Of a DNA stretch of 64,000 nt, positions 1-64,000 are shown piece by piece. How positions within the stretch are numbered: the stretch's first letter is position 1; each line of letters opens with the position of its first letter. The notes below the pieces were generated by a model. The model ran no database searches. It was given only the letters and a program-made list of their open reading frames with translations, and was not told the origin of the DNA. Source of the stretch: Gammaproteobacteria bacterium (GTDB taxonomy: Bacteria > Pseudomonadota > Gammaproteobacteria > Xanthomonadales > Wenzhouxiangellaceae); the NCBI GenBank assembly GCA_021772975.1, contig JAJFKY010000014.1, positions 124,001-188,000 of the forward strand, read 5' to 3'. The translations under genes were made by a program, and so were the position numbers.

Positions 1-647
1 GACGGCGCAATGGGGTTGAGTGTATAGGTGAACCAGGCCATGAACAGTGCATTCAGCGTCGGCCCGTAATCGAACAATATGCCTTGTCGTTCGCCGACGA
101 ATGCCGGATCGGCATTCACCCAGCTACCTTCCGCCAAGGCAAAATCGAACACATCGGCTGCGGTGCGATAACTGAAATCGTCAATGACGCCGCCGCTGAA
201 TTCGATGGCGGCGATCGGCGCCGTGGTCGCAAACGTCACGAAATTACTGCTGTCGGCGAAAACCGTGGCCGCATTGCTGTCCAGCGTTTCGAGCACCACG
301 CCGTCGGCACTCATGGCCGCTGCGGTACCGGCCGGAAACCCGCCGCCATGAACATAAAAGAACCGCACCCTGGTCACCGGCTCGGCAAAGCTGACTGCGG
401 CTTGTCCGGCGATGACCTCGTAGGAGAACACCCCGGAAGCGTACAGCCGTGGCTGACCTTCACTGGCGATCACGCCGCCGGACCAGCTGGAGCCCATAAA
501 ATCGAACTCACTCACGCCCGGGTCGGTCACGCCGGTTTCGTCTCCGCTGCCTTCAAACTGCAGTAGTACATCCTGAGCGATGGCTGTGTGCAGACAACCA
601 GTGAAAATCAGGCCGGCAACGGCCAGTCGGGATTTTGTGCGCGGCAT
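1..647 (-). CDS. Secreted protein with G-x-W/AWF-x-Y module, partial (C-terminus beyond left edge)
   Basis: The reverse strand is open from an ATG at 647 to the window edge (215 residues, no stop). An AGGAG ribosome site lies 8-13 bases upstream. Residues 1-24 form a signal peptide ending ...HTAIA before QDVLLQF. Residues about 25-165 look beta-rich, with FRFFYVHGGG-like and FSGGVIDDFSY-type strands, as in carbohydrate-binding jelly-rolls; that fold is inference. From residue about 170 the segment DFALAEGSWVNADPAF and then FDYGP...MAWF-x-YTL closely matches residues about 38-90 of the M23-type protein encoded at 2040-3665, so the two share a module. It is third in a minus-strand operon, 11 bases after the LanC-like gene. 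The function is not recognised; it is probably periplasmic or extracellular. Confidence 0.75.
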   Translation of the reverse strand, partial: MPRTKSRLAVAGLIFTGCLHTAIAQDVLLQFEGSGDETGVTDPGVSEFDFMGSSWSGGVIASEGQPRLYASGVFSYEVIAGQAAVSFAEPVTRVRFFYVHGGGFPAGTAAAMSADGVVLETLDSNAATVFADSSNFVTFATTAPIAAIEFSGGVIDDFSYRTAADVFDFALAEGSWVNADPAFVGERQGILFDYGPTLNALFMAWFTYTLNPIAP

Positions 648-658
648 GCTAATTACTC

Positions 659-2050
659 CTACAAACTGCCATGAAGAGTCAAAGTGCGGTGTACGGCCAG
701 CATAAACAGACCGATGCCGGCATTGCCGTCATACCAGCCGGTGTTGTATTGCTGCGGATCCCAGTTGGGATTTTCCGGACCAAGATAGTTCAGCCAGCGG
801 ATGCTGCCGGCAACGGGCTGTTCGGCGATTTCCAGCAGGTAGTCGGCATTGCGCAGCGCTAGTTCCAGCCAGCGCTTGTTGCCGGTGCGGGTGAAAAACC
901 GCAGCATGCTGTCGCCGACCGAGGCGGTGCCGATCATGACGCTGGTCGTGAGCAGATTTTCCAGGCCGCCGGAACCAATATTGTGCGGCCAGAACAGCAG
1001 TCCGGTGGTTTGCGTGCTGAAATCGCGGACCTGGGATTCGATCCAGGCGGCGCCGTTGTCGGCGGCCGCCAGATAACGCTGATCACCGGCTGTTTCATGG
1101 GCGTCGTACAAGGCGTCGACCACGCTGGCATTGCCGTGGCCGTAGACGATCGGCCGGTAATTGCTGACCTCCCGGCCAAAGCGCCAGGTCTGGCCTACGG
1201 CTTCATCGCGGGCGACCAGCAACAGGCCGTTGGCCGTCTGCCGGTAGTCATCCAGGTAGCGGGTTTCACCGGTGATCTGGTACATCCGGCTTTGGAATAG
1301 CATGATGCCGGCCGAGCCGCCGCTCCACCAGTTGTAAATATCCGTATCCGTGATCAGCCGTTGATAGCCGAATGCGTTCGGGCTCAGGTTGATGCGGTAA
1401 TTGTTCATCCAGTTATAGGCGTTTTCCGCCAGTGTCAGATGCTCGGGGTTACCGGTATGCATATACAGCCGCGAATGGAACATGCCGATGCCCGCCGCAC
1501 CGTGCGCGATGCCGGTGTAGGTGCGCGGGAAGTTGGGCGCGTGCAGCCAAAAGTTTTCATCCGGGGCGGGGCGCAGCGCGGTAGCCGTATGCCAGGCAGC
1601 GATGTCCTCGGCCCACTGTAGAAAAGTTCGGTCGCCGCTGGCGGCATACAGCTCCAGCAGAAACTCGCCGGAACCGGCCGCGCCGGCCAGCCAGTCGGGG
1701 CCGTTGTATTGTCCGGTGATATGCTGCGAGCGCTCATAGCGCGCCGCGCTGATGGCGATGTCCAGATAAGCGTCATCGCCGGTCTGCCGGTACAGTTCAA
1801 CGAAAAAGCGGCCGATGCCGGCGGCGCCCTGGTCCAGGCCCAGTAAACGCTGTTGATTGATATTGCTGATCGGCCAGGCCAGTGCGCCGTTGCCCGTATC
1901 GACCGCCAGGCTTTCCAGCCAGTTGGCGACCTGTTGCGCGGCGTTCAGATAGGGCGTTACGGTGATGACTCTGGGCTGGGCCAGGCCCGCCGTGCTCAGC
2001 AGTATGCCGGTCAACAATAAAATAATGCCGAGGGTTGCTCTAGTTGCCAT
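659..2050 (-). CDS. Secreted LanC-like alpha-toroid protein without zinc ligands
   Basis: This is a 463-residue protein with a signal peptide (residues 1-24, ending STAGLA before QPRVIT). The rest consists of seven alpha-helical repeats, each centred on a small-residue turn: QGAAGIG, AGAAGSG, HGAAGIG, GGSAGI, YGHGNAS, IGTASVG and DGNAGIG. Each turn is followed by hydrophobic-L-Y and TG-(D/N/E)-x-x-(Y/F)-L. Seven such turns are the hallmark of the LanC/LANCL double toroid. LanC cyclases bind zinc through Cys-Cys-His, but this protein has no cysteine at all, so lanthionine cyclase chemistry is unlikely. A carbohydrate-active or binding role on an alpha/alpha toroid is the main alternative. Its start overlaps the stop of the M23 gene by 11 bases, indicating translational coupling. 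Confidence 0.75.
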   Translation of the reverse strand: MATRATLGIILLLTGILLSTAGLAQPRVITVTPYLNAAQQVANWLESLAVDTGNGALAWPISNINQQRLLGLDQGAAGIGRFFVELYRQTGDDAYLDIAISAARYERSQHITGQYNGPDWLAGAAGSGEFLLELYAASGDRTFLQWAEDIAAWHTATALRPAPDENFWLHAPNFPRTYTGIAHGAAGIGMFHSRLYMHTGNPEHLTLAENAYNWMNNYRINLSPNAFGYQRLITDTDIYNWWSGGSAGIMLFQSRMYQITGETRYLDDYRQTANGLLLVARDEAVGQTWRFGREVSNYRPIVYGHGNASVVDALYDAHETAGDQRYLAAADNGAAWIESQVRDFSTQTTGLLFWPHNIGSGGLENLLTTSVMIGTASVGDSMLRFFTRTGNKRWLELALRNADYLLEIAEQPVAGSIRWLNYLGPENPNWDPQQYNTGWYDGNAGIGLFMLAVHRTLTLHGSL

Positions 2051-3665
2051 TGAATACCTCTACCTGATCGGAAAACTCACTGCTATTACCGGCGTAATCC
2101 AGTGCATGCACGGTGATGGTGTATGTGCCGTTGGGAAACAGGCGGCTGCCGTCGTCTGCGCGCGCGGCGGTGTCCCAGGCCAGCAGCCGGTCGGCTTCGA
2201 CCAGTTCGGTCTGGTTGCCGGTGCCGTCTGAATTGGTCAGCACGTAATACGACATGATGCGGTTGAAATCGACCGGCTCATTGAGCAGTAGAAACGGTTT
2301 GTAGACAATCCGCGCCAGCGGGCTTTGGCTGAACACATTAGGCGCCGGACGGCGCAGCCGCAGCTGACGGAAATCGAAGGCGGTGTATTGACGCACCGGT
2401 TGGCCATTGCCGCTGATCTGGTATTCAATCCGGGCCACGCTCAGCCGGTCGCCGAAAGTGTCGCCGCCCAGACCGTCAATTAGGCCACGACTGTACTCGC
2501 CGGGGTCACGAATGCCGGCAACGATATCCACCGCGCCGCCGACTCGGACAGGTTCGCCCGGAGCAAACTCGGCATCCGACTGGTTCGGGAAGAAGCGCAA
2601 CCGCTGCTCGAACACCGGCGGTTCGGTATCGACGAAATCGAAATGTGCCGTGGGGTTGACCTGGAACTGCTGCCAGAACACCCACCCCGGAGCAGCCGGG
2701 TTGCGTTGCAGGCGTGACAGATGCAAATGCTCCAGGCCCTGGAACATGACCACTCCCAGCGGATCGCCGGCCTGTACTTGCGCACCGGACGCGACCTGCG
2801 GATTGATATGCACATAGCCCCAGGCCATGTCGGGCTGGTCGCTGTCCTGGATGACCACGCTTGAACCGGAGTCGCCATGATTATCGATGCTGCGCACGAC
2901 CCCGTCGGCCAGCGCATAGACAGTGGTGCCATTGTCCAACACCACATCCAGGCCATCGTGGAAGAAGGCCTGATTGGGCCGGGCCGGGTCGGCGCCCTGA
3001 TGCTGCGGGAAGTTGTTGATCACCCACAGCGTTTCGATCAGTTCCTGATAGGCAGCCTCGCTGAGGCCCGGCGGAGCATGTGGCCATCGCAGTTTCCGCA
3101 CCGGCGGTGGACCGCTGTGCTGACACTGAAAATCGGCCGAAACCGTGCTTTCCAGCGGCACGATATCGAACTCGCCGCTGAGCCGCGGTTCGGCGATATC
3201 GAAGCTGAACGTGCCGCGGTCGCAGGCGCTGAATTCAACGGTGAACGTGCCGACGTCGCGGCCGCGCTGAAAACCGGTGGGTGGTGCGGCGAACTGGCCG
3301 CCTTCACCGGCGGACAAGGTGCCGCTGGCGCGGTTGCCGTCGAGCGCCAGCAACGCTGTCATCCAGCGTTGATCGGGTGAGCCGATATCCGTAGGAGGAT
3401 CGACCGTTGGTACGGCCGGGTCAAGCGTATAGCTGAACCAGGCCATGAACAGCAGATTCAGGCTCGGCCCGTAATCGAACAATAGCCCCTGGCGATCACC
3501 GGCAAAGGCCGGATCGGCATTGACCCAGGCACCCTCGACGGCAGCGAAATCAAATGTTCCAAATGCCTGTAAGGAGGCCTGGTTGTCCGCGCCGAGGTTC
3601 AGGGGGGCATACAGCAAGATGGCCAGGAAGCCAATCAGCAAGTACGGGTTAACTTCGCGCGTCAT
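2040..3665 (-). CDS. Secreted M23-family (lysostaphin-type) metallopeptidase-like protein
   Basis: The protein has 541 residues from the ATG at 3665, which is followed by a hydrophobic signal sequence (NPYLLIGFLAILLYAPLNLGA). A TTG at 3719 with GGAG upstream would add 18 residues. Residues about 38-150 carry the EGAWVNADPAF / FDYGP / MAWF-x-Y module also seen in the gene at 1-647. The M23 domain follows with both zinc-site motifs intact: H-DGL-D at residues 236-240 and HLH at 313-315, with the ADGVV glycine turn between. The C-terminal ~200 residues are beta-rich and end in an HALDYAGNSSE-type strand. M23 enzymes cut peptidoglycan cross-bridges or glycine-rich peptides; the true substrate is unknown. 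It is the first gene of a three-gene operon. Confidence 0.8.
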   Translation of the reverse strand: MTREVNPYLLIGFLAILLYAPLNLGADNQASLQAFGTFDFAAVEGAWVNADPAFAGDRQGLLFDYGPSLNLLFMAWFSYTLDPAVPTVDPPTDIGSPDQRWMTALLALDGNRASGTLSAGEGGQFAAPPTGFQRGRDVGTFTVEFSACDRGTFSFDIAEPRLSGEFDIVPLESTVSADFQCQHSGPPPVRKLRWPHAPPGLSEAAYQELIETLWVINNFPQHQGADPARPNQAFFHDGLDVVLDNGTTVYALADGVVRSIDNHGDSGSSVVIQDSDQPDMAWGYVHINPQVASGAQVQAGDPLGVVMFQGLEHLHLSRLQRNPAAPGWVFWQQFQVNPTAHFDFVDTEPPVFEQRLRFFPNQSDAEFAPGEPVRVGGAVDIVAGIRDPGEYSRGLIDGLGGDTFGDRLSVARIEYQISGNGQPVRQYTAFDFRQLRLRRPAPNVFSQSPLARIVYKPFLLLNEPVDFNRIMSYYVLTNSDGTGNQTELVEADRLLAWDTAARADDGSRLFPNGTYTITVHALDYAGNSSEFSDQVEVFNGN

Positions 3666-4130
3666 TTGATCGACTGCACGCAGAGATGTGTGTCGATTTG
3701 GGCTGCGATGAGAGTGCAAGTCATCAATCTCCAGTTACGGGTTGCACTTACCTCTTGACTCTGCCCCTCACTTATATGGTTATATGCGAAATTTATCGTA
3801 GTTTATATCATACGGCTTTGCCGATGGTTGTCAATCAAGCTGGCGTCAGTTCAGATCACAGCCACAGTTTGGAGCATTCAGGATTACGTGGTGGTTTAAC
3901 TCGTTAGTGTTGCACGGATGTGAAGAGTGGCGTTTCTTGGTAACCGCTGTTAACAGAAGCATTGAACCAGGGGGCAGGCATCGTTCAAACAGACCTTACA
4001 CGACTTCCTGTGAGTTACGGAAATTAAGACCTGGTCTGAATATGGACTAAGCCACGCTGAGTAGTAAAGGTCAATTTTAACAGTAGTTACCCATTTTCAG
4101 TGAATCAAACCGGGCTTCCTAAAAACAACG
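3666..4130. other. AT-rich intergenic region upstream of the secreted-protein operon
   Basis: No supportable gene. The stretch about 3770-3820 is markedly AT-rich (TTATATGG, TTTATATCAT) compared with both sides. It is the likely promoter region for the minus-strand operon starting at 3665, but no hexamer pair is clear enough to call. Confidence 0.4.
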
Positions 4131-4185
4131 AAGCCACCTGTATTGAGGTGGCTTTGTTGATCAATATGGCGCGCCCGGAAGGATT
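4131..4185 (-). repeat. Duplicated tRNA-Arg 3' tail plus terminator (rtT-like repeat copy)
   Basis: Bases 4166-4185 repeat the last 20 bases around the 3' end of tRNA-Arg (4353-4372) exactly. Bases 4131-4159 repeat the tRNA terminator hairpin (4318-4346) exactly. Both pieces keep the same 35-base offset, so one unit of about 187 bp has been duplicated downstream of the tRNA. The layout resembles the tyrT-linked rtT repeats of E. coli, which also carry the tRNA 3' end at about 180-bp spacing. Confidence 0.75.
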
Positions 4186-4317
4186 GATTCAGGCCATCCT
4201 TGGCCTTCACCCTACGGGCGCATTCGCTGTGCTCATGCGTCCCAACCGGCATCCTGCCGCGTGGCGAACCTTGAATATGATTGTCGGAGGTTCAAATTGG
4301 GATGCTCAGAAACGACA

Positions 4318-4346
4318 AAGCCACCTGTATTGAGGTGGCTTTGTTG
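4318..4346 (-). terminator. Hairpin terminator of tRNA-Arg
   Basis: AAGCCACC and GGTGGCTT form a stem around an 8-base loop just beyond the tRNA 3' end, and a T-rich stretch follows on the minus strand. A second identical copy lies at 4131-4159. Confidence 0.7.
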
Positions 4347-4353
4347 GCTTAAA

Positions 4354-4430
4354 TGGCGCGCCCGGAAGGATTCGAACCTCCGACCGCCTGGTTCGTAGCC
4401 AGGTACTCTATCCAGCTGAGCTACGGGCGC
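4354..4430 (-). tRNA. tRNA-Arg (anticodon ACG)
   Basis: A 77-base cloverleaf. The GCGCCCG/CGGGCGC acceptor stem is followed by discriminator G and an encoded CCA. The anticodon stem CTGG/CCAGG encloses loop CTACGAA (ACG). The T-arm contains GGTTCGAATCC. It is divergent from the plus-strand tRNAs that follow. Confidence 0.97.
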
Positions 4431-4551
4431 GAAGCCGGTAATTATCAGTTGCTGTCCGGTGAGTGTCAATGCGATCAGGAAAATATTTTCTGTAACAGGT
4501 GTTTTTTCGTTGACCTTGGATGATCAGACCGATACTATGTGCGCCCACGGT

Positions 4552-4628
4552 CGGGGTGTAGCGCAGCCTGGTAGCGCAACTGCTTTGGGAGCAGTGGGTC
4601 GGGAGTTCGAATCTCTCCACCCCGACCA
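4552..4628 (+). tRNA. tRNA-Pro (anticodon TGG)
   Basis: A 77-base cloverleaf with acceptor CGGGGTG/CACCCCG, discriminator A and encoded CCA. The anticodon loop TTTGGGA carries TGG, and the T-loop is GTTCGAATC. First of three plus-strand tRNAs leading to tig. Confidence 0.97.
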
Positions 4629-4706
4629 ATTTCATTACAACGCACTCTTGTCATCTTGTTAGGGCCTGAATTGCTGCTCGTTTTGTGGCAAAATATCGCG
4701 TTCTGT

Positions 4707-4782
4707 GGTGGGCGTAGCTCAGTGGTAGAGCACCGCGTTGTGGCCGCGGCGGTCGTGGGTTCAATCCCCATCGTCCACCCCA
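4707..4782 (+). tRNA. tRNA-His (anticodon GTG)
   Basis: The acceptor GTGGGCG pairs with CGTCCAC, and an extra 5' G(-1) at 4707 faces C73, the histidine-specific feature. The anticodon stem CCGCG/CGCGG holds loop TTGTGGC (GTG). CCA is encoded. Confidence 0.96.
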
Positions 4783-4843
4783 TTTACTTTTGCAGGGCGA
4801 TTCCGGGCCTGGTCTATGGTCGCTCTCGCTTTATGAACAACAT

Positions 4844-4919
4844 GGGCCATTAGCTCAATTGGTAGAGCAGCAGACTCTTAATCTGTAGGTTCAAGGTTCG
4901 AGTCCTTGATGGCCCACCA
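4844..4919 (+). tRNA. tRNA-Lys (anticodon CTT)
   Basis: A 76-base cloverleaf with acceptor GGGCCAT/ATGGCCC, discriminator A and CCA. Anticodon loop CTCTTAA with U33 then CTT reads the AAG codon. It lies 86 bases before tig. Confidence 0.95.
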
Positions 4920-5005
4920 TTGAATACACTGGCGCGTCGACAACCCCGGCAGCGGGTTGCGGACGCTTAATTGACACGAACACTATTTGGTACCGCAACA
5001 CCGTT

Positions 5006-6319
5006 ATGCAGATTAACATTGAAACAACCGGCACCCTGGAGCGCAAACTGGAGTTTGGCGTCCCCGCGGCGGAAGTCGACTCCAAAATCCACCAGAAATT
5101 GTCCGAACTGGGACGTACCGTCAAGTTGAAGGGTTTTCGTCCCGGTAAAATTCCGCTGACCGTAATCCGCCAGCGCTATGGCAAACAGGTTCGCCAGGAA
5201 GTGCTGCAGGATGTCATGCAGCAGGGCCTCGGCGAAGCGATTCAGGAAGGTGAATTGCGGGTCGCGGCGCTCAAGAGCCTGCAGCCCAGTACCCAGGAAG
5301 CGGAAGATGAAATGCTGAATTTCACCGCGCAGCTGGAGGTGTTCCCGGAACTGGATGAAGTGCAGGTCAAAGACCTTGAGGTCAAACAGCCTCAGGTGGA
5401 GATCAAGTCTGCTGATGTCGACCAGATGCTGACCACTCTGCAGGAGCAGCGGCGGGAATGGCAACCGGTAGAAGGCGCGGCGCAGGACGGCCATCGGGTG
5501 ATGGCTGAATACGTGGCCACGGTAGATGATCAGCGGATTCCGGAAACCGGCAGTCAGCGGCTGGGTACGATGATTGGTTCAGGCATTGTGTTTGAGGCTA
5601 TGGAAACCGCCTTGACCGGTATGCAGGCCGGTGAGCGTAAGCAGGTTCAGTTGACGTTTCCGGAGGATTTCCGGGATCAACAGCTGGCTGGTAAACAAGC
5701 CGAGGTCGATCTGCATGTGACGCATGTGCAGGCTGGATCATTACCGGAAATTGATGACGAGTTCGCCGCCGGCTTCGGCATCGGCGAAGGCGGCGTGGAT
5801 AAATTGCGGGAAGAGGTGCGCAATAATCTGGAGCGTGAAAAAAGCATTGCACTGCGCCGCTGGATGAATGAGCAGGTGGGCAAGCAGTTAACCGAGGCCC
5901 ATGCGGATCTGGAACTGCCAGCCAGTCTGGTGCAACAGGAGGCGCAAAATCTGCGTCAGCGCATCCAGCAGCAGATTGAACAGTCCGGTGGCGATGTCAA
6001 TCAGGCGCCGGATATCGAAAGTTTGATGGATAATGCACGGGTACGGGTGCGCGGCAGTATTCTGCTGGGTGAACTGGCCCGTCAGAACGACATCAAACTG
6101 GACGAAAACCGGGTGTTTGAGCGCATCGCGGAAATCGCCTCGACCTATGATGAACCACAACAGGTCATAGAGCTGTATCGTAGTAATGAACAATTATACG
6201 GTCAGGTCCGTCAGTCGATACTAGAAGAACAGGTGGTCGACTGGGTGGTGGAAAACGCCAACTGCAAGGAAGAATCAATGACATTCAAACAACTGATGGG
6301 TGCACAGCAAGATGCCTGA
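5006..6319 (+). CDS. tig: Trigger factor
   Basis: A ribosome-bound chaperone and peptidyl-prolyl isomerase that meets nascent chains at the exit tunnel. It has 437 residues, normal for the family. The N-terminal ribosome-binding domain carries the GFRPGKIP signature at residues 43-50. An FKBP-type PPIase domain lies at about 155-240, and the helical C-terminal substrate cradle is about 250-430. It opens the conserved tig-clpP-clpX-lon cluster and overlaps clpP by 8 bases (ATGCCTGA), which implies translational coupling. No strong ribosome site is visible before the ATG. Confidence 0.97.
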
Positions 6320-6950
6320 AACAAGTCCAGTGCGAGGATTGAATCTGGTGCCGATGGTGGTCGAGCAGACCGCCCGCGGCGAGCGTGCTTATGATATCTA
6401 CTCACGCCTGCTCAAAGAGCGTGTGATCTTTATCGTGGGTGGTATCGACGATCATGTGGCCAATCTGGTGGTTGCGCAGTTGCTGTTTCTGGAGTCGGAA
6501 AACCCGGAAAAAGATATCAGCATCTACATTAACAGCCCCGGTGGCGTGGTGACGGCCGGCCTGGCCATTTATGACACCATGCAGTTTATCAAGCCTGATG
6601 TCAGCACTATCTGTATTGGTCAGGCAGCCAGTATGGGGGCCTTACTGTTGGCGGCGGGCGCCAGGGACAAGCGTTTCTGCCTGCCGCATTCGCGGGTGAT
6701 GATTCACCAGCCGCTGGGCGGCTATCAGGGGCAGGCATCGGATATTGATATTCATGCCCGTGAAATTCTGCACATGCGCGAAAAGCTGAACAAAATACTG
6801 TCGGTGCACACCGGCCAGTCCATGGACGTGATCGCCAAGGATACTGATCGGGACAAGTTCATGTCGGCGGAAGAAGCCAACCAATATGGTCTGGTCGATT
6901 CTGTGATCAGTGATCGCACCAGCGTACCGGCGGTATCCGGCAAGGATTAG
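6312..6950 (+). CDS. clpP: ATP-dependent Clp protease proteolytic subunit
   Basis: The serine peptidase subunit that forms the 14-mer chamber fed by ClpX (and ClpA if present). I chose ATG at 6312, which overlaps the tig stop; an in-frame GTG at 6300 would add four residues. The protein has 212 residues. The catalytic triad is intact: Ser107 in GQAASMGA, His132 in [10 protein letters not shown] and Asp181 in DTDRDKF. The N-terminus [21 protein letters not shown] matches the family processing region. ClpX starts 148 bases downstream. Confidence 0.97.
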
Positions 6951-7098
6951 CAGCAGTTATAGCTCTGCCGGCGGTGCGGCGTTACAGCTGTCCGCAAGCG
7001 GTTAAACGGGTAAAGGAGTGCCGGTTGGATAGGGAATAACCGGCCGCAATGGTAAAATCAATGGTAGAATTCTGATGAACGATACCTGATCAGGCAGT

Positions 7099-8373
7099 AT
7101 GAGCGACGAATCCAAACAATCCGGCGACGGCAAAATACTTTATTGTTCCTTCTGCGGCAAAAGCCAGCATGAGGTGCGCAAACTGATAGCTGGGCCCAGC
7201 GTTTACATCTGTGATGAATGCGTTGAGCTGTGCAATGACATCATTCGCGAAGAACTGGAGGACAAAGGGCAGGAGCAGGGTGACAATCTGCCGACTCCGC
7301 ACGAAATCCACAGCTTTCTCAATGAATTCGTGATCGGGCAGGAACAGGCCAAAAAAGTTCTGTCAGTTGCGGTTTACAATCACTATAAGCGCATGCAGGC
7401 CAGTCTGGGTAAGGATGAGGTCGAACTGGCCAAGAGCAATATCCTGCTGATTGGCCCGACCGGTTCAGGCAAGACACTGCTGGCGGAAACGCTGGCGCGC
7501 ATGCTGAATGTGCCATTCACCATTGCCGATGCAACCACCCTGACCGAAGCCGGTTATGTCGGTGAAGACGTCGAAAACATTATCCAGAAGTTATTGCAAA
7601 AGTGTGATTACGATGTGGATAAGGCGCAGACGGGAATCGTTTATATTGACGAAATCGATAAGATTTCCCGCAAAGCTGAAAATCCTTCAATTACCCGTGA
7701 TGTGTCCGGTGAAGGGGTGCAGCAGGCGCTGCTCAAGCTGATTGAAGGCACCATTGCGTCAGTACCGCCACAAGGTGGCCGCAAGCATCCTCAGCAGGAA
7801 TTCCTGCAGGTCGATACCAAAAATATTCTATTCATATGTGGCGGCGCCTTCGGTGGCCTGGATAAAGTGATTCAGCATCGTTCGGCCGCCACCGGCATCG
7901 GTTTTCGCGCGGAAGTTCGCAGCAGCGAGGCGCGCGAAGACCTGAGTGAGTTACTGCGTAAGGTGGAGCCCGAGGACTTAATCAAATACGGCTTGATTCC
8001 GGAGTTTATCGGTCGGTTGCCGGTGGTGGCGACTCTGGAAGAGCTGGATGAAGATGCTCTGGTGCAGATTCTGACGCTGCCCAAGAATGCGCTGGTCAAG
8101 CAGTATCATCGTCTGTTCGATATGGAAAGCTGCGAACTGGATATCCGTGATGACGCGCTGCGTGCGATTGCCCGCATGGCGATGGAGCGTAAGACGGGCG
8201 CGCGCGGCCTGCGGACCATTCTCGAAAATGTTTTATTGAACAGTATGTATGACCTGCCTTCCAGCAGTGATGTGCGTAAGGTGGTGGTAGATGAGGCCGT
8301 GGTGAAGGGCGAAGCACCGCCGTATCTGATCTATGAAAGCCAGGAGCCAATCGCGGCCGGCGAAAGCGGCTAG
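7099..8373 (+). CDS. clpX: ATP-dependent Clp protease ATP-binding subunit ClpX
   Basis: An AAA+ unfoldase that feeds tagged proteins, such as ssrA-tagged ones, to ClpP. It has 424 residues. The N-terminal zinc-binding domain has Cys16, Cys19, Cys38 and Cys41. Walker A GPTGSGKT is at 119-126, pore loop GYVG at 152-155 and Walker B YIDEIDK at 182-188. The ClpP-docking IGF loop is at 267-269. Arg-finger and sensor regions appear normal. The start ATG follows a 148-base spacer containing a short inverted repeat (GCCGGTT/AACCGGC, 7020-7044), so it may have its own promoter as well as clpP read-through. Confidence 0.98.
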
Positions 8374-8443
8374 CTGCGCGCCCCGGCCGGGCGTCAAGCG
8401 GCGCTGGCGGTTCGCTAACGTTGTAAGTGTCTGCGCGGAATTG

Positions 8444-8471
8444 CTTGAATCGGCCCGCGCCACCGCCATAT
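8444..8471 (+). promoter_or_regulatory. Candidate heat-shock (sigma-32) promoter of lon
   Basis: CTTGAAT (8444-8450) and CGCCATAT (8464-8471) match the sigma-32 elements CTTGAAA and CCCCATNT at 6 of 7 and 6 of 7 defined positions, with a 13-base spacer. It lies about 150 bases before the lon start. Heat-shock control of lon is established in E. coli. Confidence 0.55.
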
Positions 8472-8621
8472 CCGTTCTTAAGTACCGTGAAATCGGCTGA
8501 CAGCGTGGCCCCGGGCTGCCTGTTTACGCTGATTATCTCACCATTAATCCGAGCTTATGCTGTATGTCAGGCTGATATCGCCCCGGCAGTAATGGGTTCA
8601 CAACCTTGATTAAATGAATAC

Positions 8622-11066
8622 ATGAGCAAATTAGCAGAGCAACAAAACCAGCTGGAATCAACCGCTTTATTACCGGTTTTATCCTTGCGTGACGTGGTGG
8701 TTTATCCCTTTATGGTGATTCCGCTGTTCATCGGCCGGGAAAAATCCATGCAGGCGCTGAAAAAAGCCATGGATCTGGACAAGCGCATATTGCTGGTGAC
8801 CCAGCGCAGCCCGGACGTTGATGACCCGGCGCCGGATGATTTATACAACGCCGGCACGCTGGCGACCATTCTGCAATTACTGCGCCTGCCGGACGGTACT
8901 ACCAAAGTGCTGGTGGAAGGCGTGGAACGCGTCACCGTGGATGCTTATCAGGAGCAGGGTGATTATCTGGCGGCGGTGTGGTCACCGATGCAGCCTGATC
9001 AACCCGAGGACGCGCGCGCCACCGAGGTTACCGCGCGTTCGCTGACCTCCATGTTCGAGAATTACATCAAGCTGAATCGCAAGATTCCGCCGGAACTGTT
9101 AACCACCCTGGCGGGTATCGACGACAACAGCCGATTGGCTGATACCGTCGCCGCGCATTTGAATGTGCGTCTGGAAGACAAGCAGGAACTGCTGGAGATG
9201 CCCGATGTGCAGCAACGCATGGAGCGCCTGCTGAAGCTGATTGAAAGCGAGCTGGACATGCTGCAGCTGGAAAAACGCATCCGTGGACGCGTCAAAGGCC
9301 AGATGGAAAAGAGTCAGCGTGAGTATTATCTGAATGAGCAGATGAAGGCCATCCAGAAGGAACTGGGTGATCTGGATGACGCGCCCGATGATCTGGAAGA
9401 CCTGGAAAGCAAGGTCGAGAAGGCGGGCATGCCCAAGCAGGCGCTGGAAAAAGCCCAGTCCGAGTTACGCAAGCTGCGGATGATGTCACCGATGTCCGCC
9501 GAAGCTACCGTAGTGCGCAACTATGTTGACTGGATGGTCGGATTGCCGTGGAAAAAACGCAGCAAGGTCAGCAAGGACCTGCGTGCGGCCGAGCAAGTGC
9601 TGGACAATGACCACTACGGGCTGGAAAAAGTCAAAGAACGTATTGTTGAATATCTGGCGGTGCAGCAGCGCGTCAAAAAGATGCGCGGCCCGATCCTGTG
9701 TCTGGTGGGTCCGCCGGGGGTAGGTAAAACTTCGCTGGGCAAATCAATTGCCCGCGCCACCGGCCGTGAATTTGTACGTATGTCGTTGGGCGGTATTCGT
9801 GATGAGGCGGAAATACGCGGTCATCGCCGGACCTATATTGGTTCAATGCCGGGCCGCATACTGCAGTCTATGTCACGGGCGGGTAAAAAGAATCCACTGT
9901 TCATGCTGGATGAGCTCGACAAGATGTCCATGGATTTTCGCGGCGACCCATCCTCGGCGCTGCTGGAAGTGCTGGATCCGGAACAAAACGATGCCTTCAG
10001 CGACCACTATCTGGAAGTCGATTACGATTTGTCCGAGGTGATGTTTATCGCGACCGCGAACTCACTGGATATTCCAGCCCCCCTGCTGGATCGTATGGAA
10101 GTGATCCGCATTCCCGGTTACACCGAGGATGAAAAGCACCATATCGCCTCGCGTTTTCTGGTTCCCAAAGAGCGTGGCAAACATGGCCTGGAAGAAAGTG
10201 AACTGCATATCAGTGATCAGGCGATCACCGACATTATCCGCTATTACACCCGTGAGGCCGGGGTGCGTAATCTGGAACGCGAGATCGCCAAGATCTGCCG
10301 CAAGGTGGTCAAGGAACTGGTGCTGGATAAAAAACGTGATAAGCGACACATCACGGTTCGCAACCTGGATAATTATCTGGGCGTGCGTCAGCATCGTTAC
10401 GACAGCGCGGAAAAAGAGCCGGAAATCGGTCAGGTCAATGGCCTGGCATGGACTTCAGTGGGCGGTGAATTATTGCGCATTGAATCCAGCCTGGTGCCCG
10501 GCAAGGGCAAATTGACGCACACCGGACAGCTCGGTGATGTGATGCAGGAATCCGTCCAGGCGGCTCTGACCGTGGTACGTTCGCGCGCTGAAGTATTGGG
10601 TCTGCCGGAAGATTTTCATACCACCAAGGACCTGCATATTCACGTTCCGGAGGGTGCTACGCCCAAGGATGGTCCCAGTGCCGGGATCGCGATGTGCATT
10701 GCCCTGGTTTCCGCCATTACCCGCATTCCGGTGCGGGCTGATGTGGCGATGACGGGAGAAATTACTCTGCGCGGAAAAGTATTGCCGATTGGCGGGCTGA
10801 AGGAAAAATTACTGGCTGCTCATCGCAGCGGTATTCATACCGTGATTATTCCGGAAGAAAATCGCAAGGATTTGGTGGATATTCCGGACAACGTCAGTGA
10901 TAAATTAAATATCATGCCAGTCAGCTGGATTGACGAAGTGCTGGAAATTGCACTGGTCGAGGTGCCCAGGCCTGCCTCTAAAACCGCGCCGGAGACTGCG
11001 CCGGCGCAGGCCAGCGCGCCTGAAAGTGAGGCAGCTTCCAGCGGCAGCAATATCCGTTCCCATTAA
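8622..11066 (+). CDS. lon: ATP-dependent serine protease Lon
   Basis: A cytoplasmic AAA+ protease that degrades damaged and short-lived regulatory proteins. It has 814 residues, versus 784 in E. coli. The order is N-domain (about 12-210), coiled-coil region (about 220-300), AAA+ module with Walker [10 protein letters not shown] near residue 363, and C-terminal protease domain. The Ser-Lys dyad is Ser686 in PKDGPSAG and Lys729 in [10 protein letters not shown], with the usual 43-residue separation. The last 30 residues are a low-complexity Ala/Pro/Glu/Ser tail that exceeds the family core. hupB follows, as in enterics and pseudomonads. Confidence 0.98.
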
Positions 11067-11341
11067 TTACTGCTGTTGCCCAGTCGAGACAAGTGGGCTA
11101 AGCAGTTGAACTCAATCCCTTTTATCGCCGCTGCCTGAAAGGAAAGCGGCTTCAGGCCCGGTAAATGTAAAATTTTCGCTTGAAGGCGCTGTGGCGCTGG
11201 GATAGTATTCCGCATTCGGCTTGCAGATACTGTAACTGCCGTTAGATGGCAGGCAATAAGGGAATGCTGCTTAAATTATTAGAGTCATCGCAAGTACATC
11301 TAGCAAGCACAAGAACATACAGAGATCTACGGAGTTAACTA

Positions 11342-11614
11342 ATGAATAAAACTGAAGTAATTGATTGTATCGCCTCAGAATCAGGGCTGAGCAAGGCTGA
11401 TGCCGGGCGTGCATTGGAAGCATTTTGCAAATGTGTTTCCGGCGCTTTAAAAAAGGGTGACAGTGTACAGTTGGTCGGCTTTGGCACCTTTGGTGTGCGG
11501 GAGCGCAGCGCACGTACCGGTCGCAATCCGCAAACCGGTGCTACGATCAATATCAAAGCGTCCAAGAATGTAGGCTTCAAAGCAGGCAAAGCGCTGAAAG
11601 ATTCTTTGAACTAA
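11342..11614 (+). CDS. hupB: DNA-binding protein HU (beta type)
   Basis: A nucleoid-associated histone-like protein that bends and compacts DNA as a dimer. It has 90 residues, the exact family size, beginning [11 protein letters not shown]. The beta-arm signature is present ([20 protein letters not shown]...), with the intercalating Pro in RNPQTG. A GGAG site precedes the ATG. Its place between lon and ppiD is conserved in gammaproteobacteria. Residues Cys9 and Cys29 are unusual, as most HU proteins lack cysteine. Confidence 0.96.
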
Positions 11615-11746
11615 GCCTATCGACCCTGGTGATGTTTTATCCAGCCCTTGGCTGATTAAACCTGCCGTTGCCACCGCCTGCTTAACACCAGTACGCGGTA
11701 ACCTCCCATCAAGTATTCGGCAGCATGGGTCAAAGTACCGTTATTA

Positions 11747-11778
11747 CTGAAGCCGGCCTTGCTATAGGCCGGCTTCAG
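11747..11778. repeat. Perfect 12-bp inverted repeat downstream of hupB
   Basis: CTGAAGCCGGCC and GGCCGGCTTCAG flank an 8-base loop (TTGCTATA). This is a very stable hairpin 132 bases after hupB. No T-run follows on either strand, so a plain intrinsic terminator is not certain; mRNA stabilisation or transcription pausing are alternatives. Nothing else is seen in the 350-base spacer 11615-11966. Confidence 0.6.
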
Positions 11779-11966
11779 CGTATTGGCAGACAACATCATG
11801 TCTTCAGGTAGCAAGCGTTTCGATTTAGGCCGGGCAAATGATCTGAACGGAGCCGGACGCATAAGAGTCGGATCGACACGGGTAGTTAAAAATGTTTATT
11901 TAAGGGCTGGCAAACAGTCTGAATATTGATTAAACTAGCCCGCTTGCCTGGAGGTAAACTAATTCC

Positions 11967-12042
11967 GGGTGCTTAGCTCAGCTGGTAGAGCATCGCCCTT
12001 ACAAGGCGAGGGTCGGCGGTTCGATCCCGTCAGCACCCACCA
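11967..12042 (+). tRNA. tRNA-Val (anticodon TAC)
   Basis: A 76-base cloverleaf with acceptor GGGTGCT/AGCACCC, discriminator A and CCA. The anticodon stem TCGCC/GGCGA encloses CTTACAA (TAC). It sits six bases before tRNA-Asp, so the two are co-transcribed. Confidence 0.97.
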
Positions 12043-12048
12043 AAATTT

Positions 12049-12125
12049 GGAGTGGTAGTTCAGTTGGTTAGAATACCGGCCTGTCACGCCGGGGGTCGCG
12101 GGTTCGAGTCCCGTCCACTCCGCCA
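12049..12125 (+). tRNA. tRNA-Asp (anticodon GTC)
   Basis: A 77-base cloverleaf with acceptor GGAGTGG/CCACTCC, discriminator G and CCA. The anticodon stem CCGGC/GCCGG encloses CTGTCAC (GTC). Confidence 0.97.
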
Positions 12126-12131
12126 TGATCG

Positions 12132-12160
12132 AAAGGCGTCCCTTGGACGCCTTTTTTTTT
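12132..12160 (+). terminator. Intrinsic terminator of the tRNA-Val/Asp operon
   Basis: AAGGCGTCC pairs with GGACGCC and is followed by ten T residues (12151-12160), seven bases after tRNA-Asp. ppiD starts 43 bases later. Confidence 0.9.
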
Positions 12161-12202
12161 GACGATTGAGATAGCTTTTCGAGTTTTAATTAGGTATTCA
12201 AC

Positions 12203-14197
12203 ATGTTACAGGTTATACGCGAACGCATTAGTGGCATAGTGGCCATCATTATTTTTGGCTTCCTGGGAATATTGCTGATTCCATTCGGTGCGCAGAACTT
12301 TAACCAGGCTGTCACCGCTGATGCGGTTGCCAAGGTTGGTGATGCGGAAATCACCCGTACTGAATTTGAAACCAGTTTCAATAATTACCGCCAGCGCCTG
12401 CGCCAGTTGCTGGGCAGCAATTTTGACGAATTTGCTTACAGCCAGCCACTGATCCGCCGCGAGCATCTGGAAACCGTTATCAATCAGCGTCTGCTGCAAC
12501 AGTATGCTGCTGACAGCGGTCTGGATGTATCGCCTGCACAACTGACCGAAACCGTGCAGTCGATCCCGGGATTTCAGGTGGCTGGCACATTCGACCAGAC
12601 TGTTTATCAACAGGCACTGGCCAATCAGCGTCTGGATGAAGGGCGTTTTTTGAACGATCTGCGCGGTAATTTAATGACCCAGACGCTGGCGAATGCCCTG
12701 CAGGCCTCGGCCCAGCCAACCGAGCGCGAAATTGATGCCATGCTGGCATTGCAAAATCAGACCCGCAATATTGACTACGTATTATTTCCTGCCAGCGCGC
12801 ATCTGGAATCGGTCAGTGTGGCGGATGAAGATATCCAGGCCTACTACGATGAAAACAGCAATCAATTCATGCGCCCGGAACAAGTCTCGCTGGAGTATGT
12901 GGAGATCAGAGCGGATGACTTTGCGGTCAGTGACGAATTAGACGAACAGTTGTTACAGGATCGCTATGAAGACCAAAAGCAACGTTTTGTGACCGAAGAA
13001 CGGCGTCAGGCTTCGCATATTCTGCTGACCCTGGATGGCGGTGCGGATGAGACCGCCGAAGCTGAAGTGCAGGCACTGGCCGAGTCTTTGGTCGAGCGCG
13101 CCCGCAATGGAGAAGACTTTGCCGCTCTGGCCGAGGAGTTTTCACAGGATCCGGGTTCTGCCGCCAACGGTGGTGATCTGGGCTGGGTGGAGCCGGGCGT
13201 GATGGTGCAGGCATTTGAAACAGCTTTGTTTGAGCTGGAAAAAGACGCCATTTCCGAGCCGGTCCGCACTGGTTTTGGTTACCACGTCATCTGGCTACGG
13301 GATATCCAGCCATCGACTGGAAAATCCTTTGCTGAAGCACGCGATGAACTGGAGCAGGAGGCCCGCGCAGAACTGGCCGAGCGCCAGTATCTGGATGTGG
13401 CCGATGAGTTGGTTGATCTGAGTTTTGAACAACTCGATGCCCTACAGCCGGTTGCTGATGAGCTGGGTCTGGATATTCAAAAGACTGAGCTGTTCAGTCG
13501 GAGCGGGGGCACCGGTGTGGCTGCCCGGCCGGAAGTGATTGAAGCGGCGTTCTCTGATCTGCTGCTGCTGGAACAAAGCAACAGTGATCCGATTCAGTTG
13601 GATCCGAATCATCTGCTGGTGGCGCGCATCAATGAGCATGTGCCGGCCACGCCCAGGCCATTGGCGGAAGTGGAAGTGGAAATCCGTAATATTCTAGAGC
13701 GCCGGCGCGCCAGTGAACTGGCGCGGGAAGCCGCGCAACAGCTGCTGGAGGCTGCCGATCAGGCCGGTGGGCTGCAGGCCGCGCTGGATGCCGAGCAGGG
13801 CGGCGATAGCGCTGCTGAGGATAGCACCGACGGCGAGTCTGAGAATAATGCTGAACCGGCTGCGCCAGCTGTCCGGTTGCATGGCGATCTGACCCAGGTG
13901 GCGGCCTTGACCCGCAGCGACTTCCAACTGGGTCAAACTTTTCTGCAGGCAGTGTTTGGCATGAACCTGGAGCAGGATGGCGCTGCGATCAGCCGGGTGG
14001 TGCCTCAGAACGGTCAGGACTGGGCGGTCGTGCGGCTGAATTCAATCACCAGCGGGGATCCGTCCAGTGCCAGTGAAGCCGAGCGGGAGCGCATTTCTCA
14101 GCAGTTGCAACGCAGTCTGGTGAGCGAAGAACAAGCTGGCTTGCTGGCACAGTTACGCGATGAGTACGATATTACGGTCTACGAGGATCGCTTGTAG
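12203..14197 (+). CDS. ppiD: Periplasmic folding chaperone PpiD (SurA/parvulin type)
   Basis: An inner-membrane-anchored periplasmic chaperone that meets proteins leaving the Sec translocon. It has 664 residues. The N-terminus [11 protein letters not shown] precedes one membrane segment (residues about 13-29), then a SurA-N-like chaperone region. A parvulin domain lies at about 262-360, marked by [17 protein letters not shown] and [10 protein letters not shown] Glu/Asp/Ala-rich insert near 535-555 separates it from the C-terminal chaperone lobe. Its position after hupB and beside fabI is the same as in Pseudomonas. The parvulin domain of E. coli PpiD is catalytically inactive, and activity here cannot be judged. 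Confidence 0.95.
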
Positions 14198-14259
14198 GCC
14201 AACTGACGTGATTGTGTCGGGCCGGGCAAGAGGGGCCCGGGCAAGAGCGGTTAGCAATT

Positions 14260-14293
14260 ACCAAAAAGCCCGGGCATGCCCGGGCTTTTTGGT
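14260..14293. terminator. Bidirectional terminator between ppiD and fabI
   Basis: CCAAAAAGCCCGGGC (14261-14275) pairs perfectly with GCCCGGGCTTTTTGG (14278-14292). A-rich and T-rich flanks allow termination from both convergent genes. Confidence 0.9.
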
Positions 14294-14357
14294 GATGGCA
14301 ATTTGAGTGCGCGCGCCAGAATCACCCAATAGAATTGGCGACCGGCCTGCGGCGAGC

Positions 14358-15149
14358 TTAATCGCTGCCCAGTTCAGGCATTCCCAGGATGTTGTAACCG
14401 GCGTCCACATAGGTAACCTCACCGGTAATGCCGCGCGCGTAGTCAGAGCATAAAAAGGCGGCTACGTTGCCCACTTCTTCAGCCGTGATGGTACGCCGCA
14501 GCGGTGCGCAGCGCTGGACGTGATCCAGCATACTGCGAAACTGCGCGATGCCTGCCGCGGCCAGAGTTTTGATCGGCCCTGCGGAAATGGCGTTAACACG
14601 AATGCCTTCCGGCCCCATACTTTGCGCCAGATAGCGTGTACAAGCCTCCAGGCTGGCCTTAGCCAGGCCCATGACGTTATAGCTGGGCATTGCCCTGACT
14701 GAACCGAGATATGACAAGGTGAGCAGCGAGGCTTCACGTCCCTGCATCAACGGTCGCGCGGCCTTGGCCAGCGCAGCAAAGCTATACGCGCTGATATCGT
14801 GGGCAATGGCAAAACCTTCTCGCGTGACCGCGTCGATAAAACCGCCGTCCAGCTGCTCACGCGGAGCGAAGCCAACCGCATGCACGACGCAGTCCAGGTG
14901 TCCCCAGCTCTGCTGGAGCTGGCCAAAGACGGCGTCAATCTGTTCGTCTGAAGCGACATCACAGGGCAGACAGATATCTGAACCACATTCGTCTGCGATG
15001 GCCTGTACCCGCGATTGCAGTTTTTCATTCTGGTAGGTAAACGCCAGTTCAGCGCCTTCCCGATGCATCGCTTTTGCGATGCCCCAGGCAATTGAGCGTG
15101 GGCTGGCCACGCCGACAATCAAAACCCGTTTTCCCTGCATTAAACTCAT
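14358..15149 (-). CDS. fabI: Enoyl-[acyl-carrier-protein] reductase (NADH), FabI type
   Basis: Catalyses the last reduction of each fatty-acid elongation cycle and is the target of triclosan. It has 263 residues. The Rossmann start has [14 protein letters not shown]. The active site residues Tyr147, Tyr157 and Lys164 (S-Y-x6-K spacing as in E. coli Tyr156/Lys163) are intact. AGGAG lies about 11 bases before the ATG. It is last in a yidD-pyrC-fabI minus-strand group, 46 bases after pyrC, and converges with ppiD. Confidence 0.97.
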
Positions 15150-15195
15150 CTGATCTCAACTCCTGACTGGAATACCATTAATTATTGTGAGCGGG

Positions 15196-16536
15196 CTAAC
15201 GGTCAAACGCCAGCCGCATGCCGGCGGTGTGCAGCAGCAGCCGGTTATTCTGATAAACGATCTGGCCATTGACCAGCGTAGTATGCACCGCGCCGTTAAA
15301 ACGCTGGCCGGCAAACGGTGTCCAGCCACAGCGGGACAGACATTGGCTGTTAGCCACACTCCAGGGCTGATCAGTCTGCAGTAACACCAGATCGGCGAAA
15401 TAACCCTCCCGGATAAATCCGCGCTCCTGCACCTGAAAACGCAGCGCCGGATTGTGGGCGGTCATCTGGACCAGCCTGGCAATGCTGAATCGTCCCGCGT
15501 GGACGTGCTCATAGGCGCATGGCAGGGCATGTTGCGCCAGCGGCAGCCCGGCGGCATCGGTCACGTAATTCCCGGTATCTTTTTCAGCGGGCAGGTGCGG
15601 GGCATGATCGGTGGCAATAATATCGATTCGTCCATCCACCACCGCGTCCAGCAGGGCGAGGCGATGGCGGGCCGCCTTGATCGCGGGGTTGCATTTGATC
15701 TGATTACCCAGCTGTGCATAGTCATCGGCGGTGAAATGCAGGTGATGGATACAGACTTCCGCGGTAATCTGCTTATTAAGCATGTCACCGGGTTCGAACA
15801 ACGCCATTTCCTCGGCCGTGGTCAAATGCAGGACATGCAGCTGCGTGCCGTGTTTTTTCGCCAGCCTGACCGCCAATTCCGAGGACCGCAGACAAGCCTG
15901 CACATCACGGATTTCCGGATGTGCTGCAGGCGGGATCACACTGCCATAGCGGCGGGTAGCCCGTTCCAGGTTCTCCAGAATGGTGGGGGTATGCTCGCAA
16001 TGAGTGGTGACCGGAATGCGCGCTTCGGCAAAAATCCGCTCCAGAATCTGCTCATCATCCACCAGCATATTGCCGGTGGAGGCGCCCATAAAAACCTTGA
16101 TGCCACAGGCTGCTTTAGGGTCCAGTTGGCGCAGTTCTTCTATATTGTCGTTGCTGCCGCCGAAGTAGAAAGCGTAGTTGGCGGCGCAGCGACCTTCGGC
16201 CAGCGTGTATTTGTCCGCCAGGGCCTGCCGGGTGGTAGTGGTTGGGGAAGTATTCGGCATTTCCATGAAACTGGTGATACCACCAGCCACCGCCGCTGCC
16301 GACTCACTGGCCAGATCACCTTTCTGAGTCAGGCCAGGTTCGCGGAAATGCACCTGGTCATCGATCATCCCGGGCAGCAGCAGCAAGCCCTCGGCATCAA
16401 TGACCTGAGCAGTGGCGGGCGCACTCAGTCCGGCGCCAATCTGCTCGATGCGCTGGCCGCGGATCAGTACATCAGCATGCTGCTGGCGGCCTTCATTGAC
16501 CAGCAGCGGGTTTTTGATTAACAGGGACTCAGTCAT
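15196..16536 (-). CDS. pyrC: Dihydroorotase, class I type
   Basis: Closes carbamoyl-aspartate to dihydroorotate in pyrimidine synthesis. It has 446 residues, in the amidohydrolase TIM-barrel family. The metal motif reads DDQVHFREPG (residues 59-68). The first His of the usual D-x-H-x-H is Gln61 and His63 is kept, a variant I recall from other gammaproteobacteria. Lys147 in GIKVFMG is the candidate carbamylated lysine, His179 follows in TTHCEH, and the catalytic Asp lies in IATDHAPH. Allantoinase or dihydropyrimidinase are less likely because of the overall match. The start overlaps the yidD stop by 8 bases (ATGACTGA). Confidence 0.88.
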   Translation of the reverse strand: MTESLLIKNPLLVNEGRQQHADVLIRGQRIEQIGAGLSAPATAQVIDAEGLLLLPGMIDDQVHFREPGLTQKGDLASESAAAVAGGITSFMEMPNTSPTTTTRQALADKYTLAEGRCAANYAFYFGGSNDNIEELRQLDPKAACGIKVFMGASTGNMLVDDEQILERIFAEARIPVTTHCEHTPTILENLERATRRYGSVIPPAAHPEIRDVQACLRSSELAVRLAKKHGTQLHVLHLTTAEEMALFEPGDMLNKQITAEVCIHHLHFTADDYAQLGNQIKCNPAIKAARHRLALLDAVVDGRIDIIATDHAPHLPAEKDTGNYVTDAAGLPLAQHALPCAYEHVHAGRFSIARLVQMTAHNPALRFQVQERGFIREGYFADLVLLQTDQPWSVANSQCLSRCGWTPFAGQRFNGAVHTTLVNGQIVYQNNRLLLHTAGMRLAFDR

Positions 16537-16789
16537 GCGGTACGGCTCCTGGCTGTGGCTGGTCAGTGTCCTGAATACCCGGCACCGGGTCGTAACCGCC
16601 TGCGCACCAGGGTTGGCAGCGCAGCAACCGGCGTAGCGTCAGCCAGCTGCCGTACAGGCTGCCATGATAGCTGATAGCAGTGTGCGCGTAATGGGAACAA
16701 CTGGGCGTAAACCGACATTGCCGACCAACCCAGGGGCTCAGCAGGTATTGGTAAACCCGAATGATTTTGCATAACAGGTGTCGCAGCAT
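16529..16789 (-). CDS. yidD: Membrane protein insertion efficiency factor YidD
   Basis: A small inner-membrane-associated protein thought to assist YidC/Sec insertion. It has 86 residues with the family hallmarks IRVYQYLLSPW, CRFTPSCSHYA and a G-(G)-YDPVP tail. Normally yidD sits between rnpA and yidC near oriC. Here it is instead coupled to pyrC by an 8-base overlap. Confidence 0.93.
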   Translation of the reverse strand: MLRHLLCKIIRVYQYLLSPWVGRQCRFTPSCSHYAHTAISYHGSLYGSWLTLRRLLRCQPWCAGGYDPVPGIQDTDQPQPGAVPHD

Positions 16790-16912
16790 GGTCCAGCACT
16801 GGAAATAAAATAATTTGCCACTATATCAGGGCAGCGCTTGCTGCGGCCAGCAACTTGGGTTATAAAGTCCGCCGCCCATTGATAAGTGCCAGACCTAGCC
16901 GGAGTCCAGACT

Positions 16913-17344
16913 ATGCCTGAACACATAGAGTTACCTGAAAATTATCGTCCGAGTACGGACGAAGAGTACATGAACAGCCAGCAACTGGAGTATTTCCGCC
17001 AGAAATTACTGCACTGGCGCCAGGAACTGGTGGAAGAATCCCAGGAAACCATCAACAACCTGCGCGATGAAGTGCGAGATGTTGGTGATGAAGCGGAGCG
17101 CGCCACCAGGGAAACTGAAAACAGCCTGGAACTGCGCACCCGTGACCGCTACCGCAAGCTGATCGGTAAAATCGACCAGGCCCTGGCGCGGGTTGAAGAT
17201 GGCAGTTACGGCTATTGCGAGGAAACCGGCGAAGAAATCGGTATAGCGCGTCTGGAAGCCCGTCCAATCGCCACTCTGAGTCTGGATGCCCAGGAGCGCT
17301 GGGAACATCGCCAACGCCAGATGGGCGATGTCCGCCGTGCCTGA
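16913..17344 (+). CDS. dksA: DksA-type RNA polymerase-binding transcription factor, zinc-poor variant
   Basis: Works with ppGpp in the RNA polymerase secondary channel to reprogram transcription under starvation. ATG 16913 is preferred (GGAG nine bases upstream); a GTG at 16886 would add nine residues. The protein has 143 residues. The coiled coil (about 22-95) has a tip D59-E-A-E62-R-A, where E. coli has D71-x-x-D74. The zinc-finger region reads YCEETGEEIG...ARLEARPIATLSLDAQ: only Cys102 remains, and the other three ligand positions are Thr105, Ser123 and Ala126. Such zinc-independent DksA proteins are known, for example DksA2 of Pseudomonas. It lies 123 bases from divergent yidD. Confidence 0.92.
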   Translation: MPEHIELPENYRPSTDEEYMNSQQLEYFRQKLLHWRQELVEESQETINNLRDEVRDVGDEAERATRETENSLELRTRDRYRKLIGKIDQALARVEDGSYGYCEETGEEIGIARLEARPIATLSLDAQERWEHRQRQMGDVRRA

Positions 17345-17514
17345 ACGGCAGTGCCGAGTGTTTCGGAGCGGGCTGCTATAGCTCGCTCCAGCAGCTGGGG
17401 CTGATCCAGTTTTGCCGAACCGTGAATTTGACTGCCTGCTATCACTCAGCGCAATGTTTATTCAGGCCCTGGCTGATATTCTTTACAAAAACTCACATAA
17501 AACTTTCACATTGT

Positions 17515-17523
17515 TGATATAAT
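17515..17523 (+). promoter_or_regulatory. Extended -10 promoter of the OmpA-like gene
   Basis: TGATATAAT is a perfect -10 hexamer with the TGn extension, 52 bases before the start codon in an AT-rich stretch (17475-17540). No good -35 is seen at normal spacing, as is common for extended -10 promoters. Confidence 0.6.
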
Positions 17524-17574
17524 GTTAAAGTGATAATTGATCACACGTGTTGCCCTGTCTGAAGGAGGCTGAAA

Positions 17575-18660
17575 ATGATTAAAGCAGCGAATAGAGCTGT
17601 ATTGGCGTCGATTGTTGCGCTGGCTTGCGGTGCTGCAAGCGCGCAGAATGATTACGACGACCGCTGGTATGTCAGTGCATTCGGTGGCTATGCCGACCTT
17701 GACAATGACCGTGCCAGTGTCACTAACGATGCATATTTTGGTGTTGGTTTTGGCCGTTTTTTCAGTGAAGACTTTTCGCTGGAACTGGAGCTGGACCGGA
17801 TTGAATCTACGCTGGTACCCCCGCCCGGATTCTTTGGCACCGAATTCAATGCCAAGTCGCTGGGTCTGATCGGCCGCTATCACCTGTTGAGCCCGGATAA
17901 TCCAGTTCGTCCGTATATTGGTTTTGGTGGTGGTGCTACCTATCGCCAGGCCTTTAATGGCGGAATTTCCGGTGATAAGGACGTGGATATCTACCTGTCG
18001 CCTCTGGTCGGTCTGAAATTCAATTTCAGCGACAATTTTGATGGCCGTCTGCAGGCCGCGTGGCGCACCGATCTGGGCAATGATTCGGATCTGGGTGAGG
18101 GTCGTTATGATGACTTCCTGTTCAGTGCCGGCATTACCTATAAATTTGGTTCCCGCACCGTGCCCACCCCACCGCCTGCGCCCGCTCCGGCAGCGCCACC
18201 GCCACCGCCGCCACCGGTTGATGGTGACGATGATCGCGATGGTGTGAAAAACAGCCGGGATAAATGCCCTAACACCCGCCCAGGCGCGGTGGTTGACATG
18301 GATGGCTGCGAAGTCCAGGTGATCATTGATCTGCCCGGTGTTAACTTCGCATTTGACGAAGCCCGTCTGACCCAGGAGTCATTTGCTATTCTGGATGATG
18401 CCGTGACCACTCTGAACCGTCACAAGCAGGTTAAGATCGAGGTTGCTGGACATACCGATTCAGTTGGTAGTGAAGCCTATAACCTGAGTCTGTCTGACCG
18501 CCGTTCCGCGGTGGTGCGTGACTATCTGATCAGCAAGGGTATCTCTGCTGACCGCATGACCTCCAGCGGATATGGTGAAAGCCGTCCGATTGCGACCAAT
18601 GCGACCAATGAAGGCCGTGCCCAGAACCGGCGTACTGAACTGGTGATTACCAGTAAGTAG
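17575..18660 (+). CDS. OmpA-like outer-membrane protein
   Basis: A 361-residue protein linking outer membrane to peptidoglycan. A signal peptide (1-23, ends ASA) is followed by a predicted eight-strand beta-barrel (about 24-195, ending AGITYKFG). Next come a Pro/Ala linker (about 199-213) and a short thrombospondin-3-like acidic segment DGDDDRDGVKNSRDKCPN with a Cys pair. The OmpA peptidoglycan-binding domain (about 245-361) has GHTDSVGSEAYNLSLSDRRS with the diaminopimelate-binding Asp and Arg region intact. A strong AAGGAGG site lies eight bases before the ATG, consistent with abundant expression. It is similar in layout to Pseudomonas OprF. Confidence 0.92.
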   Translation: MIKAANRAVLASIVALACGAASAQNDYDDRWYVSAFGGYADLDNDRASVTNDAYFGVGFGRFFSEDFSLELELDRIESTLVPPPGFFGTEFNAKSLGLIGRYHLLSPDNPVRPYIGFGGGATYRQAFNGGISGDKDVDIYLSPLVGLKFNFSDNFDGRLQAAWRTDLGNDSDLGEGRYDDFLFSAGITYKFGSRTVPTPPPAPAPAAPPPPPPPVDGDDDRDGVKNSRDKCPNTRPGAVVDMDGCEVQVIIDLPGVNFAFDEARLTQESFAILDDAVTTLNRHKQVKIEVAGHTDSVGSEAYNLSLSDRRSAVVRDYLISKGISADRMTSSGYGESRPIATNATNEGRAQNRRTELVITSK

Positions 18661-18679
18661 CTGAGTTTCCACTGAGCAT

Positions 18680-18710
18680 AAAAAACCGCGGCACTGCTGC
18701 GGTTTTTTTA
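18680..18710 (+). terminator. Terminator of the OmpA-like gene
   Basis: A hairpin AAAACCGCGGCA...TGCTGCGGTTTTTTT with a seven-T run, 20 bases after the stop codon. Confidence 0.85.
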
Positions 18711-19229
18711 TGTCCGCAGCCGATGCTTCAGAAGCCCGGCAGCGCCGCTAAAGGTTCGCCCGCTTGATTAAAAAATCCGCGTGCGGTCAGCGGCTTCAAC
18801 GGCTGGCCTGGCCTGGCTAGGCAGAGGGCCAGCCGGGGGCGGGTGACCGCCAGCTTTTCAGCCACTGATTGAGGTCTGGCTCAGGCAAGCGAATTTTCAC
18901 TGCTGCCCCGGCCCTGCCAGCGCGGAACGTCGGTGGCTAATAACAGAACAGCGCAGTTTTCAGTTCACGACCATCCGCCTGATCAGGCATTGGATGGTGT
19001 TCATTCGAGAGGCCTTAGCTGATCGCTGCATCAGTCTCAGCGAAAGCGCTGATCTTAGTTTGAAAGTGGCCGGAGCATTGCCTGGCATGAGCGCCTATTC
19101 AGCAGGGCGCGGTTGCGACCGGTCTATCGCCGAGCCGCTGAAGAGATAATATCCGCTCTCGCAGCGCGAAGCTGATGTCTGGCTGTCGGCATAGCCATCA
19201 TCTGGCTGGCGCTGGCCACGATGAAGCAT
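18711..19229. other. Intergenic stretch without recognisable gene
   Basis: About 520 bases between two terminators. No open frame with a ribosome site and no repeats shared with the rest of the window. It may hold a decayed gene, but I see no specific similarity. Confidence 0.4.
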
Positions 19230-19230
19230 A

Positions 19231-19257
19231 AAAAAGGCTCCGGAATCCGGAGCCTTT
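19231..19257 (-). terminator. Terminator of the M13 peptidase gene
   Basis: On the minus strand AAAGGCTCCGG and CCGGAGCCTTT form a stem followed by a run of T, 27 bases beyond the stop codon. Confidence 0.85.
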
Positions 19258-19283
19258 GCGTATTCAGGTCAGCTTGAATCAAG

Positions 19284-21401
19284 CTACCAGATTTTCACCC
19301 GGTTTTCCGGGGCGGTGTACATGGGATCACCCGGCTGAACTTCAAATGCCTCATAAAACTCCGGCATATTGGTGACGACCCCATTAACCCGGAATTTGCT
19401 GGGTGAGTGAGGGTCGGTATTCAAGCGCCGTTTGAGCTCCTCATCGCGATACAGACGTTGCCAGACCTGTGCCCAGCCAAGGAAAAAGCGCTGCTGACCA
19501 GTCAGCCCGTCTATCACTGGTGATGGCTGGCCATCCAGGGATTGCTGCCAGGCCTGATAGGCGATGCTAAGCCCTCCCAGATCGCCAATATTCTCGCCCA
19601 GAGTGAGTTCACCATTGACGTATTCACCATCAATGGCTTCGTAATCTGAATATTGTTCCACCAGCTGCTGGGTACGCGCCTGAAACTCCGCCCGGTCCTG
19701 GTCAGTCCACCAGTTGCGCAGATTGCCGTCGCCGTCAGATTTACTGCCCTGGTCATCAAAACCGTGACCCATCTCGTGACCAATCACAGCGCCGATTCCG
19801 CCGTAGTTGGCGGCATCATCCGCTTCAGGGTTAAAGAACGGTGGCTGTAAGATGGCCGCCGGGAAGACGATTTCATTCATGGGTGGATTGTAATAGGCGT
19901 TGATAGTCTGCGGCGTCATAAACCATTCATCGCGGTTGATCGGTCCGCCCAGTTTCTGAATATTGCGCTGGTTTTCAAAATTTGTCCCGTTTTTGATATT
20001 GCCGACCAGGTCATCAGCGGAAATGCTGAGTGAGCTGTAATCGAGCCAACTGTCCGGGTAACCGATCTTGGGCGAAAACTTGGCCAGTTTGTCCAGCGCC
20101 TGTTGTTTGGTCTCTTCGCCCATCCAGTCAAGCTTAAGGATGGACTTGCGATAGGCTGCGCGCAGATTTTCCACCAACTCAACCATGCCCTGTTTGGCTT
20201 CCGGCTGAAAGTGCCGCTGAACGTATATCTGACCGAGCAATTCACCCATGATCTGATCAATGCCTTCAATCGCGCGCTTCCAGCGTGGCCGTTGCTCGGC
20301 GATGCCCTGCAGGCCTTTGCCGTGGAACTCGAAGTCCGCGTTCACGAACGGTTCGCTCAGGTAAGCAGCATAAGCATCCAGCAATTGGAATTTCAGATAG
20401 TCTTTCCAGGTTGACAGCGGGGTATCGGATAAAATGTCGGGCAAGGCCCGCAGGTAACTGGGTTGACGGATGATAAGTTCCTGCTGAGCCGGGATTTGAG
20501 CGGCAGCAAACAGTGCCGACCAGCCAAACCCCGGTGTCATTTCCTGTAACTCGGCAAAACTCATTTTGTTGTAGGTTTTATCGCGGTCACGGTTATCAAC
20601 ACGGCTCCAGTGATTTTCCGCCAGCCTGGTTTCCAACGCCAATATGGCTTCCGCGCGCTGAGCCGGGTCGGTTATTCCGGTCAGTTCAAACAAGCTCACG
20701 ATGTGCTGTTTCATCAGCTCGCGGGCGTTATTAAAACGTTCATTGTCCTGCAGATAATAGTCGCGGTCGGGTAGCGTCAGACCGGCCTGGGTAAGATACA
20801 GCGCGTAGCGTGTGGCATCCTTGGAGTCCTGATTGACGAAACCAATGGCGGGCAGGTTAACGCCCAGTCTGTATAACTGTCCCATGGCGGCAAACAATGC
20901 CGGTTTGCTGTCAACCGCATCAATGGCTGCCAGGTCTTCCGTCAGCGGGCTGATGCCCTTGCTGTCAGCGGCCTGCTTATCCATGTAGGCGGTGTAGAAG
21001 TCGCGGATTTTCTGCTCCGGCGTACCTGTCGGCACGTCATCGCTACGGCTGACTTCTTCGACGATGGTTTTCAGATTGGCTTCGGCCTCATCCGACAGGA
21101 TGCCAAAGGTGCCATAGTTGGATTTATCAGCAGGAATTTCAGTATTGCTCAGCCATTCACCGTTGGCATACTCGAAAAAATCCGTGCCCGGGCTTACCGA
21201 ACTGTCAATGGCTTCCAGGCTAATGCCGGTCAGTACCACGCTGTCGGCTGGTTCAGCAGTGGGCGTACTGATGTCATTGCCTGCGCCGGTGTCAGTCTGA
21301 GGGCTGCTGATATCACTGGCGTTGGGCTCGGCAGCTTGCTGTTGACAGCCGGTAATGCCGGTAATCAGCAGCGCGGTTACTGCAAGTAGGCGAATTTTCA
21401 T
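19284..21401 (-). CDS. M13 family (neprilysin/PepO-type) metallopeptidase lipoprotein
   Basis: A zinc endopeptidase acting on small peptides, probably in the periplasm. ATG 21401 is chosen because a lipoprotein signal follows directly (LLITGITGC, lipidated Cys at about 19) with AAGGAA upstream; 19 more residues upstream are possible but spoil the signal. The protein has 705 residues. The M13 N-domain runs from ISLEAIDSSVSPGTDFFEYANG. The catalytic motif HEMGH is at residues 542-546, the third ligand region is GENIGDLGG, and the family C-terminus ends ...PENRVKIW. It stands alone, with its own terminator. Confidence 0.95.
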   Translation of the reverse strand: MKIRLLAVTALLITGITGCQQQAAEPNASDISSPQTDTGAGNDISTPTAEPADSVVLTGISLEAIDSSVSPGTDFFEYANGEWLSNTEIPADKSNYGTFGILSDEAEANLKTIVEEVSRSDDVPTGTPEQKIRDFYTAYMDKQAADSKGISPLTEDLAAIDAVDSKPALFAAMGQLYRLGVNLPAIGFVNQDSKDATRYALYLTQAGLTLPDRDYYLQDNERFNNARELMKQHIVSLFELTGITDPAQRAEAILALETRLAENHWSRVDNRDRDKTYNKMSFAELQEMTPGFGWSALFAAAQIPAQQELIIRQPSYLRALPDILSDTPLSTWKDYLKFQLLDAYAAYLSEPFVNADFEFHGKGLQGIAEQRPRWKRAIEGIDQIMGELLGQIYVQRHFQPEAKQGMVELVENLRAAYRKSILKLDWMGEETKQQALDKLAKFSPKIGYPDSWLDYSSLSISADDLVGNIKNGTNFENQRNIQKLGGPINRDEWFMTPQTINAYYNPPMNEIVFPAAILQPPFFNPEADDAANYGGIGAVIGHEMGHGFDDQGSKSDGDGNLRNWWTDQDRAEFQARTQQLVEQYSDYEAIDGEYVNGELTLGENIGDLGGLSIAYQAWQQSLDGQPSPVIDGLTGQQRFFLGWAQVWQRLYRDEELKRRLNTDPHSPSKFRVNGVVTNMPEFYEAFEVQPGDPMYTAPENRVKIW

Positions 21402-21474
21402 TATCACGGGGTTCCTTAGTTTCATGACAGCCACAAATAGTAACATCCGGATCATCAAATCTTGCTGGTTTCGA

Positions 21475-21502
21475 CTTGAAAACAGGCAATCTGGTCTTAT
21501 CT
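21475..21502 (+). promoter_or_regulatory. Candidate heat-shock (sigma-32) promoter of the small heat-shock gene
   Basis: A perfect CTTGAAA (21475-21481), a 13-base spacer and TCTTATCT (21495-21502), a weak match to CCCCATNT. The spacer length equals that of the lon candidate. Confidence 0.5.
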
Positions 21503-21590
21503 AAGAAATCGTAGCAGCTGTAAAGAGCTACTCATCCTGGCCGTTAGGCAGGCTGAAATTTAAAACCTATTGCTTAAGGAGAATATGGTT

Positions 21591-22073
21591 ATGACTACTT
21601 TTGATTTTTCCCCTTTGTTTCGCACCGCGATCGGCTTTGATCGTCTGGCCAACCAGTTGAATACCGCGGTCGGCAACGACTCCGGCGGCTATCCGCCTTA
21701 CAACATCGAAGCGCGCGAAGAAAATGCCTACCGGATCACCATGGCGGTAGCCGGTTTTGATGAGTCCGAACTGGAGATTGTCAGCGAGCAGAATGTGCTG
21801 AGAGTATCCGGCAAGCAGACTGCCGGTGATGATACCGAACGCGACTACCTGTACCGTGGTATCGCCAACCGTGCCTTCGAGCGGCGTTTCCAGCTGGCTG
21901 AGCATGTCAAGGTTGATGGTGCACGTTTGCAGAATGGCTTATTGCATATTGATCTGGTTCGAGAAGTTCCGGAAGCCATGAAGCCGCGTCAAATCGAGAT
22001 TCGTTCCAATTCAGATTCTCGCCTGATAGAAAGCGAATCCAAGCAGTCCAGCGACCACGTTAAAGCTGCCTGA
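21591..22073 (+). CDS. Small heat-shock protein, Hsp20/IbpA family
   Basis: An ATP-independent holdase that binds unfolding proteins at the surface of aggregates. ATG 21591 fits best: AAGGAG ends nine bases upstream, while ATG 21585 is too close. The protein has 160 residues. The start [19 protein letters not shown] matches the IbpA/B N-arm, the alpha-crystallin domain covers about 30-130 (YPPYNIE...[12 protein letters not shown]-x-F-x-L-A-E), and the tail is polar. The candidate sigma-32 promoter and the terminator make this a single-gene unit. Confidence 0.94.
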
Positions 22074-22094
22074 CAGCGATTCTAATGCGATCCA

Positions 22095-22123
22095 GAGGGC
22101 GCCCGCCGGGCGCCCTTTTTTTG
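22095..22123 (+). terminator. Terminator of the small heat-shock gene
   Basis: AGGGCGCCC and GGGCGCCCT form a perfect stem around GCC, followed by seven T. Confidence 0.9.
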
Positions 22124-22169
22124 CTGTCGGGGTGTCAATGTCAGCGCAAAACTCGCATAATTCACCCCC

Positions 22170-22901
22170 ATGAATGGCTTGTTGTTATTGCTTCACCGCC
22201 TGTGGTTATTGCTGGTGTTTGTTCCGCTTGCGCTGGTGGTGACCACCCTGGCGGTGCTGGGTGTTATCTCGTTGCGCTGGCTGGTCGGCAGTAAAGCCGC
22301 CGGTCGGATCGTGGCGGCACGCTGGGCGCGCATCCTTGCCTGGCTGTTGCCGCTGCGGGTCAGCGTGCGCGGGCGGCAGAATGTTGACCCCAGTCAGGCT
22401 TATGTGGTGGTCGCCAACCACCTCAGCATGCTGGATATTCTGGCTGTTTTTGGCTGGTCCGGGCTGGATCTGCGCTGGGTATTAAAACGTGAACTTCGGC
22501 AGCTGCCGTTGATCGGCTGGGGCTGTCAGATTCTCGGCTATGTGTTTGTTGACCGCAGCAATCGTGATCTGGCGGTCGAGGCTATTAATAAGGCAGCCGG
22601 CAGGCTGGAGCCTGGTGAGGGCATGATGTTTTTTCCGGAAGGCACGCGCAGCAAAAAAGGTGAATTGCTGGCTTTTAAGATGGGCGCTTTTAAAACGGCG
22701 ATTACTCAGCAGATGCCGGTCTTGCCGGTCAGTATCGTGGGTACTTATCGCTTGATGCCATCGGGCAGTATGTTCCCGAAACCAGGCCGGGCCGAAATAT
22801 GGATTCATCCAGCCATTGAGACCACCGGCCTGCGCAGACTGGATGCCCAGGAAATAGCGCGCCAGGCCAGGGATTCTATTAATAACGGTCTGCAAGACTA
22901 G
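22170..22901 (+). CDS. plsC: 1-acyl-sn-glycerol-3-phosphate acyltransferase
   Basis: Adds the second acyl chain to lysophosphatidate to give phosphatidic acid at the inner membrane. It has 243 residues. Membrane segments lie at about 2-38 and motif I is NHLSMLD (His84, Asp89). The glycerol-phosphate motif FFPEGTRS is at 154-161, and a PVLPVSIVGTYRLMPSG motif IV region follows. The rhomboid gene begins four bases after its stop. Confidence 0.93.
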   Translation: MNGLLLLLHRLWLLLVFVPLALVVTTLAVLGVISLRWLVGSKAAGRIVAARWARILAWLLPLRVSVRGRQNVDPSQAYVVVANHLSMLDILAVFGWSGLDLRWVLKRELRQLPLIGWGCQILGYVFVDRSNRDLAVEAINKAAGRLEPGEGMMFFPEGTRSKKGELLAFKMGAFKTAITQQMPVLPVSIVGTYRLMPSGSMFPKPGRAEIWIHPAIETTGLRRLDAQEIARQARDSINNGLQD

Positions 22902-22904
22902 CTC

Positions 22905-23567
22905 ATGCGTGTTGATATCCCTGATCCTGAATACGCGACTTCGGCGCGTGCCAAGCGTAATTTTTTGACCGCTGCGCGGTTTAGCGCGGGGTTTGTGACG
23001 CTGATCTGGGCGGTGTTTCTGCTCGACCGGTTATTTGACCTGCAGTTGTATCACTTCGGTCTGCTGCCGCAAACTCAATCAGGGCTGGCCGGCCTGCTGA
23101 TGACCCCGTTGCTGCACGCCAGCTGGCAGCACTTATTGTCCAACACCCTGCCGTTACTGGTGGCCGGTACGGCGATCCTGTTTTTATATCCCAATTCAGC
23201 AGTGCGGGTGATTCCGATCATCTATCTGGGCAGTTCGCTGGTGGTGTGGGTGTTTGGCCGTCCGGATGTGCACATCGGCGCCAGTGGCCTGATCTATGGG
23301 CTGCTGGCCTACGTGTTTATCGGTGGAATTCTGCGCCGTGACATGCGTTCAATCGGGGTTTCGCTGCTGATCTGGTTTTTATACGGTTCGCTGCTGGCTG
23401 GCATAGTGCCTCGGGCGGGGCCGGTTTCCTGGGAGTTGCATTTGTCCGGTTTTATTCTGGGGGTGGTGCTGGCGGTGATTTACCGTGCGTGGGACCGTCC
23501 GCCCCGCAAGCGCTATGTGTGGGAAGATGAGGAAGAATCCGATCAGCAGGCAAAAGAAGAACCGTAG
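22905..23567 (+). CDS. Rhomboid family intramembrane serine protease
   Basis: Cleaves transmembrane substrates within the bilayer. It has 220 residues and about six hydrophobic helices. The catalytic dyad is Ser127 in HIGASGLIYG and His179 in WELHLSGFILG. The helix-2 HxxxxHxxxN motif (His71, His76, Asn80) is also present. The cytosolic tail (about 195-220) is highly acidic. It is tightly linked to plsC. The substrate is unknown. Confidence 0.92.
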   Translation: MRVDIPDPEYATSARAKRNFLTAARFSAGFVTLIWAVFLLDRLFDLQLYHFGLLPQTQSGLAGLLMTPLLHASWQHLLSNTLPLLVAGTAILFLYPNSAVRVIPIIYLGSSLVVWVFGRPDVHIGASGLIYGLLAYVFIGGILRRDMRSIGVSLLIWFLYGSLLAGIVPRAGPVSWELHLSGFILGVVLAVIYRAWDRPPRKRYVWEDEEESDQQAKEEP

Positions 23568-23645
23568 CGAACGTCTTTAAGCACTGATCTTTAACGCTGC
23601 TTACGGCATAATTGCAATCCTGACTTAGTCCTCCGGAGTACCGGC

Positions 23646-24698
23646 ATGGGTTTTATTCGAGGCTTATTTAAAACGCTGATTTTTTTAGTGGCACTGGTGG
23701 TGGTGGTCGCATTATTCCTGCCTGCCAGCACCACAGTGACGCGCAGCCTGACGATCCAGGCGGCACCTGCCAGGGTATTTGAACTGGTCAATGGCTTTGC
23801 CCACTTCAACAGGTTTTCGCCCTGGCACAATGCCGACCCACAGACCCGCTATAGCTATACCGGACCACCAGCTGGTGTCGGTGCCCGGATGGAGTGGGAC
23901 AGTGATAATCCCAACGTCGGGCAGGGCAGCAGCCAGATCATCGCGGTTGAAACAAACCGCAAAGTCACCACCAGGCTGGATTTTGGCGGGCAGGGTGACG
24001 CAATCGCCTGGTTTGCATTGCAACCGGTGGCCACCGATACCGAGGTCACCTGGGGCTTGCGCAGTGATGCGGGTTTTGATCCGCTGGCGCGCTATTTTAA
24101 TTTGCTGCTGGATTACTTTGTCGGCAAGGATTATGAGCAGGGTTTGCGTCAGCTGAAAATCCTGGCGGAAGCCGATCCGGTCACCGGTCCGAATCCGTTG
24201 GATGCCGCCCGCCAGGGTGTCCGGCTGGTGGAGCAGCCGGCACGCAAAATACTGTCGCTGAATGGTCGCGCCAACCGGGATTATGCTGCCATCAGCGCGG
24301 CCCTGAGCTTAACTTATCGTCAGTTGGGTACAGCCGGTCAGGCGGCTGGACTCAATATTGAAGGCGCGCCCTACGTGGTCAGTGAGTACATGACGGATGA
24401 GCATTATGTCTATACTGCCGCGGTGCCGGTTTCCGGCAATAGCGATGCTGCTGTTCTGCCCGGTGACGTCGAGTTGAAAACAGTAACAGCCGGGCAGGCT
24501 GCCTGTGCCTATCATCAGGGCAACGCCGACACCATCGCGACCACTCATCAACAGATAGTGCACTGGATGGCTGAACAGGGTTATCTGGTTGCCGGACCGG
24601 CGCGTGAGCGGTACCTGCCGGAACAAAGTGATGCTTCCGCGCGGCAGATCGGCATCCAGGTCTGTATTCCGGCGCTGGCCGGTAACCTGTCAGGCTAG
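23646..24698 (+). CDS. Membrane-anchored SRPBCC (polyketide cyclase-like) plus GyrI-like effector-binding protein
   Basis: A 350-residue protein. An N-terminal hydrophobic anchor (about 8-27) is followed by a START/SRPBCC ligand-binding domain (about 33-175; RSLTIQAAPARVFELVNGFAHFNRFSPW). A C-terminal GyrI-like/AraC-effector domain (about 195-350) follows, recognised by its repeated beta-alpha layout and VSEYMTDEHYVYTAAVPV. Such fusions occur widely as uncharacterised envelope or cytosolic proteins thought to bind small amphipathic ligands. A CCGGAG site precedes the ATG. The next gene follows within five bases or overlaps its end. Confidence 0.8.
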   Translation: MGFIRGLFKTLIFLVALVVVVALFLPASTTVTRSLTIQAAPARVFELVNGFAHFNRFSPWHNADPQTRYSYTGPPAGVGARMEWDSDNPNVGQGSSQIIAVETNRKVTTRLDFGGQGDAIAWFALQPVATDTEVTWGLRSDAGFDPLARYFNLLLDYFVGKDYEQGLRQLKILAEADPVTGPNPLDAARQGVRLVEQPARKILSLNGRANRDYAAISAALSLTYRQLGTAGQAAGLNIEGAPYVVSEYMTDEHYVYTAAVPVSGNSDAAVLPGDVELKTVTAGQAACAYHQGNADTIATTHQQIVHWMAEQGYLVAGPARERYLPEQSDASARQIGIQVCIPALAGNLSG

Positions 24699-24702
24699 CA
24701 AG

Positions 24703-25650
24703 CTGTCTTCCCTGACCAAGCGTCCTGTTATCCACATGGTGGGCGCCGGACGTGCCGGAACAACACTCGCCCAGGCCTGGCAGCACGCAGGTTTGGCCGA
24801 TACCGGCGTGGTGCTTAACCGCAGCACGGACTCGGCCGCCAAGGCGGTCGGGCAGATTGGTGCCGGCCAGGCGGTCAGCAGCTGGCCAGTGGCGTTATTT
24901 GCGGCCAGCCCGGCGGACAGCGAGGACCCATCAGCCGATTGGATCATGCTGGCGGTGCCGGATGGTGAATTGCCCGATGTGGCTGCAATGCTGGCGCGCG
25001 CGCTGCAGGCTGGCGACCAACCGGCGCTGGTGTTTCATATCAGCGGACAACTGGATAATAGCGTGCTGGCGCCGCTGGCTGAGCAGGGTATATTGACCGC
25101 TTCGGCCCATCCGGTGCTGGCGTTTGCGCAACCGGACACCGCCCGCCAGCAACTGCCGCACAGTCATTGCCTGCTGGTGGCGGAGGATCAGGCTTATCAA
25201 TGGCTGGAATATCTGTTTGCCGGATTGGGTATGGATTGCATCCGCGCGCCTGAAAATCTGAATAAAGCCCAATATCATGCGGCCATGGTATGTGCCAGCA
25301 ACTTCACTTGTGCGCTGCAGTATCTGGCTGAAAATCTGGCCGGGCAAGCGGGCCTGTCTATCGGCAGTGCGCGTCAGTTGTTGACGAATCTTTGTCAGCA
25401 CAGTCTGACTTCGGTTGCCCGCCACGGTCCGCTGATGGCCTTGACCGGTCCGATTGAGCGCGGTGATCTGATCGCCACCGAGCGTTTGCTGCAAGCCTGG
25501 CAGGTTTTGCCGGACAGCCAGTCTGATACGCTGATTGCATTGGCTGCAACGGTGGCGGACATGGGGCAGGCAAAAAGCAGTCTGGATGCTTCACAACGGA
25601 CTGCGCTGCAAAAGCTGTTCAATCAATTCATGAGTTCTGGAGAGTTATGA
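24703..25650 (+). CDS. Rossmann-like and DUF2520 domain protein
   Basis: The N-terminal NAD(P)-type fold starts at RPVIHMVGAGRAGTTLAQAW. The C-terminal DUF2520 helical domain (about 150-310) has HAAMVCASNFTCAL, related to the dimerisation domain of ketopantoate reductase-type enzymes. The start is unclear: no ATG, GTG or TTG lies between the previous stop and the first beta-strand. CTG at 24703 keeps the whole fold; ATG 24736 would cut the first strand, and ATG 24631 would overlap the previous gene by 68 bases. It overlaps pepN by four bases (ATGA). The reaction is unknown. Confidence 0.8.
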   Translation: MSSLTKRPVIHMVGAGRAGTTLAQAWQHAGLADTGVVLNRSTDSAAKAVGQIGAGQAVSSWPVALFAASPADSEDPSADWIMLAVPDGELPDVAAMLARALQAGDQPALVFHISGQLDNSVLAPLAEQGILTASAHPVLAFAQPDTARQQLPHSHCLLVAEDQAYQWLEYLFAGLGMDCIRAPENLNKAQYHAAMVCASNFTCALQYLAENLAGQAGLSIGSARQLLTNLCQHSLTSVARHGPLMALTGPIERGDLIATERLLQAWQVLPDSQSDTLIALAATVADMGQAKSSLDASQRTALQKLFNQFMSSGEL

Positions 25651-28298
25651 AAAAAGGTCAACCACAACAAAGCCCGATTCGCCGTCACGACTATCAGCCA
25701 CCGGCGTTTCTGGTGGATGAACTGGCGTTGGATGTTTTGATTGACCCTCAGCGCAGCCTGGTGAACAGCCGTTTTGAGGTGTATCGCAATCCGGCCGGCA
25801 CGGGGCCAGCCGAAGAATTGATCCTGGATGGCTCAGGGCTGGAATTAGTATCAATCAGTGTCGATGGTCAGCTGTTATCCGATGATCAGTATCACAGTGA
25901 CGACGAACACCTGACTATTCCGGGCATCAGTCAGCGGGCGGTGCTGGAGATTCAGGTTGCGCTGGCGCCGGCCAGTAATACTGCGCTGGAAGGTTTGTAT
26001 GTTTCCGGAGATTTTTTACTGACCCAGTGTGAACCACAGGGGTTTCGCAAGATCACTTATTTTCTCGACCGGCCAGATGTCATGTGCCGTTACCGGGTCT
26101 GCATTGAGGCCGATGAGCACAGGTTTCCGGTGTTGCTGTGCAATGGTAACCAAACCGCCCGGGAGCAACTGGAGGATGGCCGGCACCGGGTCTGCTGGCA
26201 TGATCCGTTTCCTAAACCCAGTTACCTGTTCGCGCTGGTGGCCGGTGATCTGGGTATCGTCGATGAAACCTTTACCACCGCCAGTGGCCGGGAGGTGTTA
26301 CTGCGTTTCGTGGTTGAACACGGCAGTGAGGCCCAGTGCCGCTACGCGATGCAATCGTTGATCAGGGCGATGCGCTGGGATGAGCAGCGCTTCGGGTTGG
26401 AATACGATCTGGATATTTATCATGTGGTGGTGACCCATGACTTCAATATGGGGGCGATGGAAAACAAGAGCCTGAATATCTTCAATTCACGCTACGTTCT
26501 GGCCGATCAGGAAACCGCAACCGATGCGGACTTTCAGGCAATCGAAGGGGTTATCGGGCATGAGTATTTTCATAACTGGACCGGCAACCGGGTCACTTGC
26601 CGGGACTGGTTTCAGTTAACCCTGAAAGAAGGGTTGACGGTTTTCCGGGATCAGGAGTTTTCCGCCGATATGCAATCCCAGGCGGTTGAGCGGATTAACG
26701 CGGTGCGTAGCCTGCGCCAGCGCCAGTTTTCGGAAGATGACGGTCCGATGGCGCATCCCATCAGACCGGATGAATATCTGGAAATCAATAATTTTTACAC
26801 CGCGACTGTTTACCAGAAAGGCGCGGAAATTATCCGCATGTATCAAACCCTGCTGGGAGGTGACGGTTTCCGGCGCGGGATGGATCTGTATTTTCAGCGG
26901 CATGACGGTCAGGCGGTGACCTGTGATGATTTTCTAGCTGCCATGGCCGATGCCAATCAGTTCGATCTGCAGCAATTCGGTCGTTGGTACAGTCAGGTAG
27001 GTACGCCTGAGGTTGAGGTCAGCATGCAGTATGACGCTGACCGGCAGCGCTGCGTGCTGAGTCTGCGGCAGTCGCTCGGAGATGCTGAAGCACCACCATT
27101 ATTGATTCCCGTGGCGGTTGGTCTGCTGGACCAGCAGGGCAGAGATTTGCCCCTGTATGGTCCTGAGCTGACAGACCAGGGTCAGAGCAGCGCGGTTTTG
27201 CAACTGAATGGCCGGCAACAGCAGTTTGTGTTTACCGATGTGCCGGAAAAACCGTTGCCTTCTCTGCTGCGAGGTTTTTCCGCACCAGTCAAGTTGCGCT
27301 ATAGCATGACGCGTACTGAACTGGCGCGGCAGATGGCGCATGACAGCGATAGTTTTAACCGCTGGGATGCAGCGGAGCGCTTGCAGCTGGATATTCTCAA
27401 GCAGCAGGTCAGCAGCGTGGCGCGGGGCGGCGAGGTGACGGTTGACGATATTTTTGTCCAGGCTATGGCGCGGGTGCTGGATGATCAGAACCTGGATCCG
27501 GAACTGGCTGCACTTGCGCTTACCCGGGTGAGTCAGGATTATCTATCCCAGCAGTTGCAGGTGATTGATGTAGAAGCGGTGTATACCGCTACCCAGGGTT
27601 TTGCCAGCTACCTCGCAAAGCACCCGGATTTACAGCCGCGCATGCAGCACAGGATGCAGCAGGCAGCCGAGCAAACGATTGACTGGTCACTGCGTACCAC
27701 CGACATCGGTTTACGCAGATTGCATAATGTTCTGCTGGCTTATCTGATGCGCACTGAGGATCAGCAAACGCTCGCCTATTGTCAGCGGCGTTACTTCGAA
27801 GCTGACAATATGACCAACCGGCTAAGCACTCTGGGAATACTGGTCAATAGAGGCGGTGATGCAGGCGAGGACTGTCTGGCCGACTTTGCCCAGCGCTATC
27901 AGGATAATCCGCTGGTGATGGACAAATGGTTTGCCATTCAGGCAATGCGTCATCATCTGCCGGTCGGTGAGTTGCAGCGGTTGATGGAACATGCTGCTTT
28001 CAGCATCAAGAACCCGAATAAAGTGCGCGCCGTTATCGGTACTTTCGCACACGCCAACCCGACCGGTTTTCATGCGCCTGATGGCAGCGGTTATGCGTTT
28101 ATGGCCGAGCAGATTATTGCCCTCAATCAGCTCAACCCACAGGTTGCCGCACGTCTGGCGAGCTGTTTTAACCGCTGGCGTCATTACACTGAAGACCATC
28201 AGCAGGCCATGCGTGTGCAGCTGGAGCGTATTATTTCAGCCGCTGATCTGTCGCCGGATGTGTTTGAAGTGGTGTCCAATGCATTGCGGAAAGGGTAG
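25647..28298 (+). CDS. pepN: Aminopeptidase N (M1 family)
   Basis: A cytoplasmic zinc aminopeptidase with broad specificity that finishes peptide breakdown after Clp and Lon. It has 883 residues, the size of E. coli PepN. The exopeptidase motif GAMEN is at 269-273, zinc motif HEYFH at 305-309 and the third-ligand Glu in LTLKEGLTVFRDQEF. The beta-sandwich and helical C-terminal arch are complete. The ATG overlaps the preceding stop (ATGA). Confidence 0.97.
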   Translation: MKKGQPQQSPIRRHDYQPPAFLVDELALDVLIDPQRSLVNSRFEVYRNPAGTGPAEELILDGSGLELVSISVDGQLLSDDQYHSDDEHLTIPGISQRAVLEIQVALAPASNTALEGLYVSGDFLLTQCEPQGFRKITYFLDRPDVMCRYRVCIEADEHRFPVLLCNGNQTAREQLEDGRHRVCWHDPFPKPSYLFALVAGDLGIVDETFTTASGREVLLRFVVEHGSEAQCRYAMQSLIRAMRWDEQRFGLEYDLDIYHVVVTHDFNMGAMENKSLNIFNSRYVLADQETATDADFQAIEGVIGHEYFHNWTGNRVTCRDWFQLTLKEGLTVFRDQEFSADMQSQAVERINAVRSLRQRQFSEDDGPMAHPIRPDEYLEINNFYTATVYQKGAEIIRMYQTLLGGDGFRRGMDLYFQRHDGQAVTCDDFLAAMADANQFDLQQFGRWYSQVGTPEVEVSMQYDADRQRCVLSLRQSLGDAEAPPLLIPVAVGLLDQQGRDLPLYGPELTDQGQSSAVLQLNGRQQQFVFTDVPEKPLPSLLRGFSAPVKLRYSMTRTELARQMAHDSDSFNRWDAAERLQLDILKQQVSSVARGGEVTVDDIFVQAMARVLDDQNLDPELAALALTRVSQDYLSQQLQVIDVEAVYTATQGFASYLAKHPDLQPRMQHRMQQAAEQTIDWSLRTTDIGLRRLHNVLLAYLMRTEDQQTLAYCQRRYFEADNMTNRLSTLGILVNRGGDAGEDCLADFAQRYQDNPLVMDKWFAIQAMRHHLPVGELQRLMEHAAFSIKNPNKVRAVIGTFAHANPTGFHAPDGSGYAFMAEQIIALNQLNPQVAARLASCFNRWRHYTEDHQQAMRVQLERIISAADLSPDVFEVVSNALRKG

Positions 28299-28639
28299 CT
28301 GGCAGAGGGCGTTTTTACTCTTTAATAGCAGTTCTTTGAGATATGCCTGCGGTGGTCTCGCCGCTTGGCGCAAGCTGAGGTGATTGACTTTCCTGCCAGC
28401 AGTGATATATAGGATATAAGCCTCTCTCGGCTGGGTTACGATCTAGCGCGCTGCGCTCTAATTTGATCCGTCAGCAAGAATAGCTGGTCCCGGTGAAATC
28501 CGACAATGGCTCTTGTATACTCAGAAGAGTCATTAACATAGGGTTAGCAAAGGGCGGCTTACGACCCAAGGCGGACCTTAGCCTTTCGGCTTATTCGTGG
28601 AAATTGCTGAACCATACTTGACGTAAGAAACAAAACTAG
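28299..28639. other. Intergenic region before the AraC-type gene
   Basis: About 340 bases with no supportable gene. Base use becomes more AT-rich than in the pepN operon. No clear promoter or terminator is seen. Confidence 0.35.
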
Positions 28640-29071
28640 ATGCTAACAAAGGACCGGCTGATCCGATTGTGCGGCGCCCGCGACCAGCTACGGAATGTAG
28701 GGTACGCGGAGGTATCCATTGATGAAGTGGCGAAATCGGCCGCAATGTCTCGCTTTCACTTCGTCCGTCAATTCAAAACCGTTTTCGGCGAAACCCCTGT
28801 TCAGTTTCGCACTCGGATGCGTCTCGATCAGGCGAAACATCTGCTTATCCAGAGTGACGATTCAATTACGGACATATGTATGGCGATTGGCTTTTCCAGC
28901 CTGGGTAGCTTTAGTTCCTTGTTTTCCCAACGACTCGGCCAGGCCCCATCGATGTACCGGCAAAAGTTCAAGCAGTCAATCGAAATGTTTTCACCAGACT
29001 GTATGGTAATTATGCGCGGTGCGTGGGAGAACGATTCGCAAATTTCGAGAAGCGCAGTCGCATCCGAATAG
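28640..29071 (+). CDS. AraC-type DNA-binding protein lacking a sensor domain
   Basis: A 143-residue protein made almost only of an AraC/XylS double helix-turn-helix domain (about 8-110). Marks are IDEVAKSAAMSRFHFVRQFKTVFG and ITDICMAIGFSSLGSFSSLFSQRLGQAPSMYR. There is no N-terminal ligand domain, so it may be short by nature or a remnant. No ribosome site is obvious before the ATG. It lies 38 bases before the VOC gene on the same strand and probably controls it. Codon use looks less GC-rich than in neighbours, which suggests acquisition. Confidence 0.85.
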   Translation: MLTKDRLIRLCGARDQLRNVGYAEVSIDEVAKSAAMSRFHFVRQFKTVFGETPVQFRTRMRLDQAKHLLIQSDDSITDICMAIGFSSLGSFSSLFSQRLGQAPSMYRQKFKQSIEMFSPDCMVIMRGAWENDSQISRSAVASE

Positions 29072-29109
29072 ACTATTCTGTGCACGCATAAAAATCACTG
29101 GAACACACG

Positions 29110-29499
29110 ATGAAAATTAAGCTGAATGGCATATTTGTTGACGACCAACAGAAGGCGCTGGATTTCTATACCAACATCCTGGGCTTCAAGAAAAAACAGG
29201 ATATTCCTGTTGGGGAGTTTCGGTGGCTTTCAGTCGTATCCCCTGAGGGAGGTGATACTGAGCTTTCGCTTGAACCTAACGCCAATCCTGCCGCAAAAAC
29301 GTTCCAGGAGGCGCTGTTCGAACAGGGTATTCCAATCACTGCATTCGAGGTCGATGATTTAGACGCTGAGTTCCGGAGGCTTTCCGATCTTGATGTAGCA
29401 TTTACAACGGAGCCGACCAGTGCTGGCGAAGTGACTTATGCGGTATTTGTCGATACCTGCGGAAACCTGATTCAGATATATCAGCTGGGATCCGAGTGA
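29110..29499 (+). CDS. VOC-fold (glyoxalase/bleomycin-resistance type) protein
   Basis: A 129-residue vicinal-oxygen-chelate protein with two beta-alpha-beta-beta-beta modules: IFVDDQQKALDFYTNILGF and the C-terminal FVDTCGNLIQIYQL. Members bind metal and act as dioxygenases, glyoxalases or drug-binding proteins; the substrate here cannot be deduced. A Glu or Gln metal ligand is plausible in the last strand (NLIQIYQ). It is paired with the AraC-type regulator. Confidence 0.88.
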   Translation: MKIKLNGIFVDDQQKALDFYTNILGFKKKQDIPVGEFRWLSVVSPEGGDTELSLEPNANPAAKTFQEALFEQGIPITAFEVDDLDAEFRRLSDLDVAFTTEPTSAGEVTYAVFVDTCGNLIQIYQLGSE

Positions 29500-29638
29500 A
29501 TACTTTTGGCCGTAAGTTGCCATTTGATCAGCATGTATTAATGGCCGCTTAGGGCAGATAGCTGATAAAATACGACCTGCCAGCCTGTGTCTAAACTCAC
29601 CAACTGGAGCTGTTGGATCGAAGCTGGATTGCTACGCT

Positions 29639-29866
29639 TTAATCTGATACTTCTTCAATATCCAGCTTGTTCATGGCCTTCACCAGCAGCTCCCGATCCA
29701 GCGTGGCGTCCTGGCGGGTGGGGTATTTGAACGGCAGGCGCATATCGGTCATGCGGATATTGAATTGATAGCCTTCTTCTTCCTTGGCGGTAAAGACCGG
29801 GGTAATCATCATAATGTGGCGCAGGGACAAGGTATAGCCTTGCAGTTCATAAGTATTTTTTGCCAT
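29639..29866 (-). CDS. Small conserved-looking protein of unknown function
   Basis: A 75-residue acidic-ended protein (MAKNTYELQGYTLSLRHI...). The middle has a beta-rich pattern (YQFNIRMTDMRLPFKY) and the tail is charged (KLDIEEVSD). AAGGAC lies about 12 bases before the ATG, which supports translation. There is no signal peptide or known motif. It follows the DMT exporter gene by 59 bases on the same strand. I do not recognise the family. Confidence 0.6.
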   Translation of the reverse strand: MAKNTYELQGYTLSLRHIMMITPVFTAKEEEGYQFNIRMTDMRLPFKYPTRQDATLDRELLVKAMNKLDIEEVSD

Positions 29867-29925
29867 GTTTACGGTTGTCCTTATATCAATTAATCAGGTT
29901 TGGGCAGCGGGCCTGAAGTGACCGG

Positions 29926-30960
29926 TTAACTGCGCGAAGGTTCGATAATGACCGCAGCGGGTTTGCCTGGCTTGCCGGGTTTGTCGACCTGGCCGGATGT
30001 TCTGCCGGCCAGGCTGGTGATCATCGAGCCAATCACCACCAGCACGGCCGCCAGCAGGCTGATCGCGTTCAGCTTTTCCGGGGGCGCCAGTCCGGGGCTG
30101 ATACTGGCAACAATCAATAGTACCCCGATGGTCGCCAGTGGCGTAATCGAAATCACCGCACTGACACGCGAGGCCTGCCAGTGATGCAATGCTTCACCAA
30201 AAGCGCTGTAGGCCACCAGGGTGTTCAAGCCACAGAAAATCAGCCACAGCCAGGCTGTGCCGTCCAGCAGTATCAGGCTGGGAAAGTCAGTCATGGGCAG
30301 CATCAGCAGGGTAGCGAAACAGTAAATAAATAACATGATCTGCATCGAACTCATAATGCGCATCAGATGTTTCTGCACCAGCGCATAAGAGGCCCACGAC
30401 ACCGCTGAAAGCAGCATAAAGATTACGCCCAGTTGATAGCGCTCACCGCCATTTAGAGCGATCAGTTGATTGCGAAAAAACAACAACAATCCACTGATCA
30501 GAATAACAAACCCCAGCCATTGCCTGCGGTTATAGCGTTCACCGAAAAACACCATTCCGCCCAGCGCCAGCAGCAGCGGCGCGAGTTGGATCAGTACCTG
30601 AGAGTTGGCCGGTGTGGTGCGGTCCAGGCCGAGCATGTAAAAAATGTAGTTCCCGGTCAACAGCAATGCGGCGGCCAGCAGGCCCGGCCAGGCCTGGTAA
30701 ACCGACTGCCACCATGAGGCTTTGCCCGCGGCAGCTTTACCGGCGAATCTCAACTCACCCCGGATACCCAGCCAGCCGCCCAGCAGCAATGCCGCTATCG
30801 ACATCCGGAACCAGGTAATGCTCCAGACATCCAGATATCGCAGGCTGATCGCCAGCGCCAGCGGCAGAGTCGCCCAGCTCAGCACGGTAACCAATGTGTA
30901 GATCAGACCCACATACCAGGCGCTTTGCTGAGTGCTTGCTGAAAGTGGCGCTGCTGGCAT
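29926..30960 (-). CDS. DMT superfamily (EamA-type) inner-membrane transporter
   Basis: A 344-residue protein with ten hydrophobic helices forming two EamA repeats (about 14-160 and 180-320), the layout of small-metabolite exporters such as RhaT/RarD/YdcZ relatives. The C-terminus is a short basic cytosolic tail (SGQVDKPGKPGKP...). Substrate is not predictable. It is divergent from the Tyr/Arg-rich lipoprotein gene, with 52 bases between the two starts. Confidence 0.9.
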   Translation of the reverse strand: MPAAPLSASTQQSAWYVGLIYTLVTVLSWATLPLALAISLRYLDVWSITWFRMSIAALLLGGWLGIRGELRFAGKAAAGKASWWQSVYQAWPGLLAAALLLTGNYIFYMLGLDRTTPANSQVLIQLAPLLLALGGMVFFGERYNRRQWLGFVILISGLLLFFRNQLIALNGGERYQLGVIFMLLSAVSWASYALVQKHLMRIMSSMQIMLFIYCFATLLMLPMTDFPSLILLDGTAWLWLIFCGLNTLVAYSAFGEALHHWQASRVSAVISITPLATIGVLLIVASISPGLAPPEKLNAISLLAAVLVVIGSMITSLAGRTSGQVDKPGKPGKPAAVIIEPSRS

Positions 30961-31012
30961 AGGGGTTCCGGGTTCAGTTTCGGTTTAACCAAGGTGGTGC
31001 ATTATCGGCTAC

Positions 31013-32323
31013 ATGAAACAAACAGTCCAAAAGCTTGTTCCGTGCAATGCCGCCACGCTGAAAAGTGTGCTGGTATTGAGTTGTCTGGTCTTATTGCTCA
31101 GCGGTTGCGCCGTGTATCAACCCTATGGTTATACAGATGGCTATTACAGCCATTCTGACGACTACTATGCGGGTGGCTACTACGACGATGGCTACTATAG
31201 CCCAGGGAATGCCCATTATGGGGTATCGGTAGGCTATGCCGGCTATCGTCCGGATGCTTATTATTATCCTTATGCCAGCCTGGATTATTTTTATTCCGCC
31301 GGGTATGGCTATGCGCCGGGTTTTTCTGTTGCCTATTCAACACCTTATCTAGGCATCGGCTATTACGTGCCTTACCGGTATGGTAATTATGGTCGTTTCG
31401 GCCATTTCGGGTATAACTATCGTTATAACCGCTTTGGTTATCCGGCGCGGCGCGGTTATTACGCCGGCAACCATTTTTATGGTGGGTATCGCGGTGGTCA
31501 TCGAGGCCGACACGCTTATGCCGGCGGCCGGCGTGGTTTCCATCGTGATGGTTATCGCGGACACCGGGGGCGCGGAGACAGAGGCTATCGAGAGCGTAAT
31601 TTCCGTGCCGGCAGCGGCCGGCAGAACAGCAGCGGGCAGCCCAATCGACGTGGAAATGATCGGCGCAACAACCAGTCATCGCGACAGCACAACCTGGCGG
31701 ACAGGCTGGCTTATCAGCGCGACCGTGATGTCCGCCGGAACCCTCAGCGCGAATCCGGCCAGCAGTTCGGGCGCAGCAACCCGGTTTCCGCGTTGCCGCA
31801 ATATCGTCAGCGCCGACCGGCCGATCGGCGCGCGCCGGGCTATCTGAGTCAGGACCGATTCAACCGGGAACGTGGCGCCGGCAATGACCGTAGCGGATCA
31901 AACCAGCGTGCCGGTCGTCAAAGCCTGGCAGGAACGCGTAGCCGCTCAGTGCCGGACAGGCCAGCACGGGCCGGCGGAGAATATCGAGCACGTTCGGGTC
32001 AGCGTTCGGAACGTCGTGCCGGGCGTCTGGCCAATAGTTACGCCGACCGGGCACGGCGAGTTACCCCTCCCGCACAACAGCAGCGCCGCACTGACAGTCG
32101 TGTCCCTGATAGCCGTGCCAATAGGCGGCCGGCAGATCAGCAGCGCGTCCGCCCGCAGCGCCGGCCCAGTCAGCCTGCCAGTCGTCCGCGACCGGTTGAA
32201 AAGAGTCAGCCACCGCGCTCCAGCCGACGCCACGACGGTGCCGATAAGGGCAGTCAGAAGGGCTCGCGGTCAACGCGCGCGAACAGCGGCCTGCGTCGTC
32301 AGCAGCGACGGGATCGCGACTGA
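31013..32323 (+). CDS. Lipoprotein with Tyr/Gly-rich then Arg-rich low-complexity regions
   Basis: A 436-residue protein. A lipoprotein signal ends LVLLLSGC, with Cys32 as the acylation site and Ala at +2, predicting the outer membrane. Residues about 35-150 are packed with Tyr and Gly (YYSHSDDYYAGGYYDDGYY), rising in Arg/His toward RGGHRGRHAY. Residues about 190-436 are Arg/Gln/Ser/Asn/Pro-rich and strongly basic (RRNNQSSRQHNLADR). No folded domain is recognised. The reading frame is open for 1.3 kb and codon third positions look coding, so it is probably real. The function is unknown: surface polymer binding, nucleic acid binding or envelope scaffolding are guesses. Confidence 0.75.
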   Translation: MKQTVQKLVPCNAATLKSVLVLSCLVLLLSGCAVYQPYGYTDGYYSHSDDYYAGGYYDDGYYSPGNAHYGVSVGYAGYRPDAYYYPYASLDYFYSAGYGYAPGFSVAYSTPYLGIGYYVPYRYGNYGRFGHFGYNYRYNRFGYPARRGYYAGNHFYGGYRGGHRGRHAYAGGRRGFHRDGYRGHRGRGDRGYRERNFRAGSGRQNSSGQPNRRGNDRRNNQSSRQHNLADRLAYQRDRDVRRNPQRESGQQFGRSNPVSALPQYRQRRPADRRAPGYLSQDRFNRERGAGNDRSGSNQRAGRQSLAGTRSRSVPDRPARAGGEYRARSGQRSERRAGRLANSYADRARRVTPPAQQQRRTDSRVPDSRANRRPADQQRVRPQRRPSQPASRPRPVEKSQPPRSSRRHDGADKGSQKGSRSTRANSGLRRQQRRDRD

Positions 32324-32507
32324 CGGTTATACCCGGTTATCCAGCGATACATTCAATCCGGGTATCTGCCAGGCTAAGTCAGGTCTGTAGATAAAATGGC
32401 TGAATAGTACGCAAGTGCTTGAAAGTTTGGCGCAAACCATGCAATTGATAACATATCGGGCTAAAATACCGGCTGATTAAGTAGCCTGGATCAAACGCGC
32501 TAAGCCG

Positions 32508-34391
32508 ATGGATTTCCCCACCCGTTTCAATGTGATCGTGATCGGCGGCGGACACGCCGGCACCGAGGCTGCGCTGGCGTCCGCGCGCAGCGGCGCGACA
32601 ACGCTATTGCTGACCCATAACATTGAAACCATCGGCCAGATGAGTTGCAACCCGGCAATTGGTGGGATCGGTAAAGGTCACCTGGTCAAAGAGATTGATG
32701 CGCTGGGCGGGGTAATGGCTAAAGCTGCCGACCGGGCCGGCATTCACCTGCGCAAACTCAATGCCAGCAAGGGGCCGGCGGTACGCGCGACGCGGGCGCA
32801 GTGTGATCGGGTACTGTACCGGGCAGCTATCCGGGAAACGGTCGAACAACAGGACAATCTCTGGCTGTTTCAGCAGGGCGTTGATGATCTGCAGGTCAGC
32901 AATGGCCGGGTCACCGGTTGCGTGACGCAAATGGGCCTGCGCTTTAGCGCTGACAGCGTGGTGCTGACCACCGGTACGTTCCTGGGGGGGCGTTTGTTTA
33001 TGGGGGAAGCCAATTATCAGGGGGGCAGGGCAGGTGATCCACCCGCTAACCGCCTGGCTGAACGGCTTCGCGAGTTGCCGTTCAATGTAGGCCGCCTCAA
33101 GACCGGTACGCCGCCACGCATTGACGGGCGTACGGTCAACTGGGAGGGGCTGGAAGCACAACCGGGTGATGATCCGGCGCCGGTGTTTTCTTATCTGGGC
33201 TCAAATGCCGATCATCCCCGTCAAATTCCCTGTCATATCACCTATACCAACGAACGCTGTCACGATCTGATCCGGGCGGCATTGGATCGCTCACCGATGT
33301 ATCAGGGCGTGATCGAAGGCGCCGGACCACGTTACTGCCCCTCTATTGAAGACAAGGTGGTGCGTTTCGCGGAGCGTGATCGGCATCAGATTTTTATTGA
33401 ACCGGAAGGTTTGACCACACCCGAACTGTATCCGAATGGTATATCCACCAGCCTGCCGTTTGATGTGCAATGGCAGTTTGTGCGTGCTATCAAGGGTTTT
33501 GAGAGCGCGCATATCACCCGGCCGGGTTATGCCATCGAGTATGATTTTTTTGATCCGCGTGGCCTGCAGGCCAGCCTGGAAACCAAAGCCATGCCCGGTC
33601 TGTTTTTTGCCGGTCAGATCAACGGTACCACCGGGTATGAAGAAGCGGCCGCGCAAGGCCTGATAGCAGGCCTGAATGCGGCCCGGCAGGCGCAGGACCT
33701 GGAACCCTGGACGCCGGGCCGGGAGCAGGCTTATATCGGTGTGCTGATTGACGACTTGATAACCCGTGGCACCCTTGAGCCTTATCGCATGTTCACCAGC
33801 CGGGCGGAATACCGATTGAGCCTGCGGGAAGACAACGCCGATTTGCGGCTGACAGAAATCGGCCATCAATTAGGCCTGGTGGATGCGCAACGATGGGAAC
33901 GGTTTAGCCGCAAACGCACCGGCGTCACGGCGGAACTGGAACGGTTGCGGTCGCTGCGGGTTCAGCCGGAGCAAAGCACCGGTCAACAGCTTCAGGACAG
34001 TCTCGGTATACCTTTGCGCAAAGCCAGCACCGTACTGGATTTATTGCGCCGGCCAGAGTTGGACTACCGGCAGTTGCTCAGTGCGGTGCCGGCCTTGGGT
34101 CCGGTGGTGAGTGATCCTCAGGTGATTGAACAAATTGATATCCAGGCCCGCTATTCCGGTTACCTGGAACGCCAGCAACAGGAAGTGGCCAAACTGAAAA
34201 GCCGCGAGCAGCAGCAGATTCCCGCTGAGCTGGATTATCAGGCAGTCCAGGGGTTGTCCGCCGAGGTGCGCGAGAAACTGTTGACGGTGCGTCCTCAGAC
34301 CCTCGGCCAGGCAGCGCGTATTGCCGGTGTTACCCCAGCCGCCATTTCCTTGCTGCTGGTGCATTTGAAAAAACATCGACTGGTTGCTTAA
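32508..34391 (+). CDS. mnmG: tRNA uridine-5-carboxymethylaminomethyl modification enzyme MnmG
   Basis: With MnmE it installs cmnm5 at the wobble uridine of several tRNAs. It has 627 residues. The FAD-binding motif [12 protein letters not shown] is at about 10-21 and the N-domain signature [14 protein letters not shown] follows. Later come TGTFLGG, the FAD-site [16 protein letters not shown] and the C-terminal helical domain for MnmE and tRNA. The usual partner rsmG is not next to it; noncoding DNA follows. Confidence 0.97.
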
Positions 34392-34727
34392 GACAACTGG
34401 ACAACGCGTTATCCGCATACCCTTCTCAGTGGCGGACGAAACCTCCGTTGCGCCACCACTTTCAGTACCAACCGTTGCGTAACCAAGCCGGGATTGGTGC
34501 CCGGCGCCGTTCAGCCTGCAAGGCTAGCCCGGATATTGCATGAGTGTCGGCGGTAAAGGCCCGTTTCTATGGAAAATCAATGGGTTATATGTATTTTTCG
34601 CGATATGCCAAAAATACACTTTGGGCCTGCCGGATTCTTGACTCATCTGGCGGCCCATCTTGTCCGATCGGACAACCTGAACTCACCCGTTGAGCCAAGA
34701 CTCCCGGCAACTCATGCAATATCCGGG
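34392..34727. other. Intergenic region after mnmG
   Basis: No supportable gene. A possible weak hairpin GTGGCG/CGCCAC lies near 34431-34460. The GC content falls toward the nnrS gene. Confidence 0.35.
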
Positions 34728-35930
34728 CTAGCCAAACTGACCATCGACCCTGGGCTTGCTGAGAATTGGCAGGTATATGACGGTAAAAATGAAAAATGAG
34801 ATAATCCAAATTGCTTGCGAAAGCCCAATCCAGATAACGTAATTGGTGCTATTAAATAGTGGCCCGAAAATTCTGATTGCAGCACCTAACAGCAATAACC
34901 TAAAAGCATAACCTATGGCTACTGATGGATTTTTAATATCTCTACCGGTATGGCCAAGCGCAACCCGGGACATCATGCCCAGGGTAATGACGCCAATGCC
35001 GCCATAAGCAAAAGCGTGGATGGCGATGAATTTAGATAGCCCCCAAAAGTGGATGCCGGCAAATAGTAAAAAACCAATACAGATAAACCAGAAAGACAAA
35101 TAGATACTCCATAAAAGGCTTTTCTGCCAGATACCCGGCGTATACCAACCAATTAGCCTTACCGAATGGATTAACAATAAACTCAGTGCCAGGTAAGAGG
35201 ACAATGCCTGGTTGCTTAAAAACAGCTCCGTTATAAAAAAACCCAGGAACAGCACCAGACTCAGGCCATCTATCCACTTCGAGTTAAACAGTTTGACCTG
35301 ATAATCGACGCCTCGCTCAATAAAAAAGGGCAGCACCCGCCGGCCGACAGTTAAGATCAATCCAATGACCAGGTAAAGCCCGCCATAAAGCCCCCAGTAA
35401 ACTCCACTATCAAGCAGGTTTGATAAGCCCAGGTAAAAACTGATATTACCCGCGGAAAGCAAGATGAGCTTGGATAGCACGGCTATCTGGCGCCATTGTT
35501 TTGCTTTGATAATTGGCGTGCTTACCGCTACGATTAAGCCAAGCATAAACAGCGCATCGAATATTCCCGCAACAAATAAATACGGCGACCCCAGCATAAA
35601 CAGCAAACGTGCCGTGACCCATAATGCAAACAACAGCATTAATGGTGTTCCGTAAATGGTTTGCATGCCCGTCCAGTTTTTAACGGCAGTCAATAAGAAG
35701 CCGGCAATGACCGCCATGCAGTAGCCATAAATCATTTCATGCGCATGCCACTGAGAACTGGAGATATCGTGCAGGGGAAACGGAACATGCAGGAAATAGA
35801 TGGCTGCCCATAGCGCCATGGTGATAATTGAAAAGATGCCTGCAGCGAGAAAAAATGCTCTAAAACCCAGGTTGAACAGCGTTATGGTTGGAACTCGGCT
35901 ATTGGCAAGTAAGTTTTTCTTGGTGTCCAT
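34728..35930 (-). CDS. nnrS: NnrS family haem/copper membrane protein
   Basis: A 400-residue protein with about twelve hydrophobic helices. NnrS proteins are linked to nitric-oxide stress tolerance and denitrification regulons. Family marks include the QWHAHEMIYGY segment near the start, GRRVLPFFIERG, HAFAYGGIGVITLGMMSRVALGHTGR (metal-ligand His) and WI-rich last helices. AGGAAA lies nine bases before the ATG. Its DNA is clearly more AT-rich than that of its neighbours and it stands alone, so recent acquisition is likely. Confidence 0.92.
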   Translation of the reverse strand: MDTKKNLLANSRVPTITLFNLGFRAFFLAAGIFSIITMALWAAIYFLHVPFPLHDISSSQWHAHEMIYGYCMAVIAGFLLTAVKNWTGMQTIYGTPLMLLFALWVTARLLFMLGSPYLFVAGIFDALFMLGLIVAVSTPIIKAKQWRQIAVLSKLILLSAGNISFYLGLSNLLDSGVYWGLYGGLYLVIGLILTVGRRVLPFFIERGVDYQVKLFNSKWIDGLSLVLFLGFFITELFLSNQALSSYLALSLLLIHSVRLIGWYTPGIWQKSLLWSIYLSFWFICIGFLLFAGIHFWGLSKFIAIHAFAYGGIGVITLGMMSRVALGHTGRDIKNPSVAIGYAFRLLLLGAAIRIFGPLFNSTNYVIWIGLSQAIWIISFFIFTVIYLPILSKPRVDGQFG

Positions 35931-36012
35931 GCTGGGTTTCCTGTGAGCAGTCTTCGGGTTTCCGTATCATTCAGATCGACGGACTGGATATGCCATCAAG
36001 TGTACGCGCATA

Positions 36013-36073
36013 GTCGCCCGCAAGCGGGCTCTTAGCATCCGGTTTTGGTTGTAGGAGCCCGCTTGCGGGCGAC
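36013..36073. repeat. REPIN-like inverted REP doublet
   Basis: A 19-bp sequence (GTCGCCCGCAAGCGGGCTC, 36013-36031) and its exact reverse complement (36055-36073) are separated by 23 bases. Each arm is itself a GCCCGC-AA-GCGGGC palindrome, and the right arm is preceded by GTAG. This matches the Pseudomonas/Stenotrophomonas REP style (GTAGGAGC...GGGCGA). No RAYT transposase gene is in the window. Confidence 0.8.
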
Positions 36074-36143
36074 CTGTCGATGCCACCGGATAACCATCCA
36101 AGCCATTAACTGTTACATCAAAGCCGGGCAAATACTGATGCTT

Positions 36144-36421
36144 AGGGAACCTCTGATTTAATCTGCCATGGCCGCGCCAGCAAATTTGCAATGGGCCTGA
36201 AATGAGTCAAGCCAAAGCGCCGTCGCGCAGTGCAATAGCCGGTCTATTGCCAAGCGGCGCAACGCAGGATTGGCGCATTGCAGCCCAAAGAAAATTGAGC
36301 ATTCAGCCACTCGACTTAGCCCGCTATGCCTTCGTTGATAAAGACACTGCACTGCCCGAAAAGAGTTCAACGTGGAAAAAGACTCGCTCGCGACCGTGTC
36401 AGATTAAATCAGAGGTTCCCT
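36144..36421. mobile_element. MITE-like element with perfect 22-bp terminal inverted repeats
   Basis: AGGGAACCTCTGATTTAATC.. (36144-36165) is exactly complementary to ..GATTAAATCAGAGGTTCCCT (36400-36421), giving a 278-bp unit. The interior has no plausible transposase, so the element is non-autonomous. The GGAACCTCTGA ends resemble those of some IS5-group elements (from memory). No target-site duplication is evident from the flanks. Confidence 0.75.
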
Positions 36422-36497
36422 GCGCCAGGCCAGGGTTATTTCCGGGGGGCAATATGGCGGCACAAGCTGCCACAGCACCAGTCTTGCAGGCCCTGCT

Positions 36498-36878
36498 TTA
36501 CGGCATTTGCAGTCCACCGCCAGGCGGGCTGCCCGCGCCGCCTTGTCCCGGCACTACAATCGATGATTGTTGCTGACGGCGCATTTCCTGCAGTTCCTGC
36601 ATGGTTTTTTCCACCGCCTGTTCGGCGGCCGGACCAAAACCTTCAATAGCCTGTTGCAGATCAGCGGCCTGCTCCAGTTCAAAGGTAATCGGCAGGGCGC
36701 CCATCGGGGTCAGTACCTGGGTATGTCCAAAATATTGCACGCTGCGGCTATCGTCAGCATTGCCATCGGCATCGACCGGCGTCATCCGGCGGATGGTGCC
36801 GCTTTTCTGATCAGTGAAGCTTTCCTCGCGATACAGATCGCCGGCGTTCATACTGAATTGTTCATTGCTGTCACTCAT
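36498..36878 (-). CDS. Hypothetical cytosolic protein with Pro/Gly-rich tail
   Basis: A 126-residue protein without signal peptide, beginning MSDSNEQFSMNAGDLYREE. The first ~75 residues look beta-rich (SGTIRRMTPVDADG...YFGHTQVLTPMGALPITFEL). A helix with coiled-coil character follows (about 78-108, AAEQAVEKTMQELQEMRRQQQ) and then a tail GQGGAGSPPGGGLQMP. AGGAC precedes the ATG. It follows rluB by 95 bases on the same strand. I do not recognise the family; a conserved gammaproteobacterial protein is likely. Confidence 0.7.
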   Translation of the reverse strand: MSDSNEQFSMNAGDLYREESFTDQKSGTIRRMTPVDADGNADDSRSVQYFGHTQVLTPMGALPITFELEQAADLQQAIEGFGPAAEQAVEKTMQELQEMRRQQQSSIVVPGQGGAGSPPGGGLQMP

Positions 36879-36973
36879 GACGGGTCCTGTTGTGTATCAA
36901 TTGATGAATCTGATATAGGGGTGCCGGAGGCGGTTTTCTAACGCTCAGTTCAGCGGGGCGTTCAAAGTTTCGT

Positions 36974-37981
36974 TCAGGAGCGCTTTTTGCGTGGTGAACC
37001 TTTGGCTTGCTCAGACCTGCCGGCGCCGGATGCACTGCGCGTTTTTTTGCGCCCGGTGCTGCTTCGGTTGGCGGCTTGCCAGGGGTTATCGCTGCCGCGC
37101 TGTGATTTGCGCTGATTTGATGGCTTGTGTCCGGGCCGGCTGCGCGGCTGCCTGCCCGGCTGTTCCGGCTGCAGTGTCAGGACGTGGGTGTGGGGCGGCA
37201 GTTTGACATCTTCGCGCAGAACTTTATGGTCCTTGTCACTGAGCCAGTGCCATTGGCCACGCAGCAGTCCCTTGGGCAAAAACGCGGCGCCATAGCGGAC
37301 CCGCTGCAAACGGCTGACTTCCACGCCCTGGGTCGCCCACAAACGCCGGACTTCACGGTTACGACCTTCCATGATGGTGACCTGATACCAATGATTGGAG
37401 TCGCCACTGCCGGCAATGGCGATATCACTGAAACGGGCCGGTCCATCCTCCAGTTCGACCCCATCACGTAGCGCCTGCAGCTGCTGAGCACTGACTTCAC
37501 CATGCACCCGGCAGGCATATTCCCGGTCGATTTTCGAGCTGGGGTGCATCATCGCGTGAGCCAGTTCACCGTCGGTGGTCAGAATCAGCAGGCCACTGGT
37601 GTTAATGTCCAGACGGCCAATGGTCACCCAGCGGCCATTATCCGGTTTGGGCAAACGGGCAAATACGGTGCGGCGTCCTTGCGGGTCGTCGTGAGTGGTG
37701 ATCTCGCCCACCGGTTTGTTATACAGCAGGGTCTGCTGCGGCTGGGTGCTGGTAATCACCCGGTAGCGGCGGTTGGAGTATTCCACCCGGTCATCTTCCG
37801 CCAGGCTGCTGCCCAGTTCAGCGGGTTGGCCGTTGACCAGGATGGCCCCCGCCTGGATGGCGCTTTCCAATTGCCGGCGCGAGCCCAGTCCGGCGCGCGC
37901 CAGAATTTTCTGAATGCGCTCCGGCGATGCCGGTGTATCAGGCGTTTGTCGGTGGGCAACGGGTCGTTTGCGAATGGCCAC
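36974..37981 (-). CDS. rluB: 23S rRNA pseudouridine synthase RluB
   Basis: Isomerises a uridine of 23S rRNA helix 80 (2605 in E. coli). It has 335 residues from a GTG start. An S4 RNA-binding domain (about 20-75; ERIQKILARAGLGSRRQLESAI) is followed by the catalytic domain with GRLDINTSGLLILTTDG, where Asp is the nucleophile, and NREVRRLW. The C-terminal ~75 residues are a basic Arg/Lys/Ser/Gly tail, usual for RluB. Two bases separate it from the scpB stop, so it is in the scpA-scpB-rluB operon. Confidence 0.94.
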   Translation of the reverse strand: MAIRKRPVAHRQTPDTPASPERIQKILARAGLGSRRQLESAIQAGAILVNGQPAELGSSLAEDDRVEYSNRRYRVITSTQPQQTLLYNKPVGEITTHDDPQGRRTVFARLPKPDNGRWVTIGRLDINTSGLLILTTDGELAHAMMHPSSKIDREYACRVHGEVSAQQLQALRDGVELEDGPARFSDIAIAGSGDSNHWYQVTIMEGRNREVRRLWATQGVEVSRLQRVRYGAAFLPKGLLRGQWHWLSDKDHKVLREDVKLPPHTHVLTLQPEQPGRQPRSRPGHKPSNQRKSQRGSDNPWQAANRSSTGRKKTRSASGAGRSEQAKGSPRKKRS

Positions 37982-37983
37982 GG

Positions 37984-38808
37984 TTATTCTTGTTCACGGT
38001 CCGGATGGATAGGTTCATCCGGTGGATGATCTTCATCATCAGCGGCATTAGCGGACTCGTTGAGACTCTGGTCATCATCAGCAGGGCTTTGATTGGCGAC
38101 ATCAGGACTTTCATTAGCAGCGCTGGCCGGTGTATCTGGCAAGTCCGGATAAGTCAGCGCCAGTTCCGGCTCCAGATTGTCCAAATCCTGAATTTCCGCC
38201 AGAGTGGGCAGTTCGTCGAGGCTTTTAAGATTGAAATAATCCAGAAAAACTTTGGTGGTGCCGAACAATACCGGGCGGCCGGGCACATCGCGATGTCCGA
38301 CTTCGCGCACCCATTCGCGTTCCAGCAGGGTGCGGATAATATTGGTACTGACACTGACTCCGCGCACATCCTCGATCTCCGCTCTGGTCACCGGTTGCCG
38401 ATAAGCAATCAGCGCCAGAGTTTCCAGTAAGGCGCGTGAATAACGCTTGGGTCGTTCCTGCCATAGACGGCTGATCCAGGGCTGCAGTTCTTCGCGGACC
38501 TGCAGGCGATAACCGGAGGCCACCTGTTTGAGTTCGATGCCACGTCCGCTGCAGCTTTCTTCCAGCAGCGCCAGGGTTTCCCTGAGCAGGCCATTGTCCG
38601 GCCGATCCTGATCGGTAAACAGGTTGGCCAGTTGCGCCAGACTTAAGGGGCCGCCGGCCGCCAACAGCGCGGCTTCGACGATCTGGAGCAGTTTTTCAGG
38701 CACCCAGGTAGCCGGCGCGTGTCCGTTACTGTCATCGCTGATCTCGGTTTGGCTGGCAGCGGCGTTGTCGACCTGCGACTGGTTTTCACTCTGGGATGCT
38801 TGATTCAT
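37984..38808 (-). CDS. scpB: Segregation and condensation protein B
   Basis: The kleisin-binding winged-helix subunit that works with ScpA and SMC in chromosome condensation. It has 274 residues. The paired winged helices cover about 35-200 (LLQIVEAALLAAGGPLSLAQLANLF, RALLETLALIAYRQPVTRAEIEDVRGV). The N-terminus is Ser/Gln-rich, and the last ~65 residues are acidic and disordered-looking (DEDHPPDEPIHPD). No smc gene lies in the window. Confidence 0.95.
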   Translation of the reverse strand: MNQASQSENQSQVDNAAASQTEISDDSNGHAPATWVPEKLLQIVEAALLAAGGPLSLAQLANLFTDQDRPDNGLLRETLALLEESCSGRGIELKQVASGYRLQVREELQPWISRLWQERPKRYSRALLETLALIAYRQPVTRAEIEDVRGVSVSTNIIRTLLEREWVREVGHRDVPGRPVLFGTTKVFLDYFNLKSLDELPTLAEIQDLDNLEPELALTYPDLPDTPASAANESPDVANQSPADDDQSLNESANAADDEDHPPDEPIHPDREQE

Positions 38809-38856
38809 GGGGTGGTTACGATGTTATTGAACATGGATTTATTGGGCAACTGGGTA

Positions 38857-39690
38857 TTAATCTAGGGTATCGGCAGCGCTGCCGGCGGCAGCCCGCAGAT
38901 AGATTTGTGCGCCGGCGGATTTCTGGATAACGTCAATCAGATGTTCTTTGAGCAACTCCAGCATGGCGATAAATGTCACCACCACGCCCATCCGGCCTTC
39001 GGCGCGGTTGAACAGTTGCTGGAATTCCACCGACTGTCCGCTGCCCAGCTGTTTAAGCACGATCGACATCCGTTCACGCACCGATAGAGTTTCACCTTCA
39101 ATGGTATGCCGGGAAAACAGATCGGCGCGATGCATGACTTCTTTAAGCGCCAGGATCAGCTCGCGCAGCTCAAGCTCCGGCTCGGGTTGTTCGGGTCTTA
39201 GATCATCCGCCGCCACGCTGGTAATAAAAGTATCACGCTCCAGCTGGGTCAATTGATCGATATCATCAGCGGCCTGTTTGAAACGCTCGTATTCCTGTAA
39301 CCGCCGGATCAGTTCGGCGCGTGGATCAATATCCTCCTCGCTTTCCGCTACCGGGCGGGGCAGCAGCATGCGCGATTTGATCTCAGCCAGAATCGCGGCC
39401 ATCACCAGATACTCCGCGGCCAGTTCCAGTCGCATGTCATGCATCATCTCGATATAGCTGACGTACTGGGTGGTAATCTCCGCAATCGGAATATCCAGAA
39501 TATCCAGATTCTGGCGGCGGATCAGATACAGCAGCAGGTCCAGTGGTCCGGTAAACGCTTCCAGGATGACTTCCAGTGCATCGGGGGGGATGTATAGATC
39601 CTCCGGCAAATGCGTGAAAGCCTCGCCTTTGACCGTTGCGAAAGGAATTTCCGGCTGACTGGCGGTGTGGTTTGCGGGGTTTGATTCCAT
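38857..39690 (-). CDS. scpA: Segregation and condensation protein A (kleisin)
   Basis: A kleisin subunit bridging SMC heads or MksB-type condensins. It has 277 residues. The N-terminal signature is FTGPLDLLLYLIRRQNLDILDIPIAEIT (cited here in parts: FTGPLDLLLYLI and LDILDIPIAEIT), with EYLVMAAILAEIKSRMLLP following, a coiled segment near 120-160 and a C-terminal winged helix (about 190-265). It is the first gene of the operon, 48 bases before scpB. Confidence 0.95.
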   Translation of the reverse strand: MESNPANHTASQPEIPFATVKGEAFTHLPEDLYIPPDALEVILEAFTGPLDLLLYLIRRQNLDILDIPIAEITTQYVSYIEMMHDMRLELAAEYLVMAAILAEIKSRMLLPRPVAESEEDIDPRAELIRRLQEYERFKQAADDIDQLTQLERDTFITSVAADDLRPEQPEPELELRELILALKEVMHRADLFSRHTIEGETLSVRERMSIVLKQLGSGQSVEFQQLFNRAEGRMGVVVTFIAMLELLKEHLIDVIQKSAGAQIYLRAAAGSAADTLD

Positions 39691-39860
39691 CCGGCGTATT
39701 CTAACCGATTGCTCAGCGGCAGCAGGGTTTATGGGTTAATTTTGATGCTCGCCGCGTCCGCCGCAACAGCGGCTGTCAGCATAAATGGCAAACCGGCTGC
39801 AGCTGCGTTGCGGTATGTTGCCCCGGCAGCGCGATCAAGCGTACTGTTAGAGCGACCGGA

Positions 39861-40772
39861 TCAGCCTTCGCCTTTGGTCCGGGTACTGGTTTTTTTGTCA
39901 GTTGCATTTTTTTCCAGGAACTGGATGATTAAACCGGCAATATCCTTGCCGGTAGCTGCTTCGATGCCTTCCAGGCCTGGCGAGGAGTTGACCTCCATCA
40001 CCAGTGGTCCGTGGTTGGAACGCAGCAGATCCACCCCAGCCACATTCAAGCCCATGACCTTGGCGGCGGTTACTGCCGTGCTGCGCTCCGCGGGACTGAT
40101 TTTAATGACTTCGGCGGAGCCGCCGCGGTGCAGGTTACTGCGAAACTCACCGGGCGCGCCCTGGCGGCGCATGGCGGCCACTACTTTACCCCCGACCACA
40201 AAACAGCGGATATCGGCGCCGCCCGCCTCTTTGATATATTCCTGCACCATAATATTGGCCTGCAGCCCCATAAATGCTTCGATCACGCTTTCCGCGGCCT
40301 GGCGGGTTTCCGCCAGTACCACCCCGATGCCCTGGGTGCCTTCCAGCAGCTTGATCACCAGTGGCGCACCGCCGACCATGTCAATCAGACCGTCAATATC
40401 ATCCGGCGAGTGACAGAAACCGGTCACCGGCAGACCGATGCCCTTGCGTGACAGCAGCTGCAATGAGCGCAGCTTGTCGCGCGAACGGCTGATGGCAACC
40501 GACTCGTTCAGAGGAAATGTGCCGGCCACTTCAAACTGTCTGAGCACCGCTGTGCCATAGAAGGTAATGGATGCGCCAATTCTGGGAATGACGGCGTCCT
40601 GCAGCTCCAGTTTGGTGCCACGGTAATGGATACTGGGTCGGTGCGAAACAATATTCATATAGCATCGCAGCGTATCGACCACCCGCACCTCATGGCCACG
40701 TGTTTCAGCTGCTTCTACCAGACGCGCAGTGGAATAGATGCGCTTGCTGCGCGATAAAATGGCAATTTTCAT
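39861..40772 (-). CDS. rimK: Ribosomal protein S6 modification protein, ATP-grasp glutamate ligase
   Basis: Adds glutamate residues to the C-terminus of ribosomal protein S6. It has 303 residues and starts [25 protein letters not shown]-grasp marks are [45 protein letters not shown] and [14 protein letters not shown]. The short C-terminal tail is Lys/Thr/Glu-rich. It lies 27 bases after the RimB-type protease gene, as in the Pseudomonas rim system. Confidence 0.95.
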
Positions 40773-40799
40773 AAAGAAACTCGTGGTCAGGGTGAGGCT

Positions 40800-41249
40800 T
40801 CAGCTACGTGGGTAGCCTTGCAGGTAGCGCCGGCCAGGATCAACCAGAGCGTGGTGGCTCATCGCCGTGCGTCCAAGTAGCATACGATAGCGCATTTTCT
40901 CGCGGCATGTGAGAGTAATTTCCACCTCCCAGGAGGTGGCGCCAATCAGTAACGGTGTGGCAATCACACAGCGTTCTTCCCAGCGGCCACTGGTATTGCG
41001 AATTTTGCGTACGTCGATCAGACGCGATTCACAATCAATATAGCGATTGGGCCTTGGACTGCCTATCGCAACCCGGTAAGAGACCCAGTCCTGGCGATTT
41101 TTTTTGAAAGTTTCCAGATCGCTGACATGCAATGCCGAAGTCTTGGCGCCGGTATCAACCCGGGCACGCAACCGGCTGACATCCAATTTCGGCAGACTGA
41201 TCCACTCACAGGCGCCGATGATAATGGTGGGGTGCTGGGGTTTGCTCAC
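40800..41249 (-). CDS. rimB: RimK-associated retropepsin-like aspartic protease (RimB family)
   Basis: A 149-residue protein, annotated elsewhere as 'ATP-dependent zinc protease' but with a retropepsin-like fold. The active-site triplet is in LRARVDTGAKTSALH (Asp-Thr-Gly), and the C-terminal GRTAMSHHALVDP matches the second conserved region. In Pseudomonas, RimB removes or trims the glutamates added by RimK. GTG is used as start (41249), with no better ATG nearby. It is directly upstream of rimK in one operon. Confidence 0.9.
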   Translation of the reverse strand: MSKPQHPTIIIGACEWISLPKLDVSRLRARVDTGAKTSALHVSDLETFKKNRQDWVSYRVAIGSPRPNRYIDCESRLIDVRKIRNTSGRWEERCVIATPLLIGATSWEVEITLTCREKMRYRMLLGRTAMSHHALVDPGRRYLQGYPRS

Positions 41250-41414
41250 GGAGCGTTACGTTGTTTCATACAGGTCGGAAAATCAAGCTTGGAGGTAAAT
41301 ATTAAATGAACGCTTAAGATAGCATGACACATAACTGTCATGGACAGGTAATACTGTTGGCCTGCCGCTGAATAACAAGTCAGCGGTTTGTTTGAATCAG
41401 GTTGGGAATGAGCT

Positions 41415-42779
41415 ATGCGGATTGGAGTATTTGGATGCGGTTATGTCGGCCTGGTGACGGGCGCCTGCCTGGCTGAGATCGGCAATGATGTCATCGCTGT
41501 CGATGTCAGCGCGGATCGCGTCAGCATGTTGAATGCAGGCCAGCCGCCGATTTATGAACCGGGCCTGGAAGCAATGCTCAGGAATAATCTGAGTACCGGT
41601 CGGCTGCGGTTCAGCTTATCCGCAGCTGAGTGTGTGCAGCACAGTGAGGTTATTTTTATTGCCGTGGGTACCCCCACCGGCGCCGATGGCAGTGCGGATC
41701 TTAGCTCGGTGTCAGCGGTTGCCGGGGTGCTGGGTGAGCACCTGCGTGCGGATACTCTGGTGGTGGTCAAGTCCACGGTACCGGTGGGCACCACCCGGCA
41801 GGTTCAGCAGATCATTCAGCAATCGCTGGATGGCCGTGAAGTACCTTTTGAAGTGGCATTTAACCCGGAGTTTCTGAAAGAGGGCGCTGCCCTGCAGGAT
41901 TTTCAGCGGCCGGATCGAATTGTAATCGGGGTGGACGGTTTGCCCGCGGAACGGACTTTGCGGGCGCTGTATGCGCCTTATAACCGCAACCATGAAAAAC
42001 TGATCGTGATGGATATCGCATCCGCCGAATTGACCAAATATGCCGCCAACGCAATGCTGGCCACGCGCATCAGTTTTATGAATGAGCTGGCGGCTATCGC
42101 CGATCAGTTGGGCGCTGATATTGAGCAGGTACGGATCGGGATAGGCTCTGATCCGCGGATTGGCTACGCGTTTTTATATGCGGGAGCCGGTTTCGGCGGT
42201 TCGTGTTTTCCCAAGGATTTACAGGCGCTGGCCCACAGCGCCCGTACAGCAGGCGTGGAAACCCATATTCTGCAATCCGTTCAGGAGGTTAATGCGAGTC
42301 AGAAAAGGAAAATATATCAATACCTTGAACAACATTTCGCAGGTGATCTAGAAGGTAAGACCGTTGCCATCTGGGGGTTGGCGTTTAAACCGGAAACCGA
42401 TGATATCCGGGAGGCCCCCAGCCGGGTGTTGATGGAGCAGCTGTGGTCAGCAGGTGCTCGGGTCCAGGCCTTTGACCCGCAGGCCATGCCGGCCATTCAG
42501 GCCTGTTATGCGCCGCGGCTGGCCAGCGGTGAGCTGCGTCTGTGTGAACAGGCCTATGCCGCCCTGGAAGGCGCCGATGCGCTGGTGGTGGTGACCGAAT
42601 GGAAAAGCTTCTGGAGCCCGGATTTTCAGCGCATACAGGCCACGCTCAGGCATCCGGTACTGGTCGATGGGCGCAATATTTATGATCCGGGTCTGGTCGC
42701 CCGGGCAGGCCTGGTGCACTACGCGGTGGGCCGCGGCCTGCAGTATGAGCAATCGCCGCCCGTCAGACGGGCGGGATAG
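41415..42779 (+). CDS. ugd: UDP-glucose/GDP-mannose 6-dehydrogenase
   Basis: An NAD-dependent four-electron oxidation of a sugar nucleotide to the uronate, for polysaccharide or lipid A sugars. It has 454 residues. The Rossmann start is GVFGCGYVGLVTGACLAEIG, and FNPEFLKEGAAL and catalytic Cys264 in GFGGSCFPKDLQAL follow. The C-terminal UDP-binding domain has VAIWGLAFKPETDDIREAPS. UDP-glucose is more likely than GDP-mannose from overall layout, but this is not decisive. It is a single gene divergent from rimB. Confidence 0.93.
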   Translation: MRIGVFGCGYVGLVTGACLAEIGNDVIAVDVSADRVSMLNAGQPPIYEPGLEAMLRNNLSTGRLRFSLSAAECVQHSEVIFIAVGTPTGADGSADLSSVSAVAGVLGEHLRADTLVVVKSTVPVGTTRQVQQIIQQSLDGREVPFEVAFNPEFLKEGAALQDFQRPDRIVIGVDGLPAERTLRALYAPYNRNHEKLIVMDIASAELTKYAANAMLATRISFMNELAAIADQLGADIEQVRIGIGSDPRIGYAFLYAGAGFGGSCFPKDLQALAHSARTAGVETHILQSVQEVNASQKRKIYQYLEQHFAGDLEGKTVAIWGLAFKPETDDIREAPSRVLMEQLWSAGARVQAFDPQAMPAIQACYAPRLASGELRLCEQAYAALEGADALVVVTEWKSFWSPDFQRIQATLRHPVLVDGRNIYDPGLVARAGLVHYAVGRGLQYEQSPPVRRAG

Positions 42780-42798
42780 AAACCGGAAAAATGCCTGC

Positions 42799-43890
42799 TT
42801 ATTGTTGACGCATTCGCAGCGTAATAAACGCGATCAGTCCCAGCAGCAGGATGATCAGCAACATACCGTTGGCGTTCAATACCGGCACCGCCGGTGGCGG
42901 AGGCAGGTTGGCGGTGGGCAGCGCGAGCTCAATAAAGCGTGCACTGACGCCGTCAAGTTTGGTTTCCACCAGGTTGCCGGCGCGGTCGATTTCATGCACG
43001 CCACCACCGTTGGTGGTCAGAATATTGCCGTTGGGGAGCTCATATGCGCCCCGGTAGCCACCCAGGTTGGGCGGGTTATAAACACCAATTAAAGCGCCGC
43101 TGGAGGAATATTCCACCACACCCTGCTCGGTGCCGGTAAAATTGGCCACCAGAATATTGCCGCTGGCGGTTTCGGCAAGCTGCTCAGGGAAGCTGTCGAT
43201 TGCGGTCAGGTTCATCAACGGGGCACCGTCAATGGTGTATTGGTGAATGATGTCGCTGTTAATACCGCCGACCAGTAAATTGTCGCTGCGCACCAGCACA
43301 TCAAACGGTGAGCCCAGCCCATCAGCGCCATTGGCAACGCGGTTACCGACCGGATTGCCGGCGGTATCGAACTCGGCAATGGCGTCGGCATTGGCGCCGC
43401 TGCCTACACTGACCAGCAGATTACCGTTGGGAGCCAGCGACAAGCCACGCACATTGTCCAGAATGCCGACATCAACACCGCCGACTGGGGCAAATACACC
43501 CAGGTAATTGCCGCTAGCCAGGTCATATTGCTGGACCACATCCTCCAGTTGATCAGAGACCAGCACGGAAGCGCCATCACTGGATAAAATGGCGTGAATG
43601 GGGGTGCTCAAATTATCCGGATCAGCCGGAATAAAATCCGGATCAAGCAGGTTACCGGTGAGCGGGTCAAACGCCATCACACGGTCATTGGTGGATTCCG
43701 GAATCAACAGCAGCCCGTTATCACCCAGGGTACCCAGAGCATTGATACGAGCAGCGGGATCAGGTGTGGGTAAAGCCGTTGGAGTCGGGCTGGCGCCGCT
43801 GATTTCCGCCTCAAGTTGTTGCTGGGTCAGGCTTTGTGCGGATACCGCTGAGCTGAACAACAAGCTGATAAAAGTGATTCTGAATAACAT
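42799..43890 (-). CDS. Secreted beta-propeller protein with IPTL-type C-terminal sorting signal
   Basis: The ATG at 43890 follows an AGGAGA site and opens a signal peptide (MLFRITFISLLFSSAVSAQS). The protein has 363 residues. Repeats of the NHL/PQQ type fill the middle (LLIPESTNDRVMAFDPLTGN, VSDQLEDVVQQYDLASGNYLG, NGNILTTNGGGVHEIDRAGN). The end is tripartite: VPVLNANGM, a hydrophobic segment LLIILLLGLIAFIT, then LRMRQQ, as in IPTL-CTERM signals processed by an exosortase-like or archaeosortase-like enzyme. Ligand unknown. It sits downstream of the metallo-hydrolase gene. Confidence 0.82.
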   Translation of the reverse strand: MLFRITFISLLFSSAVSAQSLTQQQLEAEISGASPTPTALPTPDPAARINALGTLGDNGLLLIPESTNDRVMAFDPLTGNLLDPDFIPADPDNLSTPIHAILSSDGASVLVSDQLEDVVQQYDLASGNYLGVFAPVGGVDVGILDNVRGLSLAPNGNLLVSVGSGANADAIAEFDTAGNPVGNRVANGADGLGSPFDVLVRSDNLLVGGINSDIIHQYTIDGAPLMNLTAIDSFPEQLAETASGNILVANFTGTEQGVVEYSSSGALIGVYNPPNLGGYRGAYELPNGNILTTNGGGVHEIDRAGNLVETKLDGVSARFIELALPTANLPPPPAVPVLNANGMLLIILLLGLIAFITLRMRQQ

Positions 43891-43992
43891 TCCGTGTCTC
43901 TCCTGAGTACATAGCTCCCTATGACAATCGGTAGTATAACTCAACGGTTAAGCGCTCAATAACCCCACTTGCCGACCGCGCCTGGAATGTTA

Positions 43993-44017
43993 ATCACCGG
44001 CATGCAATGCCGGTGAT
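43993..44017. repeat. Perfect 11-bp inverted repeat
   Basis: ATCACCGGCAT and ATGCCGGTGAT around a GCA loop, between the metallo-hydrolase gene and the propeller gene. Without a T-run it could be a weak terminator, an RNA stability element or an operator. Confidence 0.5.
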
Positions 44018-44075
44018 ATCGAGGCCGGGGTCGTTGCCCGAGCGCGTTGACCTGACCCGCTATATTCAGCTGGAT

Positions 44076-45512
44076 TCAGCGCACTACCGGTTTGTCCAAC
44101 GCGGTCTGTAAATCCTGCGGTGTGCCGGTCAGTGGACTGTGCGCTGATACCAGTGTCTTAATCTCAAGCTGATGCCTGGCAAGCGCGCCGGCGAAGGATC
44201 TGGTCGAGGATACCGCTGGCGGGACCACGCCATTGCGCGGCATGGTGAAGTGATCGGCCTCAAACAGCAGCCCCTCCGCCGGGAGATAAGTAACCAGCAG
44301 ATGTTCAGTATGCGCGGTCGGGCCGATATCGATAATTTCCACCCGCCGATCGGCATCTTCCAGCACTCTGCGTGTCTCGACGGTCTCCAGTTTTAATTCC
44401 ACGTCGCCGGTTGCAGCCGCACGAACCACGGACGCGTGGGCATTGGACGCAATTACGGTAGCACCCTCGGCAGCGTAGGCAGGCACCCCCAGCACATGAT
44501 CACTGTGATGATGGGTCATAACTCCGTAGCGAATCGGTTTAGTCGCGATGACTTTGCGCAATTCGCTGATCCGCTGAGGAATACCCGCGGCGCCGCCGAC
44601 CGCGATCACATAGTCATCCATTTCGATGAACATCGCGTAAGTGCCGCTGCCACCAATTAAATAGACGCCTTCGCCAAGTTTTTGTGTGGTCAGTGGATCG
44701 GGATCGATGGCCGCAAGCCGGCTCAGGCTCTCAGGCACCTGGGTTAAAGCGGTGATATCACTATTCACCTGCGTGCTGGTATTGCGGCGCTCCAGGTTGG
44801 TGTCGCCATTGACCAGCAGTTCGAAGCGTTGATTAAATGGAATGCCGGCGATATTGTCGTAATCGTAAAAACGATATTCAATCAGGCCAAAGCCTGGCAG
44901 TACCCGCTCACTTTTATTGAGCCGGTAAGATTCCTGATCAAAGTACAGACTGATGGCCGGACCGGTCTGCATCACAAAAGAAATAACCGCGTGGCTGCGG
45001 CCATCAACTTCGGCATCGCCCAGATAACGCGCGGTATTGGCACGCAGATTTAATTGCCTGACCAGCAAAGCGGGGGTGACCCGGATAAACGGACCTGAGG
45101 CAGTATTAAAATCAGCTTGTGAGATGGGAGTGGCAGTGCCCGCACGGTGATTAAGCTGATAGCTTTGCTCAGCGTTGATAATGGTCGTGTTATCAAATTC
45201 AAACCCGCCGCCGGTGCCACTGGTGCCGGTGACAAAAATACTGTCGTCAAACTGGATGGCATCCTGGCCCTGGTTGTTATTGCGATCCCAGGGCGGGCCG
45301 GGTGCCCGGCTCTGTCCAACCGCAGTGGCGGTGGTCTGGTGCTCAATGACGATGGAGTTCAGGCTAGCAAGCCGCTCCGCGCCGCCATATGCCTCCAGCA
45401 CACCGGCGATAATCTCCTGGGTACGCGCTACGTTCTGCTCGGTAATATTCTGTGCACTGACGCCACCCGTCAGCAGCACGGCCGCGGTTATCCCTAAGGC
45501 AAATTTTTTCAT
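44076..45512 (-). CDS. Secreted metallo-beta-lactamase-fold hydrolase
   Basis: The start ATG 45512, with GGAG upstream, opens a signal peptide MKKFALGITAAVLLTGGVSA. The protein has 478 residues. The N-terminal ~270 residues are beta-rich (lipoprotein-carrier-like, YRLNKSERVLPGFGLIEYRFYDY). The MBL domain (about 280-470) has HHHSDH, then TAHTEHLLVTYLP and LFEADHF, giving a complete two-metal site. Class B lactamase activity is not implied; cyclase, quinone-linked or sulfatase-like roles are possible. It lies downstream of a TonB-dependent receptor gene on the same strand, but a terminator separates them. Confidence 0.87.
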   Translation of the reverse strand: MKKFALGITAAVLLTGGVSAQNITEQNVARTQEIIAGVLEAYGGAERLASLNSIVIEHQTTATAVGQSRAPGPPWDRNNNQGQDAIQFDDSIFVTGTSGTGGGFEFDNTTIINAEQSYQLNHRAGTATPISQADFNTASGPFIRVTPALLVRQLNLRANTARYLGDAEVDGRSHAVISFVMQTGPAISLYFDQESYRLNKSERVLPGFGLIEYRFYDYDNIAGIPFNQRFELLVNGDTNLERRNTSTQVNSDITALTQVPESLSRLAAIDPDPLTTQKLGEGVYLIGGSGTYAMFIEMDDYVIAVGGAAGIPQRISELRKVIATKPIRYGVMTHHHSDHVLGVPAYAAEGATVIASNAHASVVRAAATGDVELKLETVETRRVLEDADRRVEIIDIGPTAHTEHLLVTYLPAEGLLFEADHFTMPRNGVVPPAVSSTRSFAGALARHQLEIKTLVSAHSPLTGTPQDLQTALDKPVVR

Positions 45513-45718
45513 TGAAATCTCCATACATGTGATGATAAATACCCCGCAACGCCAACATAACACTCATATCTATCGGCAGATGATGCTGGTGGTCATGGTT
45601 TCGGCAGGAGCATACTGGCCCAGGACGAAAATTTACGTAGATAGTCCTGTGGCAGGCTGTAGGAGGCCGGGATTTCAATCTGGCAGTGTAGGGCAGCAGG
45701 CCTGTTAATGGGTCGCGC

Positions 45719-45749
45719 AAAAAAACTGGCCCCGAAATAATGGGGCCAG
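45719..45749 (-). terminator. Terminator of the TonB-dependent receptor gene
   Basis: On the minus strand CTGGCCCC and GGGGCCAG form an 8-bp stem around ATTATTTC, followed by seven T, 27 bases past the stop. Confidence 0.92.
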
Positions 45750-45776
45750 CAGCGTCAGCATGAGATGCTCAGATAT

Positions 45777-48700
45777 TTACAGGCGCACGCTCAAACGGCC
45801 AAACAGGAAGCGGCCGGGAATCCGATAGGTGGAGGGATCGAAGCCATTCAGCGAGCAACTCAGACAGATCGGTGGATCGTTGTCGAAAATGTTTTCCGCA
45901 CCGACGGTCAGGCGGGTATCCGCGCCAAACAGGCGAGTGCTGTAGGTCAAGTGGATGTCATTGTAGATGGTTCCATCCAGCCGGTTGGTGGGCACCTCGC
46001 CGAAACCATCCAGCGGGCTCGGGTCAGGATTGGAACACAGGCCGAGATTCACAAAGCTGTTGGGCGTGCCATCCAGAAAATCCGAACATGATTCGGTTAA
46101 TGAGCTAGTGTACTGCACCGTCCACACCGCACTCCAGTTCTGGAATGACCAGATGAAATTGGCGTTGGACTGCCATTCAGGAATGGCCGAATCATTAAAC
46201 TCAACACCGGCACGGCTGAGTGCCTGGAAGCCGCCGCCGGCTGCCGGCACGATTTCCTCGAATTCCAGCACATGCGTGGTATTCCAATCGATGCCAAAGC
46301 GTCCGAACGCGGTCAATGGACTGGCGTAGTTAAAGCTGAAGTCCAGGCCTGAGGTTTCCAGGCCGCCGATGTTCACCAGGCGGTTATTGAAGCCGGCGAT
46401 ATTGCCACTGGCATTGCGGGTAATATTGCCGCACAGGGTTGGATCATTGGTGCGCACGCACTCGTCCAGAATAAACTGAGCGTCGACCGCGCGGATGGCG
46501 TTGTTGAGTTCATGCCGATACCAGCTGAATTCAAAGTCGAAACTGTCCACCCAGCCAATATCTTCAGTCCAGGCCGGACTGTAAACAAAGCCAGCGGAGT
46601 AGCTGTCAGCCGATTCCGGACCCAATTGCTCATTGCCGCCGGTGATCACCGAAATCTGTGGATTGGCCTGCACCACGCCACCCTGCGGTGCGCCCTGGCC
46701 AACACAGTTCTGCTGCTGATCAGCGGATAGGGTGGGGAAGCTGTCGGTATTGCAGGGATCAGCCAGGGTGGCGTCAAAACGCGACGCGCTGCCAAACAAT
46801 TCACCGATGCTGGGCGCGCGGAAGCCCTCGGCAAAAGTGCCGCGGATCAGCAGGTCCTGGATCGGTTTCCAGCGCAATTCAACTTTGCCGTTGGTGGTCG
46901 AGCCAAAGGTGCTGAAATCCGCGTTGCGGACCGAGCCGGACAATTCCAGCAATTCAGCGCCCGGCACCCCGGACAGCACCGGTATGATCAATTCACCGTA
47001 AATGGAATTAACATCAAAGCCACCCGATGTCGGCAGCGCGGGCACGCCGTTGCTGTTGCCCGCCACCACGATACTGTCCGGCTGGAAGAAACCTTCCTGA
47101 TCACGATGCTCGTAGCCGATCGCAAAACCGACCGGGCCGGCGGGCAGGTCAAACAGGCTGCCGCTGAGGTTGGCGTTGAAGTCAAACAGATCCTGTTCGC
47201 TGGTATCCTGCAGCGGGAAGGTAATAAACGCGAGTTGTTCGGCGGTGATAGTGCCGCCACCACCACCCAGGCGCAGAATGTCATCGCCCTGCTGGCCGCC
47301 AAACAGATTTAATGGAATACAGCCGTTGGCATCGCCGACGCACTCATCAACCGGTCCCAGCGCCTGGGCCAGCCGGTCCAGCCGGAATGAGCCCTGGGTA
47401 ACCTGAGTAGCGGAGTTTTCCGAAAACACCACATTGATATCCCAGTCAAAGTAACGCCCGCCGACCCGGAAACTGCCCTCCAGACCGCCGTTGTAATACA
47501 GGGTATCGACCTGCTGCTCAAAAATACGCGGTCCGGCCTCGGTGGGGCGGCGGCCCAGCAGGACAAAATTGCTGGCGGCATCCAGATCAATACCAAAGGG
47601 GTTAAATGGATTGGTGCCGTCTATGCTGGTGAAATCCGCTGCATTGCCGGTGCCCGCGCCCGGTCCCAGGAAAATGGGTTCCGGGGCAGCCCGATTGAGT
47701 GATTCACGCCGGTTGAACAGAAAACGGGAATAAACCGTGGCATTGAAATCCGCACCCTGGATTAATTCATAGCGGCCCTCAGCCCAGATGGCGGCCCGCT
47801 CGTTGGGGGTCTGCAGCAGATTGAAGGGAGAAAAATTAAAGCGCTCGTCATTGTTGAAAGCGATAAAGTCGCCGGGGAACTGCGGCACGCCATTGGCGAA
47901 AACCGCGCCCTGCGGTGTGGTGACATCACAGCTGCTGGCATCATTATTGCCATCTCCGTCACTGTCTACCGGTGCGCACAGGCCGCCAAAGGTATCCGTG
48001 GTGCCGGGCACATTAAATATAAAACGGCCCTGCGGGGTGCCGGAGCTGCCGCGCGTGACGCCCGTGCCGGGCACCGGGAAGCGCGATTGTTCGCGGTCGC
48101 TGGAACTGATGGTTTTCTGATCGGAGTAACTGACATTGACAAACACCGAAGAGCGCGAAGTGGTGCTGCCCAGCGACAGATCGTATTGCTGCTGAGCCCC
48201 GTCGCCTTCGCCGATAAAATTCCCGGCATAGGCATTCGCCTCCATACCGTCAAAGTCTTTACGGGTAATAATATTGACTACTCCGGCGATCGCGTCCGCG
48301 CCATAGACCGTGGACGCACCATCTTTCAGAATCTCGACACTTTCGATGGCAGTAATCGGGATGGTATTCAAATCCACCGAACTGGGTACGCCACTGGCGG
48401 AGGAACCCGGCACCCAGCGCTGTCCATTGACCAGTACCAGGGTCCGGTTGGAACCCAGGCCGCGCAGATTGAACCTTGTCGCGCCGGCGCCGACACCGCC
48501 GCCGTCAGGTGGAAAACCGAAGTTACCGCTGCTGTTAAAGGCGGTGTTGATAGCAGAGCCGGAAATGGTCAGTTCCTGCAGCACGTCGCCGATTGAAGTC
48601 AATCCGGTGCGTTCCAGGTCTTCACGATCCAGCGTCAGCACCGGTTTGGCGCCGGCAATCTGAGCACGTCGGATACGCGAACCGGTCACCGCGACCCGAT

Positions 48701-48830
48701 CGAGTTCCGCTACTTCTTCATCTTCCGTGGTTTGAGCCTGAGCGGGTCCGCACACGTTGATAGCGGTGGCGGCGAGCAATAAAAATAGTCCCGGTAAGGT
48801 CGGGATCAACCCATACTTCCATGTTTTCAT
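45777..48830 (-). CDS. TonB-dependent outer-membrane receptor
   Basis: A 1017-residue energy-coupled importer. The signal peptide ends GPAQA, and a TonB-box-like [14 protein letters not shown] follows. The plug domain (about 55-165) has [33 protein letters not shown], and [28 protein letters not shown]. The 22-strand barrel ends [15 protein letters not shown]. The many Asn/Gly-rich extracellular loops and the lack of siderophore synthesis genes suggest a peptide, carbohydrate or other polymer substrate; this is inference. GGAAGG lies before the ATG. Confidence 0.95.
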
Positions 48831-49060
48831 TTTCAGCCTTCCATGGCGTTGTTTCGCCTTCCTGTAAAATTTTTGTTAAACCGTTGTTGCTGAAAGTAGC
48901 AGAAAGCACTGCTGCTAACAACTATTCCAGCATAATCAAGATCAATGCAGGAACTGTGAAACAGGCTTCCGGAAGGCGGTCCGCGCTGTGCTCCACAGCA
49001 GGTTTATGGTGTTCCGCACAGCAATTCCTGTGGCTGCGGTTATAATCCAGGCACTTTCAG

Positions 49061-49930
49061 ATGATGGCTTTAAAATTGGCGGGCACAAGCATGGTAACCA
49101 GGCTAGTTGGCTTTTCGCTGCTGCTGTTGACAACGGTGTTGTCGGCGCAAACCAACCGGGTATTGCTGGTTGGTGACAGCTGGGCCGAACAGCAGTGGGA
49201 TGATCAGGCCCACGCCAGCGTGCTGCTGGCCAATGGCTTTGATCAATATGCGGTGGTGGGCGGAACCACCACTATCAGCGGCTCCACGGCTGCGGAGTGG
49301 GCTTCACCCGGCATGCTGCAGCTGATCGAGGATGCCCTGCTGGCCAATCCGGATATCGATACCGTGCAACTGACCATCGGTGGTAATGATTTTCTGGATG
49401 CCTGGCGGGCTGACTTCAGTCCGCTGCAGCAACTGGCCCTGCAGCAGCAGATCAGTGCTGATCTGCAGGTGATTATTGATTTCATTCTCAATCAGAACCC
49501 GGTTATCGAAGTGGTGCTGAGTTTTTATGATTATCCCAACTTCGTGGATACATTGACCGGTATTTCCGCCATTTTTTGCTTTCCGCTGTGGTCATCGATG
49601 GCGCAGCCAAGCGCGTTTGAATTAAATTCAGCCGCCGTCGAATTTGAAAACTTCTATGCCAACGCCGCCACCGCCAACAGTCGGGTACAGCATGTCAGTC
49701 ATGTTGGTCTGATGCAGTTTAACTTCGGCTTTCCGGACGAGGGCATTCTACCGGGTGACATTCCGCTGCCGGGTGATCTATCCCGGCCCAGCCCGATCGC
49801 AGCCATGCGCAACGGTCTGGACTGTTTTCATCTGGAACCCGAGGGTTACGATCTTCTGATTCAGAATTTATTTGATCAATATCTGAGGAACCGTCTGGAT
49901 ACGGTTTTCAAAGCCAGCTTTGAAGACTGA
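49061..49930 (+). CDS. Secreted SGNH/GDSL-type hydrolase with F-x-x-S-F-E tail
   Basis: A 289-residue protein; an ATG at 49091 may be the true start (signal MVTRLVGFSLLLLTTVLSAQ). Block I is VLLVGDSWAEQQW with the nucleophile Ser. TIGGNDF is block III, and DCFHLEPEGY holds the Asp-x-x-His pair, so the triad looks complete. The family includes lipases, acyl- and carbohydrate esterases. The C-terminus ends LDTVFKASFED, a tail shared in form with the two other secreted proteins at 50079-53829. It is divergent from the TonB receptor gene. Confidence 0.85.
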   Translation: MMALKLAGTSMVTRLVGFSLLLLTTVLSAQTNRVLLVGDSWAEQQWDDQAHASVLLANGFDQYAVVGGTTTISGSTAAEWASPGMLQLIEDALLANPDIDTVQLTIGGNDFLDAWRADFSPLQQLALQQQISADLQVIIDFILNQNPVIEVVLSFYDYPNFVDTLTGISAIFCFPLWSSMAQPSAFELNSAAVEFENFYANAATANSRVQHVSHVGLMQFNFGFPDEGILPGDIPLPGDLSRPSPIAAMRNGLDCFHLEPEGYDLLIQNLFDQYLRNRLDTVFKASFED

Positions 49931-50078
49931 GCGGGCCTGCTCGGGCTTGCGGGTGCGGCTTGAACAGATGTTATACACAGGCCGGGTTGATCGTTCTGCG
50001 GTGCTTCATCATTGACTTTAATGGTTGGCTTGCTCAGGATATTGCGTTGAGCAGGTCAAATGCAGCAGGGACAGAGTT

Positions 50079-51578
50079 ATGAATACTTCAGCACGTTTTT
50101 TTGTCGCGATACTATGGCTGGCCGTGGCAATCAGTCCATCCGTGTTCGCCGCCGATTTACAGACGCATAAAGTAGCCCCCTGGGTACAGCAGCGGCTGGA
50201 CTCACAGCAAGCAGTGGAAGTGATCCTGCAGATGCGTGCCCAGGCTGATCTGAGCGAGCTGCCAGTGACCTCATCGCGTAGCAGAAAAATCGGCTCAGTG
50301 GTGGAGTTGCTGCAGGCTACCGCACAGCAGTCCCAGCCGGCGGTACTAAGCCTGCTGCGTGACGAAGCCGTCGAGCATAAAAGCTTCTGGATCAATAACA
50401 CCATCTGGGTGCGGGCTTCGCGCGAGCTCATCACCACACTCAGTCAACGCGGTGATATCGCGTATATCCACGCCAACCCCAGCGTAGCCGCCGACCTGCC
50501 GCCATGGGATGAATCCGCGCGGCAGAGCTTTGGCAGCGGTATTGAAGCCAGTCTGCAACTGGTCGGCGCACCGGATGTCTGGTCACAGGGAGTTACCGGT
50601 CAGCAGATCGTGATCGGCGGGCAGGACACCGGTTATCAATGGGACCATCCCGCCTTGCTTAACAGCTATCGTGGCTGGGATGGCGCGCAGGCCGTGCATG
50701 ACTACAACTGGCACGATTCAATCCATAGCGGCGGCGGCAGCTGTGGCTCCGATTCACTGTTCCCCTGTGATGACCACAATCATGGCACGCATACCATGGG
50801 CACCATGCTCGGCGATGACGGTGGTACCAACCGGATCGGGATGGCGCCGGGCGCGCGCTGGATAGGCTGCCGTAACATGGACCAGGGCAATGGCACACCC
50901 GCTACCTATACCGAGTGTTTTCAGTGGTTTATAGCGCCGACGGATTTGAATGATCAGAACCCTGACCCGTCGCGTGCGCCGCATGTGATCAATAACTCGT
51001 GGGGCTGTCCGCCCTCCGAAGGCTGTACCAATCCGGCGATTATGCAGGCGGTGGTCGAGAACGTTCGTGCCGCCGGGATTATGGTGGTGGTATCGGCGGG
51101 TAACTCCGGCAGCAGTTGCGGCAGCGTCAGCTCGCCGGCGGCCATTTATGATGCCTCCTTTACCGTCGCCAACACCACCATCAACGACATCATTGCCGGC
51201 AGCAGCAGCCGCGGGCCGGTGACCGTGGACGGTTCCAACCGGCCCAAGCCGGATATTTCCGCCCCCGGTACGGCTATCCGCTCGTCGATTCGCAACAATG
51301 GCTACGCGGTGTTCAGTGGCACCAGTATGTCCGGTCCGCACGTAGCAGGGCATATGGCGTTATTGATGGCTGCTGATCCGGGCCTGATCGGTAATATTGA
51401 TGAACTGGAACGTATTACCCGTGATTCCGCGTTGCAATTGACCAGCGCTCAGGACTGCGGCGGTACCGCCGGCGTATCACCCAATAATGTGTTTGGCTAT
51501 GGCCGTATTCAGACCTTCACGGCATTCAACGGTCTGTTGAGCGAGGAGTTTATGCTGGATGGGTTTGAGGACCTGTAA
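50079..51578 (+). CDS. Secreted subtilisin-family (S8) serine protease with F-x-x-G-F-E tail
   Basis: ATG 50079 starts a clear signal peptide (MNTSARFFVAILWLAVAISPSVFA). The protein has 499 residues. A propeptide-like region (about 25-130, inhibitor I9 layout) precedes the peptidase domain. Catalytic Asp is in GGQDTGYQWDHPAL, His in HGTHTMGTMLGDD and Ser in FSGTSMSGPHVAGHM; the oxyanion Asn is in INNSWGCPP. Several Cys suggest disulfides. The tail ends LSEEFMLDGFEDL. It is likely an extracellular nutrient-scavenging or maturation protease. Confidence 0.95.
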   Translation: MNTSARFFVAILWLAVAISPSVFAADLQTHKVAPWVQQRLDSQQAVEVILQMRAQADLSELPVTSSRSRKIGSVVELLQATAQQSQPAVLSLLRDEAVEHKSFWINNTIWVRASRELITTLSQRGDIAYIHANPSVAADLPPWDESARQSFGSGIEASLQLVGAPDVWSQGVTGQQIVIGGQDTGYQWDHPALLNSYRGWDGAQAVHDYNWHDSIHSGGGSCGSDSLFPCDDHNHGTHTMGTMLGDDGGTNRIGMAPGARWIGCRNMDQGNGTPATYTECFQWFIAPTDLNDQNPDPSRAPHVINNSWGCPPSEGCTNPAIMQAVVENVRAAGIMVVVSAGNSGSSCGSVSSPAAIYDASFTVANTTINDIIAGSSSRGPVTVDGSNRPKPDISAPGTAIRSSIRNNGYAVFSGTSMSGPHVAGHMALLMAADPGLIGNIDELERITRDSALQLTSAQDCGGTAGVSPNNVFGYGRIQTFTAFNGLLSEEFMLDGFEDL

Positions 51579-51785
51579 GCGCGCGATTCTGACGGCTACC
51601 AAGTTAGCAGCCGCAGGCTGATTCAGCCGGCTGCCCGATAGCCGCCAAGCGCTGGCGTTATTGCGCCGTAAAAGCTACAGCCTGAGCTACCTCAGGCTTG
51701 CATTCCATCCGAGCTTGAGCACGCAGTCAGTCAGTTGATTCTGGTTGGGCAATCGCCTGTCGGCCATTCACCCCTGTGGTTTTAA

Positions 51786-52262
51786 TCAAGCGCTATGACC
51801 GCCGCCGGGCAGGGTGGTGGCAAGATAGCGGTCAAAATCCGGATTATCGCCGGCATTCAGTACTGTATCTATCCAGGCCTGACGCTCGAAAATATGCACT
51901 TCCAGCTCATAGGCACAGGCCATGATGGTCGGATCGGCCACCGTGGTGATCTGCTCAGGCTGGTCCAGCGGCGAAGCAAAAACCATGTTATGCAGAATAT
52001 CCTGATGTTCCCACCAGTTGAGCAACAGCCAGTTGGCCATGGTGCCCTGATGAATAACCATAAAGCCCATACCATAGCGGTGGTCATTGCAGGCTGGCTG
52101 GGGCAGATGGGGGGGCAGCAGTTGGCACACCGCTGCGGTGATTGCATCAAACGAGGCAGCCTGGCTGGCGGCCAGACCATACACTTTCAGTTGCCAGTCA
52201 TGCGCCTGATGCAGTTTCAGAAAGCGCGGCTGGCGTGACACATAAGCATCAAAACGGGGCAT
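51786..52262 (-). CDS. Conserved-looking cytosolic protein of unknown function
   Basis: From ATG 52262 (AAGGAC nine bases upstream) it has 158 residues, MPRFDAYVSRQPRFLKLHQAHDWQ.... There is no signal peptide or membrane segment. Aromatic and His-rich stretches (GFMVIHQGTMANWLLLNWWEHQDIL, in parts FMVIHQGTMANW and LLLNWWEHQDIL) and a CAYELEVHIFERQAW segment suggest a compact alpha/beta fold. A longer frame to 52391 would overlap the divergent beta-helix gene and is less likely. I do not recognise the family. Confidence 0.65.
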   Translation of the reverse strand: MPRFDAYVSRQPRFLKLHQAHDWQLKVYGLAASQAASFDAITAAVCQLLPPHLPQPACNDHRYGMGFMVIHQGTMANWLLLNWWEHQDILHNMVFASPLDQPEQITTVADPTIMACAYELEVHIFERQAWIDTVLNAGDNPDFDRYLATTLPGGGHSA

Positions 52263-52347
52263 ATTCAGTCCTTGATCTAAGCTTGAAGGTAGGCTGCTAT
52301 TATAACCTTTACCGGCCCTTAAACCGGCCTGAACCAGCAGGATATGT

Positions 52348-53829
52348 GTGGATATTATGTTACGACCCGGCAATTCGATCAGCACTTTCAAGTGGATGGG
52401 TAGATTGGCGTTAGCCTGGGCAGTGCTATGTTGCTGGCCTGTGACAGCGGGCAGTGGTGGCGTGTTTTATGTAGCTGAAAATGGGGATGACACGAGTGGG
52501 GATGGCAGCATCGCCAAGCCCTGGCGAACCATCACGTTTGCCCTGGACAGTGTCCCGGATGCCAGCACCGTGCTGGTCAGGCCCGGGTTGTATAACGGCC
52601 GTATCCGTATCCGTGGGATTTTTGATCAGGGCGTCAATGTGCGTTCGGAAATACCCTATCAGGCCAGATTGCGGCACACGGCCACCGTCATCACGGTGTT
52701 TGAAAATGCCCGCAATATCACTCTGCACGGTTTTGATATTGCCCATGCCGGTCCTGGTGCAGGTGGGCTGGTGGTGCAGATTCAGGATCTGGGCGGCGTG
52801 ACCGACATCACGCTGGAAAACAATATTCTGCATGACAGCTATAACAACGATATTTTAAAAATCAATAACGGTGTCAGCAATATCGTGGTGCGCGGCAACC
52901 TGTTCTATAACCAGCAGGGTTCGGATGAGCATATCGACATCAACAGCGTGGCCGATGTACTGGTGGAAGACAATATATTTTTTAATAATTTCGCGGCTTC
53001 CGGACGTACCAATAATAACGATACCTCAGGCTATATCGTGATCAAGGATTCCAACGCCGATGATGATATTTATATCGGCGCCAGAAATGTCACCGTGCGA
53101 CGCAATATTTTTCTGAACTGGCAAGGCAGCGCCGGCGCGAATTTTGTATTGTGCGGGGAAGACGGACAGCCGTTCTATGAGGCCTTCGATATCCTGGTGG
53201 AAAATAATCTGATGCTGGGCAACAGCAGCAATGCGATCCGTGCACCGTTTGGTGTCAAGGGTTGCCGTGATGTGGTTTTTCGCGCCAATACCGTGGCGGG
53301 TGATATGCCGGGCAATGCCTTTGCGATGCGGTTGAATCGTGAGGGCGCCAATCCACCACTGGATAATATTTTTTTCTACAACAACATCTGGTCAGACCCC
53401 AGCGGCAGCATGCAGGACTTCAGTGATACGCCGGTGAACGACACGTTGACCGTTGAACTACTGAATAATCAATACTGGAACGCCGGTCAGGCATTGCCGG
53501 AGAGCCCCGGTGATCTGGTCAATCCATCCGATGATCTGGCGCTGCTTGAAGCCGCACCGGGATTGCCGCTGCAAAATAATATTCAGACGCCCTACTGGAT
53601 AGCGGCGCAGAATATATTCAATGGCGGTTATGCAACAATTCGTGAGGCTTTTACGGCACTGGCCAAAAATTATGGCCTGCCTGCCGCCGCCAGCCCGGGC
53701 ATTGGTCAGGCGCTTGCGGCACAGATGCCAGTCGATGACTTACTGGGTTTGGTCCGCGGCGCGGATCCGGATATCGGTGCGCTCGAGCAGGGGCAGGAGA
53801 CGTTTTTCCAGGATGGTTTTGAACCATAG
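52348..53829 (+). CDS. Secreted right-handed parallel beta-helix protein with F-x-x-G-F-E tail
   Basis: A 493-residue protein with a signal peptide near residues 17-35 (LALAWAVLCCWPVTAGSGG). The DUF1565-type entry FYVAENGDDTSGDGSIAKPW is followed by R-TITFAL. Then come PbH1-type rungs rich in N-N and I-x-V (ITLENNILHDSYNNDI, IVVRGNLFYNQ, VLVEDNIFFNN, VTVRRNIFLNW), as in pectate-lyase-like or carbohydrate-binding helices. No lyase catalytic set can be assigned. The tail ends QETFFQDGFEP, like the SGNH and S8 proteins upstream. Confidence 0.88.
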   Translation: MDIMLRPGNSISTFKWMGRLALAWAVLCCWPVTAGSGGVFYVAENGDDTSGDGSIAKPWRTITFALDSVPDASTVLVRPGLYNGRIRIRGIFDQGVNVRSEIPYQARLRHTATVITVFENARNITLHGFDIAHAGPGAGGLVVQIQDLGGVTDITLENNILHDSYNNDILKINNGVSNIVVRGNLFYNQQGSDEHIDINSVADVLVEDNIFFNNFAASGRTNNNDTSGYIVIKDSNADDDIYIGARNVTVRRNIFLNWQGSAGANFVLCGEDGQPFYEAFDILVENNLMLGNSSNAIRAPFGVKGCRDVVFRANTVAGDMPGNAFAMRLNREGANPPLDNIFFYNNIWSDPSGSMQDFSDTPVNDTLTVELLNNQYWNAGQALPESPGDLVNPSDDLALLEAAPGLPLQNNIQTPYWIAAQNIFNGGYATIREAFTALAKNYGLPAAASPGIGQALAAQMPVDDLLGLVRGADPDIGALEQGQETFFQDGFEP

Positions 53830-53875
53830 CCCCGGCAAGGGCAGGGCTATGCTCATAGATGTCGAAGCAGGTTGA

Positions 53876-54856
53876 TCAGTCGTACCCCAGCCGGAAGCCC
53901 TCAAGGCGAATGAGAGGTGGGAAAATACCGCTTTCCGGTGGCGCGTCGCTGGTGATGGTAAGCAGGAAGCGTGAATCACTCAGTAATTGCACTTTGGTCT
54001 CGGCAAAGATCAAGAATCCCTGCGGTGGTACGCCGGTAATTCCGCCTTCTACGGTGCACTCAATAGACGGTGAGGTGGCGGTGGGCTCAAAGTAAACACA
54101 GATGAGGTCGGTGGCATCTCGGAAAAGTACCCCGCTAAGATTGCTGATCGGTGCCCGCGTGAAACGCGTGACGCCTTCCGCCAGTGCTGGCCCACCATCT
54201 CCTGGAGTCCTGATGGTCTGCTCGCCAATCCTGATCACACCGGCGATATCAGCCAGATTCAACTGCAGTATTTCATCCTCTGTATTGGTGATCAGGCTGC
54301 CCTGGGAAACTACCCAGGTGCCTTCCAGATCAGGCTGCACAAATAAACCTTCGGGGACCTGGGCGCCGATAGCCGGCGTGCCAAAATACAAGGGCACAAT
54401 ATCGGTAAAGCTGCTGCCATCCACGCTGAAGGCCGCACTGCCGCGGCCACTGAAATTGATAGTGATTTCGCCTACCGGCGTGGATGAAGCGGGTGGGTTC
54501 ATAGCGCCGGAGCAATCCAGAATGCAACCGCCGTTAGCGCCCTGAGTCAGGGGCGCCTGCAGTGTCCAGTCAGTGGGCGATTGCGCATCGTCGGGCCGTT
54601 GCAATGGACCGGTAAATAATAACCAGACATTTTCGCCATCATCATTAAAACCAAAATACGCGCCGGCGGCGATGCCGTTTTGGATATCGAAGAAAAACCC
54701 GGTATTGGACCCATCCATGGCAAACCAGCTGCCGGTCTCCGGATAAGAGCCAAAAAATACCCCGATATCGTTGTCATCGATGGCCTGAGAGTGAGCTGAT
54801 AAGGGTAATATCAGTGTCAGCAGCAGAGCGGTTGTTAATAAAATAGATCTTTCCAT
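53876..54856 (-). CDS. Secreted beta-rich protein of unknown function with G-x-W module
   Basis: A 326-residue protein with a signal peptide (residues 1-23, ends LSAHS). Residues about 38-90 read GSWFAMDGSNTGFFFDI...YFGFNDDGENVWLLFTGP, which resembles the G-x-W...D...AWF-x-Y module of the proteins at 1-647 and 2040-3665. The rest is beta-rich, with a Cys pair (GGCILDC) and no catalytic motif. It is convergent with the beta-helix gene. It ends LEGFRLGYD, so it lacks the F-x-x-G-F-E tail. Confidence 0.75.
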   Translation of the reverse strand: MERSILLTTALLLTLILPLSAHSQAIDDNDIGVFFGSYPETGSWFAMDGSNTGFFFDIQNGIAAGAYFGFNDDGENVWLLFTGPLQRPDDAQSPTDWTLQAPLTQGANGGCILDCSGAMNPPASSTPVGEITINFSGRGSAAFSVDGSSFTDIVPLYFGTPAIGAQVPEGLFVQPDLEGTWVVSQGSLITNTEDEILQLNLADIAGVIRIGEQTIRTPGDGGPALAEGVTRFTRAPISNLSGVLFRDATDLICVYFEPTATSPSIECTVEGGITGVPPQGFLIFAETKVQLLSDSRFLLTITSDAPPESGIFPPLIRLEGFRLGYD

Positions 54857-55021
54857 GGTCGGTTCACCTTAAGACTTTGAGCCAGTTCAATGGCCTAGTT
54901 TAACAGGCCAAAGTTTACTGCAGCGCCTGGCAGCGGACAATCGTGCTGGTGTTAATAAGTGTTATCTGGGTTATTTATCAAAAACCTGGCGTAGCTATTA
55001 AACTGCACCAGGCGGTCATGA

Positions 55022-55705
55022 CTAACGCCGTAAAATAGCCCACCAGCGACCAATGTTGAGCAAACTGACCAGCGATGCCGCCACATAAGTCATGGCTGCC
55101 GCCAGTAACAGACGTTTGGCGTGGGGCAGGTCGGCAGCGTGCAGATAATCACCTGATTTCAGCATTGGCAATGCACGCGAGAAGCTTGCGTCCCATTCCA
55201 TCGGCAAGGTGACAAAATGAATAATGGTGGCAAAACCCAAAGTCAGTAAGCCACCCAGAACCATCAGAATTCCAATCGGTACAGCCTTGGTCATCAATAC
55301 AATCACCGGCGCGGCAAACAAAATGCCGGCGCCGAGTTTTTGCGCCGGATTGGCCAGTTTGACCAGTTGTGTTCTCATTCGCAGGGGCTGATAACCGGTA
55401 TGGTCCTGCAGCGCATGACCGACTTCGTGCGCGGCCACGGTGATGGCGGTCAGAGATCGTCCATCCAGTTTATCGGGTGTCAGCCGCACACATTTATCGC
55501 TGGGATCGTAATGGTCACCGGCCGTGGTTGACTCGACTTTGACATGCTGCATCGCGTGATTGTCCAGCAACAGCCTTGCCAGCTCGCCGCCGGTGCCGGG
55601 GTAGCGGTCGGCTGGCTGGCTGTATTTCGACAACACCCGTCTGACCCACATGGAGGGCGCGAAAATCAATACCAACAGCAGTACGATGAGGATCAGAAAA
55701 TGCAT
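55022..55705 (-). CDS. YugP-type membrane zinc metallopeptidase
   Basis: A 227-residue protein. The N-terminal anchor MHFLILIVLLLVLIFAPSMW is followed by the zinc motif AAHEVGHALQDHTGY (HExGH, residues about 93-97). Two or three hydrophobic helices lie in the C-terminal half (LGAGILFAAPVIVLMTKAVP, GILMVLGGLLTLGFA). The conserved HFVTLPMEWDASFSRAL supplies the further Glu/Asp. The family is common but its substrates are unknown. Confidence 0.92.
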   Translation of the reverse strand: MHFLILIVLLLVLIFAPSMWVRRVLSKYSQPADRYPGTGGELARLLLDNHAMQHVKVESTTAGDHYDPSDKCVRLTPDKLDGRSLTAITVAAHEVGHALQDHTGYQPLRMRTQLVKLANPAQKLGAGILFAAPVIVLMTKAVPIGILMVLGGLLTLGFATIIHFVTLPMEWDASFSRALPMLKSGDYLHAADLPHAKRLLLAAAMTYVAASLVSLLNIGRWWAILRR

Positions 55706-55824
55706 GGGGAGCGTTCAGTCAGACTAATGCTAAGAGTATCAGCATAACCGATAGTTCGACTGGTCGTGCGGCAGCTGGAAGCGCTCCGGGCAGAGCCGTA
55801 AAGGATCATCTCCGTCTGTCCGGC

Positions 55825-56457
55825 TTACAATGCTCCGGCATCCATCAGCAGGCTATGAATCCGTTCCGCCAGTTTGCGGTAGCCTGCGGCATTAAAGTGA
55901 ATGGAATCTGATTTATAGGCGTTGTCCCACAATAAGTCCGCCAGTACGGCACCCTCATGGACCAAGCGATATTCATCCGCCAGTGATGGGTAGAGCGGAG
56001 CGGTGTTGGAAAACAGCTTTTTCTCCGGCACGCCGATCAGGATAACCGTTATCCCGCGTGCCTGCGTCAGCTCTATCATGGCCGCCAGATTTTGCCGGAT
56101 AATGGCCGGATCGAGGCCAGCCAGAATGTCATTGCCGCCTTCCATCAGGATCAGCAGATCCGGGTCGTGACGATCCAGCAGGGCAGGTAAGCGCTGGAGT
56201 CCACTGGCGGTCAGCTCGCCCGAAATTCCCGCGTTAATGACCGTGCGGCCGGTCAGATCGGCCAGCACTTCTGGATAACTGCTGCCGGAGGGTGCGCCGT
56301 AACCTTCGGTCAGGCTATCGCCAAAAGCGACGATAACGCCATCCGCGGGAACAGCCTCAAGAGGCTCCCGTCCGCAAGCTGTCAGCAGCAGAACGCTCAG
56401 CAGGAGAACTCTTAGTATAAGCTGAGATCGCAGGCCTGCAGTTGCCGTTGTGATCAT
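55825..56457 (-). CDS. Lipoprotein SGNH arylesterase/lysophospholipase (TesA type)
   Basis: A 210-residue protein from ATG 56457. The lipobox VLLLTAC predicts an acylated Cys. Block I is VIVAFGDSLTEGYGAPSGSSYP (core GDSLTEGYG), GISGE is block II, LMEGGNDIL block III and SDSIHFNAAGY supplies Asp and His. This is the layout of E. coli TesA and the Pseudomonas EstA-related arylesterases. It follows the amidotransferase gene by 22 bases. Substrate acyl ester is not defined. Confidence 0.92.
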   Translation of the reverse strand: MITTATAGLRSQLILRVLLLSVLLLTACGREPLEAVPADGVIVAFGDSLTEGYGAPSGSSYPEVLADLTGRTVINAGISGELTASGLQRLPALLDRHDPDLLILMEGGNDILAGLDPAIIRQNLAAMIELTQARGITVILIGVPEKKLFSNTAPLYPSLADEYRLVHEGAVLADLLWDNAYKSDSIHFNAAGYRKLAERIHSLLMDAGAL

Positions 56458-56479
56458 GTCAGGTTGCCCTTCATCGCTA

Positions 56480-57166
56480 TCAGCGCCGGCTGAGAAAATA
56501 ATCAAACCACAGCCTGCCATGCTCGGCGGATGGGCCGGAGCGGATTAATTGATCAACGTTGAAGCCATGTTGGCGCAACAATTCTGAATCATTAATAAAA
56601 TAGGCATTGCCGCTGTGCTGATCAAATTCCGGGTGAAACTGGGTGCCCATCAGCCGCAGTTCAGGGTTTAACCAGGCTTGAATGGCCGTATGGCCGGCGG
56701 TGGCGATCAACTCCGAGCCGGGCGGCAGTTGGATCACTTCGTCGAAATGATGTTGCCAGACGGTTTGCACGCCAGACAGGCCCGGAATGGAAGTGGCATC
56801 CGTCATGAATTGCACCTCCCGCCATCCGGCTTCCAGACCGTTCGGTGAGCGGCGCACCGCCTGTGCTCCCACCAGCACCCGGCATAACAGCTGATGGCCA
56901 AAACAGATACCCAGCTGCTGGATACGGCTGACCGCCAGTTGCCGGATATATTGCTCGACCTGGGCTGAAAAAGGATGCTGAGCGTTGATTGACAGGTTAG
57001 AGCCGGAGTGGATCACATGCGTAATACCGCTGTCGGCCATGGCTTTGGTCATAGCCGCCGCGCTATCGATATAGTGCGTCAGCACTGCTACGCTGTCAGG
57101 CAGGTAACGCTTGAACAGCGTGGCCGCGCCCCGGTGGGTCGAATAATCCAGGATTTGGACTTTCAA
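56480..57166 (-). CDS. Class I glutamine amidotransferase
   Basis: A 228-residue stand-alone GATase of the GuaA-N type. The nucleophile elbow is LGICFGHQLL (Cys88) and the triad is closed by GTQFHPEFD (His178, Glu180). A TTG start is used (57166) and no closer ATG fits. These enzymes hydrolyse gamma-glutamyl bonds, for example in polyamine-glutamate breakdown, or serve a partner synthase; no partner is adjacent. It is probably co-transcribed with the esterase. Confidence 0.9.
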   Translation of the reverse strand: MKVQILDYSTHRGAATLFKRYLPDSVAVLTHYIDSAAAMTKAMADSGITHVIHSGSNLSINAQHPFSAQVEQYIRQLAVSRIQQLGICFGHQLLCRVLVGAQAVRRSPNGLEAGWREVQFMTDATSIPGLSGVQTVWQHHFDEVIQLPPGSELIATAGHTAIQAWLNPELRLMGTQFHPEFDQHSGNAYFINDSELLRQHGFNVDQLIRSGPSAEHGRLWFDYFLSRR

Positions 57167-57302
57167 GCCTGATATTCCCGTGCAATGCTGTTCACGCTGA
57201 GAGCATACTACAGCGTGCTAAGCAGTGACATGCGCGAGGTAACCCAGAACCGTTACTGCCACTCTGCTTAGCAGCCAGGACTGGCTGGCGCTGTTGCCGG
57301 GC

Positions 57303-57767
57303 CTAATCAGGCTGCGGGGCAGGGGCCGGCAATAAGGTGTTCTGATCATGCCGTAAATACCAGCAGCCATCCTCGGCAGGGGCAAACAGCATGCTTAACA
57401 GAAACGGCTGGCCGGGCCGCTCGGGCCGGTTGACGCTGACACGATAAACCGTCAGGGCAAACTGGCTTTGCACGTTCTGTTTAACTAACTCAGCATCGAA
57501 TACCCAGCTGGTATCGCTGAACCACTGCTGATGCCCCTGTTCGATGGCCTGACGGGTATCCCAGCTACTGCCATCGGGCAAGATCATCAGTAAATCATCA
57601 TCCGGCGCAATGGTCGACATATAGGCTACCAGGTCACGTTGCTGAATCGCATTGAGGTGGCGCGACATGACTTCCGCAAAACTGGTGGCGCATTCACTGG
57701 CCTTGGCCGCAGGCGGATGCAGAGTGATTGCCAGCAGCAGTGCTAGCAGTGCTAACGATTGACTCAT
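57303..57767 (-). CDS. Secreted NTF2-like (SnoaL/DUF4440-type) protein
   Basis: A 154-residue protein with a signal peptide (ALLALLLAITLHPPAAKAS). The cone-shaped NTF2 fold is suggested by MSRHLNAIQQRDLVAYMSTIAPDDDL, the DTRQAIEQGHQQWF helix and the last strands with YRVSVNRP and WYLRHDQNTLL. Two Cys (residues about 26 and 138) may pair. The role is unknown; such proteins bind small ligands or modify them. Confidence 0.78.
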   Translation of the reverse strand: MSQSLALLALLLAITLHPPAAKASECATSFAEVMSRHLNAIQQRDLVAYMSTIAPDDDLLMILPDGSSWDTRQAIEQGHQQWFSDTSWVFDAELVKQNVQSQFALTVYRVSVNRPERPGQPFLLSMLFAPAEDGCWYLRHDQNTLLPAPAPQPD

Positions 57768-57921
57768 CGGATGGTGCTCAATACTGTTTAAGTTGGTCAG
57801 TTTGAGTTCAGTATACGGATTGGCGCGGTCCCGGCCAATCAGGCCGGGATGATGAGGTTCCCAGGCCGAGTGTTAAACTCAGCCTGGGGGTTGAGTGGCT
57901 GCCCGGGTTAATGCCGGGGGC

Positions 57922-58629
57922 TTATGAACCCATATCAATTTCACCGGCCACGTTATCCACGTCCACGCCGCCGGATCCATCACTGTCAAGTATAAAGTTG
58001 GCCGCGCCATCCACGTCAATATCGCCCGAACCATCATCAATGGTTACCGTTCCGGCAACGTTCTTAATGTCAATTTCACCGGAGCCGTCATCGATACGGA
58101 TATCGCCGCCCAGCTCGCGTGCCCGGATCGGACCCGAACCATCGTCTATCAAAACATCACCGCTGATATTCTCAATGCGGATTTCTCCGGAACCATCATC
58201 AATATCCAGTTCACCCAGAATATCAATCACTTCAATTGGCCCGGAGCCATCGTCGATGTCGATGTTCAAGCGTGCGGGGACCCGGATAGTCAGGTCAATC
58301 CAGGTTTCATTCCAGCCCCACCATCCGTTGCGTTTGTTTTTTGCCACCAGTCTGGCACGCGAACCTGACATTCTTTCCAGGCTCAGCTCATAACCATCCT
58401 CATCGGCTTTGTCCTGGTAAATTTTGGCTTCCACGATGATCTCGTCGAGCTGATCATCACCGGTAATCAGCATCGGCCCCGCACCGGCATCAATATCGAG
58501 TAATTCAATGTCCTCCACAGCCAGCCGCAGTGTTTGGCTGTCGCGCAGCTTGCCGTCACCGGCATGGCTGAGTATGGGCAGCATGCAGAGGATTACCAAC
58601 AGGGTGAAAAAGCGTGTGATATTTTGCAT
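57922..58629 (-). CDS. Secreted DDGSG-repeat (DUF4097-like) beta-solenoid protein
   Basis: ATG 58629 has AAAGGA upstream and opens a signal peptide (MQNITRFFTLLVILCMLPILSHA). The protein has 235 residues. From about residue 118 to the end it has six short repeats of 17-22 residues built on I-D-I-D-D-G-S-G-(P/E/D)-I, such as LDIDDGSGEIRIENISGD and VLIDDGSGPIRARELGGD. This fits a small parallel beta-helix related to DUF4097/GIN-type putative adhesins. The regular DD-G-S-G turns could bind Ca2+, which is inference. It is upstream of nothing obvious and lies just after the RND genes on the same strand. Confidence 0.82.
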   Translation of the reverse strand: MQNITRFFTLLVILCMLPILSHAGDGKLRDSQTLRLAVEDIELLDIDAGAGPMLITGDDQLDEIIVEAKIYQDKADEDGYELSLERMSGSRARLVAKNKRNGWWGWNETWIDLTIRVPARLNIDIDDGSGPIEVIDILGELDIDDGSGEIRIENISGDVLIDDGSGPIRARELGGDIRIDDGSGEIDIKNVAGTVTIDDGSGDIDVDGAANFILDSDGSGGVDVDNVAGEIDMGS

Positions 58630-58745
58630 AGTTTGTTCCTTTGCCAATGCTTGTCGGGCATTACCCGCCGAAGCGTTAAGGGTTACTCACAGATTAGTTG
58701 CCGAATCGGGCTGTCGGGTTTAAACACTCGGACCGGTATAGCCGT

Positions 58746-61700
58746 TCAGCCCTGGTTTTCAGCCGCGGGCCGCCAGCGGCGTGGTAGCAATTGGCTTATT
58801 TTATGAATCAGCCAGCCAAACAGCCGTCTGGGGACATGCCGCAGATAATCCATCCAGTTATAGATAGAGGGTAGAAACACCAGGCTGACCAGGGTTGAGA
58901 ACAGCAGTCCGCCAACAATGGCACGCGCCATCGGAAAGTAGGGTGGGCCATTGCCACCGACCTGCGCACTGCCGAAACACAGCGGCAGCAGACCCAGCAC
59001 GGTGGTGCCGACGGTCATCAGAATAGGTCGCAGACGGTCACGGCCGGCCTGCAGCACGGCATCATTGCGTGGCAGCCCCTGGGCCCGCAGATGGTTGATA
59101 TGGTCAATCAGCACGATACCGTTATTAACCACCACCCCGATCAGAATCAGAATACCGATCATGGCCATAAATGAGAATATGGTGCCGGTCAGCATAAAGA
59201 ACCAGTACACGCCGACAACCGAAAACAGGATCGAAACGATCATGGTGGCCGGGTACAGCAATGATTCAAATAACGCCGCCAGTACGATATAGATAATACA
59301 CATCGCCAGCAGAATATTCAGCAGCATTTTCTGACCGGTGGTGTCTTCCTGGGAAAAGCCGCGTCCCAATCGCCAGTCATAACCGGTGGGTAGCGTCATT
59401 AATTCCATTTTATCGGTGATCAGCTCGCGCGCACGTTGCATGGTGATGTCATCCAGATTGGCCTGGATAGTGATCGAGGTTTCCCGGTTCAGGCGTTGGA
59501 TTTCGACTGCACCGGGGGTTTCCACCACGTTAACCATGGCCATCAGTGGGACCTGCTGGCCTTGTTCATTACGCAGCTTCAGGTCATTCAGCGCGGAAGG
59601 ATCACGTTTGTCGGCGTCACGAAATTGCAGCTTGACCGGTACCTCGCCAAACTCGCCTTTGTATTCGCGCAGGTCGGTGCCACGCAGCGCGATGGCGACT
59701 GCGTTGGCGACCTGCTGGGTGCTGAAGCCGAACTGCCGGGCGCGTTCCCGGTCCACCCGCACCTGGACTTCACGTTCGCCGGGACTGACCGGCAAGCGCA
59801 CGCTTTCCAGACCTTCAACGCTGGATAATAACCGCACCACGTCATCCGCCAGCGCCCGCAGGGTGGTGCTGGAATCACCTTGCAGCGACACCGAAACACC
59901 CTGGGAAGAGCCGGAGCGGCTTTGGTCAAAGCTGGGTTTGCCGATCGCAATCTTGGGCAGGCCCGCCAGAATCTCGTCGGCTATTTCGGTGCTGGCGCGT
60001 TCAGCATCCTGGTCATCGCTGAGCAGCACCGATGATTGCGCAATACCGGTTTCATCGTAATAGGAATAGACCGCGCGAATTTCGAAGCGCTCCTGATTGG
60101 CATACAGGTATTCCTCAATACGATCGACCGACTGCTTGATTTTCGGCAGTGGGTAATGGGCGTCCAGATTGTATTGCAGAAACAACTGCCGGGTCTGGCT
60201 GGCGGGGAACATATCGCTTTCCACCACACTGACCGGCACCGCGATGGACAGAAAAGTCAGCAAGATCAGCAGCCCGGTTTTCCAGCGATGCACCAGGGTC
60301 CACTGCAGAATACGCACATAGCGCCGGCGCAGCCTATCCAACAATGGCGAAGGCTTCTGGGCCCGCGGCTTCAGGCGGCTGGCCAGCAGTGGGATGACGG
60401 TTTGTGCCATTACCAGCGAGACCACCAGTGAGACCACAATCGCCAGCGCGACATGCGACATAAATATGGATATCTGATTCTGCTCGCCAAAAATATTCGG
60501 CAAAAACACCGCCGCGCTGGTCAGTGTGCCGGCTGCTACCGCCAGTGCCACCGAGCGCACGCCCCGGACCGTGGCGGGCATGATTTCATGCGGGGTTTTC
60601 TCTCGCTCGGTGGCAATACTTTCACTCACCACCACGGCATTATCGACCAGCATGCCAACCGCCAGCATTAACCCCATCATGGACAGAATATTCAGCGAAA
60701 TGCCGGCAAAATACATGACCCCGAGCGTAATCGTGATCGACACCGGCACCGCCAGCGCCACGATCAGCGTCATGGGTAGATTACGCAGGAAAAAATACAG
60801 CACCAGCAATGCCAGCAGCGCGCCGAGCAGACCGGAGTTACGCAGTTCCTTGAGTGAGCTGACCACGCCCGCGCCCTGGTCTTCCAGGAAAAACAGGGTA
60901 ATGCCACGCATTTCCGGGGTTTCACCGATACGGTTGACCTCGGCCAGCACCTGTCGGCCCACTTCCACCAGGTTGGCGCCGCTTTCCTTGAACACGCTGA
61001 CACCGATGGCGTAGCTGCGATCCAGGTGCCGGGCATAATTGCGCCGCGCCGAGGTATAGCTGATATCGGCTATGTCCGAGAGACGCAGACCGTTAGCGCC
61101 AATCACCATGTCTTCAAACTGTTCGATGCGGGTAAACTCGCCATGCGGAGTAACCCGGTAGCGCAGATTGTTTTCACTGATCAGGCCGGCGGATGCGGAA
61201 AAATTAACGGCCTGCAGCTGAGTCTGTAACTGGTTCAGGTCGATGCCGTGCGCGGTCACCCGGTCAGCGATCAGCTCGATGCGTATTTCCTTGGGTTCAA
61301 GGCCCTGCAGTTCGACCCGCGCCACCCCCGGCAGGCGTTCCAGCGGGCGGATCAGGTTGCGCTGAATCATATCGTAAGCATTGGACAGATCGCGTTCGCT
61401 GGAAATGCGCAGGGTCAATACCGCCTGATCGGCGGTGTTGAATTTGAACACATTAATGCGCCGGATATCCGCGGGCAGTTGATCACGAATGGCTTCAATC
61501 CGCTCACGTGCTTCCATCGCCTTGATGGCCACATCGCTGCCCCAGTCCATTTCCATAAAGAAGCTGGCCATATTGGCGTTGGAAGTGGTATTGAGTTCCT
61601 TGATGCCGCTGATGGTGGTCAGGACTTCTTCCACCGGCCGGGTGATTTCGCGCTCGACCTCATCGGGCGTGGAGCCGGTATAGGGAATCTGCACCATCAC

Positions 61701-61835
61701 AAACGGCACATCCAGCTCCGGAAAATACTCCAGCGGCAATAACCGGGCCGAGATCAGTCCGACCGCCACCAGCGAGACAAATATCATAATCGTAGTGATC
61801 GGACGGCGAATGGCAAACTCGGCGGGTGAACTCAT
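58746..61835 (-). CDS. RND family efflux permease (HAE-1 type), second of two
   Basis: A proton-driven inner-membrane exporter of 1029 residues with twelve helices and two large periplasmic loops. Marks are the N-terminus FAIRRPITTIMIFVSLVAVG, PVSITITLGVMYFAGISLNI, and GMLVDNAVVVSESI in TM4, where the AcrB Asp407-Asp408 pair reads Asp-Asn. In the C-half, GVVVNNGIVLIDHINHLR and ILMTVGTTVLGLLPL are typical. It lies 33 bases after another RND permease, so a heteromeric pump of the MdtBC kind is plausible. The periplasmic adaptor must lie beyond the right edge. Confidence 0.95.
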   Translation of the reverse strand: MSSPAEFAIRRPITTIMIFVSLVAVGLISARLLPLEYFPELDVPFVMVQIPYTGSTPDEVEREITRPVEEVLTTISGIKELNTTSNANMASFFMEMDWGSDVAIKAMEARERIEAIRDQLPADIRRINVFKFNTADQAVLTLRISSERDLSNAYDMIQRNLIRPLERLPGVARVELQGLEPKEIRIELIADRVTAHGIDLNQLQTQLQAVNFSASAGLISENNLRYRVTPHGEFTRIEQFEDMVIGANGLRLSDIADISYTSARRNYARHLDRSYAIGVSVFKESGANLVEVGRQVLAEVNRIGETPEMRGITLFFLEDQGAGVVSSLKELRNSGLLGALLALLVLYFFLRNLPMTLIVALAVPVSITITLGVMYFAGISLNILSMMGLMLAVGMLVDNAVVVSESIATEREKTPHEIMPATVRGVRSVALAVAAGTLTSAAVFLPNIFGEQNQISIFMSHVALAIVVSLVVSLVMAQTVIPLLASRLKPRAQKPSPLLDRLRRRYVRILQWTLVHRWKTGLLILLTFLSIAVPVSVVESDMFPASQTRQLFLQYNLDAHYPLPKIKQSVDRIEEYLYANQERFEIRAVYSYYDETGIAQSSVLLSDDQDAERASTEIADEILAGLPKIAIGKPSFDQSRSGSSQGVSVSLQGDSSTTLRALADDVVRLLSSVEGLESVRLPVSPGEREVQVRVDRERARQFGFSTQQVANAVAIALRGTDLREYKGEFGEVPVKLQFRDADKRDPSALNDLKLRNEQGQQVPLMAMVNVVETPGAVEIQRLNRETSITIQANLDDITMQRARELITDKMELMTLPTGYDWRLGRGFSQEDTTGQKMLLNILLAMCIIYIVLAALFESLLYPATMIVSILFSVVGVYWFFMLTGTIFSFMAMIGILILIGVVVNNGIVLIDHINHLRAQGLPRNDAVLQAGRDRLRPILMTVGTTVLGLLPLCFGSAQVGGNGPPYFPMARAIVGGLLFSTLVSLVFLPSIYNWMDYLRHVPRRLFGWLIHKISQLLPRRWRPAAENQG

Positions 61836-61868
61836 AATGTCATACCTGTAAGCTGGGTTGCACCAGGG

Positions 61869-64000
61869 TCAGTCAGCGGGCAGTGGCTGCAGTTTGAGAC
61901 CGGCCGGGGTGTTGGCGGCCGGTTCCGTGCGCCGATCCAGTAATGAATAGACCACCGGCACCACCACCAGTGTCAGCAGGGTGGAAACCAGTAGTCCGCT
62001 GATGACCGTAACGGCCATCGGCGCGCGCACCTCGGCGCCTTCACCAATTCCCAGCGCCATCGGCGACAGACCCAGTACGGTAGTCATGGTGGTCATCAGA
62101 ATAGGGCGCAGACGCAGCTTACCGGCTTGCACAATGGCTTCGGCGCGCGCCATGCCCTCAGTGCGCAGGTGGTTGATCAGATCAATCAACACAATGGCAT
62201 TGTTGACCACGATACCGGCCAGCATGATCAGCCCGATAAATACCATCACGCTTAATGGCATACCGGTGATGGCGACTGCCAGCGCAACGCCAACCGCCGC
62301 CAGTGGCACCGAGAACAAAATCACCAGCGGGTGAACCAATGATTCAAACTGGGAGGCCATGACCAGGTAAACCAGAAAAATGGCCAGCCCCAGAGCAAAC
62401 AGTAATGAGCGGATAGAGGCCTGCAGTTCTTCATTTTGACCCACCACCCGTACCGACATGGCTGGCGGCACCCGCAAACCCTGCAATAACCGCTCGGCAT
62501 CGCTGACCGCCGCGCCGAGCGCGCCATAGGCAATATTGGCGGAAATGACCGCTACCCGCTCCTGGTCGGCGCGCCGGATTTCCGCCGGGCCTTCGGTCAC
62601 TATCACTTCAGCTACCGACGACAGTGTCACCGGCCGCGCGCTTTGCGGGTTGATGACCAGTTGCCTGATATCGTCGACTGACGAGCGATCCGCTTCGGCC
62701 GCGCGCACCAGCACATCAATCTTGCGATCACGCCAACTGTAGCGGGTGGCCACCACGCCGCGTACGCTGTTGACCAGTTGATCAGAGATGTTTTTCACGG
62801 TCAATCCGAGTGCGGCCGCGCGTTCCTGGTCAAAATACACCTGCACTTCGGGGTGGCCCTGGTCCATGCTTGATTCCAGATCCACAAAGCGGTCGGATTG
62901 CTGCAGCCGTTGCACCACCTGCTGGCCCACCTGCTTGAGTTCGGCCAGGTTGTAACCTACCACCTGGATCTCCAGCGGTTTGGCAAAGCTGAGTAATTCC
63001 GGTCTGGCGAAGTTGGCCTGCACCCCGGGTTGCTGGCCAATCACGCTGCGCAGGGCCTGCATGCTGCGACGCTCGCTGACTTCATCCGTGGCGTTCAGCG
63101 CGATCAGCACCCGACCGATGTTTTCACCGGACTCGGTTGGGTTGGCATCAATCCGGTTGCCGCTGCCGGACACCCCATAGGCATAATCAATCTCACTGAT
63201 CCCGGTGCTGGCCGCCTGTACGGCCTCGACCGCCTGATCGGTTTGCGCCAGCGGGGTGCCGGGCGGCAGTTCCAGGGTGATTTCATAGCTGCCCTGGGCG
63301 AGTTGCGGTATCAATTCCAGGTCCTGACGCAGCAGAAACCATACCGCGGCGGTCAGCAGCGCGGCCGAAACTGCCAGCACCAGCGGCCGGTGCCGCAACG
63401 CGCCATGCAGCAACTGCACATAGCGCTGACGCAGCATGCGCATTATCCGGCCACCGCTTTCGGCGGTTTCCGCTCCAGCGCTGACCCGCCGGTTAGCGCG
63501 GCTCGATAGCCGCGCCGCCAGCATCGGAATCAGGCTGATTGCGACCAGTAATGAAATCGCCAGTGCGAAGGTGACGGTTAAAGCCTGATCGCGAAATAGT
63601 TGTCCGGCCACGCCTTCCACGAAAGCCAGCGGAAAAAATACCGCGATGGTGGTCAGGGTGGATGCCACCACCGCGGCGCCGACTTCGCGGGTGCCGATTA
63701 CCGCGGCTTTAGCCCGTTCGGTGCCGGCCGCGCGATGGCGGGAAATATTTTCCAGCACCACAATGGCATTATCAACCAGTAAACCGGTGGCCAGGGCAAT
63801 GCCGCCCAGCGACATGATATTCAATGAAATATCAGCCTGGCCCATTAAAAAGAAGGTTGCGATAATGGAAATTGGAATCGATAACGCGATGATCGCGGTG
63901 GAGGCAAAATCACGCAGAAACACAAAGATCACCAGCATCGCCAGCAGACCACCCAGCAACGCCGCGCTGACCACTGCCTGAATCGCCTGCTTGATGAACA
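61869..64000 (-). CDS. RND family efflux permease, first of two, partial (N-terminus beyond right edge)
   Basis: About 710 C-terminal residues. The frame stays open to the window edge, with coding FIKQAIQAVVSAALLGGLLA before the first internal ATG/GTG-like codon. Marks are MVIFVFLRDFASTAIIALS, SLGGIALATGLLVDNAIVVLENI (again Asp-Asn in TM4), FFPLAFVEGVAGQLFRD and GIVVNNAIVLIDLINHLR. It shares organisation with the next gene but is clearly a different paralogue, as in tandem permease operons. Its last residues are polar (PAGLKLQPLPAD). Confidence 0.94.
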   Translation of the reverse strand, partial: FIKQAIQAVVSAALLGGLLAMLVIFVFLRDFASTAIIALSIPISIIATFFLMGQADISLNIMSLGGIALATGLLVDNAIVVLENISRHRAAGTERAKAAVIGTREVGAAVVASTLTTIAVFFPLAFVEGVAGQLFRDQALTVTFALAISLLVAISLIPMLAARLSSRANRRVSAGAETAESGGRIMRMLRQRYVQLLHGALRHRPLVLAVSAALLTAAVWFLLRQDLELIPQLAQGSYEITLELPPGTPLAQTDQAVEAVQAASTGISEIDYAYGVSGSGNRIDANPTESGENIGRVLIALNATDEVSERRSMQALRSVIGQQPGVQANFARPELLSFAKPLEIQVVGYNLAELKQVGQQVVQRLQQSDRFVDLESSMDQGHPEVQVYFDQERAAALGLTVKNISDQLVNSVRGVVATRYSWRDRKIDVLVRAAEADRSSVDDIRQLVINPQSARPVTLSSVAEVIVTEGPAEIRRADQERVAVISANIAYGALGAAVSDAERLLQGLRVPPAMSVRVVGQNEELQASIRSLLFALGLAIFLVYLVMASQFESLVHPLVILFSVPLAAVGVALAVAITGMPLSVMVFIGLIMLAGIVVNNAIVLIDLINHLRTEGMARAEAIVQAGKLRLRPILMTTMTTVLGLSPMALGIGEGAEVRAPMAVTVISGLLVSTLLTLVVVPVVYSLLDRRTEPAANTPAGLKLQPLPAD

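Follow-up and report, generated by a model that had tools for sequence, protein, structure and literature searches.

The window (the whole 64,000-nucleotide stretch of DNA analyzed here) carries three forward-strand open reading frames (ORFs) whose products, each with a signal peptide by a crude rule, end in similar short tails. The first ORF (49061–49930) encodes an SGNH/GDSL hydrolase (Pfam PF13472 Lipase_GDSL_2, 2.6e-8) with the tail VFKASFED (49904–49927; translation ..DTVFKASFED*), a variant that has Ala-Ser for Asp-Gly. The second (50025–51578) encodes an S8 subtilase (PF00082 Peptidase_S8, 2.1e-36), the true start of which probably lies ~18 codons inside the longest ORF; its tail is EFMLDGFEDL (51546–51575) and its translation ends ..SEEFMLDGFEDL*. 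The third (52348–53829) encodes an exported protein, labeled beta-helix in the original prediction, with the tail TFFQDGFEP (53800–53826; translation ..ETFFQDGFEP*), and the exact FQDGFE within it (53806–53823) is the sole F-x-D-x-F-E site of the window. The original prediction held that these three proteins are unrelated and share a tail, F-x-x-[GS]-F-E, placed exactly at the C-terminus. Since Pfam gives Lipase_GDSL_2 for one, Peptidase_S8 for another, and only a sub-threshold DUF1565 for the third, the families do differ. The tails are real as well, and the literal formula describes two of them; the subtilase, whose F-M-L-D-G-F-E has Met at the formula's first Phe, departs from it, and the definition was therefore replaced by the wider consensus [DE]-x-[ILVFM]-F-x-[DN]-[GS]-F-E, usually followed by 0–9 residues. 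The exact placement had to be given up, as the motifs end 1–2 residues before the C-terminus (1 in the SGNH hydrolase). No tail model was present among the profile matches of the three proteins at E ≤ 1, a search that a very short model could escape.

Position of the motif and its passenger proteins

Exact F-x-D-G-F-E occurred at 16 sites in the source genome as opposed to 1 for a reversed-pattern control (70 vs. 20 when one mismatch was allowed), and 15 of the 16 end 0–10 residues before a stop. In stretches of seven genomes, 77 of 87 exact sites lay at most 25 residues from the stop. When we counted the motif class in a sample made up of the window, 20 stretches of the source genome, and stretches of six other genomes, 94 of 814 called genes had it within their last 30 residues, and the 327,012 residues upstream had it 13 times, an enrichment of about hundredfold over the remainder of the proteins. 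A signal peptide (Sec or Tat), a trait of type II secretion system (T2SS) substrates, was assigned by the crude rule to 74 of 92 tailed and 224 of 629 untailed genes (p = 4e-16). On these counts the tail is commoner at the C-termini of exported proteins than elsewhere, and in this respect the original prediction survived. Given that tail codons differ synonymously, the conservation lies at the protein level. At two positions that were not used in finding the tails, we observed Ile, Leu, Val, Phe, or Met six residues before the Glu in 95 of 99 tails, and Asp or Glu eight residues before it in 50 of 99. The Glu is followed by 0–9 residues in 95 of the 99 tails (by none in 38) and by 12–21 in the other 4. 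A tandem pair of motifs at the C-terminus was seen once, and in four proteins the motif stands just after the signal peptide, at the mature N-terminus; another site (L059), called N-terminal by the rule and lying inside an apparent TonB-dependent receptor, was dropped. An internal form, FADGFETGDTSAW in L333, looks like the beginning of a lectin-like domain when judged by eye.

We aligned 65 proteins picked for having the tail, which gave a mean column identity of 7% with the consensus tail FxDGFE, and which hold 61 Pfam families, the commonest in 5 proteins; on these results we rejected the tail as the end of one shared domain. No tail model was found among the 25 commonest of these 61 Pfam families or the 25 commonest of 48 NCBIfam families (E ≤ 0.001), although a very short model could escape. 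The passengers include choice-of-anchor B, D, and Q domains, M36 peptidases, and an ExeM/NucH nuclease, and the M36 passengers match NCBIfam rhombosortase-, myxosortase-, and T9SS-dependent models, below the full scope of those models. As in CTERM-type systems, a C-terminal homology region is thus common to otherwise unrelated exported proteins. Judged from sequence, the proteins of one bacterial order that bear the motif at an end of their mature form (nearly always the C-terminal one) come from unrelated families, and most of them have Sec-type signal peptides.

Distribution of the tail and of a second type II secretion system

Other genomes of the order Lysobacterales held up to 77 exact sites (control: 1), while genomes elsewhere in the class held 0–7 (controls: 0–3), near background. 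Named records whose match forms the tail of a long frame were mostly Lysobacterales, in agreement with the link to Xanthomonadales-like bacteria made in the original prediction; Chiayiivirga flava DSM 24163, a named type strain, has 65 exact sites. Genera are mostly cleanly with or without the tail, and a search of tail-poor genomes for a lone tag beside its machine revealed some isolated tails. Genus g6, which may be Wenzhouxiangella, uses F-x-D-R-F-E instead: when the Gly position was left free, Asp-Arg preceded a true stop in 21 of 30 matches from 13 g6 genomes and in 0 of 8 matches from 33 genomes outside g6. The four F-x-D-R-F-E sites in the fetched stretches of the source genome lie at least 35 residues from a stop and are not tails.

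The tail goes mostly with a second T2SS (T2SS-A), present beside the common Xps-type one (T2SS-B) and laid out as rhlB-gspC-gspD-gspE-gspF-ftsE-ftsX at one locus, with the pseudopilin genes from gspG onward at another. Its GspC (GspC-A), encoded next to gspD, has the HR region and PDZ domain of a GspC: in the source genome Pfam gives T2SSC (1.1e-23) and PDZ_6 (3.8e-8), T2SSC is also found in GspC-A of three other genomes (with PDZ above cut-off in two of those three), the best solved relatives are OutC (2e-39), the PulC PDZ domain (3e-20), and EpsC (9e-20), and the predicted structure matches the EpsC PDZ domain and a GspC HR domain. The NCBIfam GspC model scored 93.3 bits on GspC-A, below its cut-off of 101.6, and three Xps-type counterparts of GspC had no Pfam match. 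Of the genomes examined for GspG, all 14 with GspC-A had a strong class specific to T2SS-A (172–194 bits), and none of the 9 without GspC-A did; this class is also present in two Chiayiivirga records, one of them once more G463. T2SS-A is carried by Chiayiivirga flava DSM 24163 as well.

With the cut-off for the presence of GspC-A set at E = 1e-36, 115 of 299 genomes pass. Outside g6, GspC-A was present in 81 and absent from 10 genomes with at least five exact sites, and present in 8 and absent from 170 with fewer, counts that are raw, uncorrected for descent, and may include shared losses. By majority rule per genus, 33 genera have both, 2 the tail only, 4 GspC-A only, and 46 neither. In family f2, GspC-A is confined to G463 (65 sites) and G600 (49 sites), and no other f2 genome exceeds 3 sites; in family f12 the ten genomes with at least nine sites are 10 of the 11 carriers of GspC-A. 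In g6, 26 of 30 genomes have GspC-A and few F-x-D-G-F-E sites. Among the 10 misses, an assembly gap is likely in G487 and G017 because the former has a type-A GspE and the latter a fragment resembling one; G425, G434, and G546 are assemblies that are 77–90% complete, and G553 has 5 exact sites. The exceptions in family f8 (G469, G438, G536, and G501; 15 to 5 exact sites and no GspC-A) break the rule: type-A GspE is also absent from the first three, and the sites inspected (five in G469 and one in each of the others) end long frames. Conversely, G439, G454, G496, G511, G523, G533, G540, and G593 have GspC-A with 0–3 exact sites. Just below the cut-off stand G610 (7e-35) and then nine f2/f12 genomes (4e-27 to 3e-17), all with 0–3 sites; these matches in f2/f12 presumably belong to other T2SSs, and a looser cut-off would make ten f2/f12 genomes with 0–3 sites count against the correlation. 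The proposed check for a co-occurring secretion gene has yielded a candidate, the GspC-PDZ T2SS, with f8 as the exception.

A second gene follows the tail about as closely. This gene, c11, encodes an exported protein beside the Xps-type T2SS; in the source genome its neighborhood includes a PPIase and a Wzm/Wzt-like polysaccharide exporter. It is present in 87 of the 91 genomes with at least five sites outside g6, f8 exceptions included, and outside g6 and f8 its fit to the tail equals that of GspC-A (phi: 0.92 vs. 0.91). Within f8, c11 occurs in 6 of 6 genomes with at least five sites and GspC-A in 2 of 6; T2SS-B was mapped in G469. We keep c11 as a reader only within the alternative explanations because it is also present in 28 genomes with fewer than five sites, including G429, a genome that lacks both T2SS-A and exact sites. 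The predicted structure of c11 (mean pLDDT 57) is too weak to use and matched no PDB entry at E ≤ 0.001. Fold comparison hinted at galectin-like lectins at E 0.007 and worse.

Candidate function of the tail

The F-x-D-G-F-E tail on unrelated exported proteins of Lysobacterales is probably an address label, and our leading reading of the sequence patterns, to which we give a probability of roughly 0.45, is that it is a linear docking signal for the GspC-PDZ T2SS-A. A tailed protein would be exported and would fold, its exposed tag would then dock on T2SS-A in the periplasm, the likeliest reader being the PDZ domain of GspC and/or the base of GspD, and the folded protein would leave through the secretin; cleavage of the tag would not be required. 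In a fuller version, which we put forward with considerable doubt, the tag would be the first transferable linear signal for a T2SS, recognized at either end of the mature protein by a machine whose GspC bears a PDZ domain, and the F-x-D-R-F-E variant of one genus would mark co-evolution of signal and reader. The class counts suggest that most gammaproteobacteria with a PDZ-type T2SS lack the tail, which speaks against the leading reading.

In the cited parts of earlier work, the GspC PDZ domain is required for some T2SS substrates and an Ig-fold is the determinant in VesB (PMC12369372), while GspC and GspD recognize a nine-residue loop (loop 3) of PelI (PMC7949064). Those determinants are exposed and GspC-dependent (through the PDZ domain for VesB, with GspD as well for PelI), as is proposed for the tail, but they are structural and protein-specific whereas the present motif is linear and shared by many proteins; the cited parts of both papers know no common linear T2SS signal (PMC7949064; PMC12369372). 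Our own literature search, which covered CTERM signals, Xanthomonadales, and neighboring questions, retrieved no published description of the tail. Within that literature the statement that no machinery had been described holds, and the GspC-PDZ T2SS is now a candidate. PDZ proteases such as DegS bind C-terminal peptide ligands. The tail is similarly short, hydrophobic, and near the C-terminus, with a periplasmic PDZ reader proposed, but residues often follow it; the extensions of 0–21 residues, which leave no free carboxylate at a fixed distance, and the N-terminal copies make recognition of a carboxylate unlikely. The C-terminal signals of the T9SS, which secretes folded proteins, are domains of some 70–100 residues in Bacteroidota. 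The tail shares with them its C-terminal position and an M36 passenger, but it has ~9 residues and belongs to Gammaproteobacteria. GlyGly-CTERM, the substrate of rhombosortase, is also a short C-terminal region on otherwise unrelated exported proteins of T2SS-bearing species, as described in the cited part of PMC3237569, and has similar passengers (M36 peptidases, ExeM/NucH nuclease). It is, however, a three-part signal (motif, transmembrane helix, and basic cluster) cleaved by a rhomboid protease, whereas the present tail is a motif alone; the same part of that source reports no link of GlyGly-CTERM to any T2SS subclass, unlike the tail, which goes mostly with one (PMC3237569). PEP-CTERM/exosortase and MYXO-CTERM/myxosortase resemble the tail in having many tagged exported proteins per genome in a many-to-one relation, as far as the cited parts of PMC1569441 and PMC11980579 describe them, but the tail lacks a helix, a basic end, and an invariant Cys, and can sit at the mature N-terminus. 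With the helix and basic cluster absent, a tripartite CTERM signal is ruled out.

The main rival, which we regard as somewhat unlikely, is that T2SS export is independent of the tag and that the tag then tethers the protein, via a receptor, to the outer membrane or to a polymer at the surface. Choice-of-anchor domains are families that carry surface anchors elsewhere, and such domains (B, D, and Q), as well as M36 peptidases matching sortase-type models, are among the passengers. The cited part of a study of Wenzhouxiangella AB-CW3 describes a medium without proteolytic activity and assumes proteases anchored in the outer membrane (PMC7691419). The distribution of c11, which covers the f8 exceptions, also fits a surface receptor, but that receptor is only postulated, and the occurrence of c11 in tail-poor genomes such as G429 and its poor, unmatched structural model count against it. 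The close fit of c11, a marker of the Xps locus in the mapped genomes, could instead mean that T2SS-B or its locus reads the tag and that T2SS-A is a fellow traveler, as the f8 genomes would favor; we consider this improbable, as genomes of f12 and f2 with an Xps-type T2SS and no T2SS-A have no tails, and none were found in G025 and G429, which have c11 and an Xps-type T2SS and lack GspC-A.

An equally poor prospect is processing in the manner of exosortase, rhombosortase, myxosortase, or the T9SS sortase: a dedicated peptidase or transpeptidase would cut at the motif and attach the protein to a lipid or sugar. The variable number of residues after a fixed motif and the C-terminal processing of some passenger families elsewhere agree with such a cut, but in 95 of 99 tails the stretch behind the motif is too short to hold a transmembrane helix and a basic cluster, and a cut at the four N-terminal copies would release the whole protein, so that these copies are evidence against a C-terminal cut. 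Moreover, no peptidase was seen among 11 clusters of neighboring genes (each in at least three genomes), judged by eye on the first 150 residues of eight representatives, which were generic (ABC ATPase, LysR-like, response regulator, and others). Of the sorting, secretion, or processing function originally suggested, the sequence data thus favor sorting or secretion, and processing is weakened. Least credible, and already disfavored, is that the tail reflects chance or a functionless relic of a shared C-terminal domain: the motif is short and the internal form in L333 looks lectin-like, but the terminal enrichment, the mostly clean presence or absence among genera, the replacement of Gly by Arg in one genus, and the presence of the tail on proteins that fail to align apart from it all oppose it.

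How a T2SS chooses its folded cargo has long been an open question, and the pairing of the tail with T2SS-A makes it testable: tail-rich genomes offer many proteins with one nine-residue motif and a matching PDZ machine, one lineage supplies a natural variant, and a named type strain is available. Should the tag do no more than keep proteins at the surface, it still marks a large uncharacterized set of exported proteins across the order.

Tailed proteins and the position of the motif

At 49061-53829 of the window, three plus-strand genes encode products that end, by translation, in ..DTVFKASFED, ..EEFMLDGFEDL and ..ETFFQDGFEP; on ORF reading, a minus-strand ORF (51786-52391) separates the second from the third. 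A signal peptide was scored in all three products, and Pfam placed the first gene in the GDSL family and the second in the S8 family, with no match above cut-off for the third product. The original prediction had given the ends as F-x-x-(G/S)-F-E, a formula that fits the first and third proteins and not the subtilase, in which Met replaces the formula's first Phe; alignment on Phe-Glu gives hydrophobic-[FM]-x-[DA]-[GS]-F-E, which covers all three. Their divergent neighbour is a large minus-strand gene (45777-48830), TonB-dependent-receptor-like by sequence, which possibly serves in uptake of their products. Elsewhere in this genome (contig C18, 115000-124970; L074), a single frame is open across nearly all 9,971 bases (3,323 codons), amounting to a giant gene.

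We searched F-x-D-G-F-E (the exact site) with a codon pattern that included no stop codon, which left its position free. The genome under study holds 16 exact sites versus 1 for the backwards pattern, 15 of them ending 0-10 residues ahead of a stop, and sites were present in 30/31 genomes (this one and 30 relatives; maximum 77 versus 1 for the control). Tails proved commoner at C-termini than elsewhere, as the original prediction implied: in stretches of seven genomes from six families, 77/87 exact sites lay within 25 residues of a stop, a cleaner figure than the 110/136 unique sites of a wider locus set (genome scan L080-L110 excluded), which takes in some loci found by stop-containing patterns. 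A looser motif class stood in the last 30 residues of 94/814 called genes versus 13 occurrences in 327,012 upstream residues; the stretches were picked for having a site, so that the tailed-gene fraction is not a genome average, while site position is unbiased by that choice. The association with exported proteins also held, signal peptides being scored by a crude rule in 74/92 tailed versus 224/629 untailed genes.

Counted back from Glu in 99 tails, Phe occupied -5 in 88, with Asp (75) or Asn (14) and then Gly (85) or Ser (13) at the other tail positions; I, L, V, F or M stood at -6 in 95, and Asp or Glu at -8 in 50, neither position having played a part in tail finding. Glu was followed by no residue in 38 tails, by 1-9 in 57 and by 12-21 in 4. 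A family scan took in 65 of the 92 tailed proteins, and among the 25 commonest families per database the passengers included, among others, FG-GAP repeat proteins, beta-helices, an ExeM/NucH-type nuclease, M14, M36-like and S8 peptidases, and proteins of the choice-of-anchor B, D and Q kinds. Tailed proteins at loci L172 (family f9) and L199 (f8) both contain NRNPFVDHPEW, presumably an endonuclease I-like secreted DNase sequence.

The motif was also found directly behind the signal peptide in four proteins, each of a different family of the order: L333 (twice) and L336, fetched for holding neighbouring sites, and L153 and L115, from ordinary stretches, the L115 signal peptide being judged by eye since the crude rule gave no score. 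Few as they are, these mature-N-terminal copies argue for a docking motif over a C-terminal cut. In L333, GDTSAW follows the motif at the mature N-terminus, and our guess is that the tag may derive from, or mimic, the opening strand of a lectin-like domain. L334 has two copies at its C-terminal end, 13 residues apart, and L335 a pair 77 residues ahead of the frame end; remaining non-C-terminal sites fell within proteins or in antisense-looking frames.

Distribution within the order Lysobacterales

In a 369-genome draw of the class, from a table read by eye, genomes outside the order held 0-7 exact sites (reversed-pattern controls 0-3). Within it, counts were bimodal, with at least one exact site in 230/299 genomes. 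A stricter stop-ending pattern matched in 18/80 tail-poor genomes; several of these matches had TGG in place of a stop, or sat in very short frames. Of the matches inspected, those that were true tails belonged to f8 and f9. Scanning named records gave 31 loci, in which long-frame tails were mostly from Lysobacterales, Chiayiivirga flava included, and several short-frame matches from other phyla look like chance.

An F-x-D-R-F-E-like form is known from Wenzhouxiangella, a genus to which g6 may correspond. When any residue was allowed at Gly, 21/30 matches in 13 genomes of genus g6 were F-x-D-R-F-E before a true stop, the few others having D-S, D-A or D-Q, versus 0/8 matches in 33 non-g6 genomes; in fetched stretches of the genome under study, 0/4 F-x-D-R-F-E sites were tails.

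Two type II secretion systems

A GspD search matched 75/77 genomes above cut-off, and the sequences suggested two GspD classes. Gene maps covered 40 stretches, some incomplete, with L213, L223 and L225 read as plain ORFs. The common system, T2SS-B, has the order gspE-F-G-H-I-J-K-L-M-N-D, which we take to be that of Xanthomonas xps, in most mapped genomes. The second, T2SS-A, runs rhlB-gspC-gspD-gspE-gspF-ftsE-ftsX-rpoH and was mapped in tail-rich genomes and g6; it has a GspG of its own (by family search), followed in the clearest maps by gspH-to-gspN-like genes. One 4.7 Mb genome of the order (G401, f9), with 4 exact sites, matched neither GspD nor GspG and has apparently lost type II secretion. 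In an f8 genome with T2SS-A, a large minus-strand protein (L225:16300-19899) ends in NVPTLSWQGMLAMFMLMLFGFYRYQRRSFS, presumably like the known IPTL-CTERM type, so that two tail kinds may coexist there.

A profile of the T2SS-A GspC (GspC-A) was run on the 299 genomes of the site counts; 115 passed the cut of 1e-36 that we set, among them 26/30 of g6. Leaving g6 aside, GspC-A was present in 81 and absent from 10 genomes with at least 5 exact sites, and present in 8 and absent from 170 with fewer (Fisher 2e-47, uncorrected for descent); with g6 counted by F-x-D-G-F-E, the corresponding numbers for all 299 are 81, 10, 34 and 174. By genus (majority rule, g6 as tailed), 33 have both, 2 the tail only, 4 GspC only and 46 neither.

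Candidate readers of the tag

Exceptions to this match lie on both sides. Four f8 genomes (G469, G438, G536, G501) have 5-15 exact sites and no GspC-A, type-A GspE being absent too from the first three; inspected stop-pattern sites end long frames there (5 in G469, 1 in each other). Across all of f8, tails and GspC-A are barely associated (phi 0.21). G553 likewise has 5 exact sites and no GspC-A. Conversely, eight genomes have GspC-A with just 0-3 exact sites (G439, G454, G496, G511, G523, G533, G540, G593): two true tails were seen in G533, the lone stop-pattern site of G439 sits in a 17-residue frame, and G593 has one exact site. A second candidate marker is c11, an unannotated conserved exported family (up to seven matches per genome) encoded shortly after gspD in T2SS-B. 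Without g6, its profile matched 87/91 genomes with at least 5 sites and 28 with fewer. Since c11 matches tails as well as GspC-A outside g6 and f8 (phi 0.92 and 0.91), the presence/absence profile alone is unable to name the reader. In the genome under study, the c11 module (contig C8, L210:10827-19901) adjoins the Xps-type gspD, downstream of it. Besides a small lipoprotein-like gene and c11, it encodes another exported protein and an isomerase of the PPIC type, together with polysaccharide exporter genes resembling Wzm/Wzt and others that, by eye, resemble glycosyltransferase genes; the whole may be a module for a surface polymer that is linked to secretion.

We prefer T2SS-A because T2SS-B-only genomes of f12, f2 and f8 are mostly tail-less, even those with c11 (G025, G429), and because GspC-A has a PDZ domain, a kind tied in the literature to substrate choice. 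VesB secretion requires the EpsC PDZ domain and a universal linear T2SS signal is said to be lacking (PMC12369372); common linear sequences are likewise said to be lacking, and a nine-residue loop of PelI signals via GspC and GspD (PMC7949064); and XpsC has a single helix in place of the PDZ fold of OutC and EpsC (PMC11981180). The main rival, in which the tag retains proteins at the surface and T2SS export itself is tag-independent, seems to us somewhat less likely than docking on T2SS-A. Wenzhouxiangella AB-CW3 is reported to have released no proteolytic activity into the medium, a T2SS being suggested (PMC7691419), and the tripartite GlyGly-CTERM co-occurs with T2SS generally and with no subclass (PMC3237569). 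A docking signal for T2SS-A is the best-supported mechanism we can offer, with a probability of about 0.45. Our literature searches found no earlier description of the F-x-D-G-F-E tail, which, judged from sequence, is a genuine linear tag that exported proteins carry across the order and is almost certainly functional.
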